Positions 1-64,000 of a stretch of 64,000 nucleotides of DNA are shown piece by piece. The translations under genes and the position numbers were made by a program. How positions within the stretch are numbered: the first letter of the stretch is position 1; each line of letters starts with the position of its first letter. Origin of the DNA: Thalassospiraceae bacterium LMO-SO8 (GTDB taxonomy: Bacteria; Pseudomonadota; Alphaproteobacteria; Rhodospirillales; Casp-alpha2); assembly GCA_031655335.1 (NCBI GenBank), contig CP134226.1, positions 3,840,001 to 3,904,000 of the forward strand, given 5' to 3'. The notes beneath the pieces were generated by a model. That model did no database searches and was not told where the DNA came from. It was given only the letters and a program-made list of their open reading frames with translations.

Positions 1-615
1 GAACAACCGCTCCGTCTCCCAGCCCGTGCCGAGGCGGTGATAAACAATGCGTTCGTGCAGGCGGAAGGCGCCTTCCGTCCAGAATTCGATGCGTTCGGGC
101 ACGACGCGGAAACCGGACCAGAATTCCGGCCTGGGGATGGCGCCGACATGGAACTTGGCGGTGAACTCGGCAACCCGCTTTTCCAGGTCGAATCGGGTCT
201 TCATGGGCCGCGACTGCCGCGATGCCCAGGCACCGATGCGCGAGGATCGGTGGCGGCTTTCGTAATAGGCATCGGCCTCGGCCGGGGTGACCGGCCGGAT
301 GGCGCCTTCGACACGGACCTGACGTTCCAGGGTCTTCCAGTAAAAGCACAGCGAGGCAAAGGGGTTCTCCGCCAGTTCCCCGCCCTTGCGGCTTTCCAGA
401 TTGGTGTAGAACACGAAGCCCTGCTCGTCGACATCCTTCAACAGGACCATGCGCACGCTGGGCCGCCCCGACGCCGTCGCCGTGGCCAGCGCCATGGCGT
501 TCGGATTACTGATTTCCTTACCCTCTGCCTCGCCCAGCCAGCCGCGGAATTTTTCGATGGGATCATCGGTGGCGGGCTTGCGCGGCGGGGCGTCGTCCTG
601 GGGGTGCGGGTTCAT
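1..615 (-). CDS. pdxH: Pyridoxamine 5'-phosphate oxidase, 3' end cut by window edge
   Basis: FMN-dependent oxidase that converts pyridoxine or pyridoxamine 5'-phosphate to pyridoxal 5'-phosphate, the last step of vitamin B6 salvage, in the cytosol. The frame reads without a stop from an ATG at 615 to base 1, 205 codons. Family blocks are visible in order: an early NAMALATA strand, [11 protein letters not shown], the [12 protein letters not shown] block, [27 protein letters not shown] and a terminal WETERLF. The family normally ends one or two residues later, so only the last codons are missing. It is divergent from the lipoprotein gene at 795, with a dyad at 667-680 between them. The identity is very secure from the conserved blocks. 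Confidence 0.95.
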
Positions 616-664
616 GGGTCTCGTTTCCGGTCGGCGAATATGGTCAAAGGTCTGCCATAATCCT

Positions 665-680
665 TTGACATGTTAATGTC
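665..680. promoter_or_regulatory. Dyad overlapping a perfect -35 hexamer between pdxH and the lipoprotein gene
   Basis: A consensus TTGACA lies at 665-670 on the plus strand. It overlaps an inverted repeat, GACAT (667-671) and ATGTC (676-680), separated by 4 bases. No convincing -10 element is seen at 16-18 bases spacing; the nearest A/T-rich hexamer is GATATG at 691-696. It could be a promoter with an overlapping operator for the gene at 795, but this is inference from position and symmetry only. Confidence 0.3.
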
Positions 681-794
681 CATGATGGCGGATATGTGAT
701 TTTAAGGGCTATTGCATGTAAAATGCAGTTCCCGCCGCCGCAACACCGCGGCCGCAGGAAACCAGACGGACGCACATTCGAAGAGGTCATCGGA

Positions 795-1271
795 ATGAAC
801 ATCGTGAAATTCACCGGGGTTGCGGTTCTGGCCTTGGCGCTGACCGCTTGCGGAACCGACAAGGCAGGCGACAAGCAGACTGTCGGCACCCTCTTGGGCG
901 CCGGCCTGGGCGCCTTGGCCGGATCGCAGTTCGGCGGCGGCAAGGGACAGTTGGCGGCGGTCGCCGTGGGCGCGCTTGCCGGTGCCTGGTTTGGCGGCGA
1001 GGCCGGGAAATCTCTCGACAAGGCCGACAAGGCCTATGCCCAGCGCACGGCGCAGGACGCCCTTGAGTACAACAAAACCAACCAGACCGCGTCCTGGAAC
1101 AATCCGGATTCCAAGGCGGCCGGGACCTTCACCCCGACCAAGACCTATCAGACCGTCGACGGCGCCAACTGCCGCGACTACGAAACCTCCATCGTCGTCG
1201 ACGGCAAGACCGAAAAGGCGACCGGCACGGCCTGCCGGCAGCCCGACGGAACCTGGCGCGTCGTCAACTGA
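795..1271 (+). CDS. 17-kDa surface antigen-type outer membrane lipoprotein with glycine zipper
   Basis: A 158-residue protein. The first 20 residues are a lipoprotein signal ending in the lipobox LTAC, so it should be lipidated and anchored in the outer membrane. Residues about 30-75 form a glycine-zipper hairpin (repeated GAxxGA/GGxxG pattern: LLGAGLGALAG, AVGALAGAWFGG), as in Rickettsia 17-kDa antigen and related SmpA-like proteins. The C-terminal half has paired cysteines (ANCRDY and TACRQPDG) and ends DGTWRVVN, typical of the family's small C-terminal beta domain. The start at 795 is preferred over upstream frame extension because it gives a clean signal peptide and has AAGAGG eight bases upstream. 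The biological role of the family is not well defined. Confidence 0.85.
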   Translation: MNIVKFTGVAVLALALTACGTDKAGDKQTVGTLLGAGLGALAGSQFGGGKGQLAAVAVGALAGAWFGGEAGKSLDKADKAYAQRTAQDALEYNKTNQTASWNNPDSKAAGTFTPTKTYQTVDGANCRDYETSIVVDGKTEKATGTACRQPDGTWRVVN

Positions 1272-1313
1272 TCGCCGCGCGGGCGATTGCACGCGGCGGG
1301 GGCCGGGGCTGCC

Positions 1314-2180
1314 ATGAAGGATGCCTATAAGATTCTCGGCGTCGCCAAGAACGCTACGCCGGACCAGATCAAGTCCGCCTACCGCAAGGCGGCGCGCGAG
1401 CGCCACCCCGACCTGGACCCCGGCAACCCTTGGGCCGAAGACGATTTCAAGGAACTGACCGCCGCCTACGAGGTGCTGTCCAACGCCGACCGGCGCAAAC
1501 GCTATGACGACGGTGAAATCGACGCGACCGGCCAACCCCTGACCGGCCAGGGAACGGCGGGCTATGACGCCAAGGGCCGGGCCAAGACCCGGCGCTGGAG
1601 GAAGGATCCGTTTGAGACCTTTCGCCAGAAGAAACGCCAGGAAAAGGCCGTCACGGTCGACGGCGCCAACGTCAACTATTCCCTGACGCTGAGTGCCGCC
1701 GAAGCCATGCAGGGCGGCACCAAGTTCATCAGCATGACCAACGGCAAGCGCCTGAAGGTCGCCATTCCCAAGGACACCCGCGACGGCCAGGTATTGCGCC
1801 TGAAGGAACAGGGCATGCCCGGCCTGGGCGGCGGCAAGCCCGGCGACGCGCTGGTCATCGTCAAGGTCGACGCCGACGGGCGATTCCGCATCGACGGCCG
1901 CGACGTTCATGTCGAGGTGCCCGTTGATCTGGCGGACGCGGTCCTGGGCGGCAAGATCAAGGCCCCGACCCTGGACGGCGAGGTCAGCGTCACCGTGCCC
2001 GAAAATGCCAACACGGGCACGGTTCTGCGCCTCAAGGGCAAGGGCCTGAAGGATGCGGACGGCGGCGAGCCCGGCGACCAGTTCGTGACCCTGAAGGTCG
2101 TGTTGCCCAAGAAACCCGATCCAGAATTGCGCGCCTTCGTCGCGGAATGGGCGAAGAAGACCGGCGCCCGCGCGTCCTAG
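1314..2180 (+). CDS. DnaJ-class co-chaperone, CbpA-like (J domain plus C-terminal domains, no zinc finger)
   Basis: A 288-residue Hsp40 that should stimulate DnaK ATPase and deliver clients. Residues 1-70 are a J domain with the essential HPD triad in RHPDLDP. There is a short linker with basic and glycine residues. Then come two beta-rich client-binding domains (about 115-200 and 200-275). There are no CxxCxGxG repeats, so this is a class B/CbpA-type protein, not DnaJ. The ATG at 1314 is chosen over a TTG at 1287 because the J domain starts directly (MKDAYKILGV). The gene ends convergently with the YihY gene, overlapping by 4 bases. Confidence 0.9.
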   Translation: MKDAYKILGVAKNATPDQIKSAYRKAARERHPDLDPGNPWAEDDFKELTAAYEVLSNADRRKRYDDGEIDATGQPLTGQGTAGYDAKGRAKTRRWRKDPFETFRQKKRQEKAVTVDGANVNYSLTLSAAEAMQGGTKFISMTNGKRLKVAIPKDTRDGQVLRLKEQGMPGLGGGKPGDALVIVKVDADGRFRIDGRDVHVEVPVDLADAVLGGKIKAPTLDGEVSVTVPENANTGTVLRLKGKGLKDADGGEPGDQFVTLKVVLPKKPDPELRAFVAEWAKKTGARAS

Positions 2181-3499
2181 GAAACGCTTTTCAGGGACGC
2201 CGCTTCCTTGCCGGCCCCGCCGTCTTCCGACGCTTCCAGGATTTCCGCCACCGGCATGGCCATGGCTTCGGCGTTGCGCGCGCGCAGGCCGCCCAGTTGC
2301 GCCGCCAGGGCCGCCTGCCAGCCGCCGCCCTTCAGGGTTTCGTCGATGTCGCTGATGCCCAGGCCCAGGTCCCGGTAGAGATCATAGAGGGTCACCGTGT
2401 GCAGGTCGCGGCACAGCACCCAGGCGTTGCGCGAGGTGCGCTCCACATACCCCTCGCCGCGCAATGTCTCCAGCAGCGGCTCCAACACCGACAGCGAGAC
2501 CCGGGCGGCGCGCACCAGTTCGCGGCGGCTCGCCCCTCCGCCCTCGCGGCTTCGGGCGAACAGGCAGGCCAGCACGGACACGGCCGCCGTCAGGCGCGAT
2601 GATGGGGAACTCGACAGATGCACGGGCCGGCCGCCGGCCTCCCGCCATTCGGAGATGGTCGCGGTCAGGGTCGCGCCCAGCAGCACCACGGCCCAGGACA
2701 GGTACATCCAGATCAGGAAGATCGGCACCGCCGACAGTGCGCCGTAGATGTTCTGGTAGGTCGGGAAATGGGTGACGTAAAACCCAAAGCCCTTGCGCAG
2801 CACCGCGATCATGAGCCCGGCCGCGACCGCCCCGATAACCGCCCCGGCGAAGGCCACGGGCCGGTTCGGGATGGTCACGTAGAACATGGTCAGCAGCACC
2901 ATCATGATGAGGGTCGGCAGCAGCTTCGCCGCCTCGCCCAGGACGCCCGTCGCGGGGTCGACGCCGATCCATTGGGTCGCCGCGAAGAAATAGGCCGACA
3001 GGGAGAAACTGGCGCCCAGCAGCAGCGGACCCAAGGTGATGATCGCCCAGAACACCAGGAGGCGCGGCCCCAGGCGGCGCGGCCGGGTAACGCGGAAGAT
3101 GGTATTCAGCGCCGATTCGATGGTGCCCAGAAGCAGGACCGCCGTCAGTGCCAGGGCGATGATCCCGACCGCCGACAGGGTCGTGGTGTTGCGCACGAAC
3201 TTGTCGAAATGTTCGCGCATGGATTCCGCCGCATCGGGCAGGAAATTGGCGAACAGCACGTCCTGAAAGCTTTCGCGCACGCCCTCGAACACCGGGAAAG
3301 CCGCCAACATGGCGAAGGCAATCGCCGTCAGCGGCACGGCGGCCAGGAGCGAGGTATAGCTGAGCGACGCCGCCATGCGCAGGCATTGATCGCCCTGGAA
3401 CCGCCGCAAGACGATCCCGAGAACCCCACGCCAAACGCGCCATTGCGCCTTCGCAACTCGCCAGAAATCCCGGTTTTCCGTGGTCTTGAGGCTGCTCAG
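2177..3499 (-). CDS. YihY/BrkB (UPF0761) family inner membrane protein with C-terminal winged-helix-like domain
   Basis: Multi-pass membrane protein of unknown function, historically mislabelled ribonuclease BN. After a basic N-terminal stretch (RRFQGDQCLR) the family signature AASLSYTSLLAAVPL begins the first membrane helix, followed by about five more hydrophobic helices up to residue about 285. The last 130 residues are soluble and helical, with a winged-helix-like stretch (GGASRRELVRAARVSLSVLEPLLETLRGEGYV), as in the longer family members. No ATG is well placed. A CTG at 3499 follows GGGAGG by 5 bases and is my best start; the ATG at 3583 adds 28 residues without homology and has no Shine-Dalgarno. 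Start confidence is low; family confidence is high. Confidence 0.85.
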   Translation of the reverse strand: MSSLKTTENRDFWRVAKAQWRVWRGVLGIVLRRFQGDQCLRMAASLSYTSLLAAVPLTAIAFAMLAAFPVFEGVRESFQDVLFANFLPDAAESMREHFDKFVRNTTTLSAVGIIALALTAVLLLGTIESALNTIFRVTRPRRLGPRLLVFWAIITLGPLLLGASFSLSAYFFAATQWIGVDPATGVLGEAAKLLPTLIMMVLLTMFYVTIPNRPVAFAGAVIGAVAAGLMIAVLRKGFGFYVTHFPTYQNIYGALSAVPIFLIWMYLSWAVVLLGATLTATISEWREAGGRPVHLSSSPSSRLTAAVSVLACLFARSREGGGASRRELVRAARVSLSVLEPLLETLRGEGYVERTSRNAWVLCRDLHTVTLYDLYRDLGLGISDIDETLKGGGWQAALAAQLGGLRARNAEAMAMPVAEILEASEDGGAGKEAASLKSVS

Positions 3500-3549
3500 G
3501 GGAACCTCCCGTTGACGTTCTCGGCCCCATACTATATGGCATGGAGGTT

Positions 3550-3574
3550 CGGGCAAGCTGCAAGTATTTGCCCG
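3550..3574. promoter_or_regulatory. Inverted repeat in the yihY-fabI divergent promoter region
   Basis: CGGGCAA (3550-3556) is repeated in inverted form as TTGCCCG (3568-3574) with an 11-base spacer. It lies between the divergent yihY and fabI starts, where a regulator of fatty-acid synthesis could bind. No known regulator motif is recognised; support is symmetry and position only. Confidence 0.25.
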
Positions 3575-3635
3575 GGCATACATCGGCAATCCGTCGGTGG
3601 ATAATCGGTTCCAGATAAAAAATTCGAGGAGACAG

Positions 3636-4448
3636 ATGGCTTCTGCATCGCCGTTGATGTCCGGTAAGAAGGGCCTGGTCATGGGCGTGGCCAACGACCG
3701 TTCCATCGCCTGGGGCATTGCCAAGGCCGCCCACGACCAGGGTGCCGAATTGGCCTTCACCTATCAGGGCGACGCCCTTCAGAAGCGCGTGGCGCCGCTC
3801 GCGGACAGCGTCGGCTCGGACCTTGTCCTGCCCTGCGACGTGACCGACATGACCTCCGTCGATGCCGTGTTCGACGCCATCGGCGCGAAATGGGGCAAGC
3901 TGGATTTCGTCATCCACGCCATCGCCTATTCGGACAAGGAAGAGCTCAAGGGCGGCTATATCGACACCACCCTGGATAACTTCCTGAAAACCATGAATAT
4001 TTCCTGCTATTCGTTCACCGCTGTGGCGCAGCGCGCGCGCAAGCTGATGACCGAAGGCGGATCGCTGATCACCCTGACCTATTTCGGGGCCGAACGCGTG
4101 ATGCCGCACTACAACGTCATGGGCGTGGCCAAGGCCGCGCTGGAAGCCAGCGTGCGGTACCTCGCCGAAGACCTGGGCAAGGAAGGCATCCGCGTGAACT
4201 CCCTGTCCGCCGGGCCCATGAAGACCCTGGCCGCCTCGGGCATCGGCGATTTCCGCTATATCCTGAAGTGGAACGAATACAATTCACCGCTGCGCCGCAA
4301 CGTGACCCTGGAAGACGTCGGCGGCGCCGGGCTTTACCTGGTGTCCGACCTGTCGTCGGGCGTCACGGGCGAAACCCACCACGTCGATTGCGGCTACAAC
4401 ATCGTGGGCATGAAGGCCGTCGACGCGCCGGATATTTCGGTCGTCTGA
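3636..4448 (+). CDS. fabI: Enoyl-[acyl-carrier-protein] reductase (NADH)
   Basis: Catalyses the last reductive step of each type II fatty-acid elongation cycle, reducing trans-2-enoyl-ACP with NADH; it is the target of triclosan-type inhibitors. The 270-residue protein has the atypical SDR nucleotide-binding pattern GVANDRSIAWG and the FabI catalytic Tyr-Lys pair spaced six residues apart (MPHYNVMGVAKAALE). It also has the substrate-loop signature SAGPMKTLAASGI and RRNVTLEDVG. The ATG at 3636 is chosen over an upstream frame start at 3597 because GAGGAGA lies just before it and homologues begin near here. It is followed 27 bases later by aroC. Confidence 0.97.
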   Translation: MASASPLMSGKKGLVMGVANDRSIAWGIAKAAHDQGAELAFTYQGDALQKRVAPLADSVGSDLVLPCDVTDMTSVDAVFDAIGAKWGKLDFVIHAIAYSDKEELKGGYIDTTLDNFLKTMNISCYSFTAVAQRARKLMTEGGSLITLTYFGAERVMPHYNVMGVAKAALEASVRYLAEDLGKEGIRVNSLSAGPMKTLAASGIGDFRYILKWNEYNSPLRRNVTLEDVGGAGLYLVSDLSSGVTGETHHVDCGYNIVGMKAVDAPDISVV

Positions 4449-4475
4449 TCAGGCGCTTGTGCTAAAAGGGGCCCC

Positions 4476-5546
4476 ATGTCCCACAATTCTTTCGGCCATC
4501 TGTTCCGCTTCACGACCTTCGGCGAAAGCCATGGGCCCGCGCTCGGCTGCGTGGTCGATGGTTGCCCGCCGGGGCTGAGCCTGACCGAGGCCGACATCCA
4601 GGTTCATCTCGACAAGCGCCGTCCTGGGCAATCGAAGTACACCACCCAGCGCCAGGAACCCGATCAGGTGAAAATCCTGTCCGGTGTGTTCGACGGCGTG
4701 ACCACCGGCACGCCCATCGGCCTGCTGATCGAGAACATGGACCAGCGGTCAAAGGATTATTCGGAGATTTCCGAGAAATTCCGCCCGGGCCACGCCGACT
4801 ACACCTATTGGAAAAAGTACGGCATCCGCGATTACCGCGGCGGCGGCCGGTCTTCCGCGCGGGAGACCGCCATGCGCGTCGCCGCCGGCGCCGTGGCGCG
4901 CAAGATCCTGGGCCCCGGCATCACCATCAAGGCCGGCCTCGTCGTCATGGGCGAGAAGGAAATCGACCGCGCGCGCCTGGACTGGAACGAAGTGAACAAC
5001 AACCCCTTCTTCTGCCCCGATGCCCAGGCGGCCGAGGAATTCGCGACCTACCTGGAAGGCATCCGCAAGGCGGGGTCTTCCGTCGGCGGCGTGATCGAGG
5101 TCGTGGCCTCGGGCGTGCCCGCCGGGCTGGGTGCCCCGATCTACGGCAAGCTGGATCAGGACCTGGCCTCGGCCATGATGAGCATCAACGCGGTCAAGGG
5201 TGTGGAGATCGGCAACGGCTTCGAAGCCGCGCGGATTACCGGCGAGGAAAACGCCGACGAAATCCGCGCGAAGGGCAACGACGTCGAGTTCCTGTCCAAC
5301 AACGCGGGCGGCATCCTGGGCGGCATTTCATCGGGCCAGGACGTCGTGTGCCGCTTCGCCGTCAAGCCGACGTCGTCGATCCTGACGCCGCGCAAGACCG
5401 TGACCAAGTCCGGCGAGGACACCGAGATTTCCACCAAGGGCCGCCACGACCCCTGCGTCGGCATCCGCGCCGTGCCCATCGGCGAGGCCATGATGGCCTG
5501 CGTCCTGGCCGACCATCTGCTGCGCCACAAGGCGCAGTGCGGGTAA
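4476..5546 (+). CDS. aroC: Chorismate synthase
   Basis: FMNH2-dependent lyase that converts 5-enolpyruvylshikimate 3-phosphate to chorismate, ending the shikimate pathway. The 356-residue length is usual. All three family signatures are present: [18 protein letters not shown] near the N terminus, [29 protein letters not shown] around residues 105-135, and the late [17 protein letters not shown] block. It lies 27 bases after fabI and 55 bases before the tartrate dehydratase gene on the same strand, so cotranscription of the three is possible though not shown. Confidence 0.97.
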
Positions 5547-5601
5547 AATCCGCCCCCTTTCCTGCCCGCCGCCGCCGCCCCCAAGACCCAAGAGAACCAA
5601 C

Positions 5602-6765
5602 ATGCGCATCATCGACATTTGCGAGGTCACCAAGCCGATCTCGTCGCCCATCCGCAACGCCTATATCGACTTCACCAAGATGACGACCAGCCTGGTCGCC
5701 GTGGTCACGGACGTGGAGCGCGACGGGCGGCGGGTGGTCGGCTACGGCTTCAATTCCAACGGCCGCTACGGCCAGGGCGGGCTGATCCGCGAACGGTTCC
5801 GCGACCGCATCCTGGAGGCCGATCCCAAGAGCCTGCTGAACGACGACGGCGACAACCTGGACCCGCACCGCGTCTGGGCCGCGATGATGACCAACGAAAA
5901 ACCGGGCGGCCACGGCGAGCGCTCCGTCGCCGTCGGCACCATCGACATGGCGGTGTGGGACGCCACGGCCAAGATCGCGGGCCTGCCCCTGTTCCGCCTG
6001 CTGGCCCAAATGAAGGGCCGCGAGGCCGACCCCCGGGTTTTCGTCTACGCCGCCGGCGGCTACTACTACCCCGGCAAGGACGACACGCAGCTCTGCGCCG
6101 AAATGCGGGGCTACCTCAACCGCGGCTACAACGTGGTGAAGATGAAGATCGGGGGTGCCGCCATCGACGAGGACCGCCGCCGCATCGAGGCGGTGCTGCG
6201 CGAGATCGACGGCGAGGCGCAGCTGGCCGTCGACGCCAACGGCCGGTTCGATCTGGAGACCGCCGTCGCCTACGCCAAGATGCTGCGGGATTATCCGCTG
6301 TTCTGGTACGAGGAAGCGGGTGATCCGCTCGACTACGCCCTGCAGGCGGCGCTGGCCGAGTTCTATCCCGGCCCCATGGCAACGGGGGAAAACCTGTTCT
6401 CCCACCAGGACGCCCGGAACCTGCTGCGCTATGGCGGCATGCGGCCCGACCGCGACTGGCTGCAGTTCGACTGCGCCCTCGCCTACGGCCTGGTCGAATA
6501 CCTGCGCACGCTGGACGAACTGGACAAGGCCGGCTGGTCGCCCAGCCGCTGCGTGCCCCACGGCGGACATCAGATGTCCCTGAACATCGCGGCGGGCCTG
6601 GGCCTGGGCGGCAACGAAAGCTACCCCGACCTGTTCCAGCCCTATGGCGGGTTCCCCGACACGGTCAAGGTCGAGGACGGCCATATCGTCATGCCGGACC
6701 TGCCGGGCATCGGCTTCGAGGGCAAGTCGGATTTGATCAAGGTGATGCGCGAGCTGGCGGAATAA
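5602..6765 (+). CDS. tarD: D-tartrate dehydratase-like enolase superfamily enzyme
   Basis: Mandelate-racemase subgroup member of 387 residues that resembles the characterised Bradyrhizobium D(-)-tartrate dehydratase throughout, including the opening ITKPISSPIRNAYIDF-type block (here VTKPISSPIRNAYIDF). D-tartrate dehydratase turns D-tartrate into oxaloacetate. Enolase-superfamily features visible: a KxK pair in NVVKMKIGG at the end of barrel strand 2 and metal ligands in LAVDANGRF, YEEAGDP and TGENLF. A histidine follows in CVPHGGHQMSLN near the C terminus. Substrate assignment rests on recalled close similarity to one characterised family and would need assay. Its location directly after aroC looks incidental. 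AGAGAACC precedes the start. Confidence 0.8.
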   Translation: MRIIDICEVTKPISSPIRNAYIDFTKMTTSLVAVVTDVERDGRRVVGYGFNSNGRYGQGGLIRERFRDRILEADPKSLLNDDGDNLDPHRVWAAMMTNEKPGGHGERSVAVGTIDMAVWDATAKIAGLPLFRLLAQMKGREADPRVFVYAAGGYYYPGKDDTQLCAEMRGYLNRGYNVVKMKIGGAAIDEDRRRIEAVLREIDGEAQLAVDANGRFDLETAVAYAKMLRDYPLFWYEEAGDPLDYALQAALAEFYPGPMATGENLFSHQDARNLLRYGGMRPDRDWLQFDCALAYGLVEYLRTLDELDKAGWSPSRCVPHGGHQMSLNIAAGLGLGGNESYPDLFQPYGGFPDTVKVEDGHIVMPDLPGIGFEGKSDLIKVMRELAE

Positions 6766-6772
6766 GACGCCG

Positions 6773-7327
6773 TCAGTTGAGAAACGCGATCACCGGATAG
6801 CCCAACCAATAGTGAACGGCGGCGATGGCGGCGTAGAGCGCCAGGGCGGCGGCGAACATCATGCCGTCCTTGGCGTAGCTGCCGCGCTCCGGCGGCGTCC
6901 ACGGCCCCTCGGCCCGGTTGATGACGGCCATCTCGACCAGCGCCCACAGACCCAGGCCGCCGAACAGCACGAGCGAGGCCGTATCGCCGTTGACCAGCAA
7001 ATGGGCGGCGGCCCAGATCGTCACGCCCCACAGCATGGGATGGCGGACCTTGGTGCGCACGATACCCCTCACCCGGCCGATGTCCATGAGGAACAAGGCG
7101 ATCAGCATGGCCGCGTTGTTGAGGTGCCAGGTCCACATCGGCAAGGCATAGAGAACTTCCGTCTCCGCCACCCGGTAGCCCATGATCATCAGGCCCAGGC
7201 TGACCAGCACCCCGAGCGCCACCAATCCCCGCCCCTTGTTGCCCAGGGCCGCGCGTGGGCCGGGCAGAACCCGTTTGAACAGATGGGCGGCGCTCCAAAG
7301 AACGAGCCCGAGGATGAGCCAGATCAT
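6773..7327 (-). CDS. NnrU family integral membrane protein
   Basis: A 184-residue protein with about five to six hydrophobic helices. It carries the family pattern of NnrU and related isoprenylcysteine methyltransferase-like proteins: HLFKRVLPG near the N terminus and a conserved RHPMLWGVTIWAAAHLLVNGD block in the middle. NnrU was named for its location in nitric-oxide-responsive denitrification clusters, but its activity is unproven. No denitrification gene is next to it here. The ATG at 7327 begins the first helix (MIWLILGLVLW) and follows a G-rich Shine-Dalgarno. It lies 17 bases after the stop of the TPR gene at 7345, so the two probably share a transcript. Confidence 0.8.
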   Translation of the reverse strand: MIWLILGLVLWSAAHLFKRVLPGPRAALGNKGRGLVALGVLVSLGLMIMGYRVAETEVLYALPMWTWHLNNAAMLIALFLMDIGRVRGIVRTKVRHPMLWGVTIWAAAHLLVNGDTASLVLFGGLGLWALVEMAVINRAEGPWTPPERGSYAKDGMMFAAALALYAAIAAVHYWLGYPVIAFLN

Positions 7328-7344
7328 GCCCCCGCCCCTTGTGC

Positions 7345-8673
7345 CTAGGCGGCCCCGGCGACGTCGCCGAACGCCTTTTCCGTCCAATCGTCGTGCGGCA
7401 TGGCGGCGCGGCGTTCGGACAACAACGCCAGTGTCAGCGCCGTGTTGCCCGACTTGCGCGCCGCGTCGATGAGGATCAGGTCGAACAGGTCGCGCTGGGC
7501 ATGGCTGCCGCCCATCATCCACATCTCGTAGCGCACGGGGATCATGGACGCCGTCGTGTCTGCGTACCGCCCTTCCCGGTAAGCGATCAGCGCGTCCATC
7601 AGCGGCACGCCGAGCGCCTTCATGATCGGCAGGTTGCTTTCATCCTCGGGCCCCTCATAAGCCGCCATGAATTCCCGCATCTCGTGGACCTTGCCGTCCC
7701 CCGCGGCGGCCAGCGCCAGGGTGTAATGCAGATCGACGAAGGTCAGCAGGTGTTCCTCCGTCCGGCCTCGCACCTTGTCGGCCAGGGGCTGCCAGCGCCC
7801 GCCCACGTCCAGGCCCATGATTTCAAGCCGTTGCAGCAGCGAGGCCGCGTTGCAGAGGTCGAGATATTCTTCCGATTCCGGCGCGGCGACATGGGCGTCG
7901 TACTGCGCCATCACGTCGTCCATGCGGCCCTGGTCCATCATCATCAGGGCTTCGTGCCACCAGATGTGATTCTGGAAATTGTTGGCCTGGGTCCAGTGCG
8001 GGCGCAGGCGGTCGATCCAGGCGAGACCCTCGTCCTGGCGGTCCTGCATTTCCATGACATGGGCGTAGGCATGGGTCGCCCAGGGATCGTCGGGCTCCAG
8101 CTCGATGGCGGTCTCAGCCGCCGCCTGGGCATGGACATAGTCGCCCGCCTCCTCGAACCCGAAGGCCTGCATGCCCTTGAGATAGGAATACCCGGCCACA
8201 CTTTTGTCCCAGGCCGGCATGATCCGGTTCACGGAATCGCGGAGCCGCCGGGAATCTCCCGAATAGAAATTGGCGAAATGGGCCAGCCGCGCCGCCAGGA
8301 TGTCGCGCGGATGGTCCAGCAGGATTTCCTCCCACACCCGTGCCGCCCCGTCCATGTTGCGCGCCGTCCACAGGCCCGCCGCCCGCGCGTGCATCTGTTC
8401 GCGCGGCGTCGCCTGCGCGGCCAGTTCCTGGGCCTTGGCGGCGGCCTGCTGAGCCTTGGGCATCAGTCCGCCCATGGCCATGAGCATCATGAAATAGGCC
8501 TTCAGGCAATGCGCCATGGCCATGTCGCCGTCGGCGGCGAACACGCCTTTCAGCCGATCCCCCGTATCGGGCGCCATGGACAGATAGCCGTCCATGACAT
8601 GGTCGAAGGCCCGAGCGGCGTCCGCACCGGCCGCCGTCAGGGTGAGGTCACGTTTGTCGGTGAAGATGGCCAT
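7345..8673 (-). CDS. TTC38-like tetratricopeptide repeat protein
   Basis: A 442-residue alpha-helical repeat protein resembling bacterial homologues of eukaryotic TTC38. Recognisable stretches are AAGLWTARNMDGAARVWEEILLDHPRDILA, DDPWATHAYAHVMEMQ and FQNHIWWHEALMMMDQGRMDDV. There is no signal peptide or membrane helix, so it should be cytosolic. Its molecular role is unknown; the helical repeats suggest protein binding. The ATG at 8673 (MAIFTDKRD) matches the usual family start. An ATG at 8700 would add nine residues; neither has a strong Shine-Dalgarno. It is followed closely by the NnrU-type gene. Confidence 0.75.
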   Translation of the reverse strand: MAIFTDKRDLTLTAAGADAARAFDHVMDGYLSMAPDTGDRLKGVFAADGDMAMAHCLKAYFMMLMAMGGLMPKAQQAAAKAQELAAQATPREQMHARAAGLWTARNMDGAARVWEEILLDHPRDILAARLAHFANFYSGDSRRLRDSVNRIMPAWDKSVAGYSYLKGMQAFGFEEAGDYVHAQAAAETAIELEPDDPWATHAYAHVMEMQDRQDEGLAWIDRLRPHWTQANNFQNHIWWHEALMMMDQGRMDDVMAQYDAHVAAPESEEYLDLCNAASLLQRLEIMGLDVGGRWQPLADKVRGRTEEHLLTFVDLHYTLALAAAGDGKVHEMREFMAAYEGPEDESNLPIMKALGVPLMDALIAYREGRYADTTASMIPVRYEMWMMGGSHAQRDLFDLILIDAARKSGNTALTLALLSERRAAMPHDDWTEKAFGDVAGAA

Positions 8674-8780
8674 GGTCCGATGCTTGTTCCCGTATTCCAT
8701 TTTGCAGACGGGAAAATTACACCATATGTTCACCGGACGCGACCGGGGACGAACCCGATCCAACAAAGCAGGAAACCGAC

Positions 8781-9104
8781 ATGAAGCAAATGATCGAAAC
8801 CGACGCGCGCCAGGTCAAGCAATGGCTGGACGACGGCAGCGCCGTCATCATCGACGTACGCGAGGCCGATGAACTGGTCCAGGCCCGCGTGCCCGGCGCC
8901 CTGCACAACCCCATGTCGGGCTTCGACCTGGAAATGCTGGCCGGGCTGGAAGGTAAGCGCCTGGTGTTCATGTGCGCCATGGGCATGCGCTCCATGCAGG
9001 TCGGCAGCTACCTGTTGCAGAACGACATGGTCGACGACGCCTATAACCTGGCCGGCGGCATCCAGGGCTGGGCCATGGCGGGGTATGAGGTGGAGACGGG
9101 GTGA
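8781..9104 (+). CDS. Rhodanese-like single-domain sulfurtransferase
   Basis: A 107-residue single rhodanese domain, predicted to move sulfane sulfur between thiols in the cytosol. The active-site loop is CAMGMRS, with the cysteine in the FMCAMGMRS strand-loop. Other family marks are VIIDVREADEL near residue 25, the PGALHNPMS turn and the ending YNLAGGIQGWAMAGYEV. AGGAAAC just upstream supports the ATG at 8781. It is the last native gene before the AT-rich cassette that starts about 10 bases after its stop. Confidence 0.9.
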   Translation: MKQMIETDARQVKQWLDDGSAVIIDVREADELVQARVPGALHNPMSGFDLEMLAGLEGKRLVFMCAMGMRSMQVGSYLLQNDMVDDAYNLAGGIQGWAMAGYEVETG

Positions 9105-9111
9105 TTTTTCA

Positions 9112-9136
9112 TTCAATATTTCCAAAAAATATTGAA
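9112..9136. terminator. A/T-rich hairpin at the left edge of the foreign cassette
   Basis: TTCAATATTT (9112-9121) pairs perfectly with AAATATTGAA (9127-9136) around a 5-base loop. A T-run follows within a few bases on the plus strand (9144-9149). It could end transcripts of the rhodanese gene or, read the other way, of the helicase operon. The stem is A/T-only apart from two pairs, so it is a weak terminator at best. Confidence 0.5.
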
Positions 9137-9180
9137 ATAGAAAATTTTTTAATTTTTGATATACTAAGATATAATTTTAT

Positions 9181-11052
9181 TTACTCCTCATCCGGAAGAA
9201 ATATTTGCCTCATCCTTTCCCAACTTTCTTCTGGTAATGTTTTAACTATTTTTATGAGCGCGGCATCTCCACTTTTCAAAACTTTTTCTCTCACTGTGGA
9301 TGCAATTTCTTCGGACGCCCTGACTTCTTCTTCTGTCAGATCCATTCCGCGAACTATTGCCCCCATCCTCAAAGCCTCATCAAGTGACAACTTAAAATCT
9401 GCTTTGAATGACACCCCACAATTTTGACAATTAGTGGCAGCCCTAGGATTCAACGCGCCACAGGAACCACAAGGCTTGAAACTAGTTCCAGTAGGGGTTG
9501 GAAATTCATGCTCACATATTTCACAAACTTTCGAACCAAGCGGGTTTTCTGCTCTACACACAGGGCATTTTTTTGTTTTAGGTGTTTCGTCGACTTTTTT
9601 GGCACTCGGCGACATCTCATCTTCAACACTGCGGGCGTATTTTTCAAAAGTTTCAAACGAAGGCATAATGACATAGGCACGGGTGTCATCTTCATCCCCC
9701 ATTGTCCGGACTACTCGACCAATAGCTTGCCTAAAGGCCAACTCCGTTAACGCAGATGGAAGATAAATCAGTACTCTTAATCGCTTGATATCGACTCCCT
9801 CAGAAATCATCGCGACAGACACGATCCATCTCTTGTCTGTATTCCTGAAGGCTCTAATTCGCCCTTCTGCATTTGCCAATTGGCTGTGAACAATCGTAGG
9901 GCGCTCGCCCTCAAGCTCTTCAATCAAGTCACACATAAATTCAGCCATCTCAATGGAAGGAGCGATAACCAAGCCCCCGGCTTCAGGCATTCGTAGCCGG
10001 AGATCGTCCAGTTTCGCTGTGGCCCACTCTACCATTGAGGCGTGATACCCAGATAACAAGGGCGATGAGTTATCCTTCTCGTACTGAGGGGTGCATGCCA
10101 ACCGATAGAAATCCAACGCGCGTTGGAGACCAGGTATTCTTTTTAGTTCTGGCGTCAAAACTGCTGGCGCATTTCCTGATACTTCGATCGGTTCCCCATC
10201 TTCCAAATCAACTGTAAATTTCCCTTCATGCCTATGGAACGCAACTGGTCGACAATATTCTAAATCAACCGCCTCGCCATATGTGAGGGTGTAAGTCCCG
10301 TCTTCCGGATGATCGATAGCCCCAAAATCATCATATGCCAGCCAAATTGATTGGTTGCGATCAGACCTAATTGGCGTACCTGTAAGAATTAGGACGTAGT
10401 CGGCATTTGCAAACGCACTATCTGCGCTTGAGCCCCAAGCAGCCTCGACGGCAGCATGATGATGCTCATCGCAAATAACCAAAACCCTGTGCATTTCACA
10501 AATTGCTTGCAGCGCATCAAGCATTCCTTGAACGGCCTGCCAAGTGGCGCACACATCAACACCGAGTTGATCAAGGTTATCATCCGCTCCAGTTACTTTG
10601 CCCATATATCGGCCAGTCACGATCCTAAAATCTTCGGACCATTGGTTAACAACTTCGGAACGGGGCGCAATGACCACGACGCGATCAATAAGCCCTTTCT
10701 CAAACAAAGCTAACGCAATGCTTGAGGCAGCCATTGTCTTACCTGAACCAGGTGCTGCGTTTATCAGAAAATGGCGGTCGTCTCCCTTCTCGGAAAACCA
10801 CGCCAATGCCTTATTAAGAGCTTCTGCTTGCCAAGGACGTAATTGAATATGCACGACTTTATCCCCCTTCGCTAAATTGCAGGAGGCGCATAGCGCCTGC
10901 CCATTAGTAACAATGGTCTTACCGCCTTTTGAGTATGGAACTTTATGGTCTGCGTGGAATGTCCCCTCCAATGTCACTCCGCAAATCTGGCATTGATATC
11001 CCGCTAACCAAGCGAGAATGCGCCTCTGTCGCTTGGTGAATATTCGCCTCAC
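9181..11052 (-). CDS. HNH nuclease-SF2 helicase fusion with tandem C-terminal zinc ribbons
   Basis: A 623-residue multidomain protein. Residues about 19-65 are a canonical HNH module: C21xxC24, D35-H36 in HADHKVPYSKGG, N50, C55xxC58 and N59. A superfamily 2 helicase follows: RPWQ at 72-75, Walker A APGSGKT at 100-106, DEHH at 195-198, TGTP at 224-227, and a motif VI-like AIGRVVRTMG in the second RecA domain. Roughly residues 505-565 hold two CxxC...CxxC zinc ribbons (CPVC/CEIC and CGSC/CQNC). A charged helical tail ends the protein. All key residues look intact. Its start overlaps the stop of the upstream 90-residue gene by 4 bases. A DNA-processing or restriction-like role is inferred; phage replication helicase is the main alternative. 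Confidence 0.85.
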   Translation of the reverse strand: MRRIFTKRQRRILAWLAGYQCQICGVTLEGTFHADHKVPYSKGGKTIVTNGQALCASCNLAKGDKVVHIQLRPWQAEALNKALAWFSEKGDDRHFLINAAPGSGKTMAASSIALALFEKGLIDRVVVIAPRSEVVNQWSEDFRIVTGRYMGKVTGADDNLDQLGVDVCATWQAVQGMLDALQAICEMHRVLVICDEHHHAAVEAAWGSSADSAFANADYVLILTGTPIRSDRNQSIWLAYDDFGAIDHPEDGTYTLTYGEAVDLEYCRPVAFHRHEGKFTVDLEDGEPIEVSGNAPAVLTPELKRIPGLQRALDFYRLACTPQYEKDNSSPLLSGYHASMVEWATAKLDDLRLRMPEAGGLVIAPSIEMAEFMCDLIEELEGERPTIVHSQLANAEGRIRAFRNTDKRWIVSVAMISEGVDIKRLRVLIYLPSALTELAFRQAIGRVVRTMGDEDDTRAYVIMPSFETFEKYARSVEDEMSPSAKKVDETPKTKKCPVCRAENPLGSKVCEICEHEFPTPTGTSFKPCGSCGALNPRAATNCQNCGVSFKADFKLSLDEALRMGAIVRGMDLTEEEVRASEEIASTVREKVLKSGDAALIKIVKTLPEESWERMRQIFLPDEE

Positions 11053-11321
11053 CGAGTTAACTGGTACTCAGTCAGTTGGATTTCTCGAATTGGTAGATTT
11101 GATGGCGGCTTAAAAACCGCATGTTCGTTAATGCGTCTTACTGCAAGAGCATATGGCACTTGTTTTGATTTTATCACCCAGCCTTGCTTCCGTAGTTCGC
11201 TGACTAAATCCGTCAAATTTGCCAATCCAAAAAAAACCAACGCCTCTAAGCGGGTAATTGGCTTTCCTTCTGCAATATGTTCACGGGCAGCCAAAGTAAG
11301 CCCATGCCTATCATTCTTCAT
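11049..11321 (-). CDS. Small helix-turn-helix-like protein of the foreign cassette
   Basis: A 90-residue protein. Its middle (LTRLEALVFFGLANLTDLVSELRKQGWVIKS, residues about 22-53) has the layout of the small phage-type helix-turn-helix family in which an EAL..FG..L...I..LR..G pattern is usual. It could therefore bind DNA. The rest is basic and unstructured-looking. Its stop overlaps the helicase start by 4 bases and its start overlaps the upstream gene by 11 bases, so the three genes are translationally coupled. Codon use is A/T-rich like the rest of the cassette. The HTH call is by eye and moderately certain; the function is unknown. Confidence 0.65.
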   Translation of the reverse strand: MKNDRHGLTLAAREHIAEGKPITRLEALVFFGLANLTDLVSELRKQGWVIKSKQVPYALAVRRINEHAVFKPPSNLPIREIQLTEYQLTR

Positions 11322-11709
11322 TTTTGATTACCCATTCTTCTGCTAATGCTCCGGGGTTTCGTGGGAATAAAGAACTTTCCATCACTGGATATCTCTTCCT
11401 AAGGACTGATTTTGGGACATATGTAGCATCCTCAGTTGCCATCCCTCCCCAATCTCGTTCTCGATTCAACAGCATCCAGCCACCATCTGCAAAAGCGACG
11501 TCTAGACTTGGATTCAGAGACCGTGAATCAGTCGACCTTAAAAATTCGGCTTCTACATCATTTACACGCTCGACAAACTGTACAAACTTTGCAGCTTGTC
11601 GGAGCAATTCACCCACAGGAAACTCATCGCCGTATACGCGTTTAAGTTCCTGATATACCTGCTTCACTTTTGAAGTCTGGGTGGCCAATTTCACGGCCCC
11701 TTCCCGCAC
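11311..11709 (-). CDS. First gene of the foreign cassette, unrecognised 132-residue protein
   Basis: I do not recognise a family. The protein has an N-terminal predicted helical stretch (VKQVYQELKRVYGDEFPVGELLRQAAKFVQFVERVNDVEAEFL). A more polar, tryptophan-containing C-terminal half follows (GGWMLLNRERDW, then VPKSVLRKRYPVMESSLFPRNPG). There is no signal peptide or membrane helix. The frame opens with GTG at 11709; a GTG six codons later, preceded by GGGAAGGGG, is an equally good start. As the first gene of the coupled operon it may be a partner or regulator of the helicase. Coding status is supported by the open frame and the overlapping gene arrangement. Confidence 0.6.
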   Translation of the reverse strand: MREGAVKLATQTSKVKQVYQELKRVYGDEFPVGELLRQAAKFVQFVERVNDVEAEFLRSTDSRSLNPSLDVAFADGGWMLLNRERDWGGMATEDATYVPKSVLRKRYPVMESSLFPRNPGALAEEWVIKNEE

Positions 11710-11732
11710 TCCGATTAAAACACGGATTACGA

Positions 11733-11756
11733 GTTTAATTAGATCACTAATTTAAA
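11733..11756. promoter_or_regulatory. Imperfect A/T-rich dyad upstream of the foreign operon
   Basis: GTTTAATTAG (11733-11742) faces CTAATTTAAAC (11747-11757) across 4 bases, with one unpaired base. It sits 24 bases before the GTG start of the first cassette gene and overlaps A/T-rich sequence that could supply its promoter. It may be an operator for the small HTH protein encoded in the operon. This is inference only. Confidence 0.35.
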
Positions 11757-11814
11757 CTTTAGGCATCAATCGTAACCTACCAACACCAATTTTTAGCCAG
11801 ATGTTTGATGCATA

Positions 11815-12600
11815 CTAAAATTTGCTATCTACTTTTTGGAGCTTCAGCACTAAGTCGCGCTTCACCGCCCCGATCAGAAACTCCACGTTCCCTTCCGGCC
11901 CCTTGATGGGGCTCGGCGTGATGCCGAGCACGGTCCAGCCGCAGTCGTCGGCGACGAAGGCCGAGACTTCCTGACAAACCTGTTCGTGCACCGCCGGGTC
12001 GCGCACCACGCCGCCCTTGCCGACCTGGCCGGGTCCGGCCTGGAACTGCGGCTTGATGAGGGCGACCAGCCTGGCCCCCGGCTTGGCCAGGGCCATCGCC
12101 GGCGGCAGAACCTTTTCCAGGCCGATGAAACTGACGTCGCAGACGATCAGGTCAATGGGATCGGGCACCTGCTTCGCCGTCAGATGGCGGGCGTTGGTTT
12201 TTTCCATCACCACCACGCGGTCGTCCGTGCGCAGCTTCCAATCCAGCTGCCCCTGGCCGACGTCGATGGCGTAGACCTTGGCGGCACCCTTGGTCAGCAG
12301 CACGTCCGTGAACCCGCCGGTGGAGGCCCCCAGGTCGAGACAGGTGAACCCCGTGGGATCGATGTGGAAATGCTCCAGCCCCTTGGCCAGCTTCTGCCCG
12401 CCCCTGGACACCCAGGGGTGGTCCTTGCCCTTGACCATGATCTCGGCGTCTTCGGCGACCTGCGCGCCCGGCTTGTCCAGGCGGCGGTCCGTGCCGAAGA
12501 CGAGGCCCGCCATGACCAGGGCCTGGGCCTTGGTCCGGCTGTCGGCCAGGCCGCGGTCGACCAGCAATTGGTCGAGCCGGGTTTTCGATGGTTTCGTCAT
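11815..12600 (-). CDS. tlyA: TlyA family rRNA 2'-O-methyltransferase
   Basis: A 261-residue protein with an N-terminal S4 RNA-binding domain (RLDQLLVDRGLADSRTKAQALVMAG) joined to an FtsJ/RrmJ-type SAM-dependent methyltransferase domain. The SAM motif is CLDLGASTGGFTDVLL. The catalytic aspartate and lysines lie in VCDVSFIGL and LIKPQFQAG, and the late glutamate in GPEGNVEFL. Characterised TlyA proteins 2'-O-methylate cytidines in 16S and/or 23S rRNA and affect capreomycin sensitivity. It is the last gene of the xseB-ispA-dxs-tlyA run. The last few codons (KLQKVDSKF) are A/T-rich, unlike the rest, and abut the foreign cassette, so the C terminus may have been rewritten by the insertion. Confidence 0.93.
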   Translation of the reverse strand: MTKPSKTRLDQLLVDRGLADSRTKAQALVMAGLVFGTDRRLDKPGAQVAEDAEIMVKGKDHPWVSRGGQKLAKGLEHFHIDPTGFTCLDLGASTGGFTDVLLTKGAAKVYAIDVGQGQLDWKLRTDDRVVVMEKTNARHLTAKQVPDPIDLIVCDVSFIGLEKVLPPAMALAKPGARLVALIKPQFQAGPGQVGKGGVVRDPAVHEQVCQEVSAFVADDCGWTVLGITPSPIKGPEGNVEFLIGAVKRDLVLKLQKVDSKF

Positions 12601-12658
12601 GGCGCGAGACTACCCCGCCGACGGAAAAATGGCGACGCCCGCAGGCGCCCGCCGCGCA

Positions 12659-14584
12659 CTAGGCGCGGGCGGGTTCGGTCGCCTCGTTCGCGCGGCCCAA
12701 GGCCGAGAGCACCGTGGTGACGATGCCGGCGGCGTCCAGGTTCGCCTGGGCGATCTGGATTTCCGGTTTGTCCTGTTCGATGAACGCGTCGGGCATGGTC
12801 ACGGCGCGCACCTTCAGGCCGTTTTCCAGAAGCCCGTCGTTGGCCATGAATTGCAGAACCTGGGCGGAGAAGCCGCCGATGGATCCTTCCTCGACCGTGA
12901 CCAGGACTTCGTGGTTGGCGGCCAGCTTGCGCACCAGATCCTCGTCGATCGGCTTGGCGAAGCGTGCGTCGGCGACGGTCACGGACAGGCCCCGCGTGCC
13001 CAGATCTTCGGCCGCCTTCAGGCATTCCTGAAGGCGCGAGCCGAGGGACAGAAGGGCGATGGTCGTGCCTTCGCGCAGAATCCGGCCCTTGCCGATCTCG
13101 AGCGGGGTGCCCTTGGCCGGCAGTTCGACCCCGACACCTTCGCCGCGCGGATAACGGATCGCCGACGGGCGGTCGTTGATGCCGGCGGCGGTCGCCGTCA
13201 TGTGCATCAGTTCGGCCTCGTCCGCGGGCGCCATCACGACGAACCCCGGCAGGGTGCAGAGGTACGGCAGATCGAAGGCGCCGCAATGGGTCGAGCCGTC
13301 GGCGCCGACATAACCGGCGCGGTCGATGGCGAAACGCACGGGCAGCGACTGGATCGCCACGTCATGGACGACCTGATCGTAAGCGCGCTGCAGGAAGGTG
13401 GAATAAATGGCGCAGAACGGCTTGTAGCCCTCGGTCGCCATGCCGGCGGCAAAGGTCACGCCGTGCTGTTCCGCGATGCCGACGTCAAAGGAACGGTCCG
13501 GGAAGTTTTCGGAAAACTTGTCGACGCCCGTGCCGCCCGGCATGGCGGCGGTGATGGCGACGATCTTGTCATCGTCCTTGGCTTCCGCGATCAGGGCCTT
13601 GGCGAATACCGAGGTATAGCTCGGCGCGTTGGCGATGGCCTTGTGCTGCTTGCCGGTGACGACATCGAACTTGGACACGCCGTGGTATTTGTCGGCGGAT
13701 TCCTCCGCCGGCTTGTAACCATGGCCCTTTTCCGTGACGACATGCAGCAGGACCGGCCCCGGCACCGCGTCGTCGCGCAGGTTCTTCAGCACGGGCAGCA
13801 GGTGGTCCAGGTTGTGGCCGTCCACGGGGCCGACGTAATAGAAGCCCAGTTCCTCGAACAACGTGCCGCCGGTGACCATGCCGCGGGCGTATTCATCGAC
13901 CTTGGCCGCCGCCTGTTCGATGGAGCGCGGGAACTTCTTGGCAAGTTCCTTGGCGAAATGGCGGGCGGAGCGGAACTGTTTCGACGAAATCAACTGCGAC
14001 AAATAGGCCGACAGGGCGCCCACGGGCGGGGCGATCGACATGTCGTTGTCGTTCAGGATGACGATCAGCTTGGCGTCCATGGACCCGGCGTTGTTCATGG
14101 CTTCATAGGCCATGCCGGCGGTCATGGCGCCGTCGCCGATCACGGCGATGACGTTCTTGGGCACGCCGGCCAGCTTGCTCGCCACGGCCATGCCCAGGCC
14201 GGCCGAAATCGAGGTCGAGCTGTGGGCCGCGCCGAACGGGTCGTATTCGCTTTCCGTGCGCTTGGTGAAGCCCGAAAGCCCGCCGCCCTGACGCAGGGTG
14301 TGCATGCGTTCCCGGCGGCCGGTCAGGATCTTGTGCGGATAGCACTGATGGCCGACGTCCCAGATCAGACGGTCGTTCGGGGTATCGAAGACATGGTGGA
14401 TGGCGGCGGTCAGTTCGACCACGCCCAGCGACGCGCCCAGGTGGCCGCCGGTGATCGACACGCTGCGCACCGTGTCGTCGCGCAGTTCGCGGACCAGTTG
14501 CTTCAGCTCGTCGACCGAGAAATTCCGCATATCCTTGGGATCGCTAACACGATCCAGGATCGGGGTGAGGCTTTCTTGTTCCAA
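12659..14584 (-). CDS. dxs: 1-deoxy-D-xylulose-5-phosphate synthase
   Basis: Thiamine diphosphate enzyme that condenses pyruvate and glyceraldehyde 3-phosphate, the entry step of the MEP isoprenoid pathway. The 641-residue length is normal. Visible marks are the [17 protein letters not shown] block near residue 45, [17 protein letters not shown], and the thiamine-diphosphate-binding [18 protein letters not shown] (GDG...N motif). Later come the [18 protein letters not shown] and [15 protein letters not shown] transketolase blocks. It sits between ispA and tlyA, so the two isoprenoid enzymes should be coexpressed. Confidence 0.97.
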
Positions 14585-14661
14585 GTTTCAAACCCTCAAA
14601 TTGAGGCCCAGACGCCCGGTCCGGACCGCATGTTGAAATTGTTTCCGTCGTATTGGTCGAA

Positions 14662-15561
14662 TCAGGTGCGCCGTTCGACGATGAATCGCGCCAATTGCTT
14701 TAGAAGGTCGCCTTTTTCACCGAACATTTCAAGGTGTGCGGCCGCCTGCTCGCTGAGCATGTCAGCCTGTTGACGCGCCTTGTCGATGCCGAGCAAGGAC
14801 ACGAATGTGGCCTTGTTGGCGTCGGCGTCCTTGCCGGTCGCCTTGCCGACCAGCGCCGCGTCGCCTTCGACGTCCAACAGGTCGTCGGCGATCTGGAAGG
14901 CTAGGCCGATGTCATGGGCATAGGCGTGCAGGGCGGTGCGGGCATCGTCCGAGGCCTTGCCCAGGATCGCCCCGGCTTCCGCGGAAACGGCGATCAGGTC
15001 GCCCGTCTTCATACGCTGCAAGCGGGTAATCTGGGCCACGTCCAATTTGTTGGTCTCGGCCCACAGGTCCATCATCTGACCGCCGACCATGCCGTGATCG
15101 CCGGCCGCCTTGGCCAGGGCCAGAACCAGATCGGCGCGCACCCGGGCATCGGAGTGGGTTTCCGGCGCGGCCAGCACCTCGAACGCCTTGGTCAGAAGCG
15201 CGTCGCCGGCCAGGATCGCCGTCGCCTCGTCGAACTTGATATGGCAGGTCGGCTGGCCGCGGCGCAGGTCGTCGTCGTCCATGGCCGGCAGGTCGTCGTG
15301 GACCAGGGAATAACAATGCACCATCTCGACCGCCGCCGCCGCGCGCAGGGCCGAGGTCGTATCGACACCGAACAGCGCCGCGCTCTGCGTCACCAGGAAC
15401 GGGCGGACCCGTTTGCCGCCGGCCAAGGAGGCATAGCGCATGGCTTCGACCACGCGCGCCTCGGGCGTGTCCGTCAGCGGCATCAAGGTATCGAGCATGT
15501 CCGTCACTTGTTTGGCGTTATCGCCCAGTGCGGCCTGAAACTCCGAATCGGAATCTTTCAT
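14662..15561 (-). CDS. ispA: Polyprenyl (farnesyl) diphosphate synthase
   Basis: A 299-residue trans-isoprenyl diphosphate synthase that condenses isopentenyl diphosphate onto dimethylallyl/geranyl diphosphate, giving mainly farnesyl diphosphate in this family. Both aspartate-rich motifs are present: the first in HDDLPAMDDDDLRRGQPT and the second in QIADDLLDVEGD. GGKRVRPFL supplies the pyrophosphate-binding basic patch. Chain length cannot be fixed from sequence alone, but placement between xseB and dxs is the usual ispA context. It starts 18 bases after the xseB stop. Confidence 0.95.
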   Translation of the reverse strand: MKDSDSEFQAALGDNAKQVTDMLDTLMPLTDTPEARVVEAMRYASLAGGKRVRPFLVTQSAALFGVDTTSALRAAAAVEMVHCYSLVHDDLPAMDDDDLRRGQPTCHIKFDEATAILAGDALLTKAFEVLAAPETHSDARVRADLVLALAKAAGDHGMVGGQMMDLWAETNKLDVAQITRLQRMKTGDLIAVSAEAGAILGKASDDARTALHAYAHDIGLAFQIADDLLDVEGDAALVGKATGKDADANKATFVSLLGIDKARQQADMLSEQAAAHLEMFGEKGDLLKQLARFIVERRT

Positions 15562-15579
15562 TTATTTGGCTTTCCGGAA

Positions 15580-15858
15580 CTATTCTTGGTCGGCGGGTTC
15601 GGTGGTCAGGGTGCCGCCGCTGCCGACGACGATCTTGTCGACGCGCAGTTGCGCTTCCTTAAGCTTGGCTTCGCAATGGGTCTTCAGTGCGACGCCCCGG
15701 GAATAGGAATCGATGGCCTGGTCCAAAGACCCGGCCCCCTGCTCCAGCCCGCGCACGATGTCTTCAAGTTCGCTCATCGCGTCCTCGAAGCTCAGCGCGC
15801 GGACATCCGCCGGGATCTCCGTCTGGGCGTCGGTGTCTGAGGTTTTCTGCTTGGCCAT
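15580..15858 (-). CDS. xseB: Exodeoxyribonuclease VII small subunit
   Basis: A 92-residue partner of XseA in the single-strand-specific exonuclease VII. The small helical-hairpin core is clear: LSFEDAMSELEDIVRGLEQGAGSLDQAIDSYSRGVALKTHCEAKLKEA. The ATG at 15858 is chosen because the upstream extension to 15906 lacks family similarity. The tail (TTEPADQE) is acidic and disordered, as usual. It is the first gene of the xseB-ispA-dxs-tlyA run and follows the deacetylase-like gene by about 90 bases. XseA is not in the window. Confidence 0.93.
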   Translation of the reverse strand: MAKQKTSDTDAQTEIPADVRALSFEDAMSELEDIVRGLEQGAGSLDQAIDSYSRGVALKTHCEAKLKEAQLRVDKIVVGSGGTLTTEPADQE

Positions 15859-15947
15859 GGGATACCTTATCGACAAGGCGCGGGAGTGTAGGCCCCCGCC
15901 CCCCATACCGCAAGTGCGAAGCCCCGGCGGCGGCGGAATTCAAGGGT

Positions 15948-16877
15948 TTATTGCGTCATCAGGGCGCGTACATGCCCCGCACTGCTTTCCGCAAGGGCGT
16001 TCAGGTCATACCCGCCTTCAAGACAAGACACCACCCGATTGTCGCAGCAGTCGCGGGCGACGCGCAAAAGCTCGACCGTGACCCAGACGAAATCCTCGGT
16101 CGTCAGCATCAGCGACGCCAGGGGATCGCGCGCATGGGCGTCGAATCCGGCGGAAATGATCAAAAGGTCGGGGTTGAAATTGCGCAGGGCCGGCAGGATG
16201 CGGTCGCGGTAACCTCGGCGAAAGGCATCCGTGCCATCACCCGGATTAAGCGGCAGATTGCAGATGTTGTCCGCCACGCCCGTGTCCTGCACCATTCCCG
16301 TGCCCGGATAGGCGGGCCATTGATGGGACGACGCATAGAACAGGTTGGGATCGTTCTGGAACGAGTGCTGCGTGCCGTTGCCGTGGTGCACGTCGAAATC
16401 GACCACGGCGACCTTCTCGATGCCTTCGGTCTTGCGGGCATGGCGGGCGGCGATGGCGACCGTGTTGAACAGGCAGAATCCCATGGCCTGCGACGATTCC
16501 GCGTGATGGCCCGGCGGGCGCACGGCGCAAAAGGCGTTGCGCGCCTCGCCGCTGAGGACGGCGTCGACCGCGGAACAGGCGCCGCCGGCGGCGCGCAGCG
16601 CGGCCTCCGCCGATTTCGGCGACATGCTGGTGTCCGGGTCCAGATAGACGCGCCCTTCCGTCGGCACATTGTCCATCACCGTTTCCACGTAGTCATGGCC
16701 GTGGGTGTTCTCGACCACGCCGAGGTCGATCATCGGCGCCTCCAGGCGCAGCAGATCGGCGAAGGGTTCCGTCTCCAGCGCCTGCATGACCGCGCGCAGG
16801 CGCTCCGGGCATTCCGGATGACCGCGCCCCGGGTCATGCTCCACACAGGCCTGATGGAAATAGAGGTGCGTCGTCAT
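15948..16877 (-). CDS. Class II histone deacetylase-like amidohydrolase
   Basis: A 309-residue zinc hydrolase of the arginase/deacetylase fold. The charge-relay histidines lie in RPPGHHAE. Zinc ligands lie in VDFDVHHGNGT (Asp and His) and the second Asp in ISAGFDAHARDP. The catalytic tyrosine region is CLEGGYDL. Bacterial relatives deacetylate acetyl-lysine, acetylpolyamines or small amides; substrate cannot be told here. No signal peptide is present, so it is cytosolic. It lies directly upstream of xseB on the same strand, a common neighbourhood in Alphaproteobacteria. Confidence 0.92.
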   Translation of the reverse strand: MTTHLYFHQACVEHDPGRGHPECPERLRAVMQALETEPFADLLRLEAPMIDLGVVENTHGHDYVETVMDNVPTEGRVYLDPDTSMSPKSAEAALRAAGGACSAVDAVLSGEARNAFCAVRPPGHHAESSQAMGFCLFNTVAIAARHARKTEGIEKVAVVDFDVHHGNGTQHSFQNDPNLFYASSHQWPAYPGTGMVQDTGVADNICNLPLNPGDGTDAFRRGYRDRILPALRNFNPDLLIISAGFDAHARDPLASLMLTTEDFVWVTVELLRVARDCCDNRVVSCLEGGYDLNALAESSAGHVRALMTQ

Positions 16878-16923
16878 CGGCGTCGTTCCTTTCTCCCGGC
16901 CTTTTCCTCGGCACGGGTGCGCG

Positions 16924-18312
16924 TCACTGTTTCGCCCCGCCTGTCGTCAGAACCCGGAGATAGTCCACGAGATTGGCAAGCTGTTCCTTGTCCGGCACCT
17001 TTTGCACCGGCATCTTGGTGCCCGGCAAAAATTTATCAGGCCCCTGGTAGAACAGATCAAATAGGGTTTTTTCGTTCCAAGTAAAGGACTTGTTTCTAAG
17101 CGCGCCGGAATAGTTATACCCCTCGACCGCGCCGACCGGGCGGCCCCACAACCCTTCGAAATGCGGGCCCGACCGCATCGCCGCTTCGGCGTTCAGGGCG
17201 TGGCAGTTGGCGCATTTGGTGAACAGCCGGGCCCCGGGATGATCGCTCGACAACCAGGGTTGCTTGCCGGCCTTATCATCGGCCCGAAGACCGATGCGAT
17301 CCCCCGTTTCCAGATGCCATACGGCGGTGGTTTCGTCGGCGCTGGCGGTCAGCGCAAAGCGGCCGTCCGGCGTGAAGCGGGCGGCCCAGATGATTTTGTC
17401 GTGGGCAGGAACCGTCTTCAGGATAGCCCCCGTCGCCAGATCCCACTCCACCAGACGCCCGTCCCGGCCCGCCGACAAGGCGCGCCGCCCATCCGGGGAC
17501 ACGGCGGCGGCGTAAACCTGGCCGGTGCGATCCTCGCTATGGGTAAGCACGGAAACCGCCTCGCCCGTCTTGACGTCCCACAGACGCAGCGTGCGGTCGA
17601 TGCTGGCCGTCAACAGGCGCTTGCCCCCGGGCAAGGCGTTCATTTTCGTGATGCCCTGGTGATGGCCTTCAAGAATCCCTTGCAGGCGGCCGTCGGCGAC
17701 CGACCAGATTCCGACCTTTCCGTCGTGCCCGCCGGCGGCGATCCAGGCGCCGCCGTTGACGAAGGCGACATCGTTGACCGGCGCGGAATAGGTAATCTCG
17801 CGGACCGCCTCGCCCGTCGCCATGTTCCAGATACGCAGGGTCTTGTCCCATGACCCGGTGGCGACCTGCTTGCCGTCGGGCGACACGGCCGCCGCCATGA
17901 CCTTGTGGCCGTGCCCGGTCAGACGCCGGACCAGTTTGCCCGAAGGCACGTCCCAGATGATCGCCGTCTTGTCGTCGCTGGTGGTCACGACATGCTTGCC
18001 GTCGGGCGCGAACACGGCGCCGGTCACCGGCCCTTCGTGGGCGTCGAGAACCGCGACTTCCGCCTGCGTTCCGAAATCCCACAGCCGCGCCGTGAAATCG
18101 AAACTGGCCGTGACGACCCAATGGCCGTCCGGCGAGACGTCGACCGCCCGCACCATGCCGCCGTGGCCGATCAGGTCGGCGCGCGCACCGCCGGGTATCG
18201 CCGCGGCCAACAGCACCGCGAAGCAGCCCGCCAAAAGCCGGGAAACGCGGGGCAATCGGACAGTCGGCCCATGGATGGGAAGGTCGGCGCGCGGGGCGGT
18301 CAGCATTGGCAT
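16924..18312 (-). CDS. Exported WD40 beta-propeller fused to a class I cytochrome c domain
   Basis: A 462-residue protein. Residues about 1-46 contain a signal peptide ending GGARA, so it should be periplasmic. About seven WD40 repeats follow (LIGHGGMVRAVDVSPDGHWV; VLDAHEGPVTGAVFAPDGKH; RLTGHGHKVMAAAVSPDG and so on). A C-terminal mono-heme cytochrome c domain comes last, with heme motif CANCH and an axial methionine in PGTKMPVQ. The fusion suggests an electron-transfer module docked on a protein-interaction platform; its partner is unknown. Starts at 18312, 18306 or 18363 are possible; none has a strong Shine-Dalgarno. It is divergent from the RND efflux genes. Confidence 0.88.
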   Translation of the reverse strand: MPMLTAPRADLPIHGPTVRLPRVSRLLAGCFAVLLAAAIPGGARADLIGHGGMVRAVDVSPDGHWVVTASFDFTARLWDFGTQAEVAVLDAHEGPVTGAVFAPDGKHVVTTSDDKTAIIWDVPSGKLVRRLTGHGHKVMAAAVSPDGKQVATGSWDKTLRIWNMATGEAVREITYSAPVNDVAFVNGGAWIAAGGHDGKVGIWSVADGRLQGILEGHHQGITKMNALPGGKRLLTASIDRTLRLWDVKTGEAVSVLTHSEDRTGQVYAAAVSPDGRRALSAGRDGRLVEWDLATGAILKTVPAHDKIIWAARFTPDGRFALTASADETTAVWHLETGDRIGLRADDKAGKQPWLSSDHPGARLFTKCANCHALNAEAAMRSGPHFEGLWGRPVGAVEGYNYSGALRNKSFTWNEKTLFDLFYQGPDKFLPGTKMPVQKVPDKEQLANLVDYLRVLTTGGAKQ

Positions 18313-18503
18313 GGCAAATATATTGGAAGAAGCCCAGCCCCTTGCCAACCGCCTTTTCGCCATGCGCAAATAGGCCGCCTTGATGGAATTTACGTGCAAA
18401 TATGCTTGCAATACTGATTGCGGGGCGCGAGCCCCCTGCCTAAACTGACGCCCGCCGCAGGCCCGGGCCTGAATTCGGGCCCGAACCAGAGGAACGCCCC
18501 TTG

Positions 18504-19676
18504 ATGTCCGCAGCCCGGCCCATCGTCTCCGCCCTATCGACAATCGCCGCCGCCTTGATGTCTCTGACGGCCGCCCAGGCGCAGGCGCCGCAGGCCGTGC
18601 CCGTCGTCGTCGACCGCGTTCTTGCCGAAGCCTCGCATCAGAACGTGCCGGTAATCGGCCGCTTCGTCGCCCGCCAGGCCGGCCCCGTCGCGGCGCGGAT
18701 CAGCGGCCCCGTCGCCGAATTCAAGGTCGACGTCGGCGACCGCGTCGCCAAGGGCGACGTCCTGGCCGTGCTGGTCAAGGACAGCCTGAAGTGGGAACGG
18801 GAACTGAAGGCGGCCGAGATGAACCGCTTTCAGGCGGCCCTGGAAACCGCCAAGGAAACCCTGAAATTGCGCCGGCAGGAACTGTCGCGTCTGGAAGGCC
18901 TGCGTAAATCGGCTGCGTTCTCGCAGGCCCGGCTTGACGACAAGCTTCAGGAAGTCGCCGTCGCCAAGGCCGAAATCGCCGTCGCCGACGGCCAACTGGC
19001 CAGCGCCAAGGCCAGCCTGAAACTGGCCGAAATCGCCCTGACCTACGCCGACGTTGTCGCCCCCTACGGCGGTGTCGTGTCGCGCCGCCATACGGAAGCG
19101 GGCGCCTTCGTCAATCTGGGCGATCCCCTGATCACCCTGATCAACGACACGGACCTGGAGATCGAAGCAGACGTGCCGGCGCGCAACGTGGGCGGCCTGG
19201 TGCCGGGGGCCAATGTCACCGCCACCCTATCCGCCGCGACGACAATTCAGGCCACCGTGCGCGCCGTCGTGCCCGACGAAAACCCGCAAACCCGCACCCG
19301 CACCGTGCGCTTTCAGCTTGGCGACGCCGCAGACGGAGCCGGCATCGCCGCGAACCAGAGCGTGACGCTGAGCGTGCCGATCTCGCGCGCGGCATCGGTG
19401 GTCACCGTGCACAAGGACGCGATCCTTAACCGTCTGGGCAGGACCGTCGTGTTTCTGCATCAGGACGGCAAGGCCCTGGTCCGCCCGGTGCGCCTGGGCG
19501 AGGCCGTGGGCAACCGCCTGATCGTCGAGGGCGGCCTGGCCGCCGGTGATCTGGTTGTCGTGCGCGGCAACGAACGCCTGCGCCCCGGACAGGACATCTC
19601 GTTCACCCCGCCGCCGGAATCCGGCAAGGCAGCCCCTGCCGCCGACGCCGCATCCCCCGACAAGCCGAAGACCTGA
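18504..19676 (+). CDS. RND efflux periplasmic adaptor (membrane fusion protein)
   Basis: A 390-residue periplasmic adaptor that links an RND pump to an outer membrane channel. A signal peptide ends AAQAQA near residue 28. Then come a split lipoyl/barrel-sandwich domain (GRFVARQAGPVAARISGPVAEFKVDVGDRVAKGDVL ... YADVVAPYGGVVSRRHTEAGAFVNLGDPL), a long alpha-hairpin coiled coil at about 90-175, a beta-barrel, and a C-terminal membrane-proximal domain. The ATG at 18504 lies one codon after a TTG and behind AGAGGAA. It is 19 bases upstream of its cognate pump gene. No outer membrane factor is nearby, so the pump probably uses one encoded elsewhere. Confidence 0.92.
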   Translation: MSAARPIVSALSTIAAALMSLTAAQAQAPQAVPVVVDRVLAEASHQNVPVIGRFVARQAGPVAARISGPVAEFKVDVGDRVAKGDVLAVLVKDSLKWERELKAAEMNRFQAALETAKETLKLRRQELSRLEGLRKSAAFSQARLDDKLQEVAVAKAEIAVADGQLASAKASLKLAEIALTYADVVAPYGGVVSRRHTEAGAFVNLGDPLITLINDTDLEIEADVPARNVGGLVPGANVTATLSAATTIQATVRAVVPDENPQTRTRTVRFQLGDAADGAGIAANQSVTLSVPISRAASVVTVHKDAILNRLGRTVVFLHQDGKALVRPVRLGEAVGNRLIVEGGLAAGDLVVVRGNERLRPGQDISFTPPPESGKAAPAADAASPDKPKT

Positions 19677-19695
19677 GGCCCGGAGACGCCGATCC

Positions 19696-22600
19696 ATGGA
19701 CCTGATCCGGTTATCCATCCAACGCCCCATCGCCGTCATGGCGGCGGTGCTGATGTTGATCCTGTTCGGTATCGTGGCGCTTTATTCGATCCCGATCCAG
19801 TTGACGCCGGACATCCGCAAGCCGGTCATCAGCGTCGAGACCGTGTGGCCCGGCGCCGCCCCGGCCGAGGTCGAGCGTGAAATCATCGTCGAACAGGAAG
19901 AGGTGCTGAAGGGCATCGAGGGGCTGGAGGAAATCCGCTCGGAATCCCAGGACGGACGCGGGCGCATCAACCTGGAATTCGCCATCGGCACCAACATGGA
20001 CAAGGCCCTGCTGCTGGCCTCCAACCGGCTTGACCGGGTCAACGGCTATCCCGAGGAAGCGGACGAACCGTCGATCCAGACCGCCAGCGCCGAGGACAAC
20101 CCCATCGCCTGGTTCGTCATCATCCGCAAGCCCGGCAACAACGAGGAAATCCATCGGTTCGGGGATTTCGCCGAAGAGGTGATCCAGGACCGCATCGAAC
20201 GCGTGGCCGGCGTGGCGCGGGTCAACCTGTACGGCGCCGCGCGCAAGGAAATGACGATCTTCGTCGAACCGGACCGCATGGCGCGCTACGGCCTGACCGT
20301 GACGGACGTGGTCGACAAGCTGCGCGCCGCCAACTCGTCGGTGTCGGCGGGCGACGTGGACGAAGGTAAGCGCCGCTACGTGGTGCGCACCGAGGGCGAG
20401 TTCCAGCGCCTGGAGGACGTGTCCGGCGTGATCCTGCGCTCTGACCGCGACACCGCCACAGGGCGCTTCGCCCGCGTCACCGTGGGTGATATCGCGACCA
20501 TCGCCTGGGATACCTCCAAGCCGACCGAACGCATCCGCTTCAACGGTCAGCCGGCCATGGCCTTCAACGCCGTGCGCGAAGGCGGCGCCAACGTGATCGA
20601 GGTCATGCGCGGCATCCGCGAGGCGGTGAAGGAACTGAACGAATACGCCCTGCCGTCTCAGGCGCTCGAACTGCGCCAAGTCTACGATGAAACCATCTAC
20701 ATCAATTCGTCCATCGACCTGGTGCAGCAGAACATCCTGGTCGGCGGCGCGCTCGCCGCCGTCATGCTGCTGTTGTTCCTGCGGTCGGGCGGGGCGACGC
20801 TGATCGTCTCGATGGCGATCCCCGTATCGGTGATCGGCGCCTTCGTCGCCATGGCGGCCATGGGCCGGTCGCTGAACGTGATCTCCCTGGCCGGGATCGC
20901 CTTCGCCGTCGGCATGGTCGTCGACGCGGCGATCGTGGTGCTGGAAAACATCTTCCGTCACCGCGAACTGGGCCGCTCGCGGGCCGAGGCCGCCTACCGC
21001 GGCGCCAAACAGGTCTGGGTCGCGGTCCTGGTGTCGGCTCTGACCACGGTGATGGTGTTCATCCCCGTGCTGGTCATGGACCTGGAGGCGGGCCAGTTGT
21101 TCCGCGACATCGCCGTGGCGCTGTCGGTTTCCGTGCTGATTTCCCTGCTGGTCGCCGTCACCCTGATCCCGGCGCTGGCCAACCGCATTCTCGGGTCGCC
21201 CGGCGAGGACAGCATCGTCCGCCGCCACATTCCGGTGATCGACGATTTCGCGGCCCTGTTCATGAAGGGGCTGATGGGCCTGACCAAATGGGTCACCGCA
21301 TCGCGTCTGCGCTCCGTCGTCATGGTCACCGTTCTGTGCGGCGTGTGCACCGGCGTCACCTGGTTGTTGCTGCCCAAGCTTGAATACCTGCCGTCCGGCA
21401 ACCGCAACCTCATCATCGGGTTCATCGTGCCGCCGCCGGGCTACAACCTGGACACCATGGAGCAGATCGCGCGCGGCTACGAGAAAGAGGTGTTCCCGCT
21501 GCTGGCCGAGGTCTCGGGACCGGAACCCGACGCCCAGGGCCGGCCCAAGCTGAACCGCTTTTTCTTCGTCACGTTCCGCGGCCGCACCATCCTGGGCGCC
21601 GCCGCCCATGACCCGACGCGGGTCAAGGACCTGATCCCGATCCTCAGCGAGGCCGCGTTCAAGGAGCCGGGCACGCTCGGCCAGATCACCCAGCGTTCCT
21701 TGTTCGGACGCGGCGTCACGGGGACCCGCGCCATCGACCTGAACATCCTGGGCCCGGATCTGGAACCGTTGATGGAGGTGGCGCTCAAGACCTTCAACCG
21801 CGTCAACAAGGAGTTTCCCCGCGCACAGGGCAACCAGGTCCGCCCACAGCCGGAACTGGTCCTGGGCGCCCCCGAATTGCGTATCCGCCCCAACCGCGTG
21901 AAGCTCGCCGACAACGGCGTGACCGCGCGCCAACTGTCGGACACCATCGACGCCTTCAACGACGGCCTGCGCATCGCCGAGATCACCGTCGGCAACAAGC
22001 TGGTCGATCTGATGATCAAGGGCCCCTTGGACCAGGTCACCGAAACCCAGGGCATCAGCAACCTGCCGGTCGTGACCTCGGCTGGGTTGATTATCCCGGC
22101 GGCATCCCTGTCCGACATTGAAATGACCACGGGCCCGACCCAGATCAACCACTTCGAACGTCAGCGCGCGGTGACCCTGTCGATCCTGCCGCGCGACGAC
22201 GTGCCCCTGGAACAGGCGCTCGACATCATCAAGACCAAGATCATCGACCCCATGTACGCCGAGGGCCTGCCGCCCGGCATGTCGCTGCGCATCACCGGCA
22301 CGGCGGACAAGCTGAACCAGACTTGGCAGGCCATGAAACTGGACCTGGGGATCGCCGTGATCATCGTCTATCTGGTCATGGCGGTGCTGTTCGAAAGTTT
22401 CCTTTATCCGCTGATCATCATGCTGTCGGTGCCGCTGGCCACGGCGGGCGGCGTGGTCGGGCTGTCGCTGCTCAACATGTTCACGTTCCAGCCGCTGGAC
22501 ATGCTGACCCTGCTGGGCTTCGTGATCCTGATCGGCATCGTCGTCAACAACGCCATCCTGCTGGTTCACCAAACCCTGGTGCACGTCCGCGAGGACGGCA

Positions 22601-22899
22601 TGACCCCGACCGAGGCGATCCGCGAGGCGACCAGCAACCGAATCCGGCCGATTTTCATGTCGACCCTGACCAGTGTCTTCGGGATGATGCCGCTGGTGGT
22701 GTTCCCGGGGGCGGGCTCGGAGCTCTATCGCGGGCTGGGTTCCGTCGTGTTGGGCGGCTTGTCGTTGTCGGCGCTCTTGACGCTCGCCATTATTCCGCCT
22801 CTTTTGACCCTTGTGATTGGGGCCGGCGAAAAACGGGGGAAACCTTCTGCCGGCCACGGCGCCGACGCCTCCGCCGCAGACCCCCAGGCAGCCGAATAA
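19696..22899 (+). CDS. RND family efflux transporter permease (AcrB/HAE1-like)
   Basis: A 1067-residue proton-driven inner membrane efflux pump with the usual 12 helices and two large periplasmic loops. It opens with LIRLSIQRPIAVMAAVLMLILFGI, the first membrane helix, followed by PDIRKPVISVETVWPGAAPAEVE, a hallmark porter-domain strand. Helix 4 carries GMVVDAAIVVLENIF: it has one aspartate where AcrB has an Asp-Asp pair, which is closer to the pattern in CzcA-type pumps. Helices 10-12 show FVILIGIVVNNAILLVHQ and RIRPIFMSTLTSVFGMMPL. It is coupled to the adaptor gene upstream. Substrate cannot be assigned. Confidence 0.92.
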   Translation: MDLIRLSIQRPIAVMAAVLMLILFGIVALYSIPIQLTPDIRKPVISVETVWPGAAPAEVEREIIVEQEEVLKGIEGLEEIRSESQDGRGRINLEFAIGTNMDKALLLASNRLDRVNGYPEEADEPSIQTASAEDNPIAWFVIIRKPGNNEEIHRFGDFAEEVIQDRIERVAGVARVNLYGAARKEMTIFVEPDRMARYGLTVTDVVDKLRAANSSVSAGDVDEGKRRYVVRTEGEFQRLEDVSGVILRSDRDTATGRFARVTVGDIATIAWDTSKPTERIRFNGQPAMAFNAVREGGANVIEVMRGIREAVKELNEYALPSQALELRQVYDETIYINSSIDLVQQNILVGGALAAVMLLLFLRSGGATLIVSMAIPVSVIGAFVAMAAMGRSLNVISLAGIAFAVGMVVDAAIVVLENIFRHRELGRSRAEAAYRGAKQVWVAVLVSALTTVMVFIPVLVMDLEAGQLFRDIAVALSVSVLISLLVAVTLIPALANRILGSPGEDSIVRRHIPVIDDFAALFMKGLMGLTKWVTASRLRSVVMVTVLCGVCTGVTWLLLPKLEYLPSGNRNLIIGFIVPPPGYNLDTMEQIARGYEKEVFPLLAEVSGPEPDAQGRPKLNRFFFVTFRGRTILGAAAHDPTRVKDLIPILSEAAFKEPGTLGQITQRSLFGRGVTGTRAIDLNILGPDLEPLMEVALKTFNRVNKEFPRAQGNQVRPQPELVLGAPELRIRPNRVKLADNGVTARQLSDTIDAFNDGLRIAEITVGNKLVDLMIKGPLDQVTETQGISNLPVVTSAGLIIPAASLSDIEMTTGPTQINHFERQRAVTLSILPRDDVPLEQALDIIKTKIIDPMYAEGLPPGMSLRITGTADKLNQTWQAMKLDLGIAVIIVYLVMAVLFESFLYPLIIMLSVPLATAGGVVGLSLLNMFTFQPLDMLTLLGFVILIGIVVNNAILLVHQTLVHVREDGMTPTEAIREATSNRIRPIFMSTLTSVFGMMPLVVFPGAGSELYRGLGSVVLGGLSLSALLTLAIIPPLLTLVIGAGEKRGKPSAGHGADASAADPQAAE

Positions 22900-22934
22900 C
22901 CATGATGGACATCCGTACAAAGATCGAAACGTCT

Positions 22935-22946
22935 AGACCGCGGTCT
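22935..22946. promoter_or_regulatory. Perfect 12-base palindrome between the RND pump and the ArsR gene
   Basis: AGACCGCGGTCT at 22935-22946 is self-complementary. It lies 36 bases after the pump stop and about 160 bases before the ArsR-type regulator start. It could be an operator for that regulator or a chance GC palindrome. No further copies were seen nearby. Confidence 0.25.
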
Positions 22947-23105
22947 GTCCGAAAGTATGGGCATACCCTGGCCTTTTGTCCGGTTTTATCCGCCCGAGAA
23001 AATGCTTATATAAGCCCCTAGCACCCCACCGCGCGTAAACCTGAGGGTGAACGGGCGCGGTCAATAGCAACAACAACCATCGTAATAAGGACAATAACAA
23101 CCGTC

Positions 23106-23432
23106 ATGCCAACTTATACCGTTGAACAGAACCATGAACAGGCCAGCGCGCTTCTGAAGGCCATGAGCAACCCTCACCGTCTCCTCGTGCTGTGTCACCT
23201 CGCCCGCGGCGAAAAATGCGTGGGTGAACTGGAATCCATCGTCGGACTGTCGCAGTCCGCCCTGTCGCAGCATCTGGCGCGTCTGCGCCATGACGGCGTG
23301 GTCAAGACCCGCCGCGACGCGCAGACGATCTTTTATTCCCTGCGTGGCGATGAGGCGATGACGATCCTTAAGGCGCTGGCCGGGCTGTTTGAAATGCCCG
23401 CCGTCGTCGAAAAGGCGCGTATCGCCGTTTGA
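23106..23432 (+). CDS. ArsR/SmtB family transcriptional regulator (HlyU/BigR-like)
   Basis: A 108-residue winged helix-turn-helix repressor. The N-terminal helix (EQASALLKAMSNPHRLLVLCHL) and recognition region (VGLSQSALSQHLARLRHDGVVKTRRDAQTIFYSL) are close in pattern to HlyU, BigR and SqrR, which sense sulfide or redox state through a cysteine pair. Here C30 matches the first conserved cysteine of that group, but the C-terminal one is absent (GLFEMPAVV); a second cysteine sits at C38 instead. No ArsR3-type metal site is evident. An AAGGAC lies upstream of the ATG. The target gene is not obvious; the next plus-strand gene is over 1 kb away. Confidence 0.88.
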   Translation: MPTYTVEQNHEQASALLKAMSNPHRLLVLCHLARGEKCVGELESIVGLSQSALSQHLARLRHDGVVKTRRDAQTIFYSLRGDEAMTILKALAGLFEMPAVVEKARIAV

Positions 23433-23449
23433 TGCATGAACCCGGCTTG

Positions 23450-23470
23450 GGGGGCGGCAGTGCCGCCCCC
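23450..23470. terminator. GC-rich hairpin between convergent ArsR and BKACE genes
   Basis: GGGGGCGGC (23450-23458) pairs with GCCGCCCCC (23462-23470) across a 3-base loop. A second, shorter GGCGG/CCGCC hairpin follows within 35 bases. The pair lies between the convergent stops at 23432 and 23522, so it probably separates both transcripts. There is no U-run. It belongs to the similar hairpins at 28279, 28965 and 62943. Confidence 0.55.
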
Positions 23471-23521
23471 GTGCCGGTCATGTCATGTCGGCGGCGGTTT
23501 GCCGCCCAATAGGTGCTCTGG

Positions 23522-24400
23522 TTAACGATTGCCCAGGCCGAGAATGGCCCGCGCTTCGTCCGGCGTGGCGACCGACGATCCCAGGTTTTCGATGATCGCC
23601 GCCGCGCGTTCGACCAAGGCGGCGTTCGACGGTGCCAGCTCACCCGGCCCCAGGTAGATGTTGTCTTCCAGGCCGACCCGCACGTTGCCGCCCAGAAGCA
23701 CCGCCTGGGCGACCATGGGAAACTGCTGACGCGAGATGCCGAAGGCCGACCACGGCGCGCCTTCGGGCAGACGGTCGCGCATGTGCATCATGGCTTCCGG
23801 GGTCGCCGTGGCGCCGTAGGAAATGCCCAGACACAGCTGGAAATAAGGCGGCTGGTCGATGTGGCCTTCCTTGATCAGCTGTTTGCACAGTTCGATGTGC
23901 CCGGTGTCAAACACTTCCAGTTCCGGCTTCACGCCCGCCGCCTTGATGCGGTCGGCCATCACACGCATATGGCGCGGTACGTTCATGAAGGCGCGTTCGC
24001 CGAAGTTCATGGTCGCGACGTCGAGCGAGCAGACTTCCGGTTTCAGCTTTTCCACGTGCGCGGTGCGCTTTTCCGGGGTGACGTATTCCGTCCCCGGGCC
24101 GGGGATCAACGGATCCTCGTCGCTCGGCATATAGCGCGCACCGGGCCCGGTGGTCAGGTTGATGATCATGTTCGAGCCGGCGTCGCGGATACGCTTCACC
24201 ACTTCCTCGTAGTACTCGAACTTCATGCTCGGCGTGCCGTCGGGTTCACGGACATGGATGTGGCAGACCGCCGCCCCCGCCTTCGCGGCGTCAAGCGACG
24301 ACTGCGCAATCTGTTCCGGCGTCACGGGTGTCGCCTTGGTTTTCTGCGTGGTCGGCGCCGACCCGGTGACGGCGCAGGTAATAATTGTCTTCTGGCTCAT
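23522..24400 (-). CDS. Beta-keto acid cleavage enzyme (BKACE, DUF849)
   Basis: A 292-residue TIM-barrel zinc enzyme. The family cleaves beta-keto acids with acetyl-CoA to acetoacetate and a CoA ester, as in lysine (Kce) and carnitine (dehydrocarnitine cleavage) breakdown. The zinc-binding HxH pair is in VCHIHVREPDGTPSM (H47, H49). Other family blocks are ITCAVTGS at the start, MIINLTTGPG, and KPELEVFDTGH. The ATG at 24400 is preferred to one at 24409 because AGGAGG is too close to the latter. It is divergent from a GlxA-type AraC regulator, as are the carnitine-catabolic BKACE genes of pseudomonads, but the substrate is not determined. Confidence 0.88.
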   Translation of the reverse strand: MSQKTIITCAVTGSAPTTQKTKATPVTPEQIAQSSLDAAKAGAAVCHIHVREPDGTPSMKFEYYEEVVKRIRDAGSNMIINLTTGPGARYMPSDEDPLIPGPGTEYVTPEKRTAHVEKLKPEVCSLDVATMNFGERAFMNVPRHMRVMADRIKAAGVKPELEVFDTGHIELCKQLIKEGHIDQPPYFQLCLGISYGATATPEAMMHMRDRLPEGAPWSAFGISRQQFPMVAQAVLLGGNVRVGLEDNIYLGPGELAPSNAALVERAAAIIENLGSSVATPDEARAILGLGNR

Positions 24401-24561
24401 GGTGGCCATTTCCTCCTGGTTTATTGTGCCGTCATCATACGCACAGCGGCGCCCGTGCGGAAAGACGCCAACATGCCGGCAAGTACCTGCCCAGAACGAA
24501 TGGCAGAAAAAGTGGGGTCGTTGTCATTGCGCCAAACACCAAGCCGCCGCACACTACGGCC

Positions 24562-25596
24562 ATGGCCCCCGACACGACATCACAGGCGGACTTGCCCGCG
24601 CACCGACCGGCCGCGCCCAGGCGGATCGGCATCGTCATTTTCGACCGCTGTCAGATCATCGACGCGACCGGACCCGCCGCCGTGTTCGGGTCCGCCAACG
24701 AAATCCATCTGGCCAACGGCGGGCGCGGCCCTCTTTACGACATTCGCATGATCGCCGGCCACTCAGGCCCCGTGCGCAGTTCGACCGGCGTATCCCTGTT
24801 CGCCGACAGCGCCCTCAATGACGCGACCACCCCGATCGACACGCTGATCTGCGCCGGCGGCAAGGGGTCCCTGCGGTTCATCGAAGACAGCGGCGCCATC
24901 GCCAGCATCCAACGTTTGACGCAGTCCGCGCGCCGCGTGGTGTCCGTCTGCACCGGGGCCTATGTCCTGGCCGCCGCCGGGCTGCTCGACGGCCGCCGTG
25001 CGGTGACCCATTGGGCCCATTGCCGCAATCTGGCGGACACGTTTCCCAGGGTCCGGGTCGAACCCGACCCGATCTTCATCAAGGACGGCAACATCTATAC
25101 CTCGGCCGGCGTGACCGCGGGCATGGACCTCGCCCTCGCCCTTCTGGAGGAAGACCACGGCAAAGCCCTGGCCCTCGACGTGGCGCGGGAAATGGTCATG
25201 TTCATGAAGCGCCCCGGCTCCCAGGCCCAATTTTCGCGCCAGCTGTCGGCGCAAATGGCGCCGCGGGGAAACATCCGCGACGTCCAGATCTGGCTGCTGG
25301 ACCGGCTCGCTGACGACATCAGCGTCGAAGACATGGCCGAACAGGCGGCCATGAGCCTGCGCACCTTCAACCGTCACTTCAAAAAGACCACGGGCCGCAC
25401 GCCCGCCGGATTTGTTCAGGAGGCCCGCATCGAAGCGGCCCGCAGCCTGCTGGAAGACAGCGACCTGCCCATCAAGCGGATCGCCCAGCAATGCGGCTTC
25501 GGTGACGAGGAACGCATGCGCCGCGCCTTTCACCGCAATCTGGGAGTCAGCCCCCAGGACTATCGGATGCGGTTTTCCTCCCTTACCTCTGCCTAA
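24562..25596 (+). CDS. GlxA-type AraC family regulator (DJ-1/PfpI domain plus AraC DNA-binding domain)
   Basis: A 344-residue regulator. Residues about 20-205 form a DJ-1/PfpI glutamine-amidotransferase-like sensor with an elbow cysteine in VVSVCTGAYVL (C130). Residues about 235-340 hold two AraC helix-turn-helix motifs (ISVEDMAEQAAMSLRTFNRHFKKTTGRTP and LPIKRIAQQCGFGDEERMRRAFHRNLGVSPQDYR). This is the layout of CdhR, GbdR and ArgR-type activators that respond to quaternary amines or amino acids. The ATG at 24562 is chosen because the frame upstream has no similarity. It is divergent from the BKACE gene and 38 bases upstream of a DJ-1-only protein, so it probably controls both. Confidence 0.9.
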   Translation: MAPDTTSQADLPAHRPAAPRRIGIVIFDRCQIIDATGPAAVFGSANEIHLANGGRGPLYDIRMIAGHSGPVRSSTGVSLFADSALNDATTPIDTLICAGGKGSLRFIEDSGAIASIQRLTQSARRVVSVCTGAYVLAAAGLLDGRRAVTHWAHCRNLADTFPRVRVEPDPIFIKDGNIYTSAGVTAGMDLALALLEEDHGKALALDVAREMVMFMKRPGSQAQFSRQLSAQMAPRGNIRDVQIWLLDRLADDISVEDMAEQAAMSLRTFNRHFKKTTGRTPAGFVQEARIEAARSLLEDSDLPIKRIAQQCGFGDEERMRRAFHRNLGVSPQDYRMRFSSLTSA

Positions 25597-25634
25597 CCCC
25601 TTCCCGAAACCCGAAACTGATCGGAGACACCGTC

Positions 25635-26234
25635 ATGACCACCCAAATCGGCATTCTCGCCTTCAACGACATGGAAGAACTCGACGCCATCGGCCCCTGG
25701 GAGGTGTTCTCCTGGGCCGCCAAACAGGAAGATTCCGGCCTCGCCGTGTGCACCATCGGCTCGGGCAGCCGCGAGATCACCTGCGCCAAGGGCCTTCGCA
25801 TCGTCACCGATTACACCCTGGACGATCACCCCAAGCTGGACATCGTTCTGGTCCCCGGCGGCCAGGGCACGCGGGCGATCTTCGCCAACGGCGGGCCGGA
25901 AATCGACTGGCTGAAGAAGGTTGCGCCGGACTGCACCTGGGTGACCAGCGTGTGCACGGGCGCCCTGCTGCTGCATCGGGCGGGCCAGCTGCAAGGCAAG
26001 CGGGCGACGACCTATTGGGCGGCGGTCGATCTGTTGCGCGGCGGCGGCAATGTCGAGGTGCTGGACGATGTGCGCTTCGTGCGCGACGGCAACGTCGTAA
26101 CCTCGGCGGGCATTTCCGCCGGCATGGACATGTCCTTGTGGCTGCTGGGCCAGTTGAAGAGCCCGGAGTTCGCCCGCTTCGTCCAGAAAGGGATCGAGTA
26201 CTTCCCCGCCCCGCCCTATACGGCGGCCGCCTGA
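25635..26234 (+). CDS. DJ-1/PfpI family protein
   Basis: A 199-residue stand-alone DJ-1/PfpI domain. It has the nucleophile-elbow cysteine in WVTSVCTGALLL (C107) and a partner glutamate in DAIGPWEVFSW (E23). This matches the isonitrile-hydratase-like branch, whose members act on isonitriles or have unknown substrates. GGAGAC lies about ten bases before the ATG. It follows the GlxA-type regulator by 38 bases and is probably co-transcribed with it; both share the same fold. Its 3' end overlaps the convergent metallo-beta-lactamase gene by 19 bases. Confidence 0.85.
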   Translation: MTTQIGILAFNDMEELDAIGPWEVFSWAAKQEDSGLAVCTIGSGSREITCAKGLRIVTDYTLDDHPKLDIVLVPGGQGTRAIFANGGPEIDWLKKVAPDCTWVTSVCTGALLLHRAGQLQGKRATTYWAAVDLLRGGGNVEVLDDVRFVRDGNVVTSAGISAGMDMSLWLLGQLKSPEFARFVQKGIEYFPAPPYTAAA

Positions 26235-27262
26235 TAACGGTGGACCCCGGCTGCGTCGGTGACGCGGCGCACCCGTCCCAGCGTCATCAGGTGGTGCAGA
26301 TGGGACAGACTTTCGCCGATGGCGAAGAACATCTGGTGGGTGTCCATTTCGCGCTTGAACAGGTGTTCCAGAACATCGACCGCCGTCGCGCCACCAACGC
26401 CGTCACGGGCCGCACAGGCGGCCTGGGCGGCGTCCAGGCGTTCCACGTGATGAGCGGCCAGGTCGTCCAGGCGCGCCAGCAGCCCCCGGAACGGCCAGTT
26501 GTGGGACGGCAGGACCAAGGTATCGGCCGGCAGGTCCTTGAACCGCTTCAGGCTGTCCAGGAACCGCGCCAGGGGGTCGGCCTCCGGTTCCTGCGGCCAG
26601 ACGGACACGTTGGGGCTGATCTTGGGCAGGATCTGGTCGCCGGAAATCAGCACGCCCAGGTCCGCGCAGTACAGGCAGGCATGTTCCGGTGAATGGCCGT
26701 TGCCTTCGATCACACGCCAGGAATGGGCCCCGACGGCGAATTCGTCGCCGTGCGCGATGCGCCGGATGGCCGCCGGAATGGGCGAGATATTGCCGCCGTA
26801 GCGCCCGACCCGGTGTTCGACCTGGTCCAGTCGGTCGCCGGTGAAACCGGCGGCCTTGTAGAACGCATGGGACACGGGCCCCGCCGTCTGCCCCGTCTCG
26901 AAACTGAGCATGCGCCCCGTGGCCCATTCCGTATAGGGCATCCACAGCGGCACCTTGAAGCGCGCCGTCAGCCAACCGGCCAGACCGACATGGTCGGGAT
27001 GGAAATGGGTAACGATGACACGCTTGACCGGCTTGCCGCCCAGGGTGTTCTCGAACACGCGGTCCCAGGCGTCCCGGGTTTCCTCGGTGTTGATGCCGGT
27101 ATCGACGAGGGTCCAGCCGTCGCCGTCCTCAAGCATCCACAGATTGATGTGATCGAGCTTGAACGGCAGGGGCATGCGCAGCCAGCGCACGCCGGGCGCG
27201 ACCTCCCAGGTCTCGCCGAGGGGCGGCTCACCGTCGAAGGCGTAATCGGGTTGGAAAGACAC
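26216..27262 (-). CDS. Metallo-beta-lactamase fold hydrolase
   Basis: A 348-residue MBL-fold enzyme. The metal motif HxHxDH is in VIVTHFHPDHVGLAG (H86, H88, D90, H91). Further ligands lie in GNGHSPEHACLYC and LISGDQILPKISPN. The C-terminal 90 residues are helical (LPSHNWPFRGLLARLDDL onward), as in the long MBL proteins related to hydrolases of thioesters or lactones. The reaction is unknown. A GTG at 27262 with GGAG eleven bases upstream is the best start; the frame upstream is arginine-rich and non-homologous. No signal peptide. Confidence 0.85.
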   Translation of the reverse strand: MSFQPDYAFDGEPPLGETWEVAPGVRWLRMPLPFKLDHINLWMLEDGDGWTLVDTGINTEETRDAWDRVFENTLGGKPVKRVIVTHFHPDHVGLAGWLTARFKVPLWMPYTEWATGRMLSFETGQTAGPVSHAFYKAAGFTGDRLDQVEHRVGRYGGNISPIPAAIRRIAHGDEFAVGAHSWRVIEGNGHSPEHACLYCADLGVLISGDQILPKISPNVSVWPQEPEADPLARFLDSLKRFKDLPADTLVLPSHNWPFRGLLARLDDLAAHHVERLDAAQAACAARDGVGGATAVDVLEHLFKREMDTHQMFFAIGESLSHLHHLMTLGRVRRVTDAAGVHRYQAAAV

Positions 27263-27348
27263 GGAAGGATGGGCTCCGGATGATCGTTTGAGCGGGGAAA
27301 CGACTGCTACCACGCTACCCGGCGCCTGGACAAGACAACAGCCGCGCC

Positions 27349-27909
27349 TTAAAGCTCGTCTTCCGTTTCGCGCGGGCAACTCGGAAACGGCGCGCCGCGC
27401 CAATCGGTCAGGACAAGCAGGCCGAATTCCCCGCCGACATCGGTATCAAGCGCCTGGGTGATCCGCCTGCGGGCGAAATCGATCAGGGCCGGCGCCGCCG
27501 CGCCCGTGTCATCGGGCGTTTCACGCATCTTGTCGCCCAGTTCCTGAACGATCACGGCACGCAAACGCGGCATCATGCGGCAGATTTCGGCTTCCTGCCG
27601 CGGACCCGGAACCTTCATGGCGACGGTGACCCAGACGTAGCGGTCCCGCTTGCCGGGGCGGATGCTGTATCCGCCCAGATCCACGGCGATGGGAGCCGTG
27701 ACAATGGTGCGTGGCTCGGGCGGGGCGAACCGACGCAACAGGCCGCCGGGGCCGACCTCAAGCGCCATGCCCACGGTCACGAAGCTGAACATGAGTATTC
27801 CGGCAGCGCCGGCGGCAAGCAGAAACCCCTTGAGAAGGCGGGGCTTTGTCGGTGTCTTGCGGCGGGTTCGGGGCTGACGGCTGGGGCTGGGCCGCGCTCT
27901 AGGCGGCAT
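27349..27909 (-). CDS. Single-pass membrane protein, weakly FliL-like
   Basis: A 186-residue protein with a basic, proline-rich cytosolic N terminus (residues 1-27), one membrane helix (LLKGFLLAAGAAGILMFSFVTVGMAL) and a periplasmic domain. The periplasmic part (PIAVDLGGYSIRPGKRDRYVWVTVAMKVPG ... EICRMMPRLRAVIVQELGDKM ... LLVLTDW) follows the order of strands and helices seen in FliL stator-associated proteins, but no identity can be claimed. There are no flagellar genes nearby. Its ATG lies inside the end of the upstream small gene (11-base overlap), so the two are probably coupled. Confidence 0.55.
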   Translation of the reverse strand: MPPRARPSPSRQPRTRRKTPTKPRLLKGFLLAAGAAGILMFSFVTVGMALEVGPGGLLRRFAPPEPRTIVTAPIAVDLGGYSIRPGKRDRYVWVTVAMKVPGPRQEAEICRMMPRLRAVIVQELGDKMRETPDDTGAAAPALIDFARRRITQALDTDVGGEFGLLVLTDWRGAPFPSCPRETEDEL

Positions 27910-28129
27910 GGCAGAACGGGCCGGATTCATCGATCGCCGAGACCTCGGCATCCTGACAACCGAGCCGTTCAAGCACTTCCCGCGCCCGTTCCCGGGGCAC
28001 AAGGGAAAGCTGATCGTCGGAAGCGCTCCAGTAGAAGTCGACATGCGCCTGATGCGCCAAATGGGTTGGCGTGACGACGAAACATTCCGGGTCGTTGCGC
28101 GATACGTAAACCAGCAATTGCGGTCTCAT
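27899..28129 (-). CDS. Small 76-residue protein of unknown function
   Basis: I do not recognise it. The protein reads like a small mixed alpha/beta domain (MRPQLLVYVSRNDPECFVV, then AHVDFYWSASDDQLSLVP, then a helix RERAREVLERLGC). The ATG at 28129 has GAGGAG ten bases upstream, good evidence that it is translated. It overlaps the downstream membrane-protein gene by 11 bases. No signal peptide or membrane segment. Confidence 0.5.
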   Translation of the reverse strand: MRPQLLVYVSRNDPECFVVTPTHLAHQAHVDFYWSASDDQLSLVPRERAREVLERLGCQDAEVSAIDESGPFCHAA

Positions 28130-28278
28130 CGATCTGATTCTCCTCATCTTCCTTAAGCGGATGTTTTTGAAGGAGGACGTTGTTGTCCGCGTTCTTTATC
28201 GCAGACAAGGCGATCGAACACTATTGACCGAAAGTATAGGATTCAGGGTGAATAGGTATGTATGAGAATACAAGGATA

Positions 28279-28303
28279 CCGGGGCGGCATCCCGCCGCCC
28301 CGG
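28279..28303 (-). terminator. Hairpin downstream of the cytochrome P460 gene
   Basis: CCGGGGCGGC (28279-28288) pairs perfectly with GCCGCCCCGG (28294-28303) around a 5-base loop. It starts 13 bases beyond the P460 stop. On the minus strand it is followed by a T-rich but broken tail. Probable transcription end for the P460 gene. Confidence 0.65.
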
Positions 28304-28315
28304 CATCTCGTTCCA

Positions 28316-28921
28316 TCATTTCCGGAGAACCGGATAGGCGTAGTCGTAGATCAGGTCGGTGGCGCGGGCCGGCTCATGGCAGCCCAGGCAATCGGTTACG
28401 TAGTCCTTGGTTCGGGTCTTTTGTGTCTCGCCGGCGGCGAAGAACGACCATCCCCAGCCGTCGCCCCACAGGGGATTGCCGGAAAACCGCCCTTCCCTGT
28501 CCTTGACCATGACGAAGTATCCGGCGACATCGGCGGCGCTGGTCGCCTTGCCGGTGGTCAGGTCCTCGGTTTTCCCGTTGAACAATTCCTTCACCAAGAC
28601 GGTGCCGTCGGGGAACTGTCCGGTTTTCCGAAAGGCGGTGACGGCGTCGCCAGGGGCATAAACGACATGCAGGCCGAGTTTTCCGCCCGTGTCCACGTCA
28701 CCGGCGACGGCCCAGGCGCCGAGCATGACATAGCGTTCGCGAAAGCCTTCGGGAACGCGGAGACTGCCATCGGCCGCGACGGCGCCGTCGGCGAAATCGG
28801 AACGGTTGGATTGCGCGAAGGCCGTGTCGACGGCAATGGCCAGGATCAGAACCATCGCCGAGGCCGCGGCCACCAGGATCAGGCGCAGGGCGCAGCGCCC
28901 ATCGTGTTCGGTCGGTGTCAT
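28316..28921 (-). CDS. Exported cytochrome P460 family protein
   Basis: A 201-residue protein. Residues 1-37 are a signal peptide ending in DTAFAQ, so the mature form is periplasmic. The body matches the cytochrome P460 fold (VPEGFRERYVMLGAWAV, GLHVVYAPGDAVTAFRKTGQFPDGTVLVKELF, GDGWGWSFF). It ends with a single heme c site, CLGCH, about 20 residues from the C terminus (DYVTDCLGCHEPARATDLIYDYAYPVL). Known P460 proteins oxidise hydroxylamine or bind c'-beta type heme ligands such as NO. The heme-crosslinking lysine cannot be placed with confidence. It is followed in the same direction by a terminator-like hairpin. Confidence 0.85.
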   Translation of the reverse strand: MTPTEHDGRCALRLILVAAASAMVLILAIAVDTAFAQSNRSDFADGAVAADGSLRVPEGFRERYVMLGAWAVAGDVDTGGKLGLHVVYAPGDAVTAFRKTGQFPDGTVLVKELFNGKTEDLTTGKATSAADVAGYFVMVKDREGRFSGNPLWGDGWGWSFFAAGETQKTRTKDYVTDCLGCHEPARATDLIYDYAYPVLRK

Positions 28922-28964
28922 ATGTGTGAATTCCACATCAAGAGTTGAACTTCGGAAGCCGACG

Positions 28965-28995
28965 ACGGGGGCGGCGGTGGCGGTGCCGCCCCCGT
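28965..28995 (-). terminator. GC-rich hairpin between the CMD and P460 genes
   Basis: ACGGGGGCGGC (28965-28975) pairs perfectly with GCCGCCCCCGT (28985-28995), loop 9 bases. It starts seven bases beyond the stop of the carboxymuconolactone decarboxylase-like gene. It lacks a U-run, so it may act by stabilising the 3' end or as a Rho-assisted stop. Confidence 0.55.
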
Positions 28996-29001
28996 GCCGG
29001 A

Positions 29002-29556
29002 TTACGCCGCCGCCGCGTCGGCGGTGGCGCGGACCACGGGAAAGTCGATGTCCGTTCCAACGATGTGATTGAAGTAGTTGGTCAGCAGGTTGACCCCGAC
29101 ATGGGCCACGATCTCGACGATTTCGCCGTCGCCGAAGCCCGCGTCGCGCAGGGCCTGAACATCGGCGTCGGCGACCTGCCCGCGGGTCTCCACGGCCTTG
29201 CGCACGAAGGTCAGGGCCGCCTGCACCTGTGCATCCTCGGACCGGCCGGCCAGATTGCGGGCCAATTCGTCCTGGGCGACCCCGGTCATCTTGCCGATGG
29301 CCGTGTGTGCCGAGGCGCAATAGTCACAGGCGTTGGCGCCGGCGATGGCCAGGGCGATCTGCTCGCGCAGGCGGGCGTTGAGAAGACCGCCGCCAAGCGC
29401 CTTGTTGAGGCCGAGATAGCCTTCGAGAACCTTCGGCGACTGGGCGAAGGTGGCGAAGATGTTCGGCACCACGCCGATGGAGGCCTTGACGCCGTCCAAC
29501 AGGACCCTGGCGTCGCCGGTGGCTTCGGTGTGATTCACGGGTTGAATTCTGGGCAT
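29002..29556 (-). CDS. Carboxymuconolactone decarboxylase/AhpD-like peroxidase-fold protein
   Basis: A 184-residue helical protein of the CMD/AhpD fold. It carries the redox motif CDYCASAH (C77, C80, H84), which in AhpD reduces peroxiredoxin partners and in relatives is a general alkylhydroperoxidase site. The core is GVVPNIFATFAQSPKVLEGYLGLNKAL and LREQIALAIAGANACDYC. The ATG at 29556 has AAGGAG eight bases upstream. The gene is divergent from a TetR regulator, and its upstream region carries GTCTCC repeats, so it is probably the regulator's target. Confidence 0.88.
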   Translation of the reverse strand: MPRIQPVNHTEATGDARVLLDGVKASIGVVPNIFATFAQSPKVLEGYLGLNKALGGGLLNARLREQIALAIAGANACDYCASAHTAIGKMTGVAQDELARNLAGRSEDAQVQAALTFVRKAVETRGQVADADVQALRDAGFGDGEIVEIVAHVGVNLLTNYFNHIVGTDIDFPVVRATADAAAA

Positions 29557-29598
29557 GTGCGTAACTCCTTTTGCGTTCTTGGCCAAAGAGAGGAGACC

Positions 29599-29643
29599 GA
29601 TCTGTCTCCCTGATGACGCATTAGGCAACAGATCTGTCTCCCT
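29599..29643. promoter_or_regulatory. Tandem GATCTGTCTCCCT repeats upstream of the CMD gene
   Basis: The 13-base sequence GATCTGTCTCCCT occurs twice, at 29599-29611 and 29631-29643, 32 bases start to start, that is about three helical turns. Both sit in the CMD gene's promoter region. With the inverted pair at 29728-29766 they form a set of GTCTCC sites that is likely bound by the divergent TetR regulator. Confidence 0.55.
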
Positions 29644-29727
29644 TCGCAAAACAAAAATCCCACCGCTCACACCTTTGTGAACACAATGTTTTCTGAAATC
29701 TTCTCTGGAAGCTGGTTTTTGTAAGGG

Positions 29728-29766
29728 TTTGTCTCCACCTCAGTTTATGTGTAAATTGGAGACAAA
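29728..29766. promoter_or_regulatory. TTTGTCTCC/GGAGACAAA inverted repeat upstream of the TetR gene
   Basis: TTTGTCTCC (29728-29736) and its exact reverse complement GGAGACAAA (29758-29766) are separated by 21 bases. The right arm lies 20 bases before the TetR start codon. The GTCTCC core is shared with the tandem repeats at 29599 and 29631. This suggests autoregulation of the TetR gene. Confidence 0.6.
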
Positions 29767-29785
29767 TTAGTATCCTCATGGTGCA

Positions 29786-30373
29786 ATGATGAGCGACTCT
29801 CAAAGACGCGAACAGCTGATCGACACGGCCATCGACCTGTTCGCCAAATACGGTTTTCACGCGACGGGCATCGACCGGATCCTGGCTGTATCAGGCGTGT
29901 CGAAGAAAACGCTGTACCGCCACTTCCGGTCCAAGGACGAATTGATCCTGGCCGCGCTTCGCAAATACGACGGTCTGTTCCGCAACAATTTCATGCGGTC
30001 GGTCGAAGGCCGCGCCACGGCCCCGAGGGACCGCCTGCTGGCCGTGTTCGACGTCGCCCGCGACTGGTTCGAGGACAATTCGTTCTACGGCTGCATGTTC
30101 ATCAACGCGGTCGGCGAATTTTCCGACCCGGACACCCCCGTGCGGCACCAGTGCAAGGCGTTCAAATCCATGATCCGCGATTATATCGAGCAACAGTGCC
30201 GGGGCATGGGAGCGCCCGACCCGGCCGGCCTGGCCGAGGAACTGGCCATGGTGCTGGAGGGTGCCACCGTCACCGCCCAAGTGTCGCAGAACCGCGCGCG
30301 CGCGGCGGAAATCGCCAAAACGGCAGCCGTGGCGTTGATCGATAAGGCGATGAAAGGATCAGCCGGGGGCTGA
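29786..30373 (+). CDS. TetR/AcrR family transcriptional regulator
   Basis: A 195-residue regulator. The N-terminal helix-turn-helix is typical (REQLIDTAIDLFAKYGFHATGIDRILAVSGVSKKTLYRHFRSKDELILAAL). The ligand-binding part includes DWFEDNSFYGCMFINAVGEF and a late hydrophobic helix, matching the TetR_C branch often next to alkylhydroperoxidase or CMD genes. It is divergent from the CMD gene with shared GTCTCC operator-like sites. Two adjacent ATGs (29786, 29789) could start it. Its ligand is unknown. Confidence 0.92.
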   Translation: MMSDSQRREQLIDTAIDLFAKYGFHATGIDRILAVSGVSKKTLYRHFRSKDELILAALRKYDGLFRNNFMRSVEGRATAPRDRLLAVFDVARDWFEDNSFYGCMFINAVGEFSDPDTPVRHQCKAFKSMIRDYIEQQCRGMGAPDPAGLAEELAMVLEGATVTAQVSQNRARAAEIAKTAAVALIDKAMKGSAGG

Positions 30374-30380
30374 CGGCCCG

Positions 30381-31133
30381 TCAGTGCGCGCGGCTGTATT
30401 CGACGCCCTGGGCGACGATCCAGCGCAGTTCTTCCTTCATCAGGTCGACGTGGCGCGACGAGTCGGCGCGCAGCAGGGCCTGAATGATCGCCGTCTGCAC
30501 CGGCGCCGGCATTTCATGGAAGTTTTCCAGCATCAGGAATTTGACGCTGGGCCGCACGGTTTCCGACATCAGCAGGCTGATGACCAGCTTCTTGCGGATG
30601 TCGTTGCGCATGTTGCCGGCTTCGGTCAGCTGGAAGAATTCCTGCACGAAGTAACGGGGCGACACGCTGCCGTCCATCAGGTTGTGCAGGTTCTGGCGCA
30701 AGGCGGTGGTGTATTCGGCCCGCGTGCGCACGATGAAGCGCGAGGTTTCCCGCCGCAGCTTCGCAATGGCGTTGGGGTCGAACGCGCTTTCCGTGACCAA
30801 CGAAATCGCGTTCTTGACCGCTTCGTGCTTGGTGATGTCGCCGACGATCTCGAACATGCCCGAAATCAAACGCGTCTTGCGGCCAAGCGGCGACAGGCGC
30901 GCCACCGCGGCCAAGGCCATGGGGGCTTCCGGGTCGCGGGCCGACACCAAAGCCAACGGCAGGGGGTCTTCGAGACCGCCCAGATCGATGGTCGAATTCA
31001 GAAAATTCTCAGGCGCCAGGAACTTGTCGCCGTCGGACGGAACGACCAGCGGTTCCCGCTTTTTATAGCGGGTCTTGATGTCCAGCGCGGTCTTGACGCC
31101 TTCTTCCGTCAATCCGAACAGTTTGTCGCTCAT
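30381..31133 (-). CDS. Conserved-looking protein of unknown function
   Basis: I do not recognise a named family. The 250-residue protein is soluble, with no signal peptide. It has a beta-rich N-terminal region (REPLVVPSDGDKFLAPENFLNSTIDLGG) and a largely helical remainder with many basic residues (AIAKLRRETSRFIVRTRAEYTTALRQNLHNLMDGS; YFVQEFFQLTEAGNMRNDIRKKLVISLLMSETV). The composition and codon use match neighbouring native genes, so it is probably a real chromosomal gene. It lies 77 bases after a HTH-like gene on the same strand and could share its transcript. Confidence 0.7.
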   Translation of the reverse strand: MSDKLFGLTEEGVKTALDIKTRYKKREPLVVPSDGDKFLAPENFLNSTIDLGGLEDPLPLALVSARDPEAPMALAAVARLSPLGRKTRLISGMFEIVGDITKHEAVKNAISLVTESAFDPNAIAKLRRETSRFIVRTRAEYTTALRQNLHNLMDGSVSPRYFVQEFFQLTEAGNMRNDIRKKLVISLLMSETVRPSVKFLMLENFHEMPAPVQTAIIQALLRADSSRHVDLMKEELRWIVAQGVEYSRAH

Positions 31134-31210
31134 TATTCCCTCGTCTTACCCCATGGCGCCCTGTGCGGGCCCCCTTTCGCCTGCGCCCCCCCCCGACCGC
31201 ATGATCGGCG

Positions 31211-31678
31211 TCAGGTGGCCGCCACGCCCAAATGCCCGATATCCGCGGCCCGGCCGCGTTCCACGCCCACGAACCGCGTATCCGTGAACACCTTACGATT
31301 TCGCCAGTTCAGGAACAAGCGCAGGCCCGATTCCATATGCGCACGGTCGAAACCGCAATTGAAGGCCTGCTGCTGTTGAAGGTTGTCGCGCGCCCGCACG
31401 GTGCGGATCTGGCCGGCCGCCGGCAGCCCTGGGAACATCGAGGCGGTGACGGCGGCCTCGCTGCCCTTGCGTTCGACCAACGAGTCGAGGATCAGTGTCA
31501 GAAACGCGATCAGACGGGCCGGCATGCGGGCTTCGCCGCTGCGCCAAGCCGCCACGGCCATCGGCGAAGTCTCAAGCGCCTCGGCCAGGTCGGTGTTGGA
31601 AACACCCAATTCCGTCAGCCCGCGAAACACCGGATATACGTCCCTTTTCTCGGTCGTGTGTTCGGCGATGATGGTCAT
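31211..31678 (-). CDS. Small protein with a Cro/C1-like helix-turn-helix
   Basis: A 155-residue protein. Residues about 10-55 (DVYPVFRGLTELGVSNTDLAEALETSPMAVAAWRSGEARMP) fit a helix-turn-helix in which the second helix is VAAWRSGEA, as in Xre/MerR-like modules. A helical stretch follows (RLIAFLTLILDSLVERKG), then a C-terminal region of tryptophan and arginine residues. AAGGA lies eight bases before the ATG at 31678. It may bind DNA; the target is unknown. It is divergent from the ROK kinase gene at 31808. Confidence 0.65.
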   Translation of the reverse strand: MTIIAEHTTEKRDVYPVFRGLTELGVSNTDLAEALETSPMAVAAWRSGEARMPARLIAFLTLILDSLVERKGSEAAVTASMFPGLPAAGQIRTVRARDNLQQQQAFNCGFDRAHMESGLRLFLNWRNRKVFTDTRFVGVERGRAADIGHLGVAAT

Positions 31679-31807
31679 CTCTCGGATCCTTGTCACTTGG
31701 CAATCGTTCCGCCTAGTTCTAAGGACCGAATGGTAAAAAAGTATTAACCTCGTTTCGTTTTGCACATGACGGCGGTCACACCATGAATATTAATTTTTTC
31801 TCCGGTC

Positions 31808-32722
31808 ATGCGCGCCGGGATTGACCTGGGCGGCACCAAGATCGAGGGCTTGGTGCTGAACCATGCCGGAACGGTCGCCGCGCGCCGCCGCATTCCCGCA
31901 CCGCAAGGCGACTACCGCGCCACCGTCGCCGCCGTTCGCGGCCTGGTTGACGACCTGGAAGCGGCGATGGGCCCGGTCACCCATGTCGGCGTCGGCATCC
32001 CCGGCACCCCGTCCCCGGCCACCGGCCTGATCAAGAACGCCAATTCGACTTGGCTGATCGGCCATCCCTTCGGCCGGGATTTGGAAGACGCCCTGGGTCG
32101 TCCCGTGCGCTTGGCCAACGACGCCAACTGTTTCGCCGTGTCCGAAGCCGCCGACGGCGCCGCCGAAGGAGCGGATGTGGTGTTCGGCGTGATCCTGGGC
32201 ACCGGCGTGGGCGGCGGCATCGCCATCAACGGCCGCCCCGTCACGGGCCGGAACGCCATCGCCGGTGAATGGGGGCACATCCCCTTGCCCTGGCCACGGG
32301 ACGACGAACGTCCGGGACCGCGCTGCTACTGCGGCCTGGAAGGCTGCATTGAGACCTTTCTGTCAGGCCCCGCCCTGGCCCGTGACCATCTGGCCGCCAC
32401 CGGCGCGGACTTGACGCCACCGGCCATCGCCGCCCAGGCCGCCGCCGGAGACCACGGCGCCGAGGCCAGCCTGGCGCGCTACGAGGACCGTCTGGCCCGC
32501 GCCCTTGCCACCGTCGTCAACATTCTGGACCCGGACGTCATCGTGCTCGGCGGCGGGCTGTCGAACCTGGAGCGGCTGTACGTGAACGTGCCGCGTCTAT
32601 GGGGGCAATGGGTGTTTTCCGACACCGTCACGACGCGCCTGGTTCCGCCCCGTCACGGCGACGCCTCGGGCGTGCGTGGTGCTGCCTGGTTGTGGCCGGC
32701 GGAGATCAGCAGCCGCCTTTGA
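31808..32722 (+). CDS. ROK family sugar kinase
   Basis: A 304-residue ATP-dependent kinase, probably for fructose, glucose or N-acetylglucosamine. Phosphate-1 motif AGIDLGGTKIEGLVL is at the N terminus, the catalytic aspartate lies in ANDANCFAVSEA, and VILGTGVGGGIAING provides the phosphate-2 loop. The ROK zinc site is complete: GEWGHIPL supplies His and CYCGLEGCIETFLSG supplies three cysteines. Lack of an N-terminal helix-turn-helix means it is a kinase, not a NagC/XylR repressor. No sugar transport genes are adjacent. Its 3' end overlaps the convergent eipB by 17 bases. Confidence 0.9.
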   Translation: MRAGIDLGGTKIEGLVLNHAGTVAARRRIPAPQGDYRATVAAVRGLVDDLEAAMGPVTHVGVGIPGTPSPATGLIKNANSTWLIGHPFGRDLEDALGRPVRLANDANCFAVSEAADGAAEGADVVFGVILGTGVGGGIAINGRPVTGRNAIAGEWGHIPLPWPRDDERPGPRCYCGLEGCIETFLSGPALARDHLAATGADLTPPAIAAQAAAGDHGAEASLARYEDRLARALATVVNILDPDVIVLGGGLSNLERLYVNVPRLWGQWVFSDTVTTRLVPPRHGDASGVRGAAWLWPAEISSRL

Positions 32723-33584
32723 CCCGTTCGATCTTGACCGGCATCATGCGGATGGCGAAATCGCCGAAGGACTGGATGATCCGTTCGGCGACGCCGTCGG
32801 CGCGGTAATCAACCTCAAGCTCGAACACCGGCGTGCTTTCGCCCGATTTCATGGAAAAGAACGCCGACTGGTGGCGCCACACGGGCACCTCCGTGGCGAA
32901 CCCGGCCTTTTTCAAAAGCGCCCGCGTCTTGTCGCTGCGGTCCTTCGGGCTGACGATGTAGACGTTGGTGTCATAGGGGTTGTCCAGGCTGCCGCCGTCG
33001 AACATGGGGCGGGAAAAGACCTTCTTGCCGGCCAGCGCCGCCTTCAGGCTGGCGAGCAGGTGGGCCGTGGGAAACAGCGTACCCTTGGGCAGGGGAATCT
33101 GCTTGGCGACATTGCCGGCGAAGGCCGCCTCGCCGCCCTTGCCGGGGTCGAGCCGCGCCGTTCCCTTAAGGTCTTCCTCCAGCCGCTCGTTACGCTTGTG
33201 TGTCATGCTGAAACCGTAGTCGCGGCCGTCTTTCGATTCCCAGCTGGTGAAGCTCCAATCCGTGCGCACCGGCGTTTCCTCGCCGTAGATCACGTCAAGC
33301 ACGATGCGGCTTTCGGCGACCCAGCGCTCGCAGGCGTCGGTGAATTCATAAACCATGAGGCCGCGCGCCGCCGTGGGGCCGACGCCTTCGCGGCTTTGGT
33401 TGAGGGTAATCTCGTAAGCCGCCCGATGGCTGGTCAGTTTCGGCTCCGCCGCCCCCGCCGCCCTGGCGCCCTGCACGACAGTCGCGCTCAGGCCCACAAA
33501 CAGCAGCATCGACGCCCCGGCGGCAAACGCCGCGCGGCGGAACGCCGGCAGGTTCCGGCGACGGGTAGGCCGTTGGATCGGCAT
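32706..33584 (-). CDS. eipB: EipB family periplasmic cell-envelope integrity protein (DUF1849)
   Basis: A 292-residue exported protein. The N terminus is a basic signal peptide with a hydrophobic core (FAAGASMLLFVGLSATVVQGARA). The mature part follows EipB: LTSHRAAYEITLNQS, GLMVYEFTDACERW, NERLEEDLKGTA, GTLFPTAHLLASLKAALAGKK and FDGGS. Two cysteines, in TDACERW and at the last residue (KGGC), match the disulfide that ties the ends of the spiral beta-barrel in Brucella EipB. EipB supports envelope integrity in Alphaproteobacteria. The ATG at 33584 is chosen at the signal peptide start. Confidence 0.88.
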   Translation of the reverse strand: MPIQRPTRRRNLPAFRRAAFAAGASMLLFVGLSATVVQGARAAGAAEPKLTSHRAAYEITLNQSREGVGPTAARGLMVYEFTDACERWVAESRIVLDVIYGEETPVRTDWSFTSWESKDGRDYGFSMTHKRNERLEEDLKGTARLDPGKGGEAAFAGNVAKQIPLPKGTLFPTAHLLASLKAALAGKKVFSRPMFDGGSLDNPYDTNVYIVSPKDRSDKTRALLKKAGFATEVPVWRHQSAFFSMKSGESTPVFELEVDYRADGVAERIIQSFGDFAIRMMPVKIERVKGGC

Positions 33585-34045
33585 GGCGGTGTTTCTTCCC
33601 AAGAGCAATTCCGCACTGCTGAGACTAGGCTCCGCGACACGCCCTGTCCATGGCCGCGGCGATCGCTTCACTCGGCAATTCCTGCCGACTTGGCGGGCAG
33701 AAGTTGCCGGGCCGGACAGGTTTGTGCCTGGTCATTTTCCGTTAAGCATATGAAAAACCGCCATCTGCCGGCTGGCCCGACTTTTGCGTTGGATTTCAGC
33801 GAGTAAATGGATGTGGCCAAGCCCACATGCCGACGATTTGGAGGCACTCATGACGGCGATAGAACAGACCCCGAAGCCCGTGCCAGGACGAAATGCGATG
33901 AGGAGTGCTTCGGCCCGCGGCCGAACCGGCACCTAAGGCGCATTTCCATACTGTCCACGGGAGACCAGTGCCTTTGGCATGTCCGGGTCTCGACCCCTTC
34001 TGTTTCTCGAACGGATCGCGTTCGGACGAAGAAGGAGCCTTGCTC
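33585..34045. other. 461-base gap between divergent eipB and an unknown gene, with local hairpins
   Basis: No convincing gene is seen. The right half holds two stable inverted repeats on the plus strand. TTCGGC (33909-33914) pairs with GCCGAA (33920-33925), extended by GTGC/GCAC. CGAACG (34014-34019) pairs with CGTTCG (34025-34030) just upstream of the AAGGAG that serves the gene at 34046. These could form a structured 5' leader. Short plus-strand frames here lack ribosome binding sites and coding character. Confidence 0.45.
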
Positions 34046-34582
34046 ATGGGAGCAGAACATCAGCCGGTTTCGTATGTAGACCTGTTTTCAACACCGACGT
34101 CCCCCACGTCCCCGTTTTCGGGCCTGGGCAGTCCGTCACGCGAGCTTGTTCCCCTGACTCCGATTTCGCCGCCCGACGCCTGCGAAAGCGAAGGACCGGC
34201 GCGGGATGAGGCCCCCGAACCGACTCTATTCAGCGTCCTGACAAACGGCCTGTCCCTGCGCGACCTCACCCCCCGCCAGATGGCCGAGGTCAGCCTGGAC
34301 CTCTACGCCGCCGGGGTGCTGACTTATGAAGACTATGAACTGCTGGCGTTCCAGCCCGAACTGCACCCCGACTACAACGACACCGTGGGCGCCTTGACCG
34401 GCGAGCCCGCCGGCCCCGACCGCCCCCGGGACTATGTCACGCAATGGGAAGACCGGCTGAATTTCGAACGCCGCTACAATCCGCAGAACACCCGTCTCGT
34501 GCGCAAGACCGAACACATCGTCAGCCTGCTGCTGACCCTGGACGGCCCGCCCGACGGTTCCGGCCGGCCGATGGCGGCCTGA
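34046..34582 (+). CDS. Unknown 178-residue protein with disordered N-terminal half
   Basis: I do not recognise a family. The first 65 residues are rich in Ser, Pro and Thr (LFSTPTSPTSPFSGLGSPSRELVPLTPISPP) and look disordered. The second half has a short ordered segment (LTPRQMAEVSLDLYAAGVLTYEDYELLAFQPELHPDYNDTVG ... YVTQWEDRLNFERRYNPQNTRLVRKTEHIVSLL). AAGGAG eight bases before the ATG at 34046 fixes the start. No signal peptide or membrane helix. It may be a lineage-restricted native gene. Confidence 0.65.
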   Translation: MGAEHQPVSYVDLFSTPTSPTSPFSGLGSPSRELVPLTPISPPDACESEGPARDEAPEPTLFSVLTNGLSLRDLTPRQMAEVSLDLYAAGVLTYEDYELLAFQPELHPDYNDTVGALTGEPAGPDRPRDYVTQWEDRLNFERRYNPQNTRLVRKTEHIVSLLLTLDGPPDGSGRPMAA

Positions 34583-34673
34583 ACAACGCATCGCTTGAAT
34601 GCCCCAGGCACGGCCGCACGGCGGCGGGCCGGTGGGGTCCTGCCGATATTTTCAAAATCCGTGGAAACGGCGC

Positions 34674-35600
34674 TTAATGCTGAACGGTGAAGTGCACCAA
34701 GCCGGGCCAATCCCGCGCGCTGAGCACGGCGCTGGCGTCGGCCTGCTCGGTCGGGCGCAACTTGGCGGCGACCGACCAATCCTTCGGTGACACGCGGATC
34801 GCCCAGGTATCGGCAATCCCCGCCCGCTTGATACGGCGGAACGCGCCGGTCCGTTCCTGCGCATCGAAGGGCCCGACGACGACGCGATATACGTCCCGTC
34901 CATCGCGGCCGATCTTGCCGTGCAGAACCGCCGGCACGAGGGATCTGAAGGCCTGCATATGGCGCTTCGCCCGCTCGCTGCCGCGGAAGCTGCCGATCAC
35001 GTAATAGAACCCTTCCTTGGGCTTGCCGTTTTCCACGGCGGCCGACGGCAGGGCCGCGGCAGTCTGCAAGGCCGTGGCCGGGACCTGAACGACATCAACG
35101 TTAGGCCGCGTGAAGCGGACGAACGGGCGATCGGTCTTTTCCGTCATCGGCTGCAATGCCGCCAGATCGATGTTGACGGCCACCGGCTGTTCGTTCCCGG
35201 GCGCGGGTTGAACAGCGGTGTCGGAGGACATCGCCGCGGCCTGATCCAGGACAGGGACCGTATCCGCCTTGGCGACCTGGGCCTCGATGGTATCGAAGCC
35301 CGGGGCCAGCGGCGGGATGTCCTTGTCCGCCAATGCTGTGGCGTCCTTGCCCGCGTCGGCGGTCATGACGTCCTTGCGGTCGTCGATGTCGCGGCAGACG
35401 ACGTTGTCATCTTCGGTCACGGCGCGATAAAGCGCGCAGTCCTTGCTGGTCAGCGCCGACAGGCCGTGATCCGTAATGGATTTTTCCGTTGTGACGACGG
35501 AGAGGATGTCGATGGCCCAGGACGCGACCTGGATGGGAACCGGCAGGGCGCATCCGCCCAATAGCGCGCATGCACCGACGACGATTACGGACTTCCGCAT
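34674..35600 (-). CDS. Lipoprotein with C-terminal SPOR domain
   Basis: A 308-residue protein. Residues 1-17 are a lipoprotein signal ending in the lipobox LLGGC. A variable, alanine-rich linker spans about residues 85-195. The C-terminal SPOR domain (GFYYVIGSFRGSERAKRHMQAFRSLVPAVLHGKIGRDGRDVYRVVVGPF) should bind denuded septal peptidoglycan. This layout suggests an outer membrane lipoprotein recruited to the division site or cell wall turnover zones. It lies upstream of a 238-base gap before aspS; it has its own promoter region. Confidence 0.85.
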   Translation of the reverse strand: MRKSVIVVGACALLGGCALPVPIQVASWAIDILSVVTTEKSITDHGLSALTSKDCALYRAVTEDDNVVCRDIDDRKDVMTADAGKDATALADKDIPPLAPGFDTIEAQVAKADTVPVLDQAAAMSSDTAVQPAPGNEQPVAVNIDLAALQPMTEKTDRPFVRFTRPNVDVVQVPATALQTAAALPSAAVENGKPKEGFYYVIGSFRGSERAKRHMQAFRSLVPAVLHGKIGRDGRDVYRVVVGPFDAQERTGAFRRIKRAGIADTWAIRVSPKDWSVAAKLRPTEQADASAVLSARDWPGLVHFTVQH

Positions 35601-35673
35601 CTTAAACCCCCAGTAGGGCCACCGGCAGCCGCACCGGCAAATTCACCCCGTAAAAAATGGTTCACCCAGTCGC

Positions 35674-35709
35674 CGTTTCGCTCCCCGGCCGCCGCGGCCA
35701 ACCGAAACG
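35674..35709. repeat. Nested inverted repeat between aspS and the SPOR lipoprotein gene
   Basis: CGTTTCG (35674-35680) is repeated inversely as CGAAACG (35703-35709). Nested inside are GGCCG (35687-35691) and CGGCC (35695-35699). The structure can fold on either strand and lies between the aspS stop and the SPOR gene promoter. There is no clear T-run. It may be a transcript-end structure or a regulatory dyad. Confidence 0.35.
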
Positions 35710-35838
35710 ACTATTATTTATTAGGTCTTCTACCGATTCGTTATACCTGAAGGCGCGAATCGGGGGCCAGCTTTTTCTAGCCGGCTAACCTCTTTTTATT
35801 ATTTACAGAATCCTGGGTGGTTGACGGCAGGAGAATTA

Positions 35839-37647
35839 CTACCCCTGCGATTCACCGCCGGTCTGGGGGCCTGCTTTCTTCGGCAGGGCGAGTTTGAGAT
35901 GCAGTTCCTTGAGCCGCTCATCCGGCACCAAAGAGGGTGCCCCCATGAGCAGATCCTGCGCCTGCTGGTTCATCGGGAAGGCGATGACCTCGCGGATGTT
36001 GGGCTCGTCGGCCAGCATCATGACGATGCGGTCGATGCCGGGGGCTGAGCCGCCGTGCGGCGGCGCGCCGAACTGGAAGGCCCGGTACATGCCGCCGAAT
36101 TCCGTTTCCACGGTTTCCTTGGAGTAGCCCGCGATCTCGAACGCCTTGACCATGATGTCGGGCTTGTGGTTCCGGATCGCGCCCGAGGACAGTTCGACCC
36201 CGTTGCACACGATGTCGTACTGATAGGCCAGGATATCCAGGGGGTCCTGGGTTTCCAGCGCCTCAAGCCCACCCTGGGGCATGGAGAACGGGTTGTGCGA
36301 AAAGTCGATGCGGCCCGTGTCCTCGTTCAGTTCGAACATCGGATAGTCGACGATCCAGCAGAAATCGAAGCGGTCCTTGGCGATCAGGTCCAGGTCCTGG
36401 CCGATCTTGGTGCGCGCGGCCGAGGCAAAGGACGCGAACTCGCCCGGGACGCCGGCCACGAAGAACACGGCGTCGCCGTCGTTCAGCCCCAGCGACGCCT
36501 TGAGCGCCGCCGTGCGGTCGTCGCCAATGTTCTTGGCGACCGGCCCCGCCCCCTCGCCGTCACGGAAGAAGATATAGCCCAGGCCCGGCTGGCCCTGGCT
36601 TTGCGCCCAGGAATTCATGCGGTCGCAGAACGCGCGGCTGCCGCCGCCCGGCGCCGGAATGGCGTGGACGCGGACCTTGTCGTTCTTTTCGATCATGCCG
36701 GCGAACACCTTGAAGCCGGAACCGGCGAAGGTATCCGTGACGTTGGACATTTCGATGGGGTTGCGCAGGTCCGGCTTGTCGTTGCCGTACTTCAGCATCG
36801 AGTCCTTGTAGGGAATGCGCGGGAACGCCCCCTCGGTCACCTTGCGGCCGTTGGCGAATTCCTTGAACACGCCGGACAGAACGGGTTCCAGCGCCGCGAA
36901 CACGTCGTCCTGGGTGACATAGGCCATTTCCAGGTCGAGCTGATAGAACTCGCCCGGCGACCGGTCGGCCCGCGCGTCCTCGTCGCGGAAGCAGGGCGCG
37001 ATCTGGAAGTACTTGTCGAAGCCCGACACCATCAACAGTTGCTTGAACTGCTGCGGCGCCTGCGGCAGGGCGTAGAAATGGCCCGGATGGTTGCGCGCCG
37101 GCACCAGATAGTCGCGGGCACCCTCGGGCGAGGACGCGGTCAGGATCGGCGTCTGAATTTCCAGGAACCCCTGGTCGACCATGCGGCGGCGGATCGAGGA
37201 AATGACATTGGAGCGCAGGATGATGTTGGCGTGCGGCTGTTCGCGGCGCAGGTCCAGGAAGCGGTAGCGCAGGCGCGTCTCCTCGCCCAGGTCGGCATCG
37301 CCGAACACCTGCAACGGCAGCATCTCGGCCGCGCTTTCGACATGGAATTCGTCGATGCGCACTTCGATCGCGCCCGTCGGGATCGACGGGTTGATGGTTT
37401 CTTCCGACCGCTTGACCACGGGGCCGGTGATCGTCACCACGCTTTCCGGGCGCACGCCCTCGACCGCCGGGAACAGGCTGCCGGACACGTCGATGACGCA
37501 TTGCGTCAGGCCGTAATGGTCGCGCAGGTCGACGAACAGCAGGTTGCCGTGGTCGCGCTTGCGGTGGACCCAGCCCGACAGGCGCACGGTTTCGCCGACG
37601 TTGTCTTCGCGCAGTTGGCCACAGGTATGAGTGCGGTAAGGGTGCAT
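35839..37647 (-). CDS. aspS: Aspartyl-tRNA synthetase
   Basis: Class II synthetase of 602 residues, the bacterial-length form with the extra GAD insertion domain. It has an N-terminal OB-fold anticodon-binding domain ([34 protein letters not shown]) and motif 2 ([22 protein letters not shown]). The insertion domain spans roughly residues 280-420, and motif 3 is [23 protein letters not shown]. Proteins of this type in Alphaproteobacteria are often non-discriminating (charging both Asp- and Asn-tRNA); whether gatCAB is present elsewhere cannot be seen. A hairpin lies just upstream of the start. Confidence 0.97.
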
Positions 37648-37669
37648 TGGATTACTTCTCGTGGTTCGC

Positions 37670-37707
37670 GCGCGCGATGGGATTGTCCCGGCGGGGCAAT
37701 CGCGCGC
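37670..37707 (-). promoter_or_regulatory. Hairpin in the aspS 5' leader
   Basis: GCGCGCGAT (37670-37678) pairs perfectly with ATCGCGCGC (37699-37707), with further partial pairing inside. Read on the minus strand it ends 23 bases before the aspS start codon. It could be a leader structure controlling aspS or a promoter dyad; neither is shown. Confidence 0.35.
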
Positions 37708-37936
37708 CCTGAATGTTCGTCTGACGACGCCGCCGACGTCCGGAACCGGCGGCCCAAACGTCCCGGGTTTCTAGGCGGTCGAACGGCGAAAATCCAGAGG
37801 GAATTTGCCGACCGGCCACCGCCCCAGGTCGGTGCCCCCCCTCAAGCGGAACGAATGATTTTCAGAAAAAGCTGCTATACTGCACCCGCGAACACGGCCA
37901 GCGACGGCCTGACATGGTTTGTTAGGAGACCCGACA

Positions 37937-38458
37937 ATGATCCCCACTTGGCGTACCGCCCTTCCCGTCCTGGCGCTCGGCGCCCTGGTTGCCCTTTCCC
38001 CGATCGTCACCGCCCAGCAGACACAGGCCGCCAGCAGCGACAGCCCGACGACCACGACCGACGACAAGGATAAGGACAAGAAGGAAGGCAAGGCGCTGCG
38101 CGATATTCAGGAGCTGTTGAACAAGAGCCAGTTCGAACCGGCCCTGGCAGCCCTGGTGCCCTATACGGCCCAGCATCCCGATGACGCCGACGGCTGGAAC
38201 CTGCGGGGCTATGCGTCGCGCAAGCTCGGCCATTACGACGTCGCCTTCGACCATTACGAACGGGCGCTGGCCATCAATCCCAACCACAAGGGCGCGCTTG
38301 AATACATGGGCGAGCTGTATGTGGAAATGGGCCAGAAGGACACGGCCCGGGAACTCCTGGCCCGGCTCGAAGGCCTGTGCCCCCAGGGCTGCACCGAAGT
38401 GGCCATGCTCAAGGGCTTCATCGACGGCATGAGCGAGACGGCGGAACGGCGCTGGTAG
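37937..38458 (+). CDS. Exported tetratricopeptide repeat protein
   Basis: A 173-residue protein. Residues 1-34 are a signal peptide (TALPVLALGALVALSPIVTAQQ), so it should be periplasmic. A short charged linker (TTTTDDKDKDKKEGK) precedes three TPR units: FEPALAALVPYTAQHPDDADGWNLRGY, ASRKLGHYDVAFDHYERALAINPNHKGALEYMG, and ELYVEMGQKDTARELLARLEGLCP. Two cysteines (CPQGC) could form a disulfide. TAGGAGA before the ATG at 37937 fixes the start. Its partner is unknown; it is divergent from aspS. Confidence 0.85.
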   Translation: MIPTWRTALPVLALGALVALSPIVTAQQTQAASSDSPTTTTDDKDKDKKEGKALRDIQELLNKSQFEPALAALVPYTAQHPDDADGWNLRGYASRKLGHYDVAFDHYERALAINPNHKGALEYMGELYVEMGQKDTARELLARLEGLCPQGCTEVAMLKGFIDGMSETAERRW

Positions 38459-38549
38459 GCACCGCCGCCCTCAAGCCCTTGTAAAGCTCCGGCAATCGAT
38501 ATCAGGGGCGCGTGCGGCCGCGCCCCTGATGTTCCGCCTGCGCCGGCGA

Positions 38550-39284
38550 TCACACCAAGATATCGACGCCGCCGTCCGGGTCCGGGAGATGGGCGACCCG
38601 GCGGACCAGCCAGACACCCAGATAGATGAAGGGCGTGTCCGCCAGGGCGATGACCAGCTTGGCCAAATAGCTGGCGATGATGATCTTGAACACCACATCC
38701 CAGGCCAGGCCCAGACCGAAGCCCAGAAAAATCGAATTGACGATGACCGTATCGGCAAGCTGACTGGTCATGGTCGAGGCATTGTTGCGCAGCCACAGAT
38801 GCTTGCCCCGCGTCACCCGTTTCCAGAAGTGGAACAGCTTCACATCCAGCAACTGGGCCGCCAGATAGGCGGTCATCGATCCCAGGATCAGCATGCCCGG
38901 CAGGGTGAACACGCTTTCATAGGCCTGCTGCATCTGGGCCACGGTGTCGTAATTGGCGTTACCGGCGGGCCAGACGGGCGATCCGGGCACGACCAGGGCG
39001 ATCTGGATCACGCCCAGGATCAGCACGCTCATGGCAAAGCCGGTGTAAACCATCAGATTGGCGCGGCGCTGGCCATAAACCTCACAGACCACGTCGGTGA
39101 TCAGAAAGGTCAGGGGGTAGGTAATCAGCCCCGCCGTCAGGGTCACCGCCTCGCCGAACAGGCCGTCGGGGAAAGTCTCGGGAAAGGCCAGGAACAGCTT
39201 GCCCGCAAGGACGTTGGTCATCACCAGGACGACCACGAAGGCCGCCATCAGGATGCTGAATACGACTTCCGAGCGATCGCCCAT
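38550..39284 (-). CDS. yhhQ: Queuosine precursor transporter (YhhQ family)
   Basis: A 244-residue membrane protein of the YhhQ/DUF165 vitamin-transporter family, which imports preQ0/preQ1 or queuine for tRNA queuosine synthesis. About six helices are visible. Signature blocks are VLVMTNVLAGKL, the ITYPLTFLITDVVCEVYGQRRAN block, and the late NNASTMTSQLADTVIVNSIFLGF. The ATG at 39284 has GGGGAGG upstream and removes a non-homologous arginine-rich extension. It ends next to the TPR gene, convergently. Confidence 0.9.
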   Translation of the reverse strand: MGDRSEVVFSILMAAFVVVLVMTNVLAGKLFLAFPETFPDGLFGEAVTLTAGLITYPLTFLITDVVCEVYGQRRANLMVYTGFAMSVLILGVIQIALVVPGSPVWPAGNANYDTVAQMQQAYESVFTLPGMLILGSMTAYLAAQLLDVKLFHFWKRVTRGKHLWLRNNASTMTSQLADTVIVNSIFLGFGLGLAWDVVFKIIIASYLAKLVIALADTPFIYLGVWLVRRVAHLPDPDGGVDILV

Positions 39285-39318
39285 CGCCCTCCCCCTCGCA
39301 AATTGTGCTGGCCGCAGT

Positions 39319-40083
39319 CTAGCCCTTTGCCTTGCGCGCCAGGAAGCCCCCAAGCATGGCCTGGGGCTCGCCGGTCTCGAAACTGTCGCCGAAGATGGGG
39401 ATGGTCTGGGCGATGGCCTCGGCCGGGGTCAGGCTTTCCCACGACTGAATCAACATCTTCTGGGTGCGGATCGCGTGCGGGCCCGATTCGACAATGGCCT
39501 GCACCGATCGGTCGAGCACGGCGTCCAGATCTTCGGGCTTGGTCAGGAATTCGACGAAGCCCCATTGATGGGCCGTGGCCGCGTCGATCATTTCCCCGGT
39601 CATGAGCAGCCAGCGGGTACGGCCCCAGCCGACCAGATGCGGCAATAACACCGCTTCGATCACGCTGGGCAGGCCGACCCGGACCTCGGGCATGCCGAAT
39701 TTAGCGTTGTCGGCGGCGATACGAAAATCGCAAGCCGCCGCCAATTCCATGCCGCCGCCCAGGCAATAGCCATTAATCCGCGCGATCACCGGCACCGGCA
39801 GGTCGCGGATCGCCGCCATGACGCCATGCAGGCGCGTGATGAAGGCTCGGGCCGACGTGGGGTCGAGGGCCGCCATCTCACCGATGTCGGCGCCGCCGAC
39901 GAAGGCGCGGTCGCCGGCGCCGGTGATGACCACGGCGCGCAGGTCCAGGTTCCCCGCCATGTCGCGCAGGATCTGCGCCAGTTCGGTCATCAGGGCGGAA
40001 TTCAAAACGTTCAGCTTGTCCGGGCGGTTGACGGTCAGCCAAGTCACCCCGCCCCGGTCGTCACGCAAGATGGTATCGCTCAA
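39319..40083 (-). CDS. Enoyl-CoA hydratase/isomerase family protein
   Basis: A 254-residue crotonase-fold enzyme, probably acting on short enoyl-CoA esters. Oxyanion-hole blocks are present: GAGDRAFVGGADIGEM and INGYCLGGGMELAAACDFRIAADNAKFGMPEVRVGLPSVIEAVLLP. The second normal catalytic Glu position of crotonases lies in PEVRVGLPSVIEA. The start is TTG at 40083, read as Met in MSDTILRDDRGGVTWLTVNRP-like homologues, with GGAGG five bases upstream; ATGs at 40095, 40113 and 40137 lie over or before that ribosome site. The precise substrate is unknown. Confidence 0.88.
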   Translation of the reverse strand: MSDTILRDDRGGVTWLTVNRPDKLNVLNSALMTELAQILRDMAGNLDLRAVVITGAGDRAFVGGADIGEMAALDPTSARAFITRLHGVMAAIRDLPVPVIARINGYCLGGGMELAAACDFRIAADNAKFGMPEVRVGLPSVIEAVLLPHLVGWGRTRWLLMTGEMIDAATAHQWGFVEFLTKPEDLDAVLDRSVQAIVESGPHAIRTQKMLIQSWESLTPAEAIAQTIPIFGDSFETGEPQAMLGGFLARKAKG

Positions 40084-40235
40084 AATGTCCTCCATGATTG
40101 TTGCGCGCAGCATTCCGCGCCTTGCCTCCCTTGGCAAGATCGCAGCGTTTCACTTTGGCGCGGCAATCCTCTAGCGTATAACGGCGGAGCGGCCCACCAA
40201 GAGGACCGCCCCGCGCCCAAGGAGGATAGCCTTAG

Positions 40236-40547
40236 ATGATCATCGACCACCGCACCTATACCGTTCAGCACGGCATGAACAAACAGTACCTGGACCTGTT
40301 CGAGGCCGAAGGCCTGCCCGTGCAGCTTCGCCACCTCAACCTGATCGGGTATTTCACGACCTCCGTCGGGCCGCAGAACGAATTCGTGCACCTTTGGAGC
40401 TATGACGACCTGACCGACATGGAACGCCGCCGCGCCGCGCGCGACGCCGACCCGGACTGGACCGTCTACAAAAAGAAAAGCGCCGGGATGCTGGTGAAGC
40501 AGGAAAACAAACTGATCACGCCCGTCAGCTTTTCGCCCCTGAAATGA
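40236..40547 (+). CDS. NIPSNAP family protein
   Basis: A 103-residue dimeric alpha/beta-barrel-type protein of the NIPSNAP family (DHRTYTVQHGMNKQYLDLFEAEGLPVQ, then GYFTTSVGPQNEFVHLWSYDDLTDMERRRAA). The function of bacterial members is unknown. AAGGAGG precedes the ATG by about 11 bases. The stop overlaps the rnd start by 4 bases (ATGA), so the two are translationally coupled. Confidence 0.9.
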   Translation: MIIDHRTYTVQHGMNKQYLDLFEAEGLPVQLRHLNLIGYFTTSVGPQNEFVHLWSYDDLTDMERRRAARDADPDWTVYKKKSAGMLVKQENKLITPVSFSPLK

Positions 40548-41695
40548 ACCTGATTACAGACAACGACGCACTGCGGGCGTTCTGCGCGCCGCTCGCCACC
40601 GTGGACTACGTGACCGTGGACACGGAGTTCATCCGTGAACGCACCTATTGGCCGGTGCTCTGCCTGTTGCAGATCGGCGGGCCCGACGGCGCCGCGGCGG
40701 TCGACGCCCTGGCGCCGGGCATTGACCTGACGCCCGTGTTCGAATTACTGGCCAACCGCAACGTGCTGAAGGTCTTCCATGCCGCCCGCCAGGACATGGA
40801 AATCTTCTGCCGCGCCATGGACGACTGTCCGGCCCCCGTGTTCGACACGCAGATCGCGGCCATGGTCTGCGGGTTCGGCGATTCCGTGGGCTACGAAACC
40901 CTGGTCGCCAAGCTGGCCAAGGCGACCGTGGATAAGAGCTCGCGGTTCACCGACTGGGCCGCCCGGCCGCTGTCGGACAAACAGATCAGCTATGCGCTGT
41001 CGGACGTCACGCACCTGCGCACGGTCTATGAAAAGCTGCAGGCCAAGCTGGAAAAAAGCGGCCGCCTTGCCTGGGTCGCCTCCGAGATGGAGGCCCTGCA
41101 CGACCGCAAGTTCTATGAAACCGATCCCATGGAAGCCTACCAAAGGCTCAAGGTCCGGCGTCCGACGGCGCGCCTGCTCGCCATCCTGCGCGAGGTCGCG
41201 GCCTGGCGCGAGATCGAGGCCCAACGCGCCGATGTGCCCCGGAACCGCATCGTGCGGGACGAGTCCATCGTCGAGATCGCCCATCACCCACCGAAGTCGG
41301 TCGAGAACCTGGCCCGCATCCGCGGCCTGTCGCAAAAGATGGCCGAAGGCTGGCAGGGCCGGCAGATCATGGAAGCCGTCGAACGCGGTCGGAACCTGCC
41401 CGATGCCGAGTGCCCGACGCCGGAAGAAAAGCTGCCCCTGCCCCGCGGCATCGGCCCCGTGTCCGACCTGTTGAAGGTGTTCCTGAAGATGTGCGCCGAG
41501 GAATCCGACGTGGCGCAGCGCCTGATCGCCAATTCGGAAGACATCGACAACCTGGCCGCGTTCGGCGAGGAAGCCGACGTGCCGGCGCTCAAGGGTTGGC
41601 GGCGCGAGTTGTTCGGCGAGGCCGCCCTGAAGCTGCGCGACGGACGCATGGGCCTTGCCATCAAGGACCGTGTCCTGACGGTCGTCGATCTGTAG
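40544..41695 (+). CDS. rnd: Ribonuclease D
   Basis: A 383-residue 3'-5' exoribonuclease of the DEDD family that trims tRNA and other stable RNA 3' ends. Exonuclease motifs are visible: TVDTEFIRERTYWPVLCLLQI (DxE), VFHAARQDMEIF, and the late SYALSDVTHLRTVYEKL. One HRDC domain follows (KSVENLARIRGLSQKMAEGWQGRQIMEAV). The ATG overlaps the NIPSNAP stop. It is followed 17 bases later by a GST gene on the same strand. Confidence 0.95.
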   Translation: MNLITDNDALRAFCAPLATVDYVTVDTEFIRERTYWPVLCLLQIGGPDGAAAVDALAPGIDLTPVFELLANRNVLKVFHAARQDMEIFCRAMDDCPAPVFDTQIAAMVCGFGDSVGYETLVAKLAKATVDKSSRFTDWAARPLSDKQISYALSDVTHLRTVYEKLQAKLEKSGRLAWVASEMEALHDRKFYETDPMEAYQRLKVRRPTARLLAILREVAAWREIEAQRADVPRNRIVRDESIVEIAHHPPKSVENLARIRGLSQKMAEGWQGRQIMEAVERGRNLPDAECPTPEEKLPLPRGIGPVSDLLKVFLKMCAEESDVAQRLIANSEDIDNLAAFGEEADVPALKGWRRELFGEAALKLRDGRMGLAIKDRVLTVVDL

Positions 41696-41712
41696 CGGCG
41701 GGACCCACGACC

Positions 41713-42333
41713 ATGCACCGTCTTGTCGGACAGTACGATTCCCCGTTCCTGCGGCGCGTCGCCGTAACCATGCAGTATTACGGCATTCCTTATGAGCGGG
41801 ACGTGCTGTCCGTGTTCCGTAATGCCGATCAGGTCGCCGAGATCAACCCGCTGATCAAGGTGCCGGTGCTGATCCTTCCCAATGGCGAAAAGATCTTCGA
41901 CAGCCAGATGATCTTGGATTACCTGGACGAGGAAGCGGGACCGGAAAAGGCCCTGACCCCGGCAAAGGGGCCAGAACGCCGCGCCGTCCTGCGCGCCGTC
42001 ACCATCGGCTGGGGGCTGGCGGAAAAAAGCGTGGCGCTGTCCATCGACAAGAACCTGCACGCCAACGCCCCGTCCCTGCAATGGCGCCATCGGGTGCGCC
42101 ACCAGATCAAGCTGTGCCTGGATTGGCTGGAGACCGAAGCATCCGCCGACGGCCCCTGGTTCTTCGGCGAAAAACTGACCCAGGCCGACATCACCGCCGC
42201 CGCCGCGATGGGCCATGTCCGGTTTCGCCACGAACGGGAACTGGATTGGGACAAGCATCCCCGGTTGAAGCGGATTTACGACGCCGCCATGGCGCTCGAC
42301 TGTTTCCAGGCCGTGCCGCTGATCGAAGGCTAG
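41713..42333 (+). CDS. Glutathione S-transferase family protein
   Basis: A 206-residue two-domain GST. The thioredoxin-like N-terminal half (LVGQYDSPFLRRVAVTMQYYGIPYER ... NPLIKVPVLILPNGEKIFDSQMILDYLDE) carries the cis-proline in KVPVL and a glutathione gamma-glutamyl site in FDSQMI. The helical C-terminal half ends PWFFGEKLTQADITAAAAMG. The likely catalytic residue near the N terminus is Tyr or Ser in GQYDSPF. Substrate unknown. Probably the last gene of the NIPSNAP-rnd-GST transcript. Confidence 0.9.
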   Translation: MHRLVGQYDSPFLRRVAVTMQYYGIPYERDVLSVFRNADQVAEINPLIKVPVLILPNGEKIFDSQMILDYLDEEAGPEKALTPAKGPERRAVLRAVTIGWGLAEKSVALSIDKNLHANAPSLQWRHRVRHQIKLCLDWLETEASADGPWFFGEKLTQADITAAAAMGHVRFRHERELDWDKHPRLKRIYDAAMALDCFQAVPLIEG

Positions 42334-42346
42334 TTCGGCCCAGCCG

Positions 42347-43894
42347 TCAGCTTTCCGACGCCTTGCCGAAGCCCGAGGCGCCGAACCCCAGGGCCGTCGC
42401 CAAGGTCTTCAGCCGCCGTTCGACCGCATCGCCCGTGAACACGGCCCGGTCCTTGACCGGCAGACCCAGAAACAGCTTTTCCCGTATCGGCTTCAACGTC
42501 GTGCGGCCGATCAGGTCCGGGGCCGAACCCGACACCGTATGGCCCAGACGCAGGGCCAGCCCGACCGCGTTGGCGATGCGGCGGTCGTCTTCGTCCAGCA
42601 GGTGCAGGACGGGGGCCGCATAGGGCAGTTCCGGGTTGCCGTTGTAGCGGACCAGCACGGCCATGGCGAGGAACGCCCGGTCGAGATGCGCCATCCCCGC
42701 GTAGGGCAGGCGCAGGACGCGGAAAAAGGCATGTTCCGCCCGGTAGTCGGGATGTTCGGTCCAGCCGATGTCGGACAGCAGACAGGCGACGTAACGCAGC
42801 CGCGCGTGGCGCGCCGTCTCGCCCGGGAACAGGGGCGTCATCCAGTCACGCATTTCGGCGCCCGAGACGGTGAAGCGGCCGCTGCGCTCCGCCAGGGTCT
42901 CGCAGCCGGCGATCAGGGGGTCCTGGCTGCGGATTTCCTTGGGCAGGCCCTTGATCATCTGCCCTTCGCGCATGCCGAAGCCGGAAAACACGATCTTTTC
43001 CGGGCGCGCCGCGTTCAGAAGCTTGTCCATGGTCAGGGCCGCGAACGGCAGGGTTTCGATGCGCCGCCTGGGGATCGGCATCTGCTGCATGGTTTCCTTG
43101 CTCAGGCCGGACAGCACCTGGCACAGGTGACGCAGGTCGGAATACCCCATGGTGAAGCCGTCGATGATATGGACCGGATAATGGGTCTGTTCGATGAAGA
43201 TGCGGGCCAGCACGCGCCACGACCCGCCGACGGCGAACAAGGTGCGGCCGCGGATATCCTTCAGCCAGTCATGCTGGGCAAGCTGCTCCTCGACCAGGGG
43301 GGCGGCCTTGCGGATGTCGCCGCCGACGGCGTCGGGCAGGCGTATATGGCCCAGCGGCAGGGTCGCGTTGGCGCCGAACTGACCCTTGTCCAGGCTGATC
43401 AGGTCGAGCGACCCACCACCCAGGTCACCAAGCAGCCCGTCGGCCTTGGGCACGCCGATCAGAAGGCCCAGCGCCGACAGCCGCGCCTCTTCCGCGCCCG
43501 ACGGAATTTGCACGGAAACCTTGAACGTGTTCTCGATTTCCTCGACGAAATGAAGCCCGTCGGCCGCGTCGCGCACGGCCGCCGTGGCGACAAGTTCCAG
43601 GCGCTCAACCCCCATCACCTTGGCCAAGCGGATGAAGCGGGCCAGGGCCGCCCGCGCACGCGCCACGCCCTTTTTGTTCAACTTGCCGGTCTTGGCCAGG
43701 CCGCGCACCAGACCGCAGTCGGATTTTTCGTTGAAGATGGGAACCGGCAGCCGGGCCGGCGTGTCATAAACGACCAGGCGCACCGACGACGATCCGATAT
43801 CGACCACGGCGACACGCCCATGGGCACGGTCGTCACCGAACAGGCCGCGCTTGGACGCAGGATCGCCGGCGCCGGTGTCTCTGAAAAGGCTCAT
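42347..43894 (-). CDS. ppx: Exopolyphosphatase/guanosine pentaphosphate phosphatase (Ppx/GppA)
   Basis: A 515-residue member of the Ppx/GppA branch of the ASKHA fold, releasing phosphate from polyphosphate ends and/or converting pppGpp to ppGpp. The first phosphate loop is VAVVDIGSSSVRLVVYD; the catalytic region is TAAVRDAADGLHFVEEIENTF and the second loop is GLLGDLGGGSLDLISL. A helical C-terminal HD-like region follows. It starts 34 bases after the ppk stop on the same strand, so synthesis and breakdown of polyphosphate are encoded together. Confidence 0.93.
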   Translation of the reverse strand: MSLFRDTGAGDPASKRGLFGDDRAHGRVAVVDIGSSSVRLVVYDTPARLPVPIFNEKSDCGLVRGLAKTGKLNKKGVARARAALARFIRLAKVMGVERLELVATAAVRDAADGLHFVEEIENTFKVSVQIPSGAEEARLSALGLLIGVPKADGLLGDLGGGSLDLISLDKGQFGANATLPLGHIRLPDAVGGDIRKAAPLVEEQLAQHDWLKDIRGRTLFAVGGSWRVLARIFIEQTHYPVHIIDGFTMGYSDLRHLCQVLSGLSKETMQQMPIPRRRIETLPFAALTMDKLLNAARPEKIVFSGFGMREGQMIKGLPKEIRSQDPLIAGCETLAERSGRFTVSGAEMRDWMTPLFPGETARHARLRYVACLLSDIGWTEHPDYRAEHAFFRVLRLPYAGMAHLDRAFLAMAVLVRYNGNPELPYAAPVLHLLDEDDRRIANAVGLALRLGHTVSGSAPDLIGRTTLKPIREKLFLGLPVKDRAVFTGDAVERRLKTLATALGFGASGFGKASES

Positions 43895-43927
43895 GCTTCC
43901 GCCGGGCTTCTCTCGGTCGATGGACGG

Positions 43928-46123
43928 CTACCTGCCGCTCTGCCCCTTCTTCCCTGGCTTCTTGTCCAGCGCGCTTCCGCGGCCCGACAGCGAGGGATTG
44001 GTCATGAAGTAATTATGCGCGGAAAAGCCGTCGGAATCCAACCGCGAGAAACTGCCGTCGCCGTTCAGGATCCAGCTTTGCGCCGTATCCTTCAGGTTCG
44101 CCTCCATGATTTCGTCGAGAACCTGGGCATGCACGGTCTCGTTTTCGATGGGGACCAGGGTTTCGATGCGCCGGTTAAGGTTGCGGGGCATCCAATCGGC
44201 GGAGGAAATGAATATCTTGGCGTGCCGCGATGGCAATGCGTGACCGTTGCCGAAGCAAACGATGCGCGAATGCTCCAGAAACCGCCCGACGATGCTCTTG
44301 ACCCTAATGTTCTCGGACATGCCGGGCACGCCCGGGCGCAGGCAACAGATACCGCGGATGATCAGTTCAATCTTCACACCGGCCTGCGATGCCTTGTACA
44401 GCGATTCGATCATCACCGGATCGACGATGGAATTCAGCTTGGCCCAGATGCCAGCGGGTTTTCCGGCCTTGGCATTGGCGGCCTCGACCTCGATCAGATC
44501 GACCAGGTTGTCACGCAGCGTCAGCGGCGAGAACGACAGCTTCTGCATGGCCGTCGGCTTGGCATATCCGGTCATGTAGTTGAACAGCTTGGCCGCATCC
44601 TGGGCCAGCAGCGGATCGCAGGAAAAGAAGCTGAGGTCGGTATAGATCTTGGCCGTAATCGGGTGATAGTTGCCGGTCCCGAAGTGGCAGTAGGGACGCA
44701 GTTCCGAGCCTTCGCGGCGGACGATCATGTTGACCTTGGCGTGGGTCTTCATGTCGACGAAGCCGTAGACCACCTGCACGCCCGCCCGTTCCAGGTCACG
44801 GGCCCAGCGGATGTTGGCTTCCTCATCGAACCGGGCTTTCAGTTCGACCAGGGCGGTGACGGACTTGCCTGCCTCCGCCGCCTCGATCAGGGCGGCGACG
44901 ATCGGGGAATCGTTGGACGTGCGGTAAAGCGTCTGCTTGATCGCGACCACGTTGGGGTCGCGCGCCGCCTGGCGCACGAACTGCACCACCACGTCGAAGC
45001 TTTCATAGGGGTGGTGGACGATGATGTCCTTCTGGCGGATCGCGGCGAAGATATCGCCGCCGAAATCGCGGATGCGTTCGGGGAACCGCGCATTGAACGG
45101 CGTGAACAGAAGATCCGGCCGTTCGCTGAGGATCAACTGCTTGGTATCGACCAACCCCAGCAAACCCGGATTGGGCATGACGTCCTCAGACGAGGCACCG
45201 GTTTCGGCGATGACGAAATCACGCAATTCCTGGGGGGCGTCGGCATTGAAGGTCAGGCGGATGACCGTGCCCCGACGCCGGCGCTTGAGCGCGGATTCGA
45301 AGGTGCGGACCAAGTCTTCGGCCTCTTCGTCGATTTCCATTTCACTGTCGCGGATGACGCGGAACGTCGCCTTCTGCAGCACCTCGAAACTGGGGAACCA
45401 CAGGTCCAGGAACAGGCCGATGACGTCTTCCAACGGGATGAAGCGGATGGTGTCGCCGGGCAGGCGCACGAATCGGTCCAACTGGGTCGGCACCGGCAGA
45501 AGGGCGCGCAGCGGCTCTTCCATCCCGCGCTGGGTCAGCGCCAGGACCAGGGAGAAGCCCATGTTGGGCATGAAGGGGAACGGATGGGCCGGATCAATGG
45601 CAAGCGGCGTCAGAACCGGCATGATGCCGTCCACGTATTTGCGCAGCCAGGTCTTTTCCTTGGCCGTCAGCTCATCCGGGCCGACCACGGCGATGCCTTC
45701 GCCGCGCAGTTCCTTCATCAGGTTGCTCCAGCACGCGTGCTGGGCCTGCATCAGTCGGCCGACCTCCTGATGGATGGCCTGAAGCTGTTCCGCCGGGGTT
45801 TGGCCGTCTTCGGACGGCGTGCCCACGCCGGCCCGCACCTGACCCTTTATCCCGGCGACGCGGACCATGTAGAACTCGTCCAGGTTGGATGCCGAGATCG
45901 ACAGGAAGCGCAGCCGCTCCAGCAGCGGGTGATGGGGGTTGTTGGCCTCTTCGAGAACCCGCGAATTGAAGGCCAGCCAGGAAATTTCCCTGTTGATGTA
46001 GCGTTCGCGCAGTTGCTGGGTCCGGGCCCGGCGCTGTGGCGCGCGCGATCCGGCTTCCTTTGTTCCGCCGTTGCCAGCGCGTTCTCCGGCCTTCACCGAG
46101 TTTTCCAACTGAATATCGTCCAT
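43928..46123 (-). CDS. ppk: Polyphosphate kinase 1
   Basis: A 731-residue enzyme that reversibly transfers the gamma phosphate of ATP to polyphosphate. The N-terminal domain opens with [20 protein letters not shown]. The autophosphorylated and second active-site histidines lie in the PLD-like repeats: [15 protein letters not shown] and [42 protein letters not shown] is another strong family block. The ATG at 46123 is preferred to a TTG at 46168. A CCCCGG/CCGGGG dyad lies upstream at 46146-46164. It precedes ppx on the same strand and follows a receiver gene. Confidence 0.96.
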
Positions 46124-46201
46124 GGTGGCGATCTTATCCCTCTGTCCCCGGGAAGTCACCGGGGCCAATGGTTATCGTATTATGACAACCTTTAAGGGGC
46201 G

Positions 46202-46579
46202 TTAAGTCGCCAGCGCCGCCGTGACCGCGTCCAAAAGCTGGGCCGGAGTGAACGGCTTCAGCAGGCTTTGCGCAGCACCCATGGCCGTCATGGAATCCGC
46301 ATAGGGCTTCTTCACGCCCGTGAATCCGCCGGTCACCGCGATCACCGGAAGGTTGGGGTAAAGCTGGCGCAGACTACCCAGAAACTCGATCCCGTCCTTG
46401 CCCGGCATGAAGATATCGCTGATGACGAGATCGAACGGTGTGTCCAGGCGGTCCTTGACGGCGGCCATGCCGTGCTCGCCGTCCGTCGCCGTCACCACCT
46501 CGTATCCGGCCCGGACCAACGTCATGGAGATGACGTCGCGCATATCCTCATCGTCATCGATGACAAGAATGACGGTCAT
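46202..46579 (-). CDS. CheY-like single-domain response regulator
   Basis: A 125-residue receiver domain. The acidic pocket is in VIDDDEDMRD, the phospho-accepting Asp in LVISDIFMPGKDGIEFL, the Thr in IAVTGGF and the Lys in LLKPFTPAQLLDAV. There is no output domain, so it must act by protein contact, for example in a phosphorelay or on a motor. It lies 78 bases upstream of ppk on the same strand and 37 bases from the SDR gene stop, so it may influence or sense the polyphosphate genes; no kinase is near. Confidence 0.92.
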   Translation of the reverse strand: MTVILVIDDDEDMRDVISMTLVRAGYEVVTATDGEHGMAAVKDRLDTPFDLVISDIFMPGKDGIEFLGSLRQLYPNLPVIAVTGGFTGVKKPYADSMTAMGAAQSLLKPFTPAQLLDAVTAALAT

Positions 46580-46616
46580 TCGGGCACCGATGCCGTTTCC
46601 ACCCGTGCCGTTGCCA

Positions 46617-47396
46617 TCACAACGTCCCCGGATAGGCGCCGCCGTCCATCAGGAAGTTCTGCCCGGTCATGAAACCGGCCTGATCGGAGCAGATGAAGGC
46701 GCACATGTCGCCGAATTCCTCGGCCGTGCCGAAACGGCCGGAAGGGTTTTCGGCGGCCCGCTTGGCCGTCATCTCGGCGACGCTGACGCCCGCCTGATCG
46801 GCCTTGACCTTCATGTTGGCGTGCAGGCGGTCCGTGTCGAACGGCCCCGGCAGCAAATTGTTGATGGTCACGTTATGGCGCACGGTCTTGCGCGACAGCC
46901 CGGCGATGAAGCCGGTCAGCCCGGCCCGGGCCCCGTTCGACAGACCGAGAATCTCGATCGGCGACTTCACCGCGCCCGAGGTGATGTTGACCACGCGGCC
47001 GAACTTGCGCGCGATCATGCCGTCCACGGTCGCCTTGATCAGGAAGATCGGCGTCAGCATGTTGGCGTCCAGGGCCTTGATCCAGTCGTCGCGGTCCCAG
47101 TCGCGGAAATCGCCCGGCGGCGGACCGCCCGCGTTGTTGACCAGGATGTCGGGATTGGGACAGGCCGCGAGGGCCAGATTGCGGCCTTCCTCTGTCGTGA
47201 TGTCGCAGGCCACGGCCGTCACCTTGACGCCGGTTTCCTTGCGAATCTGCTCGGCCGTCTCCTCAAGCGGGCCCGGCGTGCGCGCCGTGATAACCACGTC
47301 GACGCCTTCGCGGGCCAGCGAAAAGGCGCAACCCCGGCCCAGTCCCTTGGACGCGGCGCAAACCAGCGCCGTCTTGCCCTTGATCCCTAAATCCAT
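46617..47396 (-). CDS. Short-chain dehydrogenase/reductase
   Basis: A 259-residue SDR oxidoreductase. The nucleotide-binding motif is VCAASKGLGRGCAFSLA, the NNAGG motif is present, and the catalytic Ser lies in VVNITSGAVKSP. The usual YxxxK pair is modified: where YxxxK is expected the sequence reads LGLSNGARAGLTG, with no tyrosine. This puts it in the SDR branch (3-oxoacyl-ACP reductase FabG-like, as in some plant-type or degradative SDRs) with a replaced tyrosine, and activity may be altered. Substrate unknown. Confidence 0.85.
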   Translation of the reverse strand: MDLGIKGKTALVCAASKGLGRGCAFSLAREGVDVVITARTPGPLEETAEQIRKETGVKVTAVACDITTEEGRNLALAACPNPDILVNNAGGPPPGDFRDWDRDDWIKALDANMLTPIFLIKATVDGMIARKFGRVVNITSGAVKSPIEILGLSNGARAGLTGFIAGLSRKTVRHNVTINNLLPGPFDTDRLHANMKVKADQAGVSVAEMTAKRAAENPSGRFGTAEEFGDMCAFICSDQAGFMTGQNFLMDGGAYPGTL

Positions 47397-47552
47397 GCGA
47401 TGTCTCCTTTTTTCTGTTGCGGCGGCAATCTCGCGCCGGTCATTGGCCGCTATAGGACATGGGAAGGCCCCACCCGGTCAAGAGCCCCCGTCACCGGCCC
47501 GTCCTGTCATTAGAACGTCACTTTACTTCCAGGGGACCGGAACCCAGAAGGA

Positions 47553-47568
47553 GCCGGTTGAAACCGGC
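47553..47568 (+). promoter_or_regulatory. Hairpin just upstream of the glycosyltransferase start
   Basis: GCCGGT (47553-47558) pairs with ACCGGC (47563-47568) around a TGAA loop. It ends 15 bases before the TTG start at 47584, next to the weak ribosome site AAAGGG. It could mask or expose the ribosome site; this is inferred from position. Confidence 0.3.
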
Positions 47569-47583
47569 CAAAGGGTCCGCCCC

Positions 47584-48642
47584 TTGAACAGCCCTCTCCT
47601 GCGTATTTCGGTCGTGACCGACGCCTGGTACCCGCAACCCAACGGCGTGGTCCGCGTCATGGGCACGGTGGTCGACCGCCTTCAGGCCCTGGGCCACGAG
47701 GTCCAGGTGATCTCGCCCAACCTGTTCACCACCCTGCCCTGCCCGACCTACCCGGAAATCAGGCTGTCCCTGTTTCCCGGCCGCGGGGTGGCCGACATGC
47801 TGGACGGCTTTGCGCCCGAGGCGATCCATATCGCCACCGAAGGCCCCCTGGGCGCCGCCGCCCGGCGCTATTGCACGGCCCGCAACCTGCCCTTCACCAC
47901 GGCCTATCATTCCAAGTTCCCCGAATACATCCACGCCCGCGCCCCGATCGTGCCGCTCGGCCTTCTGTACCGCTGGATCCGGGGGTTTCACGCGCCCTCA
48001 TCGCGGGTCATGGTGCCCAGCCATTCCGTCCACGACGAACTGGCGGCCAAGGGCTTCGCCAACCTGCGGCCCTGGTCGCACGGCGTCGATACGGATGTCT
48101 TCAAGCCGGGACCCAAGGATTTCCTCGACCACCTGAACCTGCCGCGCCCGCTGTTCATGTTTCTGGGCCGGGTCACCGTGGAAAAGAACCTGCCGGCGTT
48201 TCTCGACCTCGACCTGCCCGGCTCCAAGGTCGTCGTCGGCAGCGGCCCGGCGCGCGAACCCCTGATGGCCAAATACCCGGAAACCCCGTTCTTCATCGCC
48301 GACGGCGACCAGGACCTGGTGCGCTACTACAACGCCGCCGATGTCTTCGTGTTTCCCTCCGTGACCGACACCTTCGGCCTGGTGATGCTGGAGGCCCTTG
48401 CCTGCGGCGTGCCCGTGGCGGCCTTTCCCGTGACTGGACCGAAGGATGTGATCGGCACCTCGACCGTGGGCGTTCTCGACACCGATCTGGCCCGGGCCGC
48501 GGTCAAGGCCCAAGGCATCGACCCGGCACTGTGCCGCGAGCACGCCCTGAAATTTTCCTGGGACACGGTGGTCAGCGAATTCGTCGACTACCTGGCGCCG
48601 TTCACTCCGCCTCAAGCACCTTCCGCACAAGCGGCACAGTGA
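47584..48642 (+). CDS. Glycosyltransferase family 4-like protein (mannosyltransferase-type)
   Basis: A 352-residue GT-B glycosyltransferase. The N-terminal Rossmann half opens ISVVTDAWYPQPNGVVRVMGTVVDRLQALGHEV, the usual acceptor-side start. The nucleotide-sugar half has FLGRVTVEKNLPAFLDL, ADVFVFPSVTDTFGLVMLEALACGVPVAAFPVTGPKDVIG (E-x7-E motif). It resembles GDP-mannose-dependent alpha-mannosyltransferases that act on glycolipids. TTG at 47584 is the only sensible start in frame. Its 3' end overlaps the convergent hdaA by 41 bases. Confidence 0.85.
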   Translation: MNSPLLRISVVTDAWYPQPNGVVRVMGTVVDRLQALGHEVQVISPNLFTTLPCPTYPEIRLSLFPGRGVADMLDGFAPEAIHIATEGPLGAAARRYCTARNLPFTTAYHSKFPEYIHARAPIVPLGLLYRWIRGFHAPSSRVMVPSHSVHDELAAKGFANLRPWSHGVDTDVFKPGPKDFLDHLNLPRPLFMFLGRVTVEKNLPAFLDLDLPGSKVVVGSGPAREPLMAKYPETPFFIADGDQDLVRYYNAADVFVFPSVTDTFGLVMLEALACGVPVAAFPVTGPKDVIGTSTVGVLDTDLARAAVKAQGIDPALCREHALKFSWDTVVSEFVDYLAPFTPPQAPSAQAAQ

Positions 48643-49258
48643 CCGCCCGCTTGCGCGCCAGCGCCTCGGCGTCGATGGCGGCGACCAGGTCGGCGGCCGC
48701 CTGGAAGGTGCGGTCCATGCGCGGAACCATGTAGGCGACCACCTCCGTATCCACGCGCAATTGCCGGTCCGTGAAATGCTTGACCAACAGGGCCGCGAGA
48801 AGCGTGTCGTCAGGGGCCGTGATTTCGACCGCGGGCGATCCCTTCAACCGTGACGCCAGATCGGCGAGCACGATGGACCAGCGCGCGGGCGCCGTGCGGG
48901 CGGTGACCAGGATGCGGCCTTCCGCCGATTTTAGGGCGTTGAACAGGTGGAACAGGGCTTCCTCGTCCAAAGACGGGGCGCGGTCCAGGTCTTCCAAAAC
49001 GTAGGCGCCGCCGGCCTCGACCACGTCCGCGTCAGGCACTGTCAGAAGCCGCCCGCCCGTGCGCGCCAGAAACACCTGGGCGAGATGGCTTTTGCCGCAG
49101 CCCTCGGGCCCCCACACGGCCAGAAGCGGCCCCGGCCAGTCCGGCCAGCGGTCGATCCAGGCGACGGCCTCGGCATTGGCGGGGGTGACCAGATAGTCGT
49201 CGCGTTCCAGGGCCGGGCGGTGCTCGAAGGGGATGGGGATCTGGCGCGGGCCGGTCAA
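48602..49258 (-). CDS. hdaA: DnaA-related regulatory inactivator (HdaA/Hda family)
   Basis: A 218-residue protein with a single AAA+ DnaA-like domain. It opens QIPIPFEHRPALERDDYLVTPANAEAV, the typical start of Hda proteins, with a clamp-binding QxxLxF-like element. Walker A is GPEGCGKSHLAQ, and Walker B is in YVLEDLDRAPSLDEEALFHLFNAL. With the beta clamp it stimulates ATP hydrolysis by DnaA and so limits replication initiation. It starts with TTG at 49258, overlapping the stop of the AI-2E-type transporter gene by 4 bases. Gene order DUF2066-PerM-hda is typical of Alphaproteobacteria. Confidence 0.9.
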   Translation of the reverse strand: MTGPRQIPIPFEHRPALERDDYLVTPANAEAVAWIDRWPDWPGPLLAVWGPEGCGKSHLAQVFLARTGGRLLTVPDADVVEAGGAYVLEDLDRAPSLDEEALFHLFNALKSAEGRILVTARTAPARWSIVLADLASRLKGSPAVEITAPDDTLLAALLVKHFTDRQLRVDTEVVAYMVPRMDRTFQAAADLVAAIDAEALARKRAVTVPLVRKVLEAE

Positions 49259-50334
49259 GTGCCGCCGCCCCCCGTCTCGTGATCGTAGAGCGCGCTTTTC
49301 TTGTAGCGGCCAAGGGCATAGCGGATCAGCACGCCGATCACCGCCGCCGCCGGCACGGCCAGCAGCACGCCGGTAAAGCCGAACAGCGCCCCTCCCGCCA
49401 TCAGGGCGAAGATGATCCACAAGGGATGCAGACCGACCCGGTCGCCGACGAAGCGCGGGGTCAGGACATAACTTTCCAGGGTCTGGCCGACCAGGAAAAC
49501 ACCCGCCACGGCGGCGATGGGTCCCCAGTTTTCCAGCCCGAACTGGAAGAAGGCGATGGCCAGGGCGACCGTGATGCCGCTCGCCGCGCCGAAATAGGGA
49601 ATGAAGGACACCGCCCCGGCGGCGACGCCGACCAGCAATCCCGAATTCAGGCCGACCACGGTCAACCCGACGCCGTAAAACGCCGCCAGGGTCAGGCACA
49701 CGCTGGCCTGACCGCGGATGAACCCGGCCATGGTTTCGTCGATCCGGCGGGCCTGCTCACGGATTTCCGGGGCCGCGTCGCGCGGCAGATAGGAATCGAC
49801 CCAGGCGACGATCTCATCCCACTCGCGCAGCAGATAGAACGACACGATGGGCGTGATGAGCGCCAGGGACAGGACGTTGAGGAACGCGAGCCCGCCGCTC
49901 CAGATTTCGCCCAGCAGGTTGGTCACCCACTGAATCACCTTCGATCCGTACTTTCCGGCGGCGTCGCGCAAATCCTGGCTGTCCGTCTTCGGCAGGTGAA
50001 GCTGCAAATCGGCCAGGAACGGTTCGACCCAGGCGCGGAAATGGGCGAATACCTCGGGCGCCAGCTTGACCAGGCCGACCACTTGATGCTGCAACAGCGG
50101 CAGCAGCACGGCGATGACGCCGATAACGCCGGCGAAGAAGGCGATGGTGATCACGGTCGTCGCCAACGCCCGCGACAGTCCCTTGGCTTCCAGCCGGTCG
50201 GCGACGGGGTCCAGGAAATAGGCCACCGCCATGCCGGCGACGAAAGGCAGCAGGATGGCGCTCAGCAGGTGGATCAGCACCCCCGCGACGACCAGCCCGA
50301 CCAGCCAATAGGCCATGCGCGCCTCGCGGCTCAT
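49255..50334 (-). CDS. AI-2E/PerM family transporter
   Basis: A 359-residue membrane protein with about seven to eight helices. Family marks are GMAVAYFLDPVADRLEAKGLSRALAT in the N-terminal third, LITPIVSFYLLREWDEIVAWVDSYLP in the middle, and the late GAVSFIPYFGAASGITVALAIAFFQFG ... VLTPRFVGDRVGLHPLWIIFALMAGG. Members export autoinducer-2 or act as Na+/H+ antiporters; the substrate here is unknown. It overlaps both neighbours by 4 bases (start with the DUF2066 stop, stop with hdaA), showing tight translational coupling. Confidence 0.9.
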   Translation of the reverse strand: MSREARMAYWLVGLVVAGVLIHLLSAILLPFVAGMAVAYFLDPVADRLEAKGLSRALATTVITIAFFAGVIGVIAVLLPLLQHQVVGLVKLAPEVFAHFRAWVEPFLADLQLHLPKTDSQDLRDAAGKYGSKVIQWVTNLLGEIWSGGLAFLNVLSLALITPIVSFYLLREWDEIVAWVDSYLPRDAAPEIREQARRIDETMAGFIRGQASVCLTLAAFYGVGLTVVGLNSGLLVGVAAGAVSFIPYFGAASGITVALAIAFFQFGLENWGPIAAVAGVFLVGQTLESYVLTPRFVGDRVGLHPLWIIFALMAGGALFGFTGVLLAVPAAAVIGVLIRYALGRYKKSALYDHETGGGGT

Positions 50335-51503
50335 CCGGCCTTCTTCCTGGTGCTGAGTTTCTCAAGGGTCCATTGGTCGCCCTCGCCGCGCAGGGCAAGG
50401 TCCGCCTGTTCCAGGGCGATGATCAGCTGTCCGATGTCGCCGATGTAATGCAGGATGACCTGCGCCTCGGCCCGCGACAGTTGAACCAATTCGGTTTCAC
50501 GCACGACGGCGACGGAATGGACGCGGGTTTTCATGTCCAGCCAATCGCGCAAATCCGTGATGGGAATGCGCACGGCGATGGCTTCCTGATGAGACGACGA
50601 CAGCAGGTTGTCGCGCTTCCAGTTATCTTCGATCAACGAGGTGACCAATTTGGCCGCGCGGGTCAGCAGGGAATCCGCCGTCTCGCCGAACTCGGACACG
50701 TAGGTCACCACCGTGGTCTGCGGGTCGATGGTCAGGTTGTAACGAGTCAACGTCACGTCGAGCACCCAGAGCGAGCGCGCCGGATCGTGGCGGATCGACG
50801 CGAAGGCGACGGCGACGCTGCCCGCATCGTAGCGCTTGGCCATGGCTTGCAGGCGCTGCTGGTCGCCGGACACAACCTGATCGACGCCGATGGCCGCGAC
50901 GTCGGCAAGATCGCCGAGCGGCAGGACCGTCGGCACCAGGCTGAGTTGGCTGGACCGTTGCTGCCAGGCCGAGCGCCAGGGATTGGGGTCGTCCCACAAC
51001 AGCAGCGCCCCGGCGCGGCGCAGCACCGGCAGGACCAGCACCGGCTTGGACGGCGTTTCCGCGAACGGGATGTTGAACGCACGCAGCAGTTCGCGCACCT
51101 CGCCCGGCCGGAAGCGGTAATTCAGCTTGGCCAGATAGCGCACGGCGGAGGTCTTTTCCTCGGCCACGGAAAAGTCCTGCATGTATTCGGTGATTTCCTC
51201 GGGCGACAGGGCGGGCAGACGCGGGTAATCGGACTTCAGGGTCATGCGTTCCAACAGGATCGTCATGGCGCGCTGCTGCCCTTCGCGCAGCGCCTGCGCC
51301 CGAGCGGCGGAGGCGGTCTCGGCCGTCACGTCGACGGCCACACCCTTGACCTCGTAGGGATTGGCGATCTGGGCTCGCGCCGATTGCGGCGCCGCCAGGA
51401 CCAGCAGCAGGCACAGCGCAGGAACCAGGGTCGCCAAAGTACCCATGCCAAAGCACCAATCGTGCGTTGCAAACCGCCGGGGATTAAGTATCTTCGCCTC
51501 CAT
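50331..51503 (-). CDS. Exported DUF2066 domain protein
   Basis: A 390-residue protein. The first 45 residues contain a signal peptide ending PQSARA, so the protein is exported. The rest matches DUF2066 (VDVTAETASAARAQALREGQQRAMTILLERMT; LLRAFNIPFAETPSKPVLVLPVLRRAGALLLWDDPNPW). The C-terminal half (TVVTYVSEFGETADSLLTRAAKLVTSLIEDNWKRDN) is of unknown fold. Function is unknown but the gene is conserved upstream of the PerM-hda pair. Starts at 51503 or 51446 are both possible; the longer one has arginines before the hydrophobic core. It is divergent from purM. Confidence 0.85.
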   Translation of the reverse strand: MEAKILNPRRFATHDWCFGMGTLATLVPALCLLLVLAAPQSARAQIANPYEVKGVAVDVTAETASAARAQALREGQQRAMTILLERMTLKSDYPRLPALSPEEITEYMQDFSVAEEKTSAVRYLAKLNYRFRPGEVRELLRAFNIPFAETPSKPVLVLPVLRRAGALLLWDDPNPWRSAWQQRSSQLSLVPTVLPLGDLADVAAIGVDQVVSGDQQRLQAMAKRYDAGSVAVAFASIRHDPARSLWVLDVTLTRYNLTIDPQTTVVTYVSEFGETADSLLTRAAKLVTSLIEDNWKRDNLLSSSHQEAIAVRIPITDLRDWLDMKTRVHSVAVVRETELVQLSRAEAQVILHYIGDIGQLIIALEQADLALRGEGDQWTLEKLSTRKKAG

Positions 51504-51583
51504 CGACGCCGTCGGACCCACCCGCGTTTTGGGCCGGTCCCGGACGGCGCACAATCTAGCACACCCGACCGAGGGAGGAAGGG

Positions 51584-52681
51584 ATTAGCGACACGGAAAA
51601 ACACGGCGCGGGCCTGAGCTACCGCGACGCGGGCGTCGATATCGACGCCGGCAATGCGCTGGTCACCGCCATCGGCCCGATGGCCAAATCCACGAACCGC
51701 CCGGGCGTCATGGGCGGGCTCGGCGGATTCGGCGGCTTCTTCGACCCGCGCGCCGCCGGCTATCAGGACCCGGTGCTTGTCGCCGCCACGGACGGCGTCG
51801 GCACCAAGCTGAAGATCGCCATCGACGCGGACAGCCACGCCGGCGTCGGCGTCGACCTTGTCGCCATGTGCGTCAACGATCTCGTCGTGCAGGGGGCGGA
51901 GCCCTTGTTTTTCCTGGATTATTTCGCGACCGGCAAACTCGCGCCCGAGGCCGCGGCGGTGATCGTGTCCGGCGTCGCCGACGGTTGCCGGCAAGCCGGC
52001 TGCGCCCTGATCGGCGGCGAGACGGCGGAAATGCCCGGCATGTACGCGGCCGGTGACTACGACCTGGCGGGCTTCGCCGTGGGGGCCGTCGAACGCGGCC
52101 AGGAATTGACCGGCAAGGACGTCGCCGAAGGCGATGTGGTGCTGGCCCTGGCGTCGTCGGGCGTGCATTCCAACGGCTTTTCCCTGGTCCGCAAGGTGGC
52201 CGAACGGGCAGGCGTCGATTTCGCCGCCCCGGCCCCGTTCCAGGACGGCGTCACCCTGGCCGAGGCCCTGCTGACGCCCACCCGAATCTACGTGAAGTCG
52301 TGCCTGGAGGCGATCCGTTCCGGCCCGTCCCATGGCGGCGTGAAGGCATTCGCACACATCACCGGCGGCGGATTGCTGGAAAACATCCCGCGCGTCCTGC
52401 CGGACGGCCTGGGCGTCGACCTGGACGCCGCCGCCTGGCCCCTGCCGCCCGTGTTTTCCTGGCTGCGGACGGCGGGCGGCATCACGCCCCACGAAATGCT
52501 GCGCACCTTCAACTGCGGCGTCGGCATGGTGGTGATCGTCGATGCCGGTCAGGCGCAACGCCTGGAAGACCTGTTCCGGACCGCGGGCGAGGACGTGTTC
52601 ACCATCGGCCGGGTCGTCAAGGTCAGCGGGCCCGAGGATGTCCGCGTCGGCAATCTGGACGAGGCCTGGGGCGCGGCATGA
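51584..52681 (+). CDS. purM: Phosphoribosylformylglycinamidine cyclo-ligase with apparent ATT start
   Basis: AIR synthetase, the fifth step of purine synthesis, 365 residues. The N-terminal signature [22 protein letters not shown] lies upstream of the first ATG (51680), so that ATG cannot be the start. Other blocks are [43 protein letters not shown] and the late [18 protein letters not shown]. In frame, between the TAG at 51557 and the signature there is no ATG, GTG or TTG. An ATT at 51584 sits right after the strong site GAGGGAGGAAGGG and gives the expected N terminus. A CTG at 51614 is the alternative. The gene overlaps purN by 4 bases. Confidence 0.93.
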
Positions 52682-53331
52682 GCCGCCTGAAGCTCGCCGT
52701 CATGATTTCCGGGCGGGGATCGAACCTGCAAGCCCTGATCGACGCGACCGCCGACCCCACCTTCCCCGCCGAGATCATCCTGGTGCTGTCCAACCGGCCC
52801 GGCGCCATGGGCCTGGAGCGCGCCGCCAAGGCCGGCATCCCGACCCGCGTCATCGACCACAAGGGCTTCGCCGACCGCGCGGCCTTCGATGCCGAGATGA
52901 CGGCAGCCATGGAAGCGGCGGGAACGGAGCTTGTCTGCTTGGCCGGGTTCATGCGCCTGCTGTCCGACGAATTCGTCGACCATTGGCGCGATAGGATGAT
53001 CAATATCCATCCGTCGCTGCTGCCGGCCTTCAAGGGCCTGGACGTACAGGAACGGGTGCTGGCGCAGGGCGCCCGGTTCGCCGGCTGCACCGTCCATTAC
53101 GTGCGCAAGGAAATGGACACCGGCCCGATCATCGTGCAGGCCGTGGTGCCCGTGCATCCCGACGATACGCCGGACAGCCTGGCCGCCCGGGTGCTGGAGC
53201 GCGAACACGACATCTATCCGCTGGCCGTGCGTCTGATCGCCGAGGGCCGGGTCACCATAGACGAAAACGACCGCGCCGTGATTACCGGCGCGGTCGCTCA
53301 AGAAAGCGCGTTGCTGAACCCGAAGGGTTAG
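52678..53331 (+). CDS. purN: Phosphoribosylglycinamide formyltransferase 1
   Basis: Transfers the formyl group of 10-formyltetrahydrofolate to GAR, third step of purine synthesis; 217 residues. It has the N-terminal [16 protein letters not shown] block. The catalytic Asn/His/Asp set lies in [24 protein letters not shown] and in [19 protein letters not shown] (the DxG loop). The ATG overlaps the purM stop by 4 bases (ATGA), so both are coupled. Its 3' end overlaps the convergent ndk by 4 bases. Confidence 0.96.
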
Positions 53332-53750
53332 CCGACGATTTCCAGTTCCGCGAAGAAGTAGCGGATTTCCTTGGCCGCGTTTTCCGCCGAGTCGGAACCG
53401 TGGACCGAGTTCGCCTCGATGCTTTCGGCGAAGTCCTTGCGGATGGTGCCCGCGTCAGCGTTGGCCGGGTTGGTCGCACCCATGATCTCGCGGTTGCGGG
53501 CGACCGCATTGTCTCCTTCGAGAACCTGGACCACGACGGGGCCCGAGGTCATGAAGGCGACCAGGTCGTTGAAGAACGCCCGTTCGCGGTGCACGTCGTA
53601 GAAGCCTTCCGCCTGTTCCTTGGTCAGGCGCACGCGGCGCTGGGCGACGATGCGCAGACCCGCTTCCTCGAACCGGGCGTTGATCTTGCCGGTCAGGTTG
53701 CGGCGGGTGGCATCGGGTTTAATGATGGAGAGCGTACGCTCAAGAGCCAT
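53328..53750 (-). CDS. ndk: Nucleoside diphosphate kinase
   Basis: A 140-residue enzyme exchanging the gamma phosphate among nucleoside di- and triphosphates. The start [15 protein letters not shown] and the catalytic block [28 protein letters not shown], with the phospho-accepting His in NSVHGSDS, are exact family signatures. The ATG at 53750 begins the kinase proper; the upstream frame is unrelated. It ends against purN. Confidence 0.97.
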
Positions 53751-53959
53751 GGTCGATCCCCTTGTATGGTTGTTCGTTCGGCTGGTTTCTGTTGTCGGTA
53801 ATTTTTTGTCTGGCCGTCCACGGCATCCTTGGGCCGGGTTTTCGGCATCCGAAACTCCGGACCACCCCAAGGGTTTTCCGGAAACGGCGCGGGTTATAGT
53901 CCCTCCCGCCCCGCCATGCAAGGAAAAGGGTCGACGTATTCACGCACTTTGGTGGCCGG

Positions 53960-54880
53960 CTAGTCGGCTTTGCCCGGAGACAGTTGATTCTTAAGGAACT
54001 GTCCCAGCATCTTGTATTCGGACCGGCGGGCCGAATTTCGCCGCCACACCAGGGCGACCTGCCGCCCCGCCCCGCCGGACAGCGGCCGGAGCACGACATC
54101 GGCGGCCTTTATATGATCCGATTGCAGCGCCACACCGGGTAGCAGAGTGGTGCCGAATCCGCCCGCCACCAGTTCGACCAAGGTATAGAGGCTGGTTGCC
54201 TGGAACGCGCCGGCGCGGCCCGGTGCCGACTGACGGCGGCACGCGGACAGCACATGGTCGCGCAGGCAATGGCCATCCTCCAGCAACAGCAGATCATCGG
54301 AATCCAAAACGTCCGGCGCCACCGCGCCCTCGCCCCTCGCCAGGGGATGGTCCCGCGGCACGGCCAGCCAGAACGGATCATCGGCCAAGACCATGTGTTC
54401 CAGATCCACCGTGTCATAAGGCAGCGCGATCAGCGCCGCGTCCAACTCGCCGCCGACCAGTTGATCGACCAGGCGGGCGGTGCGGTCCTCACGCAGGAAC
54501 AGGCGCAGTTCGGGATAGGATGCGCGCAGCGGCGGCAGCACCTTGGGCAGAACGTAGGGCCCGATGGTGGGAATCGCCCCCAGGCGCAACAGGCCGGTCA
54601 GCGGCCGTGTGCTCGCCTTGGCGGTCACGGTCATGTCGTCGACCTCGGCCAGGACGCGACGCGCGCGGGCGACCAGTTCAAGCCCCAGCGGCGTGACCGC
54701 AACCCGGCGCTTGGTGCGCTCGATGACGGTGACGCCCAGAATCGATTCCAGTTCCTGGATGCCGGCACTGAGGGTCGACTGCGTGACGAAGCAACGCTCG
54801 GCGGCACGGCCGAAATGTCCGTCCTCGGCGACGGCGATGAGATATTGCAGTTGGCGCAGGGTCGGAAGCCGGGTGCTCAT
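53960..54880 (-). CDS. oxyR: Hydrogen peroxide-sensing LysR regulator OxyR
   Basis: A 306-residue LysR family regulator. The N-terminal winged helix (LPTLRQLQYLIAVAEDGHFGRAAERCFVTQSTLSAGIQELESILG) is OxyR-like. The peroxide-sensing cysteines are in EDGHCLRDHVLSACR (C205 and C214), with the same nine-residue spacing as C199/C208 of E. coli OxyR. It should activate antioxidant genes after disulfide formation. The 500-base gap upstream holds a likely small RNA unit on the opposite strand, an arrangement recalling oxyS. A weak 11-of-16 match to the OxyR four-box pattern starts at 54893. Confidence 0.93.
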   Translation of the reverse strand: MSTRLPTLRQLQYLIAVAEDGHFGRAAERCFVTQSTLSAGIQELESILGVTVIERTKRRVAVTPLGLELVARARRVLAEVDDMTVTAKASTRPLTGLLRLGAIPTIGPYVLPKVLPPLRASYPELRLFLREDRTARLVDQLVGGELDAALIALPYDTVDLEHMVLADDPFWLAVPRDHPLARGEGAVAPDVLDSDDLLLLEDGHCLRDHVLSACRRQSAPGRAGAFQATSLYTLVELVAGGFGTTLLPGVALQSDHIKAADVVLRPLSGGAGRQVALVWRRNSARRSEYKMLGQFLKNQLSPGKAD

Positions 54881-55108
54881 ACGGCTGACTTAATCGTAAA
54901 ATTCTATTTTTTCAAGGAACCATGAATATAAAATCGATTTAAATTTCATCCGAGGCGACACAAAACTCACCGGATTTCGCCGTAAAACCATAGAAAATCA
55001 ACTCAGGAATGCACCAATTTTTAGACCTTTGCCGCCCTTTGTCCTTGAATCCCACCAACTACCCCATATTGATCCACTAGCCTTTAGACTTATTGACGGA
55101 GCCCTCGT

Positions 55109-55129
55109 TATACTGGAAATTACTGTATA
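55109..55129. promoter_or_regulatory. TATAC-N11-GTATA dyad overlapping a candidate promoter
   Basis: TATAC (55109-55113) and GTATA (55125-55129) form an inverted repeat across 11 bases. TATACT (55109-55114) with TAGACT (55085-55090) at 18 bases makes a plausible sigma-70-type promoter on the plus strand, start near 55120. The dyad would cover the start region, as an operator might. Confidence 0.4.
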
Positions 55130-55302
55130 GGAACGAAGGAGCCTTAGGGGGCTCGTTCCACAAGATTGATGTACTTTTCCAAACCCGTTTCGTTTTGTAC
55201 CGGAAGGCTGATCCTCCTCTCCCCCCATAGTCATGTCTTTCGGTACGTGTGCCGGGCCGCGGCTCCTCCTCCCCCCACCAACCGCGGCCCGGCATTTTAT
55301 TT
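55120..55302 (+). ncRNA. Candidate structured small RNA or leader RNA ending in an intrinsic terminator
   Basis: Three successive stem-loops are readable on the plus strand. First, GGAAC-GAAG-GAGCC pairs with GGCTC-GTTCC (55130-55159). Second, GTACCGGAA (55197-55205) pairs with TTTCGGTAC (55238-55246) with one G-U. Third comes a 12-pair terminator (55251-55293) followed by a T-rich tail. No plus-strand gene precedes this terminator, so a transcript must begin inside the gap; a promoter-like element ends near 55114. A size of about 180 bases is inferred. It may be an independent small RNA divergent from oxyR, or an attenuating leader of the ABC-F gene whose start is 80 bases further on. No known RNA family is recognised. 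Confidence 0.5.
55251..55302 (+). terminator. Strong intrinsic terminator with no upstream gene
   Basis: GCCGGGCCGCGG (55251-55262) pairs perfectly with CCGCGGCCCGGC (55282-55293) around a 19-base pyrimidine-rich loop, followed by ATTTTATTT. It reads as a terminator only on the plus strand. Confidence 0.75.
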
Positions 55303-55380
55303 GCCCCCGCCCATCCATTCCCCGCCTGACCCCGTCACGGGACGTTTGCACCGCACGCGCGCCGTGCTATCACCCCGCCT

Positions 55381-57275
<1,895 letters not shown>

Positions 57276-57279
<4 letters not shown>

Positions 57280-58124
57280 CCGCGCCCGTGCCGTCCCCCC
57301 CGGCATCCGCCGCCCCGCGGCTGACCGACTGGACTGGACGACGCCATGCCCCTGCCCCCGACGCCCGCATCCTGTCCCTCGTGCCGTCCCTGACGGAAAC
57401 CCTGTTCGCGCTGGGCCTGGGCGGTAACGTCGTCGGGCGCACGGCCTTCTGCATCCATCCGGCCGGCACGGTCAAGGCGGTCAAAAGCGTCGGCGGCACC
57501 AAGCAGGTGAACTGGCGCAAGGTCGCGGCGGCGCGGCCGACCCACGTGGTCCTCAACGTCGACGAAAACCCGAAAGAAATGGCCGACGAAATGGCCGCCG
57601 ACGGCATCGTGCCGGTGGTCACCCATCCCCTGTCCCCCGCCGACAACGGCCCGCTGATCCGCCTGCTGGGCGGCGTGTTCGGACGTGACGCGGCGGCGGA
57701 AGCCCTGGCACGGCGCTTCGAGGATGCCCTTGCGGCAGCCACCGCCGCGCGGCCCAAGGCGGAAACCCGCGTCCTCTACCTGATCTGGAAGGCGCCCTGG
57801 ATGACCGTGGGGCCGGACACCTATATCGCGCGGACCCTCGGCCTGATCGGCTGGCGCACCTGGGCGCCTGCGGTGGCGGCCCGCTATCCCGAACTCGACA
57901 TGACCGATGCCGTCCTCGACAACGTCGACCGGGTCCTGTTCTCGTCCGAACCCTTCCCCTTCACGGAAGACCACCTGGCCGCGTTCCGTACGGACCATCC
58001 CGGCCACGCCGACAAGGCGGAACTGGTCGATGGCGAGATGCTGTCCTGGTACGGCGTCCGGGCGGCGGAGGGCCTTTCCTATCTCAAGGATCTGGCCGGC
58101 GGCGCGTCGGCGTCCCGCCGGTGA
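57276..58124 (+). CDS. BtuF-like metal-chelate binding domain protein without signal peptide
   Basis: A 282-residue class III (helical backbone) substrate-binding fold, as in cobalamin- and siderophore-binding proteins. Family blocks are RILSLVPSLTETLFALGLGGNVVGRTAFCIHPA, KSVGGTKQVNWRKVAAARPTHVVLNVDENPKE and the late SSEPFPFTEDHLA. The N terminus (MTAPVPSPPASAAPRLTDWTGRRH) has no hydrophobic signal, so it appears cytosolic, unlike true transporters. It overlaps the ABC-F gene (ATGA) and the MFS gene (GTGA). No BtuC/D-type genes are near. It may be a cytosolic helper or an enzyme-like relative; unknown. Confidence 0.85.
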
Positions 58125-59290
58125 CGCCGGACATGGGCGCGCCGCGTCTGGCCCCCTTGCGTCTGGCCTTGTTTTACGGCGGCATCTTTCTGGCGCTGGG
58201 CATCATGGGGCCGTTCTGGCCGCTCTGGCTCAAGGACCGGGGCCTCGACGCGGAACAGATCGGCCTGGTGTTCGCCCTGGGCACCCTGGCCCGGCTGGCC
58301 GTCACCCCCCACTTCGCCCGCGCCGCCGACCGCGCCGGCGAACGCAAGCGCATCCTGGTCCTGCTCAGCTTCCTGGGGGCCGTGACCTTCCTTGCCTTCC
58401 GTTGGGCCGAGGGCTTCTGGCCCATCATCCTGGTGACCGTGGTGTTCTATGCCAGCAGAGGTCCTGTGCTGCCATTGACGGAAAGTCTGACCATGCTGAC
58501 CCGGCAACGGGTCCCCTTCGACTACGGCCGGGTGCGTTTGTGGGGCTCGATCACCTTCATCATCGGCGCCTGGGGCATGGGCCTGATTCTGACCGACGCG
58601 CCGGCGGACTGGATTCATTGGGCCATCTTCGCATCGGTCGCCGTGACCTTCTTCTGCGCCCTTGCCCTGCCCGACACGCGCGCACCGATCGCCGCAAAAG
58701 ACGGCCGGCCGTTCCGCGAGATCATGGCCGTGCCCGGTCTCATGGCGGCGATGACGGCGGCGACCTGCATCCAGGCGTCCCATGCGGTCTACTACAACTT
58801 CGGCTCCATCCACTGGCTGGCGTCGGGCCACGGGGCGGATGTCATCGGCGCGCTCTGGGCCGAGGGCGTGATCGCCGAAATCCTGCTGTTCACCTTTGCC
58901 GCCGCCACCGTGCGGCGCATCGGCGCGGTCCGCATGATCGCCATCGGCGCCGCCGCAGCGACGCTGCGCTGGGCCGGAACGGCGGGGACCACGGACCTGG
59001 AATGGCTGATCCTGCTACAGGCCCTGCACGGTCTCAGCTACGGTGCCACGCATCTTGGCATCATCCACCTGATCACCGAGCGGGTGGACCCCTCCCTGTC
59101 GGCCTCCGCGCAAAGCCTGTTCGCCATCACCCTTGGCGTCGGCATGAGCGCCGCGTCCTATGGCGCCGGGCTGCTGTTCTCATCTCTGGGCGGCGGCGCC
59201 TTCTGGACCATGTCGGTGCTTGCCCTGGCGGGCGCCGGGTTCGCCGGATTCTCTATAATGGTGCGCCGCAAAGCCGCCTCCAGCGGGTAG
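58121..59290 (+). CDS. MFS transporter, HcaT/LacY-like branch
   Basis: A 389-residue major facilitator with 12 hydrophobic helices. The MFS loop motif between helices 2 and 3 reads HFARAADRAGERKRILVLLSFLGA. Other marks are GRVRLWGSITFIIGAWGMG after helix 4 and ATHLGIIHLITERVDPSLSASAQSL between helices 10 and 11, seen in the 3-phenylpropionate (HcaT)-like and nucleoside-type members. GTG at 58121 overlaps the upstream stop by 4 bases; an ATG at 58133 is the alternative. Substrate unknown. Confidence 0.9.
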   Translation: MTPDMGAPRLAPLRLALFYGGIFLALGIMGPFWPLWLKDRGLDAEQIGLVFALGTLARLAVTPHFARAADRAGERKRILVLLSFLGAVTFLAFRWAEGFWPIILVTVVFYASRGPVLPLTESLTMLTRQRVPFDYGRVRLWGSITFIIGAWGMGLILTDAPADWIHWAIFASVAVTFFCALALPDTRAPIAAKDGRPFREIMAVPGLMAAMTAATCIQASHAVYYNFGSIHWLASGHGADVIGALWAEGVIAEILLFTFAAATVRRIGAVRMIAIGAAAATLRWAGTAGTTDLEWLILLQALHGLSYGATHLGIIHLITERVDPSLSASAQSLFAITLGVGMSAASYGAGLLFSSLGGGAFWTMSVLALAGAGFAGFSIMVRRKAASSG

Positions 59291-59477
59291 AATTCCCTAT
59301 CGGCGGCACATTCGCATTCGTGATTGTGCAAACAGTTTGCCTTGGTTTTTGCGGCATTCGGAAAAGAAACTGAATACAAGCGCATACAGATTGGTTTTAT
59401 AAGTGAACCCTTAACCAAAGAATCATAAAATCGGGATTGCCTGGGGCGGGGAATTTCTGAGGGCACGGAGGTGGGAA

Positions 59478-60020
59478 GTGGGTTATCTAGATTCACTGCT
59501 GGGAATCTTCAAGTTCACCAAGGATACGGACTTGGTCGCCGCGACTTGTCTGGTGCTTTTGCTGTCGAGCATCATCGGCGGCATGCTGTCCAGCATCTTC
59601 AAGGCGTTCGGCGGTCCGCTGAAACCCATCGCCTTTCAGGAAACCAACGGCTTCCGGATTCTGCTGTTCTATGAAATCTGTCTGGTCGCGGTCATCTTCT
59701 ATTACCACATGAACGTGACCGGCCGGATCGACGCCATCCAGGTCATCTTCTGGGTCTCGACCATGTTGTCCATGCCGGTCTTGTGGTTCATGGGCTCCGT
59801 AATCACCCAGGTCCTGTTCTGGTCGAAAATTTCAAAGAACAAGAAGGCCTACCGCGAATTGGTCGCCAAGCGGAAATATGCCAAGCACAAGAAAATGCAG
59901 GAAAAGATCCGCGAAGAGACCAAGGAATCGCGGGAAGCCCAGGCGCAACGCGCCGAGATAACGGCCAAGGGCAAGAAAGGCCATCAGGCGACGGTAAAAC
60001 GCCGCCGCGCCGAAAGCTAG
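59478..60020 (+). CDS. Three-helix membrane protein with highly charged C-terminal tail
   Basis: I do not recognise a family. The 180-residue protein has three membrane segments (residues about 20-45, 62-80, 88-115). A very basic, heptad-like tail follows (KISKNKKAYRELVAKRKYAKHKKMQEKIREETKESREAQAQRAEITAKGKKGHQATVKRRRAES). The tail should lie in the cytosol and could bind nucleic acid or form a coiled coil. A GTG at 59478 follows GGAGG by 6 bases. It stands alone between the MFS gene and the convergent IclR gene. Confidence 0.7.
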   Translation: MGYLDSLLGIFKFTKDTDLVAATCLVLLLSSIIGGMLSSIFKAFGGPLKPIAFQETNGFRILLFYEICLVAVIFYYHMNVTGRIDAIQVIFWVSTMLSMPVLWFMGSVITQVLFWSKISKNKKAYRELVAKRKYAKHKKMQEKIREETKESREAQAQRAEITAKGKKGHQATVKRRRAES

Positions 60021-60074
60021 CCGGCCGCGTTTTCCTGCGCGCAGCGGGGGTCCTTGCCCGTCCTCCTAAAGTAT

Positions 60075-60854
60075 CTATTCAGAAGCCGGTTCGCCGCCCA
60101 CCTGGGACAGCATGGCCGCGGCACGGCGCAGCGTCGGCACAAAGGACTGCGCCCGTTCCATGGACATCCGCACGGTCGGCCCATGACAGGCAAGCGTGCC
60201 TGCCAGGCGGCCCTTGGCGTCGGTGACAGGCACGGCGACGGCGACCATGCCTTCGATGAATTCCTGATTGTCGGTGCCGACCTTTTCCCGGCGGATGACG
60301 TCAAGATTGGCAAGAAGCGCATCGGGCTCGATGATCGTGCCCGGCGTATGGGGGATCAGATCGAGAGCCTGGATCATCTGCCGCCGCCGCCCGGCGGGCA
60401 GCGAGGCCAGGTAGAGCTTGCCGCTGGCCGTGCAATGGAGCGGCACTCGCGAGCCGATGGGCAGCTGCGTGCGCAGCGGCCATTTGGTCTCCACCCGGTC
60501 GATGTAATACATCTCCCCACCCATCGGGATGTTGAAGTTGCAGGTCTCGCCGATTTCCTGCGACAGGTCGGTCAGGATGCGGTGGCGCTGGCTGTAATCC
60601 GTATCGACGGCGACCGTCGCCATGGCAAGGTCACGCAGCCTGGGCCCGATGCTCAGCCCGTCGCCGGACGGCGACGGCGTCACGAAGCCGGTTTCCGTCA
60701 GCAACGCGCACAGCCGATGCACGGTCGCCTTGGGCAGTCCTGTCAGGTCTGCGATCTTGGCGGCGCTCAGGGGCCGGCCCTCGCCGACCATGGCCTCGAC
60801 AATCTCCAGCGCACGGATCGACCGCGAACCCTTTTCGTCTCCGTTGTTCGCCAT
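60075..60854 (-). CDS. IclR family transcriptional regulator
   Basis: A 259-residue regulator. The N-terminal winged helix is SRSIRALEIVEAMVGEGRPLSAAKIADLTGLPKATVHRLCALLTETGFV. The C-terminal GAF-like effector domain has PLHCTASGKLYLASLP and VAVAVPVTDAKGRLAGTLACHG. It lies 54 bases beyond the dctM stop on the same strand, so it is the last gene of the TRAP operon and likely controls it in response to the transported acid. ATG at 60854 is used; a TTG two codons upstream is possible. Confidence 0.93.
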   Translation of the reverse strand: MANNGDEKGSRSIRALEIVEAMVGEGRPLSAAKIADLTGLPKATVHRLCALLTETGFVTPSPSGDGLSIGPRLRDLAMATVAVDTDYSQRHRILTDLSQEIGETCNFNIPMGGEMYYIDRVETKWPLRTQLPIGSRVPLHCTASGKLYLASLPAGRRRQMIQALDLIPHTPGTIIEPDALLANLDVIRREKVGTDNQEFIEGMVAVAVPVTDAKGRLAGTLACHGPTVRMSMERAQSFVPTLRRAAAMLSQVGGEPASE

Positions 60855-60907
60855 GACCAACTATGCCATCCGCATGAACCGAAATCGACGCCGCACCGCC
60901 GCCGAAC

Positions 60908-62227
60908 TTATTCCCCGTAGATGTAGCCCGGCAGCCACAGCGCGATTTGAGGAAACACCATGATCAGGATGAGACCGATCAGCTGGATCACCATGAACTG
61001 CATCATGCCGATGTAAATATCCTTGAGATCCCACTCCGGCACCACGCCCTTCAGGAAGTATGCTGATAGCGCCACCGGAGGCGATAGCCAAGCTGTTTGC
61101 AGGTTAACCGCGACCAGAATGCCGAACCACACCAGGTTGAAGCCCAACTGTTCGATCAGCGGCAACAGGATCGGCACGATGATCAGCACGATCGGCACCC
61201 ATTCCAGGGGCCAGCCCAGCAGGAAGATCAAGGCCATGATCATGACCAGCAGAACCATGGGCGGCAGGTCGAGGCCAAGCAGCAGTTCGGTCAGCATGGT
61301 CGGCGTACCGAGCCGTGAGAACACCGCGCCGAAGAAGTTGGAGGCTGCGACCAGGATCAGGATCAGGGCCGAGATTTCCAACGTCTTGATCAGGGCTTCC
61401 TTGAACTTCTTGACGGTCATGCGCCGGTAGGCGAGCGTCAACAGCAGGGCGCCGGCGGCACCGCAGCCCGCCCCTTCGGTCGGGGTCGCCAGGCCGAACA
61501 TGATGGAGCCGAGCGCCGAGAACACCAGAAGCGCCGGCGGCACCAGGCCCATGACGAATTCGCGAACGATCTCGCCCATGTTGGCGGCGCGGTCCTCGAT
61601 CGCCAGCGGCGGCCCCAGTTCCGGGTTGAGCATGCAGCGGCCGACGGCATAGACGGCATAGAGGAACGCCATCATGACGCCGGGGATGATGGCGGCGGCG
61701 AACAGGTCAGTGACCGGCACTTCCAGCACCGGGCCCATGACCACCAGCATGATCGAGGGCGGGATCAGGATGCCGAGCGTGCCGCCGGCGGTGATCGTGC
61801 CCGCCGCCAGACGCACATCGTAGCCCGACTTGTTCATGGTCTTGGCGGCCATGATGCCGAGGATCGTGACCGAGGCGCCGACGATGCCCGTCGCGGCGGC
61901 GAAGATGGTGGAGACGAACAGCACCGCGATATAGAGCGATCCCCGCACCCGCGACAGCATCAGTTGCACCGCGGCGAACAGGCGTTCCATCAGGCCTGCC
62001 TGCTCCATCAATATCCCCATGAATATGAATAGAGGGACGGCCGCCAATGTCTGCTCCAGCATGACGTTCGAGAATTGAAACGTCATCAGATAGAACACGA
62101 CCTTGCCGAAGCCGATATAGCCGAACACGAAGCCGAGGAAGATCAGGGTGAAGGAGATCGGGAAGCCGACGAAGATCGCCAGCAGCATCACCCCGATCAG
62201 AATGAGACCCAGGATTTCGTTTTCCAT
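60908..62227 (-). CDS. dctM: TRAP transporter large membrane subunit (DctM family)
   Basis: A 439-residue membrane protein with about 12 helices, the ion-coupled permease of a tripartite ATP-independent transporter. Family blocks: LFIFMGILMEQAGLMERLF, GIVGASVTILGIMAAKTMNKSGYDVRLAAGTITAGGTLGILIPPSIMLVVMG, ATPTEGAGCGAAGALLL and GWPLEWVPIVLIIVPILLPLI. The ATG at 62227 follows the dctQ stop by 2 bases (TGATAATG), so the two are coupled. It works with DctQ and the binding protein DctP encoded just upstream. Confidence 0.95.
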   Translation of the reverse strand: MENEILGLILIGVMLLAIFVGFPISFTLIFLGFVFGYIGFGKVVFYLMTFQFSNVMLEQTLAAVPLFIFMGILMEQAGLMERLFAAVQLMLSRVRGSLYIAVLFVSTIFAAATGIVGASVTILGIMAAKTMNKSGYDVRLAAGTITAGGTLGILIPPSIMLVVMGPVLEVPVTDLFAAAIIPGVMMAFLYAVYAVGRCMLNPELGPPLAIEDRAANMGEIVREFVMGLVPPALLVFSALGSIMFGLATPTEGAGCGAAGALLLTLAYRRMTVKKFKEALIKTLEISALILILVAASNFFGAVFSRLGTPTMLTELLLGLDLPPMVLLVMIMALIFLLGWPLEWVPIVLIIVPILLPLIEQLGFNLVWFGILVAVNLQTAWLSPPVALSAYFLKGVVPEWDLKDIYIGMMQFMVIQLIGLILIMVFPQIALWLPGYIYGE

Positions 62228-62229
62228 TA

Positions 62230-62844
62230 TCAGGGCCACCTTCCCTTAGTCGCGGCGTAATAGCTTTTGAGCGTTTCCGAAATGCCCTGAATGATCAGCA
62301 GCGCGATGCCCACGGGCAGCGCCGTCTTGATCGGGCCCATGTGCGGCATCCAGGCGGTATCCATGCCCTTCTCGCCCCGGATCCAGGCAAGCGAGGCGAA
62401 ATCCGTCGCCATATAGAGAAACACCAGCATGCCGGGGAAATAGAGCACCAGATACAGCAGCAGATCGATGCGGCCCTGAACCTTGTCCGGCCACAGGCGG
62501 TACAGGAAATCGGCGCGGATGTGCACGCCCTTCGACAGGGCGTAACCGGCGCCGAGCATGAACAGGGCACCATACAACATGCGCGACACGTCATAGGCCC
62601 ACATGGTGGGTGCGACGAACACGTAGCGCGCCACCACCTCGTAGACCATGGCGATGAACAGCGGCACCGTCAGCCAACAGACGATGTGGCCTATGACGAG
62701 ACTGAATCGGTCGATGCCGGTGATCGCAAGCGCCATCCAGCGGGGCATGTCGTCCGGCATCTTGCCCGACGGGTCGCCCCGGCGCTCGGCGATCAGCTCA
62801 TCGGTGATATCAAGCTCACCGGGAATTGGGTCGTGATCGGCCAT
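62230..62844 (-). CDS. dctQ: TRAP transporter small membrane subunit (DctQ family)
   Basis: A 204-residue protein with four membrane helices. The N terminus (about 40 residues) is soluble. Family marks are VPLFIAMVYEVVARYVFVAPTMWAYDVSRMLYGALFMLGAGYALSKGVHIRADFLY, the typical DctQ start of the second and third helices. It joins DctM in the membrane complex. It begins 158 bases after the dctP stop, across a strong hairpin that may favour higher expression of the binding protein. Confidence 0.93.
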   Translation of the reverse strand: MADHDPIPGELDITDELIAERRGDPSGKMPDDMPRWMALAITGIDRFSLVIGHIVCWLTVPLFIAMVYEVVARYVFVAPTMWAYDVSRMLYGALFMLGAGYALSKGVHIRADFLYRLWPDKVQGRIDLLLYLVLYFPGMLVFLYMATDFASLAWIRGEKGMDTAWMPHMGPIKTALPVGIALLIIQGISETLKSYYAATKGRWP

Positions 62845-62942
62845 CCGAACCTACTTTTCCGTTCATGGCTCCACCCGCGGGCGGAGAAAGAAAGACCGTG
62901 CGGTGCCTCAGAACGGCCCGCGAAGGATGCGGCGGACAATGC

Positions 62943-62967
62943 GGGGGCGGGCGGTGTGCCCGCCCCC
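62943..62967 (-). terminator. Hairpin between dctP and dctQ
   Basis: GGGGGCGGGC (62943-62952) pairs perfectly with GCCCGCCCCC (62958-62967), loop GGTGT. It lies 36 bases beyond the dctP stop and about 100 bases before dctQ. Without a U-run it more likely shields the dctP transcript end or causes partial termination than ends transcription fully. Confidence 0.55.
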
Positions 62968-63002
62968 GAAAGTCCGGCAGCTGTCATGCGTAGAGGATCA
63001 GC

Positions 63003-64000
63003 CTACTTCTTGCTCTTGGCGTAGGCGTTGCCGAGATTGGCGTTCGAGGTTTGCGCCCCGGCCCAGAATGGCACCGCGATGTCCGCGAAGGCCTTCTGGG
63101 AATCCCAGACCTTCTTGAAGAACGGGTTTTCGGCGGCGTTCTTCTCAAGGCTCTTGCGGGCTGCTTCCATGTACTCGGTGAAGTAGTCGGCGGGGGTGTC
63201 ATGCAGGATGACGCCGTGCTTTTCCGTCAGTTCCTTCAGCGCCTTGCCGTTTTCGTAGATGCGCCAGCTCATGGCACGCGACAACGAGGCATCGGCGGCG
63301 ATTTCCATCGCCTGCTGCTGATGCGGGGTCAGGCTCTTCCAGACATCGCCGTTCAGGTACATGTCGGCGTTGACGACCACCTGATGCAGGCCTTGCAGAT
63401 AGTAATGCTTCAACACCTTCTGGAAGCCGAACACCATGTCCGGTTTCGGGCAGCACCATTCGGCGGCGTCGATCACGCCCTTTTCCAGGGCCGGCAGGAT
63501 GTCGCCGCCGCCCATGGCCACCGACGCGACGCCGATGTCCTTGTAGGTCTGACCGGGGATGCCCGGAGGCGTGCGGAACCGGTACTTGCGGAAATCGGCC
63601 ATGGAGTTGATGGGCTCCTTGAACCAGCCGAGGGCTTCCGGGCCGACGGGCTGCAGGATGAAGCCCTTGATGTTCATGCCCATCTCTTTCCAGAGCTGCT
63701 CATAAAGCGCGCGGCCACCGCCGTACTGATACCAGCTGACCCAGGCGATGTTGTCCATGCCGACACCGCCGCCCGCGACGGGCGAGCCGAACAGCATGGC
63801 GGCCGGATGATAGCCGGACCAATAATGGGTCCAGGCGAATCCGCCTTCGATCAGGCCTTTGTCGACGGCTTCCAGCGTTTCCTTGACGCCGACGACCGCA
63901 CCCGCGGGCAACACTTCGATCTGGACCTCGTTGTTGGTCAGCGCCGCGACGTTGGCGGCGAAATCCTTCAACATGGTGACTTCGTCGGCCTTCGCCGGGA
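63003..64000 (-). CDS. dctP: TRAP transporter substrate-binding protein (DctP family), N terminus beyond window
   Basis: The frame is open through the right edge, so the signal peptide and first part are missing; 332 codons remain. This is the periplasmic binding protein of a TRAP transporter. Visible blocks are VQIEVLPAGAVVGVKETLEAVDKGLIEGGFAW, RKYRFRTPPGIPGQTYKDIGVASVAMGGGDILPALEKGVIDAAEW and CPKPDMVFGFQKVLKHYYLQGLHQ. The arginine that normally clamps the substrate carboxylate should be in KYRFRTPPG. It is closest in pattern to the mannitol/chloroaromatic-acid type group; the true ligand is unknown. It heads the dctP-dctQ-dctM-iclR operon. Confidence 0.93.
   Translation of the reverse strand, partial: PAKADEVTMLKDFAANVAALTNNEVQIEVLPAGAVVGVKETLEAVDKGLIEGGFAWTHYWSGYHPAAMLFGSPVAGGGVGMDNIAWVSWYQYGGGRALYEQLWKEMGMNIKGFILQPVGPEALGWFKEPINSMADFRKYRFRTPPGIPGQTYKDIGVASVAMGGGDILPALEKGVIDAAEWCCPKPDMVFGFQKVLKHYYLQGLHQVVVNADMYLNGDVWKSLTPHQQQAMEIAADASLSRAMSWRIYENGKALKELTEKHGVILHDTPADYFTEYMEAARKSLEKNAAENPFFKKVWDSQKAFADIAVPFWAGAQTSNANLGNAYAKSKK

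Follow-up and report, generated by a model that had tools for sequence, protein, structure and literature searches.

RadD (YejH), a DNA repair helicase that possesses a zinc region, and the ATP-dependent restriction motors of type I restriction-modification (R-M) and type ISP systems (EcoR124I HsdR, LlaBIII, LlaGI) are described relatives of the locus analysed here, and HNH-DEAD helicases have been found on actinobacterial plasmids and phages. RtcR-like regulators near R-M genes have been predicted since 2014 to control restriction (PMC4012209). Here we compare with these systems a three-gene cassette (gene A, gene B and an HNH-motor gene) carried by a 64,000-nucleotide stretch of the Thalassospiraceae bacterium LMO-SO8 genome, hereafter the window. 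Judged from sequence comparison, the insert that holds the cassette is probably a horizontally mobile, restriction-like, ATP-dependent defence operon, which would be sigma54-inducible in some lineages. We found no description of the A-B-HNH-motor set in the open-access literature, where most subscription papers are missing.

An AT-rich insert at the tlyA junction

The cassette lies within an AT-rich insert of 2,753 bp (about 9106..11858) between a rhodanese gene (PF00581; 8781-9104, plus strand) and tlyA (S4 + FtsJ; 11815-12600, minus strand), and Pfam matches on both flanks bear out the location given in the earlier note. Its GC content is 0.454 (45%) for positions 9106-11858, compared with a mean of 0.646 (sd 0.016, minimum 0.609) across 1115 other 2,753-bp segments of the 64 kb taken every 50 bp. 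The three genes are confirmed as minus-strand open reading frames that overlap by 11 nt (A/B) and 4 nt (B/motor), as the note had described for an AT-rich set in a GC-rich chromosome.

Comparison with two congeners that do not carry the insert (G005 and G001) places its ends: homology reaches 9104/9105 and restarts at 11859, and ∼12 bp, including the ancestral tlyA stop, were exchanged for the insert. Since the insertion removes this stop, the C-terminus of TlyA consists of 14 foreign residues instead of its last one, encoded by a foreign 3′ tail (11815..11859, minus strand); the TlyA proteins of both congeners match only residues 1-248 of 261 and end there. The HNH-motor cassette was not found in any of the seven other congeners at E 1e-20. 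Both flanking genes are present in six of these, the seventh being uninformative; the junction is empty in five and holds a different AT-rich insert in one (G006). These comparisons agree with the proposal of a foreign mobile cassette and show that it is not native to the locus in all relatives. The AT-rich gene at the G006 junction has a 39% homologue in the window's own genome that adjoins a C5 methyltransferase and an Eco29kI-family enzyme, which favours a defence role, and the tlyA-rhodanese junction would be a small hotspot for insertions within this genus.

Two inverted repeats were located in the insert, an AT-rich one of 17 nt at its downstream end (9105..9143) and one of 9 nt just upstream of gene A (11734..11755). 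The latter is a possible operator that is not conserved in relatives: as a candidate conserved palindrome it was rejected, its TTAG-N4-CTAA core occurring upstream of A in 0/44 other copies scanned. Within the insert, sigma70-type promoters and terminators were no more frequent than in shuffled sequences.

The HNH-motor protein and its two small partners

The largest gene (9181-11052, minus strand) encodes a 623-aa protein in which Pfam, conservation and fold search identify an HNH domain, an SF2 motor and a double zinc ribbon. The HNH domain (residues 21-65; 10858..10992; PF01844, 2.3e-11) has the conserved core FHxDH ... NGQALCxxCNxxKG, and the motor core (residues 69-465; 9658..10848) matches PF04851 (ResIII, 8.3e-22) and PF00271 (Helicase_C, 3.3e-8). 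The zinc ribbon (residues 496-546; 9415..9567) matches PF12773 at 1.7e-5, just under the cut-off. All eight cysteines of the zinc ribbon and the core motor-motif residues are invariant across 39 aligned sequences, comprising the window copy and 38 of its 47 relatives; the earlier note had likewise described the catalytic motifs as intact in appearance.

In a Foldseek search the closest solved folds to the motor are RadD and LlaBIII, followed by remodelers, SauUSI and HsdR. The presence of the ATP-dependent restriction enzymes LlaBIII, SauUSI and HsdR among them favours defence; the top rank of RadD, which acts in repair, and the many chromatin remodelers among the close matches count against it. 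A DNA-repair module, in which the host uses a RadD-like helicase, with the HNH as an accessory, to resolve or trim stalled replication structures and the R-M neighbours merely share its islands, would account for the best structural match (7r7j, E 2.4e-16, although the whole-chain TM-score is just about 0.4), for RadD 6jde being among the best sequence matches and for the NCBIfam RadD match (1.3e-14), though at 53.4 bits against a 720-bit cut-off the equivalog score is not reached. The zinc region of RadD also fits. We nevertheless consider this unlikely, as the patchy presence, foreign composition, R-M context and RtcR/sigma54 sites described here better suit defence than housekeeping repair.

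Gene A (132 aa; 11311-11709, minus strand) encodes a three-helix protein, according to its structure model, of a new family defined by profile matches adjoining gene B. The window copy has no match in Pfam, NCBIfam or PADLOC, and the fold search likewise returned none (best E 1.6). Gene B (90 aa; 11049-11321, minus strand) is winged-HTH-like on the basis of a weak match to PF14090 HTH_39 (0.0028, below the Pfam cut-off) and a match to part of the phrog_4973 model (2.2e-6); against solved structures it retrieved only chance-level proteins. Neither gene A nor the whole HNH-motor protein is covered by any model in four libraries. In PADLOC, gene B has one weak partial match, there is no full-length match among the best 25 of 43 families, and the best match of the motor, PbeA (3e-15), spans only a helicase-domain stretch (residues 67-230).

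The two overlapping small genes immediately upstream of the motor could also indicate a toxin-like or selfish addiction unit, in which the HNH-motor harms DNA, A and/or B restrain it and the cassette is thereby retained. Gene A is fast-evolving, with zero invariant columns across 41 sequences, as antitoxins often are. Gene B is well conserved among relatives and present at every locus, it was not found in the plasmid collection, and we know of no toxin laid out as a motor with a zinc ribbon; we therefore regard an addiction unit as rather improbable, somewhat more so than a repair module.

Recurrence, neighbourhood and regulation

With the motor alone as query, the scan recovered 47 relatives from Alpha-, Beta- and Gammaproteobacteria, including SAR11. 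Single-sequence scans of genome and viral contigs with the window motor had yielded zero relatives, and a two-sequence alignment (A1) recovered them. Gene B lies upstream of the motor in 47/47 loci and gene A adjoins B in 45/47 by profile search, so the three-gene order recurs across genomes; this constancy, despite a scan that used the motor only, favours a defence system. The cassette is patchy, occurring in 2/385 genomes of the class and 1/398 of the phylum, with its own genome included in both. Among 48 copies, 18 carry the HNH as a fusion with the motor and 26 have it as a separate ORF ahead of the motor; the locus DNA of four (L033, L039, L040 and L052) yielded no HNH. Several changes between fused and split HNH are seen on the tree, a repeated exchange that is the signal of a functional partner; in this tree L052 is labelled split though it has no HNH, the truncated L062 is omitted, and the grouping of L055 and L058, both on long branches, may be false. 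A weak motor match at L033:4109-4228 proved to be a duplicate of the motor's last 40 codons and not an HNH.

The earlier note had also raised a phage origin. A phage or mobile-element replication or packaging module captured by chromosomes would be in accordance with the motor's match to the phrog_16 helicase (1e-47), with tyrosine recombinases in the flanks examined at 7/47 loci and with four fused-clade copies lying 0.2-0.7 kb downstream of a tRNA gene. HNH-motors at about 33% identity also occur in phage and actinobacterial plasmid proteins, and viral contig L067 encodes a stand-alone HNH that is 60% identical over 62 residues. Among the 14 loci found on viral contigs, though, only one is a clear motor relative, and a distant one (31%); the remaining 12 are weaker HNH-region matches. 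The A and B profiles matched 0/18 viral or actinobacterial loci, searches of the phage and plasmid collections with gene B gave no match, and no structural phage gene block was recognised by eye among the ORFs listed for 12 loci. Nor are the three genes always found inside complete prophages, a pattern that the note had set against its own proposal. We regard a phage origin as very improbable.

Genes of the HsdM (7), C5 methyltransferase (7) or RtcR-like (11) families occur near the cassette at 19/47 loci, counted after eleven HsdR-query matches to the cassette's own motor had been removed. None of these families was found in the examined flanks of the other 28, where some contigs are short and, since locus genes were called by a simple greedy ORF choice, a missing neighbour is weak evidence. 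As a rough background that covers the window's class only, while the loci also include Beta- and Gammaproteobacteria, a PF00145 gene occurs in 95/289 and a PF02384 gene in 90/289 whole genomes. The seven C5-methyltransferase loci include six from a single clade, which are thus not independent. Of the seven HsdM loci, six encode their own complete HsdR besides the cassette. Of ten hand-picked proteins (nine neighbours and one motor, not a random sample), eight match PADLOC models, the neighbours' matches including LmuB, Orf5/HEC-06, RT_II-A and DruH-like. The genes surrounding the SAR11 copies L048, L049 and L059 are metabolic-looking by eye; these surroundings, the 28 loci and the four relatives without HNH count against defence.

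In 9 of the 11 loci with an RtcR-like gene, a near-consensus -24/-12 sigma54 site is aimed at the operon, with no more than 2.6% of random windows reaching each best score. Such a site occurs in 0/11 on the reverse strand and in 4/35 copies without an RtcR-like gene (L052 and L055 omitted). The score is a simple one, hand-written from the sigma54 consensus. Two initial scans, of 450 bp with a match count and of 250 bp with a score made by hand, had not detected the sites that lie before an intervening gene in L034, L035 and L037; the final scan covers the whole interval from the RtcR-like gene, an interval set after the first results were known. Counting against the defence reading, no site was found at L045 and L057, and the RtcR-like matches at L030, L031 and L040 are partial.

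At the window the cassette stands alone, and neither a methyltransferase nor an RtcR-like partner is adjacent; no HsdM or HsdS was found among its neighbours, and its best sigma54 site is matched by 15% of random windows.

A possible mechanism and its place among known systems

The same gene set in many Proteobacteria, often beside restriction genes, suggests that this is probably an unrecognised defence system, in line with the candidate status it was first given. DNA would be the target. Gene B, perhaps with the small helical A, may serve as the adaptor by which invading DNA is recognised from some feature of it; the RadD/HsdR-like motor would then load at the recognised site and translocate with ATP. 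Cleavage would fall to the HNH domain, whether attached or encoded as a partner. In some lineages a neighbouring DNA methyltransferase could mark self DNA, and in others the RtcR-like CARF/sigma54 activator could turn the operon on after infection-induced RNA damage. More tentatively, the cassettes may represent a widespread unnamed proteobacterial immune system, extending to streamlined SAR11. Its RadD-like motor, with an HNH nuclease that can be exchanged, would be directed by a winged-HTH adaptor together with a small helical protein, and in many lineages the system would be an inducible second line fired by an RtcR-like damaged-RNA sensor beside type I restriction. If so, the known defence arsenal would be extended by a compact nuclease-motor system whose two small subunits are unstudied and which occurs in SAR11, SAR116, Polynucleobacter and other marine and freshwater groups, and RtcR-like regulators would gain a concrete operon with a directional predicted sigma54 site that is testable.

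Among described proteins, the actinobacterial plasmid and phage HNH-DEAD helicases (phage PIS 136 PIS_093, Streptomyces plasmids) likewise have an HNH followed by a related motor, at about 33-34% identity, but unlike the cassette they come without A or B, and in three of the plasmids the HNH-motor is followed by a different gene of 202-213 aa. RadD has the SF2 motor fold in common with the cassette protein, yet to our knowledge it has neither an HNH nor an A/B operon. HsdR and the type ISP enzymes match the cassette motor in sequence and fold; in contrast to them, the HNH is the sole nuclease domain seen in the cassette protein, and HSDR_N is absent from the best 25 of its 27 Pfam families (E up to 1). 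The CoCoNuT hallmarks (McrB GTPase, coiled-coil nuclease) are absent from the Pfam matches of the window cassette proteins, as are McrB and HEPN families from ten locus proteins scanned with Pfam. The available portions of PMC11090510 and PMC4012209 do not mention a divergent A-B-HNH-motor operon, but the RtcR-associated conflict loci they describe, including CoCoNuTs, resemble the cassette loci in placing an RtcR-like CARF-AAA+-Fis activator beside restriction genes, type I R-M included.

Insertion at the rhodanese–tlyA junction

The earlier note had described three overlapping, A/T-rich genes of foreign origin, and this description was confirmed. On the minus strand, gene A (11311–11709, 132 aa) overlaps gene B (11049–11321, 90 aa) by 11 nt, which in turn overlaps the large gene (9181–11052, 623 aa) by 4 nt, and the cassette lies between a rhodanese gene and tlyA. 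The GC content over 9106–11858 is 0.454, versus a mean of 0.646 (sd 0.016, minimum 0.609) for 1115 other intervals of the same length in the 64 kb; a local dip to 0.56 is also seen at 59001–60000.

Among the eight genomes of the genus, own genome included, the large gene is present only in the window's own (E 1e-20), and tlyA and the rhodanese gene are each found in seven, with neither detected in congener G003 at the thresholds used. Five congeners have a near-direct junction, in which homology resumes after 11–15 bp (G001, G004, G005) or about 50 bp (G002, G007). In the window's genome, ∼12 bp including the ancestral tlyA stop codon are replaced by 2,753 bp, and for that reason TlyA has 14 foreign residues at its end. 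Judged from these junction sequences, the cassette is an insertion. No target-site duplication was noticed by eye, and Pfam identified no recombinase among the three cassette proteins.

At the same junction, congener G006 carries another AT-rich stretch of about 1.4 kb (L010:2238–3617, compared with window 9105–11858), which encodes a single 417-aa membrane protein with a coiled coil judged by eye, and the 3′-end of tlyA is changed as in the window. This suggests that the tlyA–rhodanese junction is an insertion hotspot. A 39% homologue of the 417-aa protein occurs in the window's own genome (L089/L087, G000:C1:1326000–1340000), where it adjoins a C5 methyltransferase and an Eco29kI-family restriction enzyme. 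Since the G006 insert differs and its homologue adjoins restriction-modification (R-M) genes, foreign genes of more than one kind enter this junction, one with an R-M link via this homologue.

The gene set and its family

The large protein matches an HNH nuclease domain (PF01844, 2.3e-11), an SF2 helicase motor (PF04851, 8.3e-22; PF00271, 3.3e-8) and, slightly below the cut-off, a double zinc ribbon (PF12773) in Pfam. Gene B weakly resembles winged-HTH families (PF14090 at 0.0028 in Pfam; phrog_4973 at 2.2e-6 in PHROGs, the latter matched by 29 of 36 B family members). For the window's gene A, Pfam, NCBIfam and PADLOC gave no match and PHROGs chance-level ones only; its model, with three predicted helices and a poor tail (pLDDT 74.5, pTM 0.45), gave no match in a fold search.

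Searched with the AlphaFold2 model of the large protein (mean pLDDT 81, pTM 0.70), Foldseek placed the DNA-repair helicase RadD first (7r7j, 2.4e-16), and the top matches include the type ISP enzyme LlaBIII, SauUSI and EcoR124I HsdR, interspersed with chromatin remodelers; the defence motor ZorD is also among the matches. By profile, the solved sequences nearest to the motor are LlaGI, LlaBIII, XPB and RadD. We consider it improbable that the cassette is a repair module, and a little less probable again that it is an addiction or toxin unit.

The three-gene order recurs. A second full copy is found in a genome of another family of the class (G193), with identities of 67% for the motor, 62% for B and 33% for A. 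Counting the window's own genome each time, the motor was detected at the thresholds used in 2 of 385 genomes of the class and 1 of 398 of the phylum. Scanning genome_contigs with two motors only gave 188 pattern matches and, from these, 47 loci from Alpha-, Beta- and Gammaproteobacteria, including the G193 copy (L021), with hosts such as SAR11, SAR116, Polynucleobacter, Sphingomonas, Roseovarius, Halieaceae and Competibacteraceae. B lies directly upstream of the motor in all 47, and A adjoins B in 45, as found by iterating a profile that started from the window and 20 loci where A was visible by tblastn. With this profile the sole A match in L052 lies 7 kb off and L055 has none; in L050, A is in two pieces. 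Because the scan patterns came from the motor only, linkage to A and B was not built into the scan. Four copies of the fused clade (L021, L023, L026, L028) each have a tRNA gene (for Ala, Thr, Thr and Ser, respectively) ∼180–740 bp upstream of their start, as if carried by tRNA-targeting elements.

Counting the window, 18 of 48 copies have the HNH fused to the motor and 26 have it as a small ORF of its own between B and the motor; in four it was not found (L033, L039, L040, L052). In a 47-row maximum-likelihood tree, the labels fused, split and none need 7 changes, versus a shuffled mean of 16.9. Each residue of the HNH core, FHxDH and NGQALCxxCNxxKG, is at least 90% conserved among 43 extracted HNH domains, and across 39 aligned motors (the window and 38 relatives) the eight zinc-ribbon cysteines are all invariant, and so are core residues of Walker A, of the DEHHH box (whose first His is almost invariant) and of the helicase-C motifs. 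In L033, the final 40 codons of the motor occur again (4109–4228), 1.6 kb downstream of where the intact motor ends, as though an insertion at this point had duplicated the end. In two rhodobacterial loci (L045:9896–14277, L057:9896–14244) the operon is extended by an exonuclease-like gene and a gene for a large, Mokosh-like helicase-nuclease.

The suggestion that the cassette is phage-derived is not supported by the comparisons made. The phage collection gave 8 records matching the large protein (best, phage PIS 136, 33% over 77% of the protein), the plasmid collection 93, none covering 80%, and a viral fold library gave remote matches (best, a phage helicase, 25% identity). Among 14 viral_contigs loci there is one clear motor relative (L066, 31%); another, L067, has a stand-alone HNH match (60% over 62 residues). 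These phage and actinobacterial plasmid HNH-motors are distant relatives without A or B, whose profiles matched none of 18 viral or actinobacterial loci, and searching the phage and plasmid collections with gene B gave nothing. The full set was seen in proteobacterial genome records only, and we regard a phage module as very unlikely.

R-M neighbours and sigma54 sites

The idea of recurrence near defence genes was borne out in part. We searched the ORFs of all 47 loci with representatives of R-M, RtcR-like (CARF/sigma54 activator) and recombinase families, removing eleven HsdR matches to the cassette motor itself from the neighbour counts. An R-M or RtcR-like gene is found in 19 loci; the other 28 show neither. 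HsdM lies near seven (L024, L034, L035, L037, L039, L045, L057), a C5 methyltransferase near seven (L023, L026, L027, L028, L036, L046, L051), six of which form one seven-member clade, an RtcR-like gene near eleven (L019, L020, L024, L030, L031, L034, L035, L037, L040, L045, L057) and a tyrosine recombinase near seven. For scale, any PF00145 gene occurs in 95 and any PF02384 gene in 90 of 289 class genomes, and by rough estimate ∼0.1 gene of each would be expected in a random stretch of the summed flank length, about 0.6 Mb. Example Pfam checks found sigma54-activator domains in 3/3 and weak RtcR domains in 2/3, and confirmed HsdR and C5 methylase. PADLOC models matched eight of ten hand-picked proteins, and neighbour matches include LmuB (L019), Orf5/HEC-06 (L046), RT_II-A (L051), DruH (L057) and Mokosh (L045). 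Around the SAR11 copies (L048, L049, L059) the genes look metabolic by eye.

The interval scanned runs from the RtcR-like gene to the operon or to the gene preceding it, and in nine of the eleven RtcR-like loci it contains a near-consensus sigma54 site, TGGCA(C/T)-N6-TGC, pointing toward the operon. In each of the nine, no more than 2.6% of random windows of equal length score as high; L045 and L057 lack such a site in this interval. The nine represent about six lineages, related loci being counted more than once. None of the eleven reaches the lowest of these scores on the reverse strand. It is reached by 4 of 35 copies whose locus has no RtcR-like gene, a set that counts the window but not L052 and L055; three of the four, L029, L033 and L039, group closely in the tree with copies that do have one. 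Of the RtcR-like matches, eight cover the full length and are divergent, those in L030 and L031 are partial, and the one in L040 is an N-terminal piece lying on the same strand. In the Halieaceae-type loci L034, L035 and L037, the RtcR-like gene and gene A are separated by a gene for an ARPP-1 family protein (PF20208; L034:6355–7320, with relatives in the other two), and it is this gene that the sigma54 site precedes. The window copy has no RtcR-like gene within the 17 kb searched and no convincing sigma54 site. Two publications, one of them on CoCoNuTs, raise the possibility that RtcR-like proteins activate restriction genes (PMC4012209; PMC11090510), to which the present analysis adds the link to the A-B-HNH-motor operon.

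A restriction-like reading

The gene set, its mobility, its R-M company and its sigma54 sites are observed. We think the cassette is probably, though by no means certainly, a restriction-like defence operon in which A and B would recognise, the motor would translocate and the HNH would cut; what is targeted, how self is recognised and what A and B each do are as we infer them. In accordance with the claim that the set matches no named defence system, Pfam, NCBIfam, PADLOC and PHROGs contain no model for A and none that spans the whole HNH-motor, the matches of B are all partial, and no description was found in an open-access library with the terms used. The cassette is a candidate ATP-dependent nuclease-motor defence system, in which known domain types are combined in an undescribed set.
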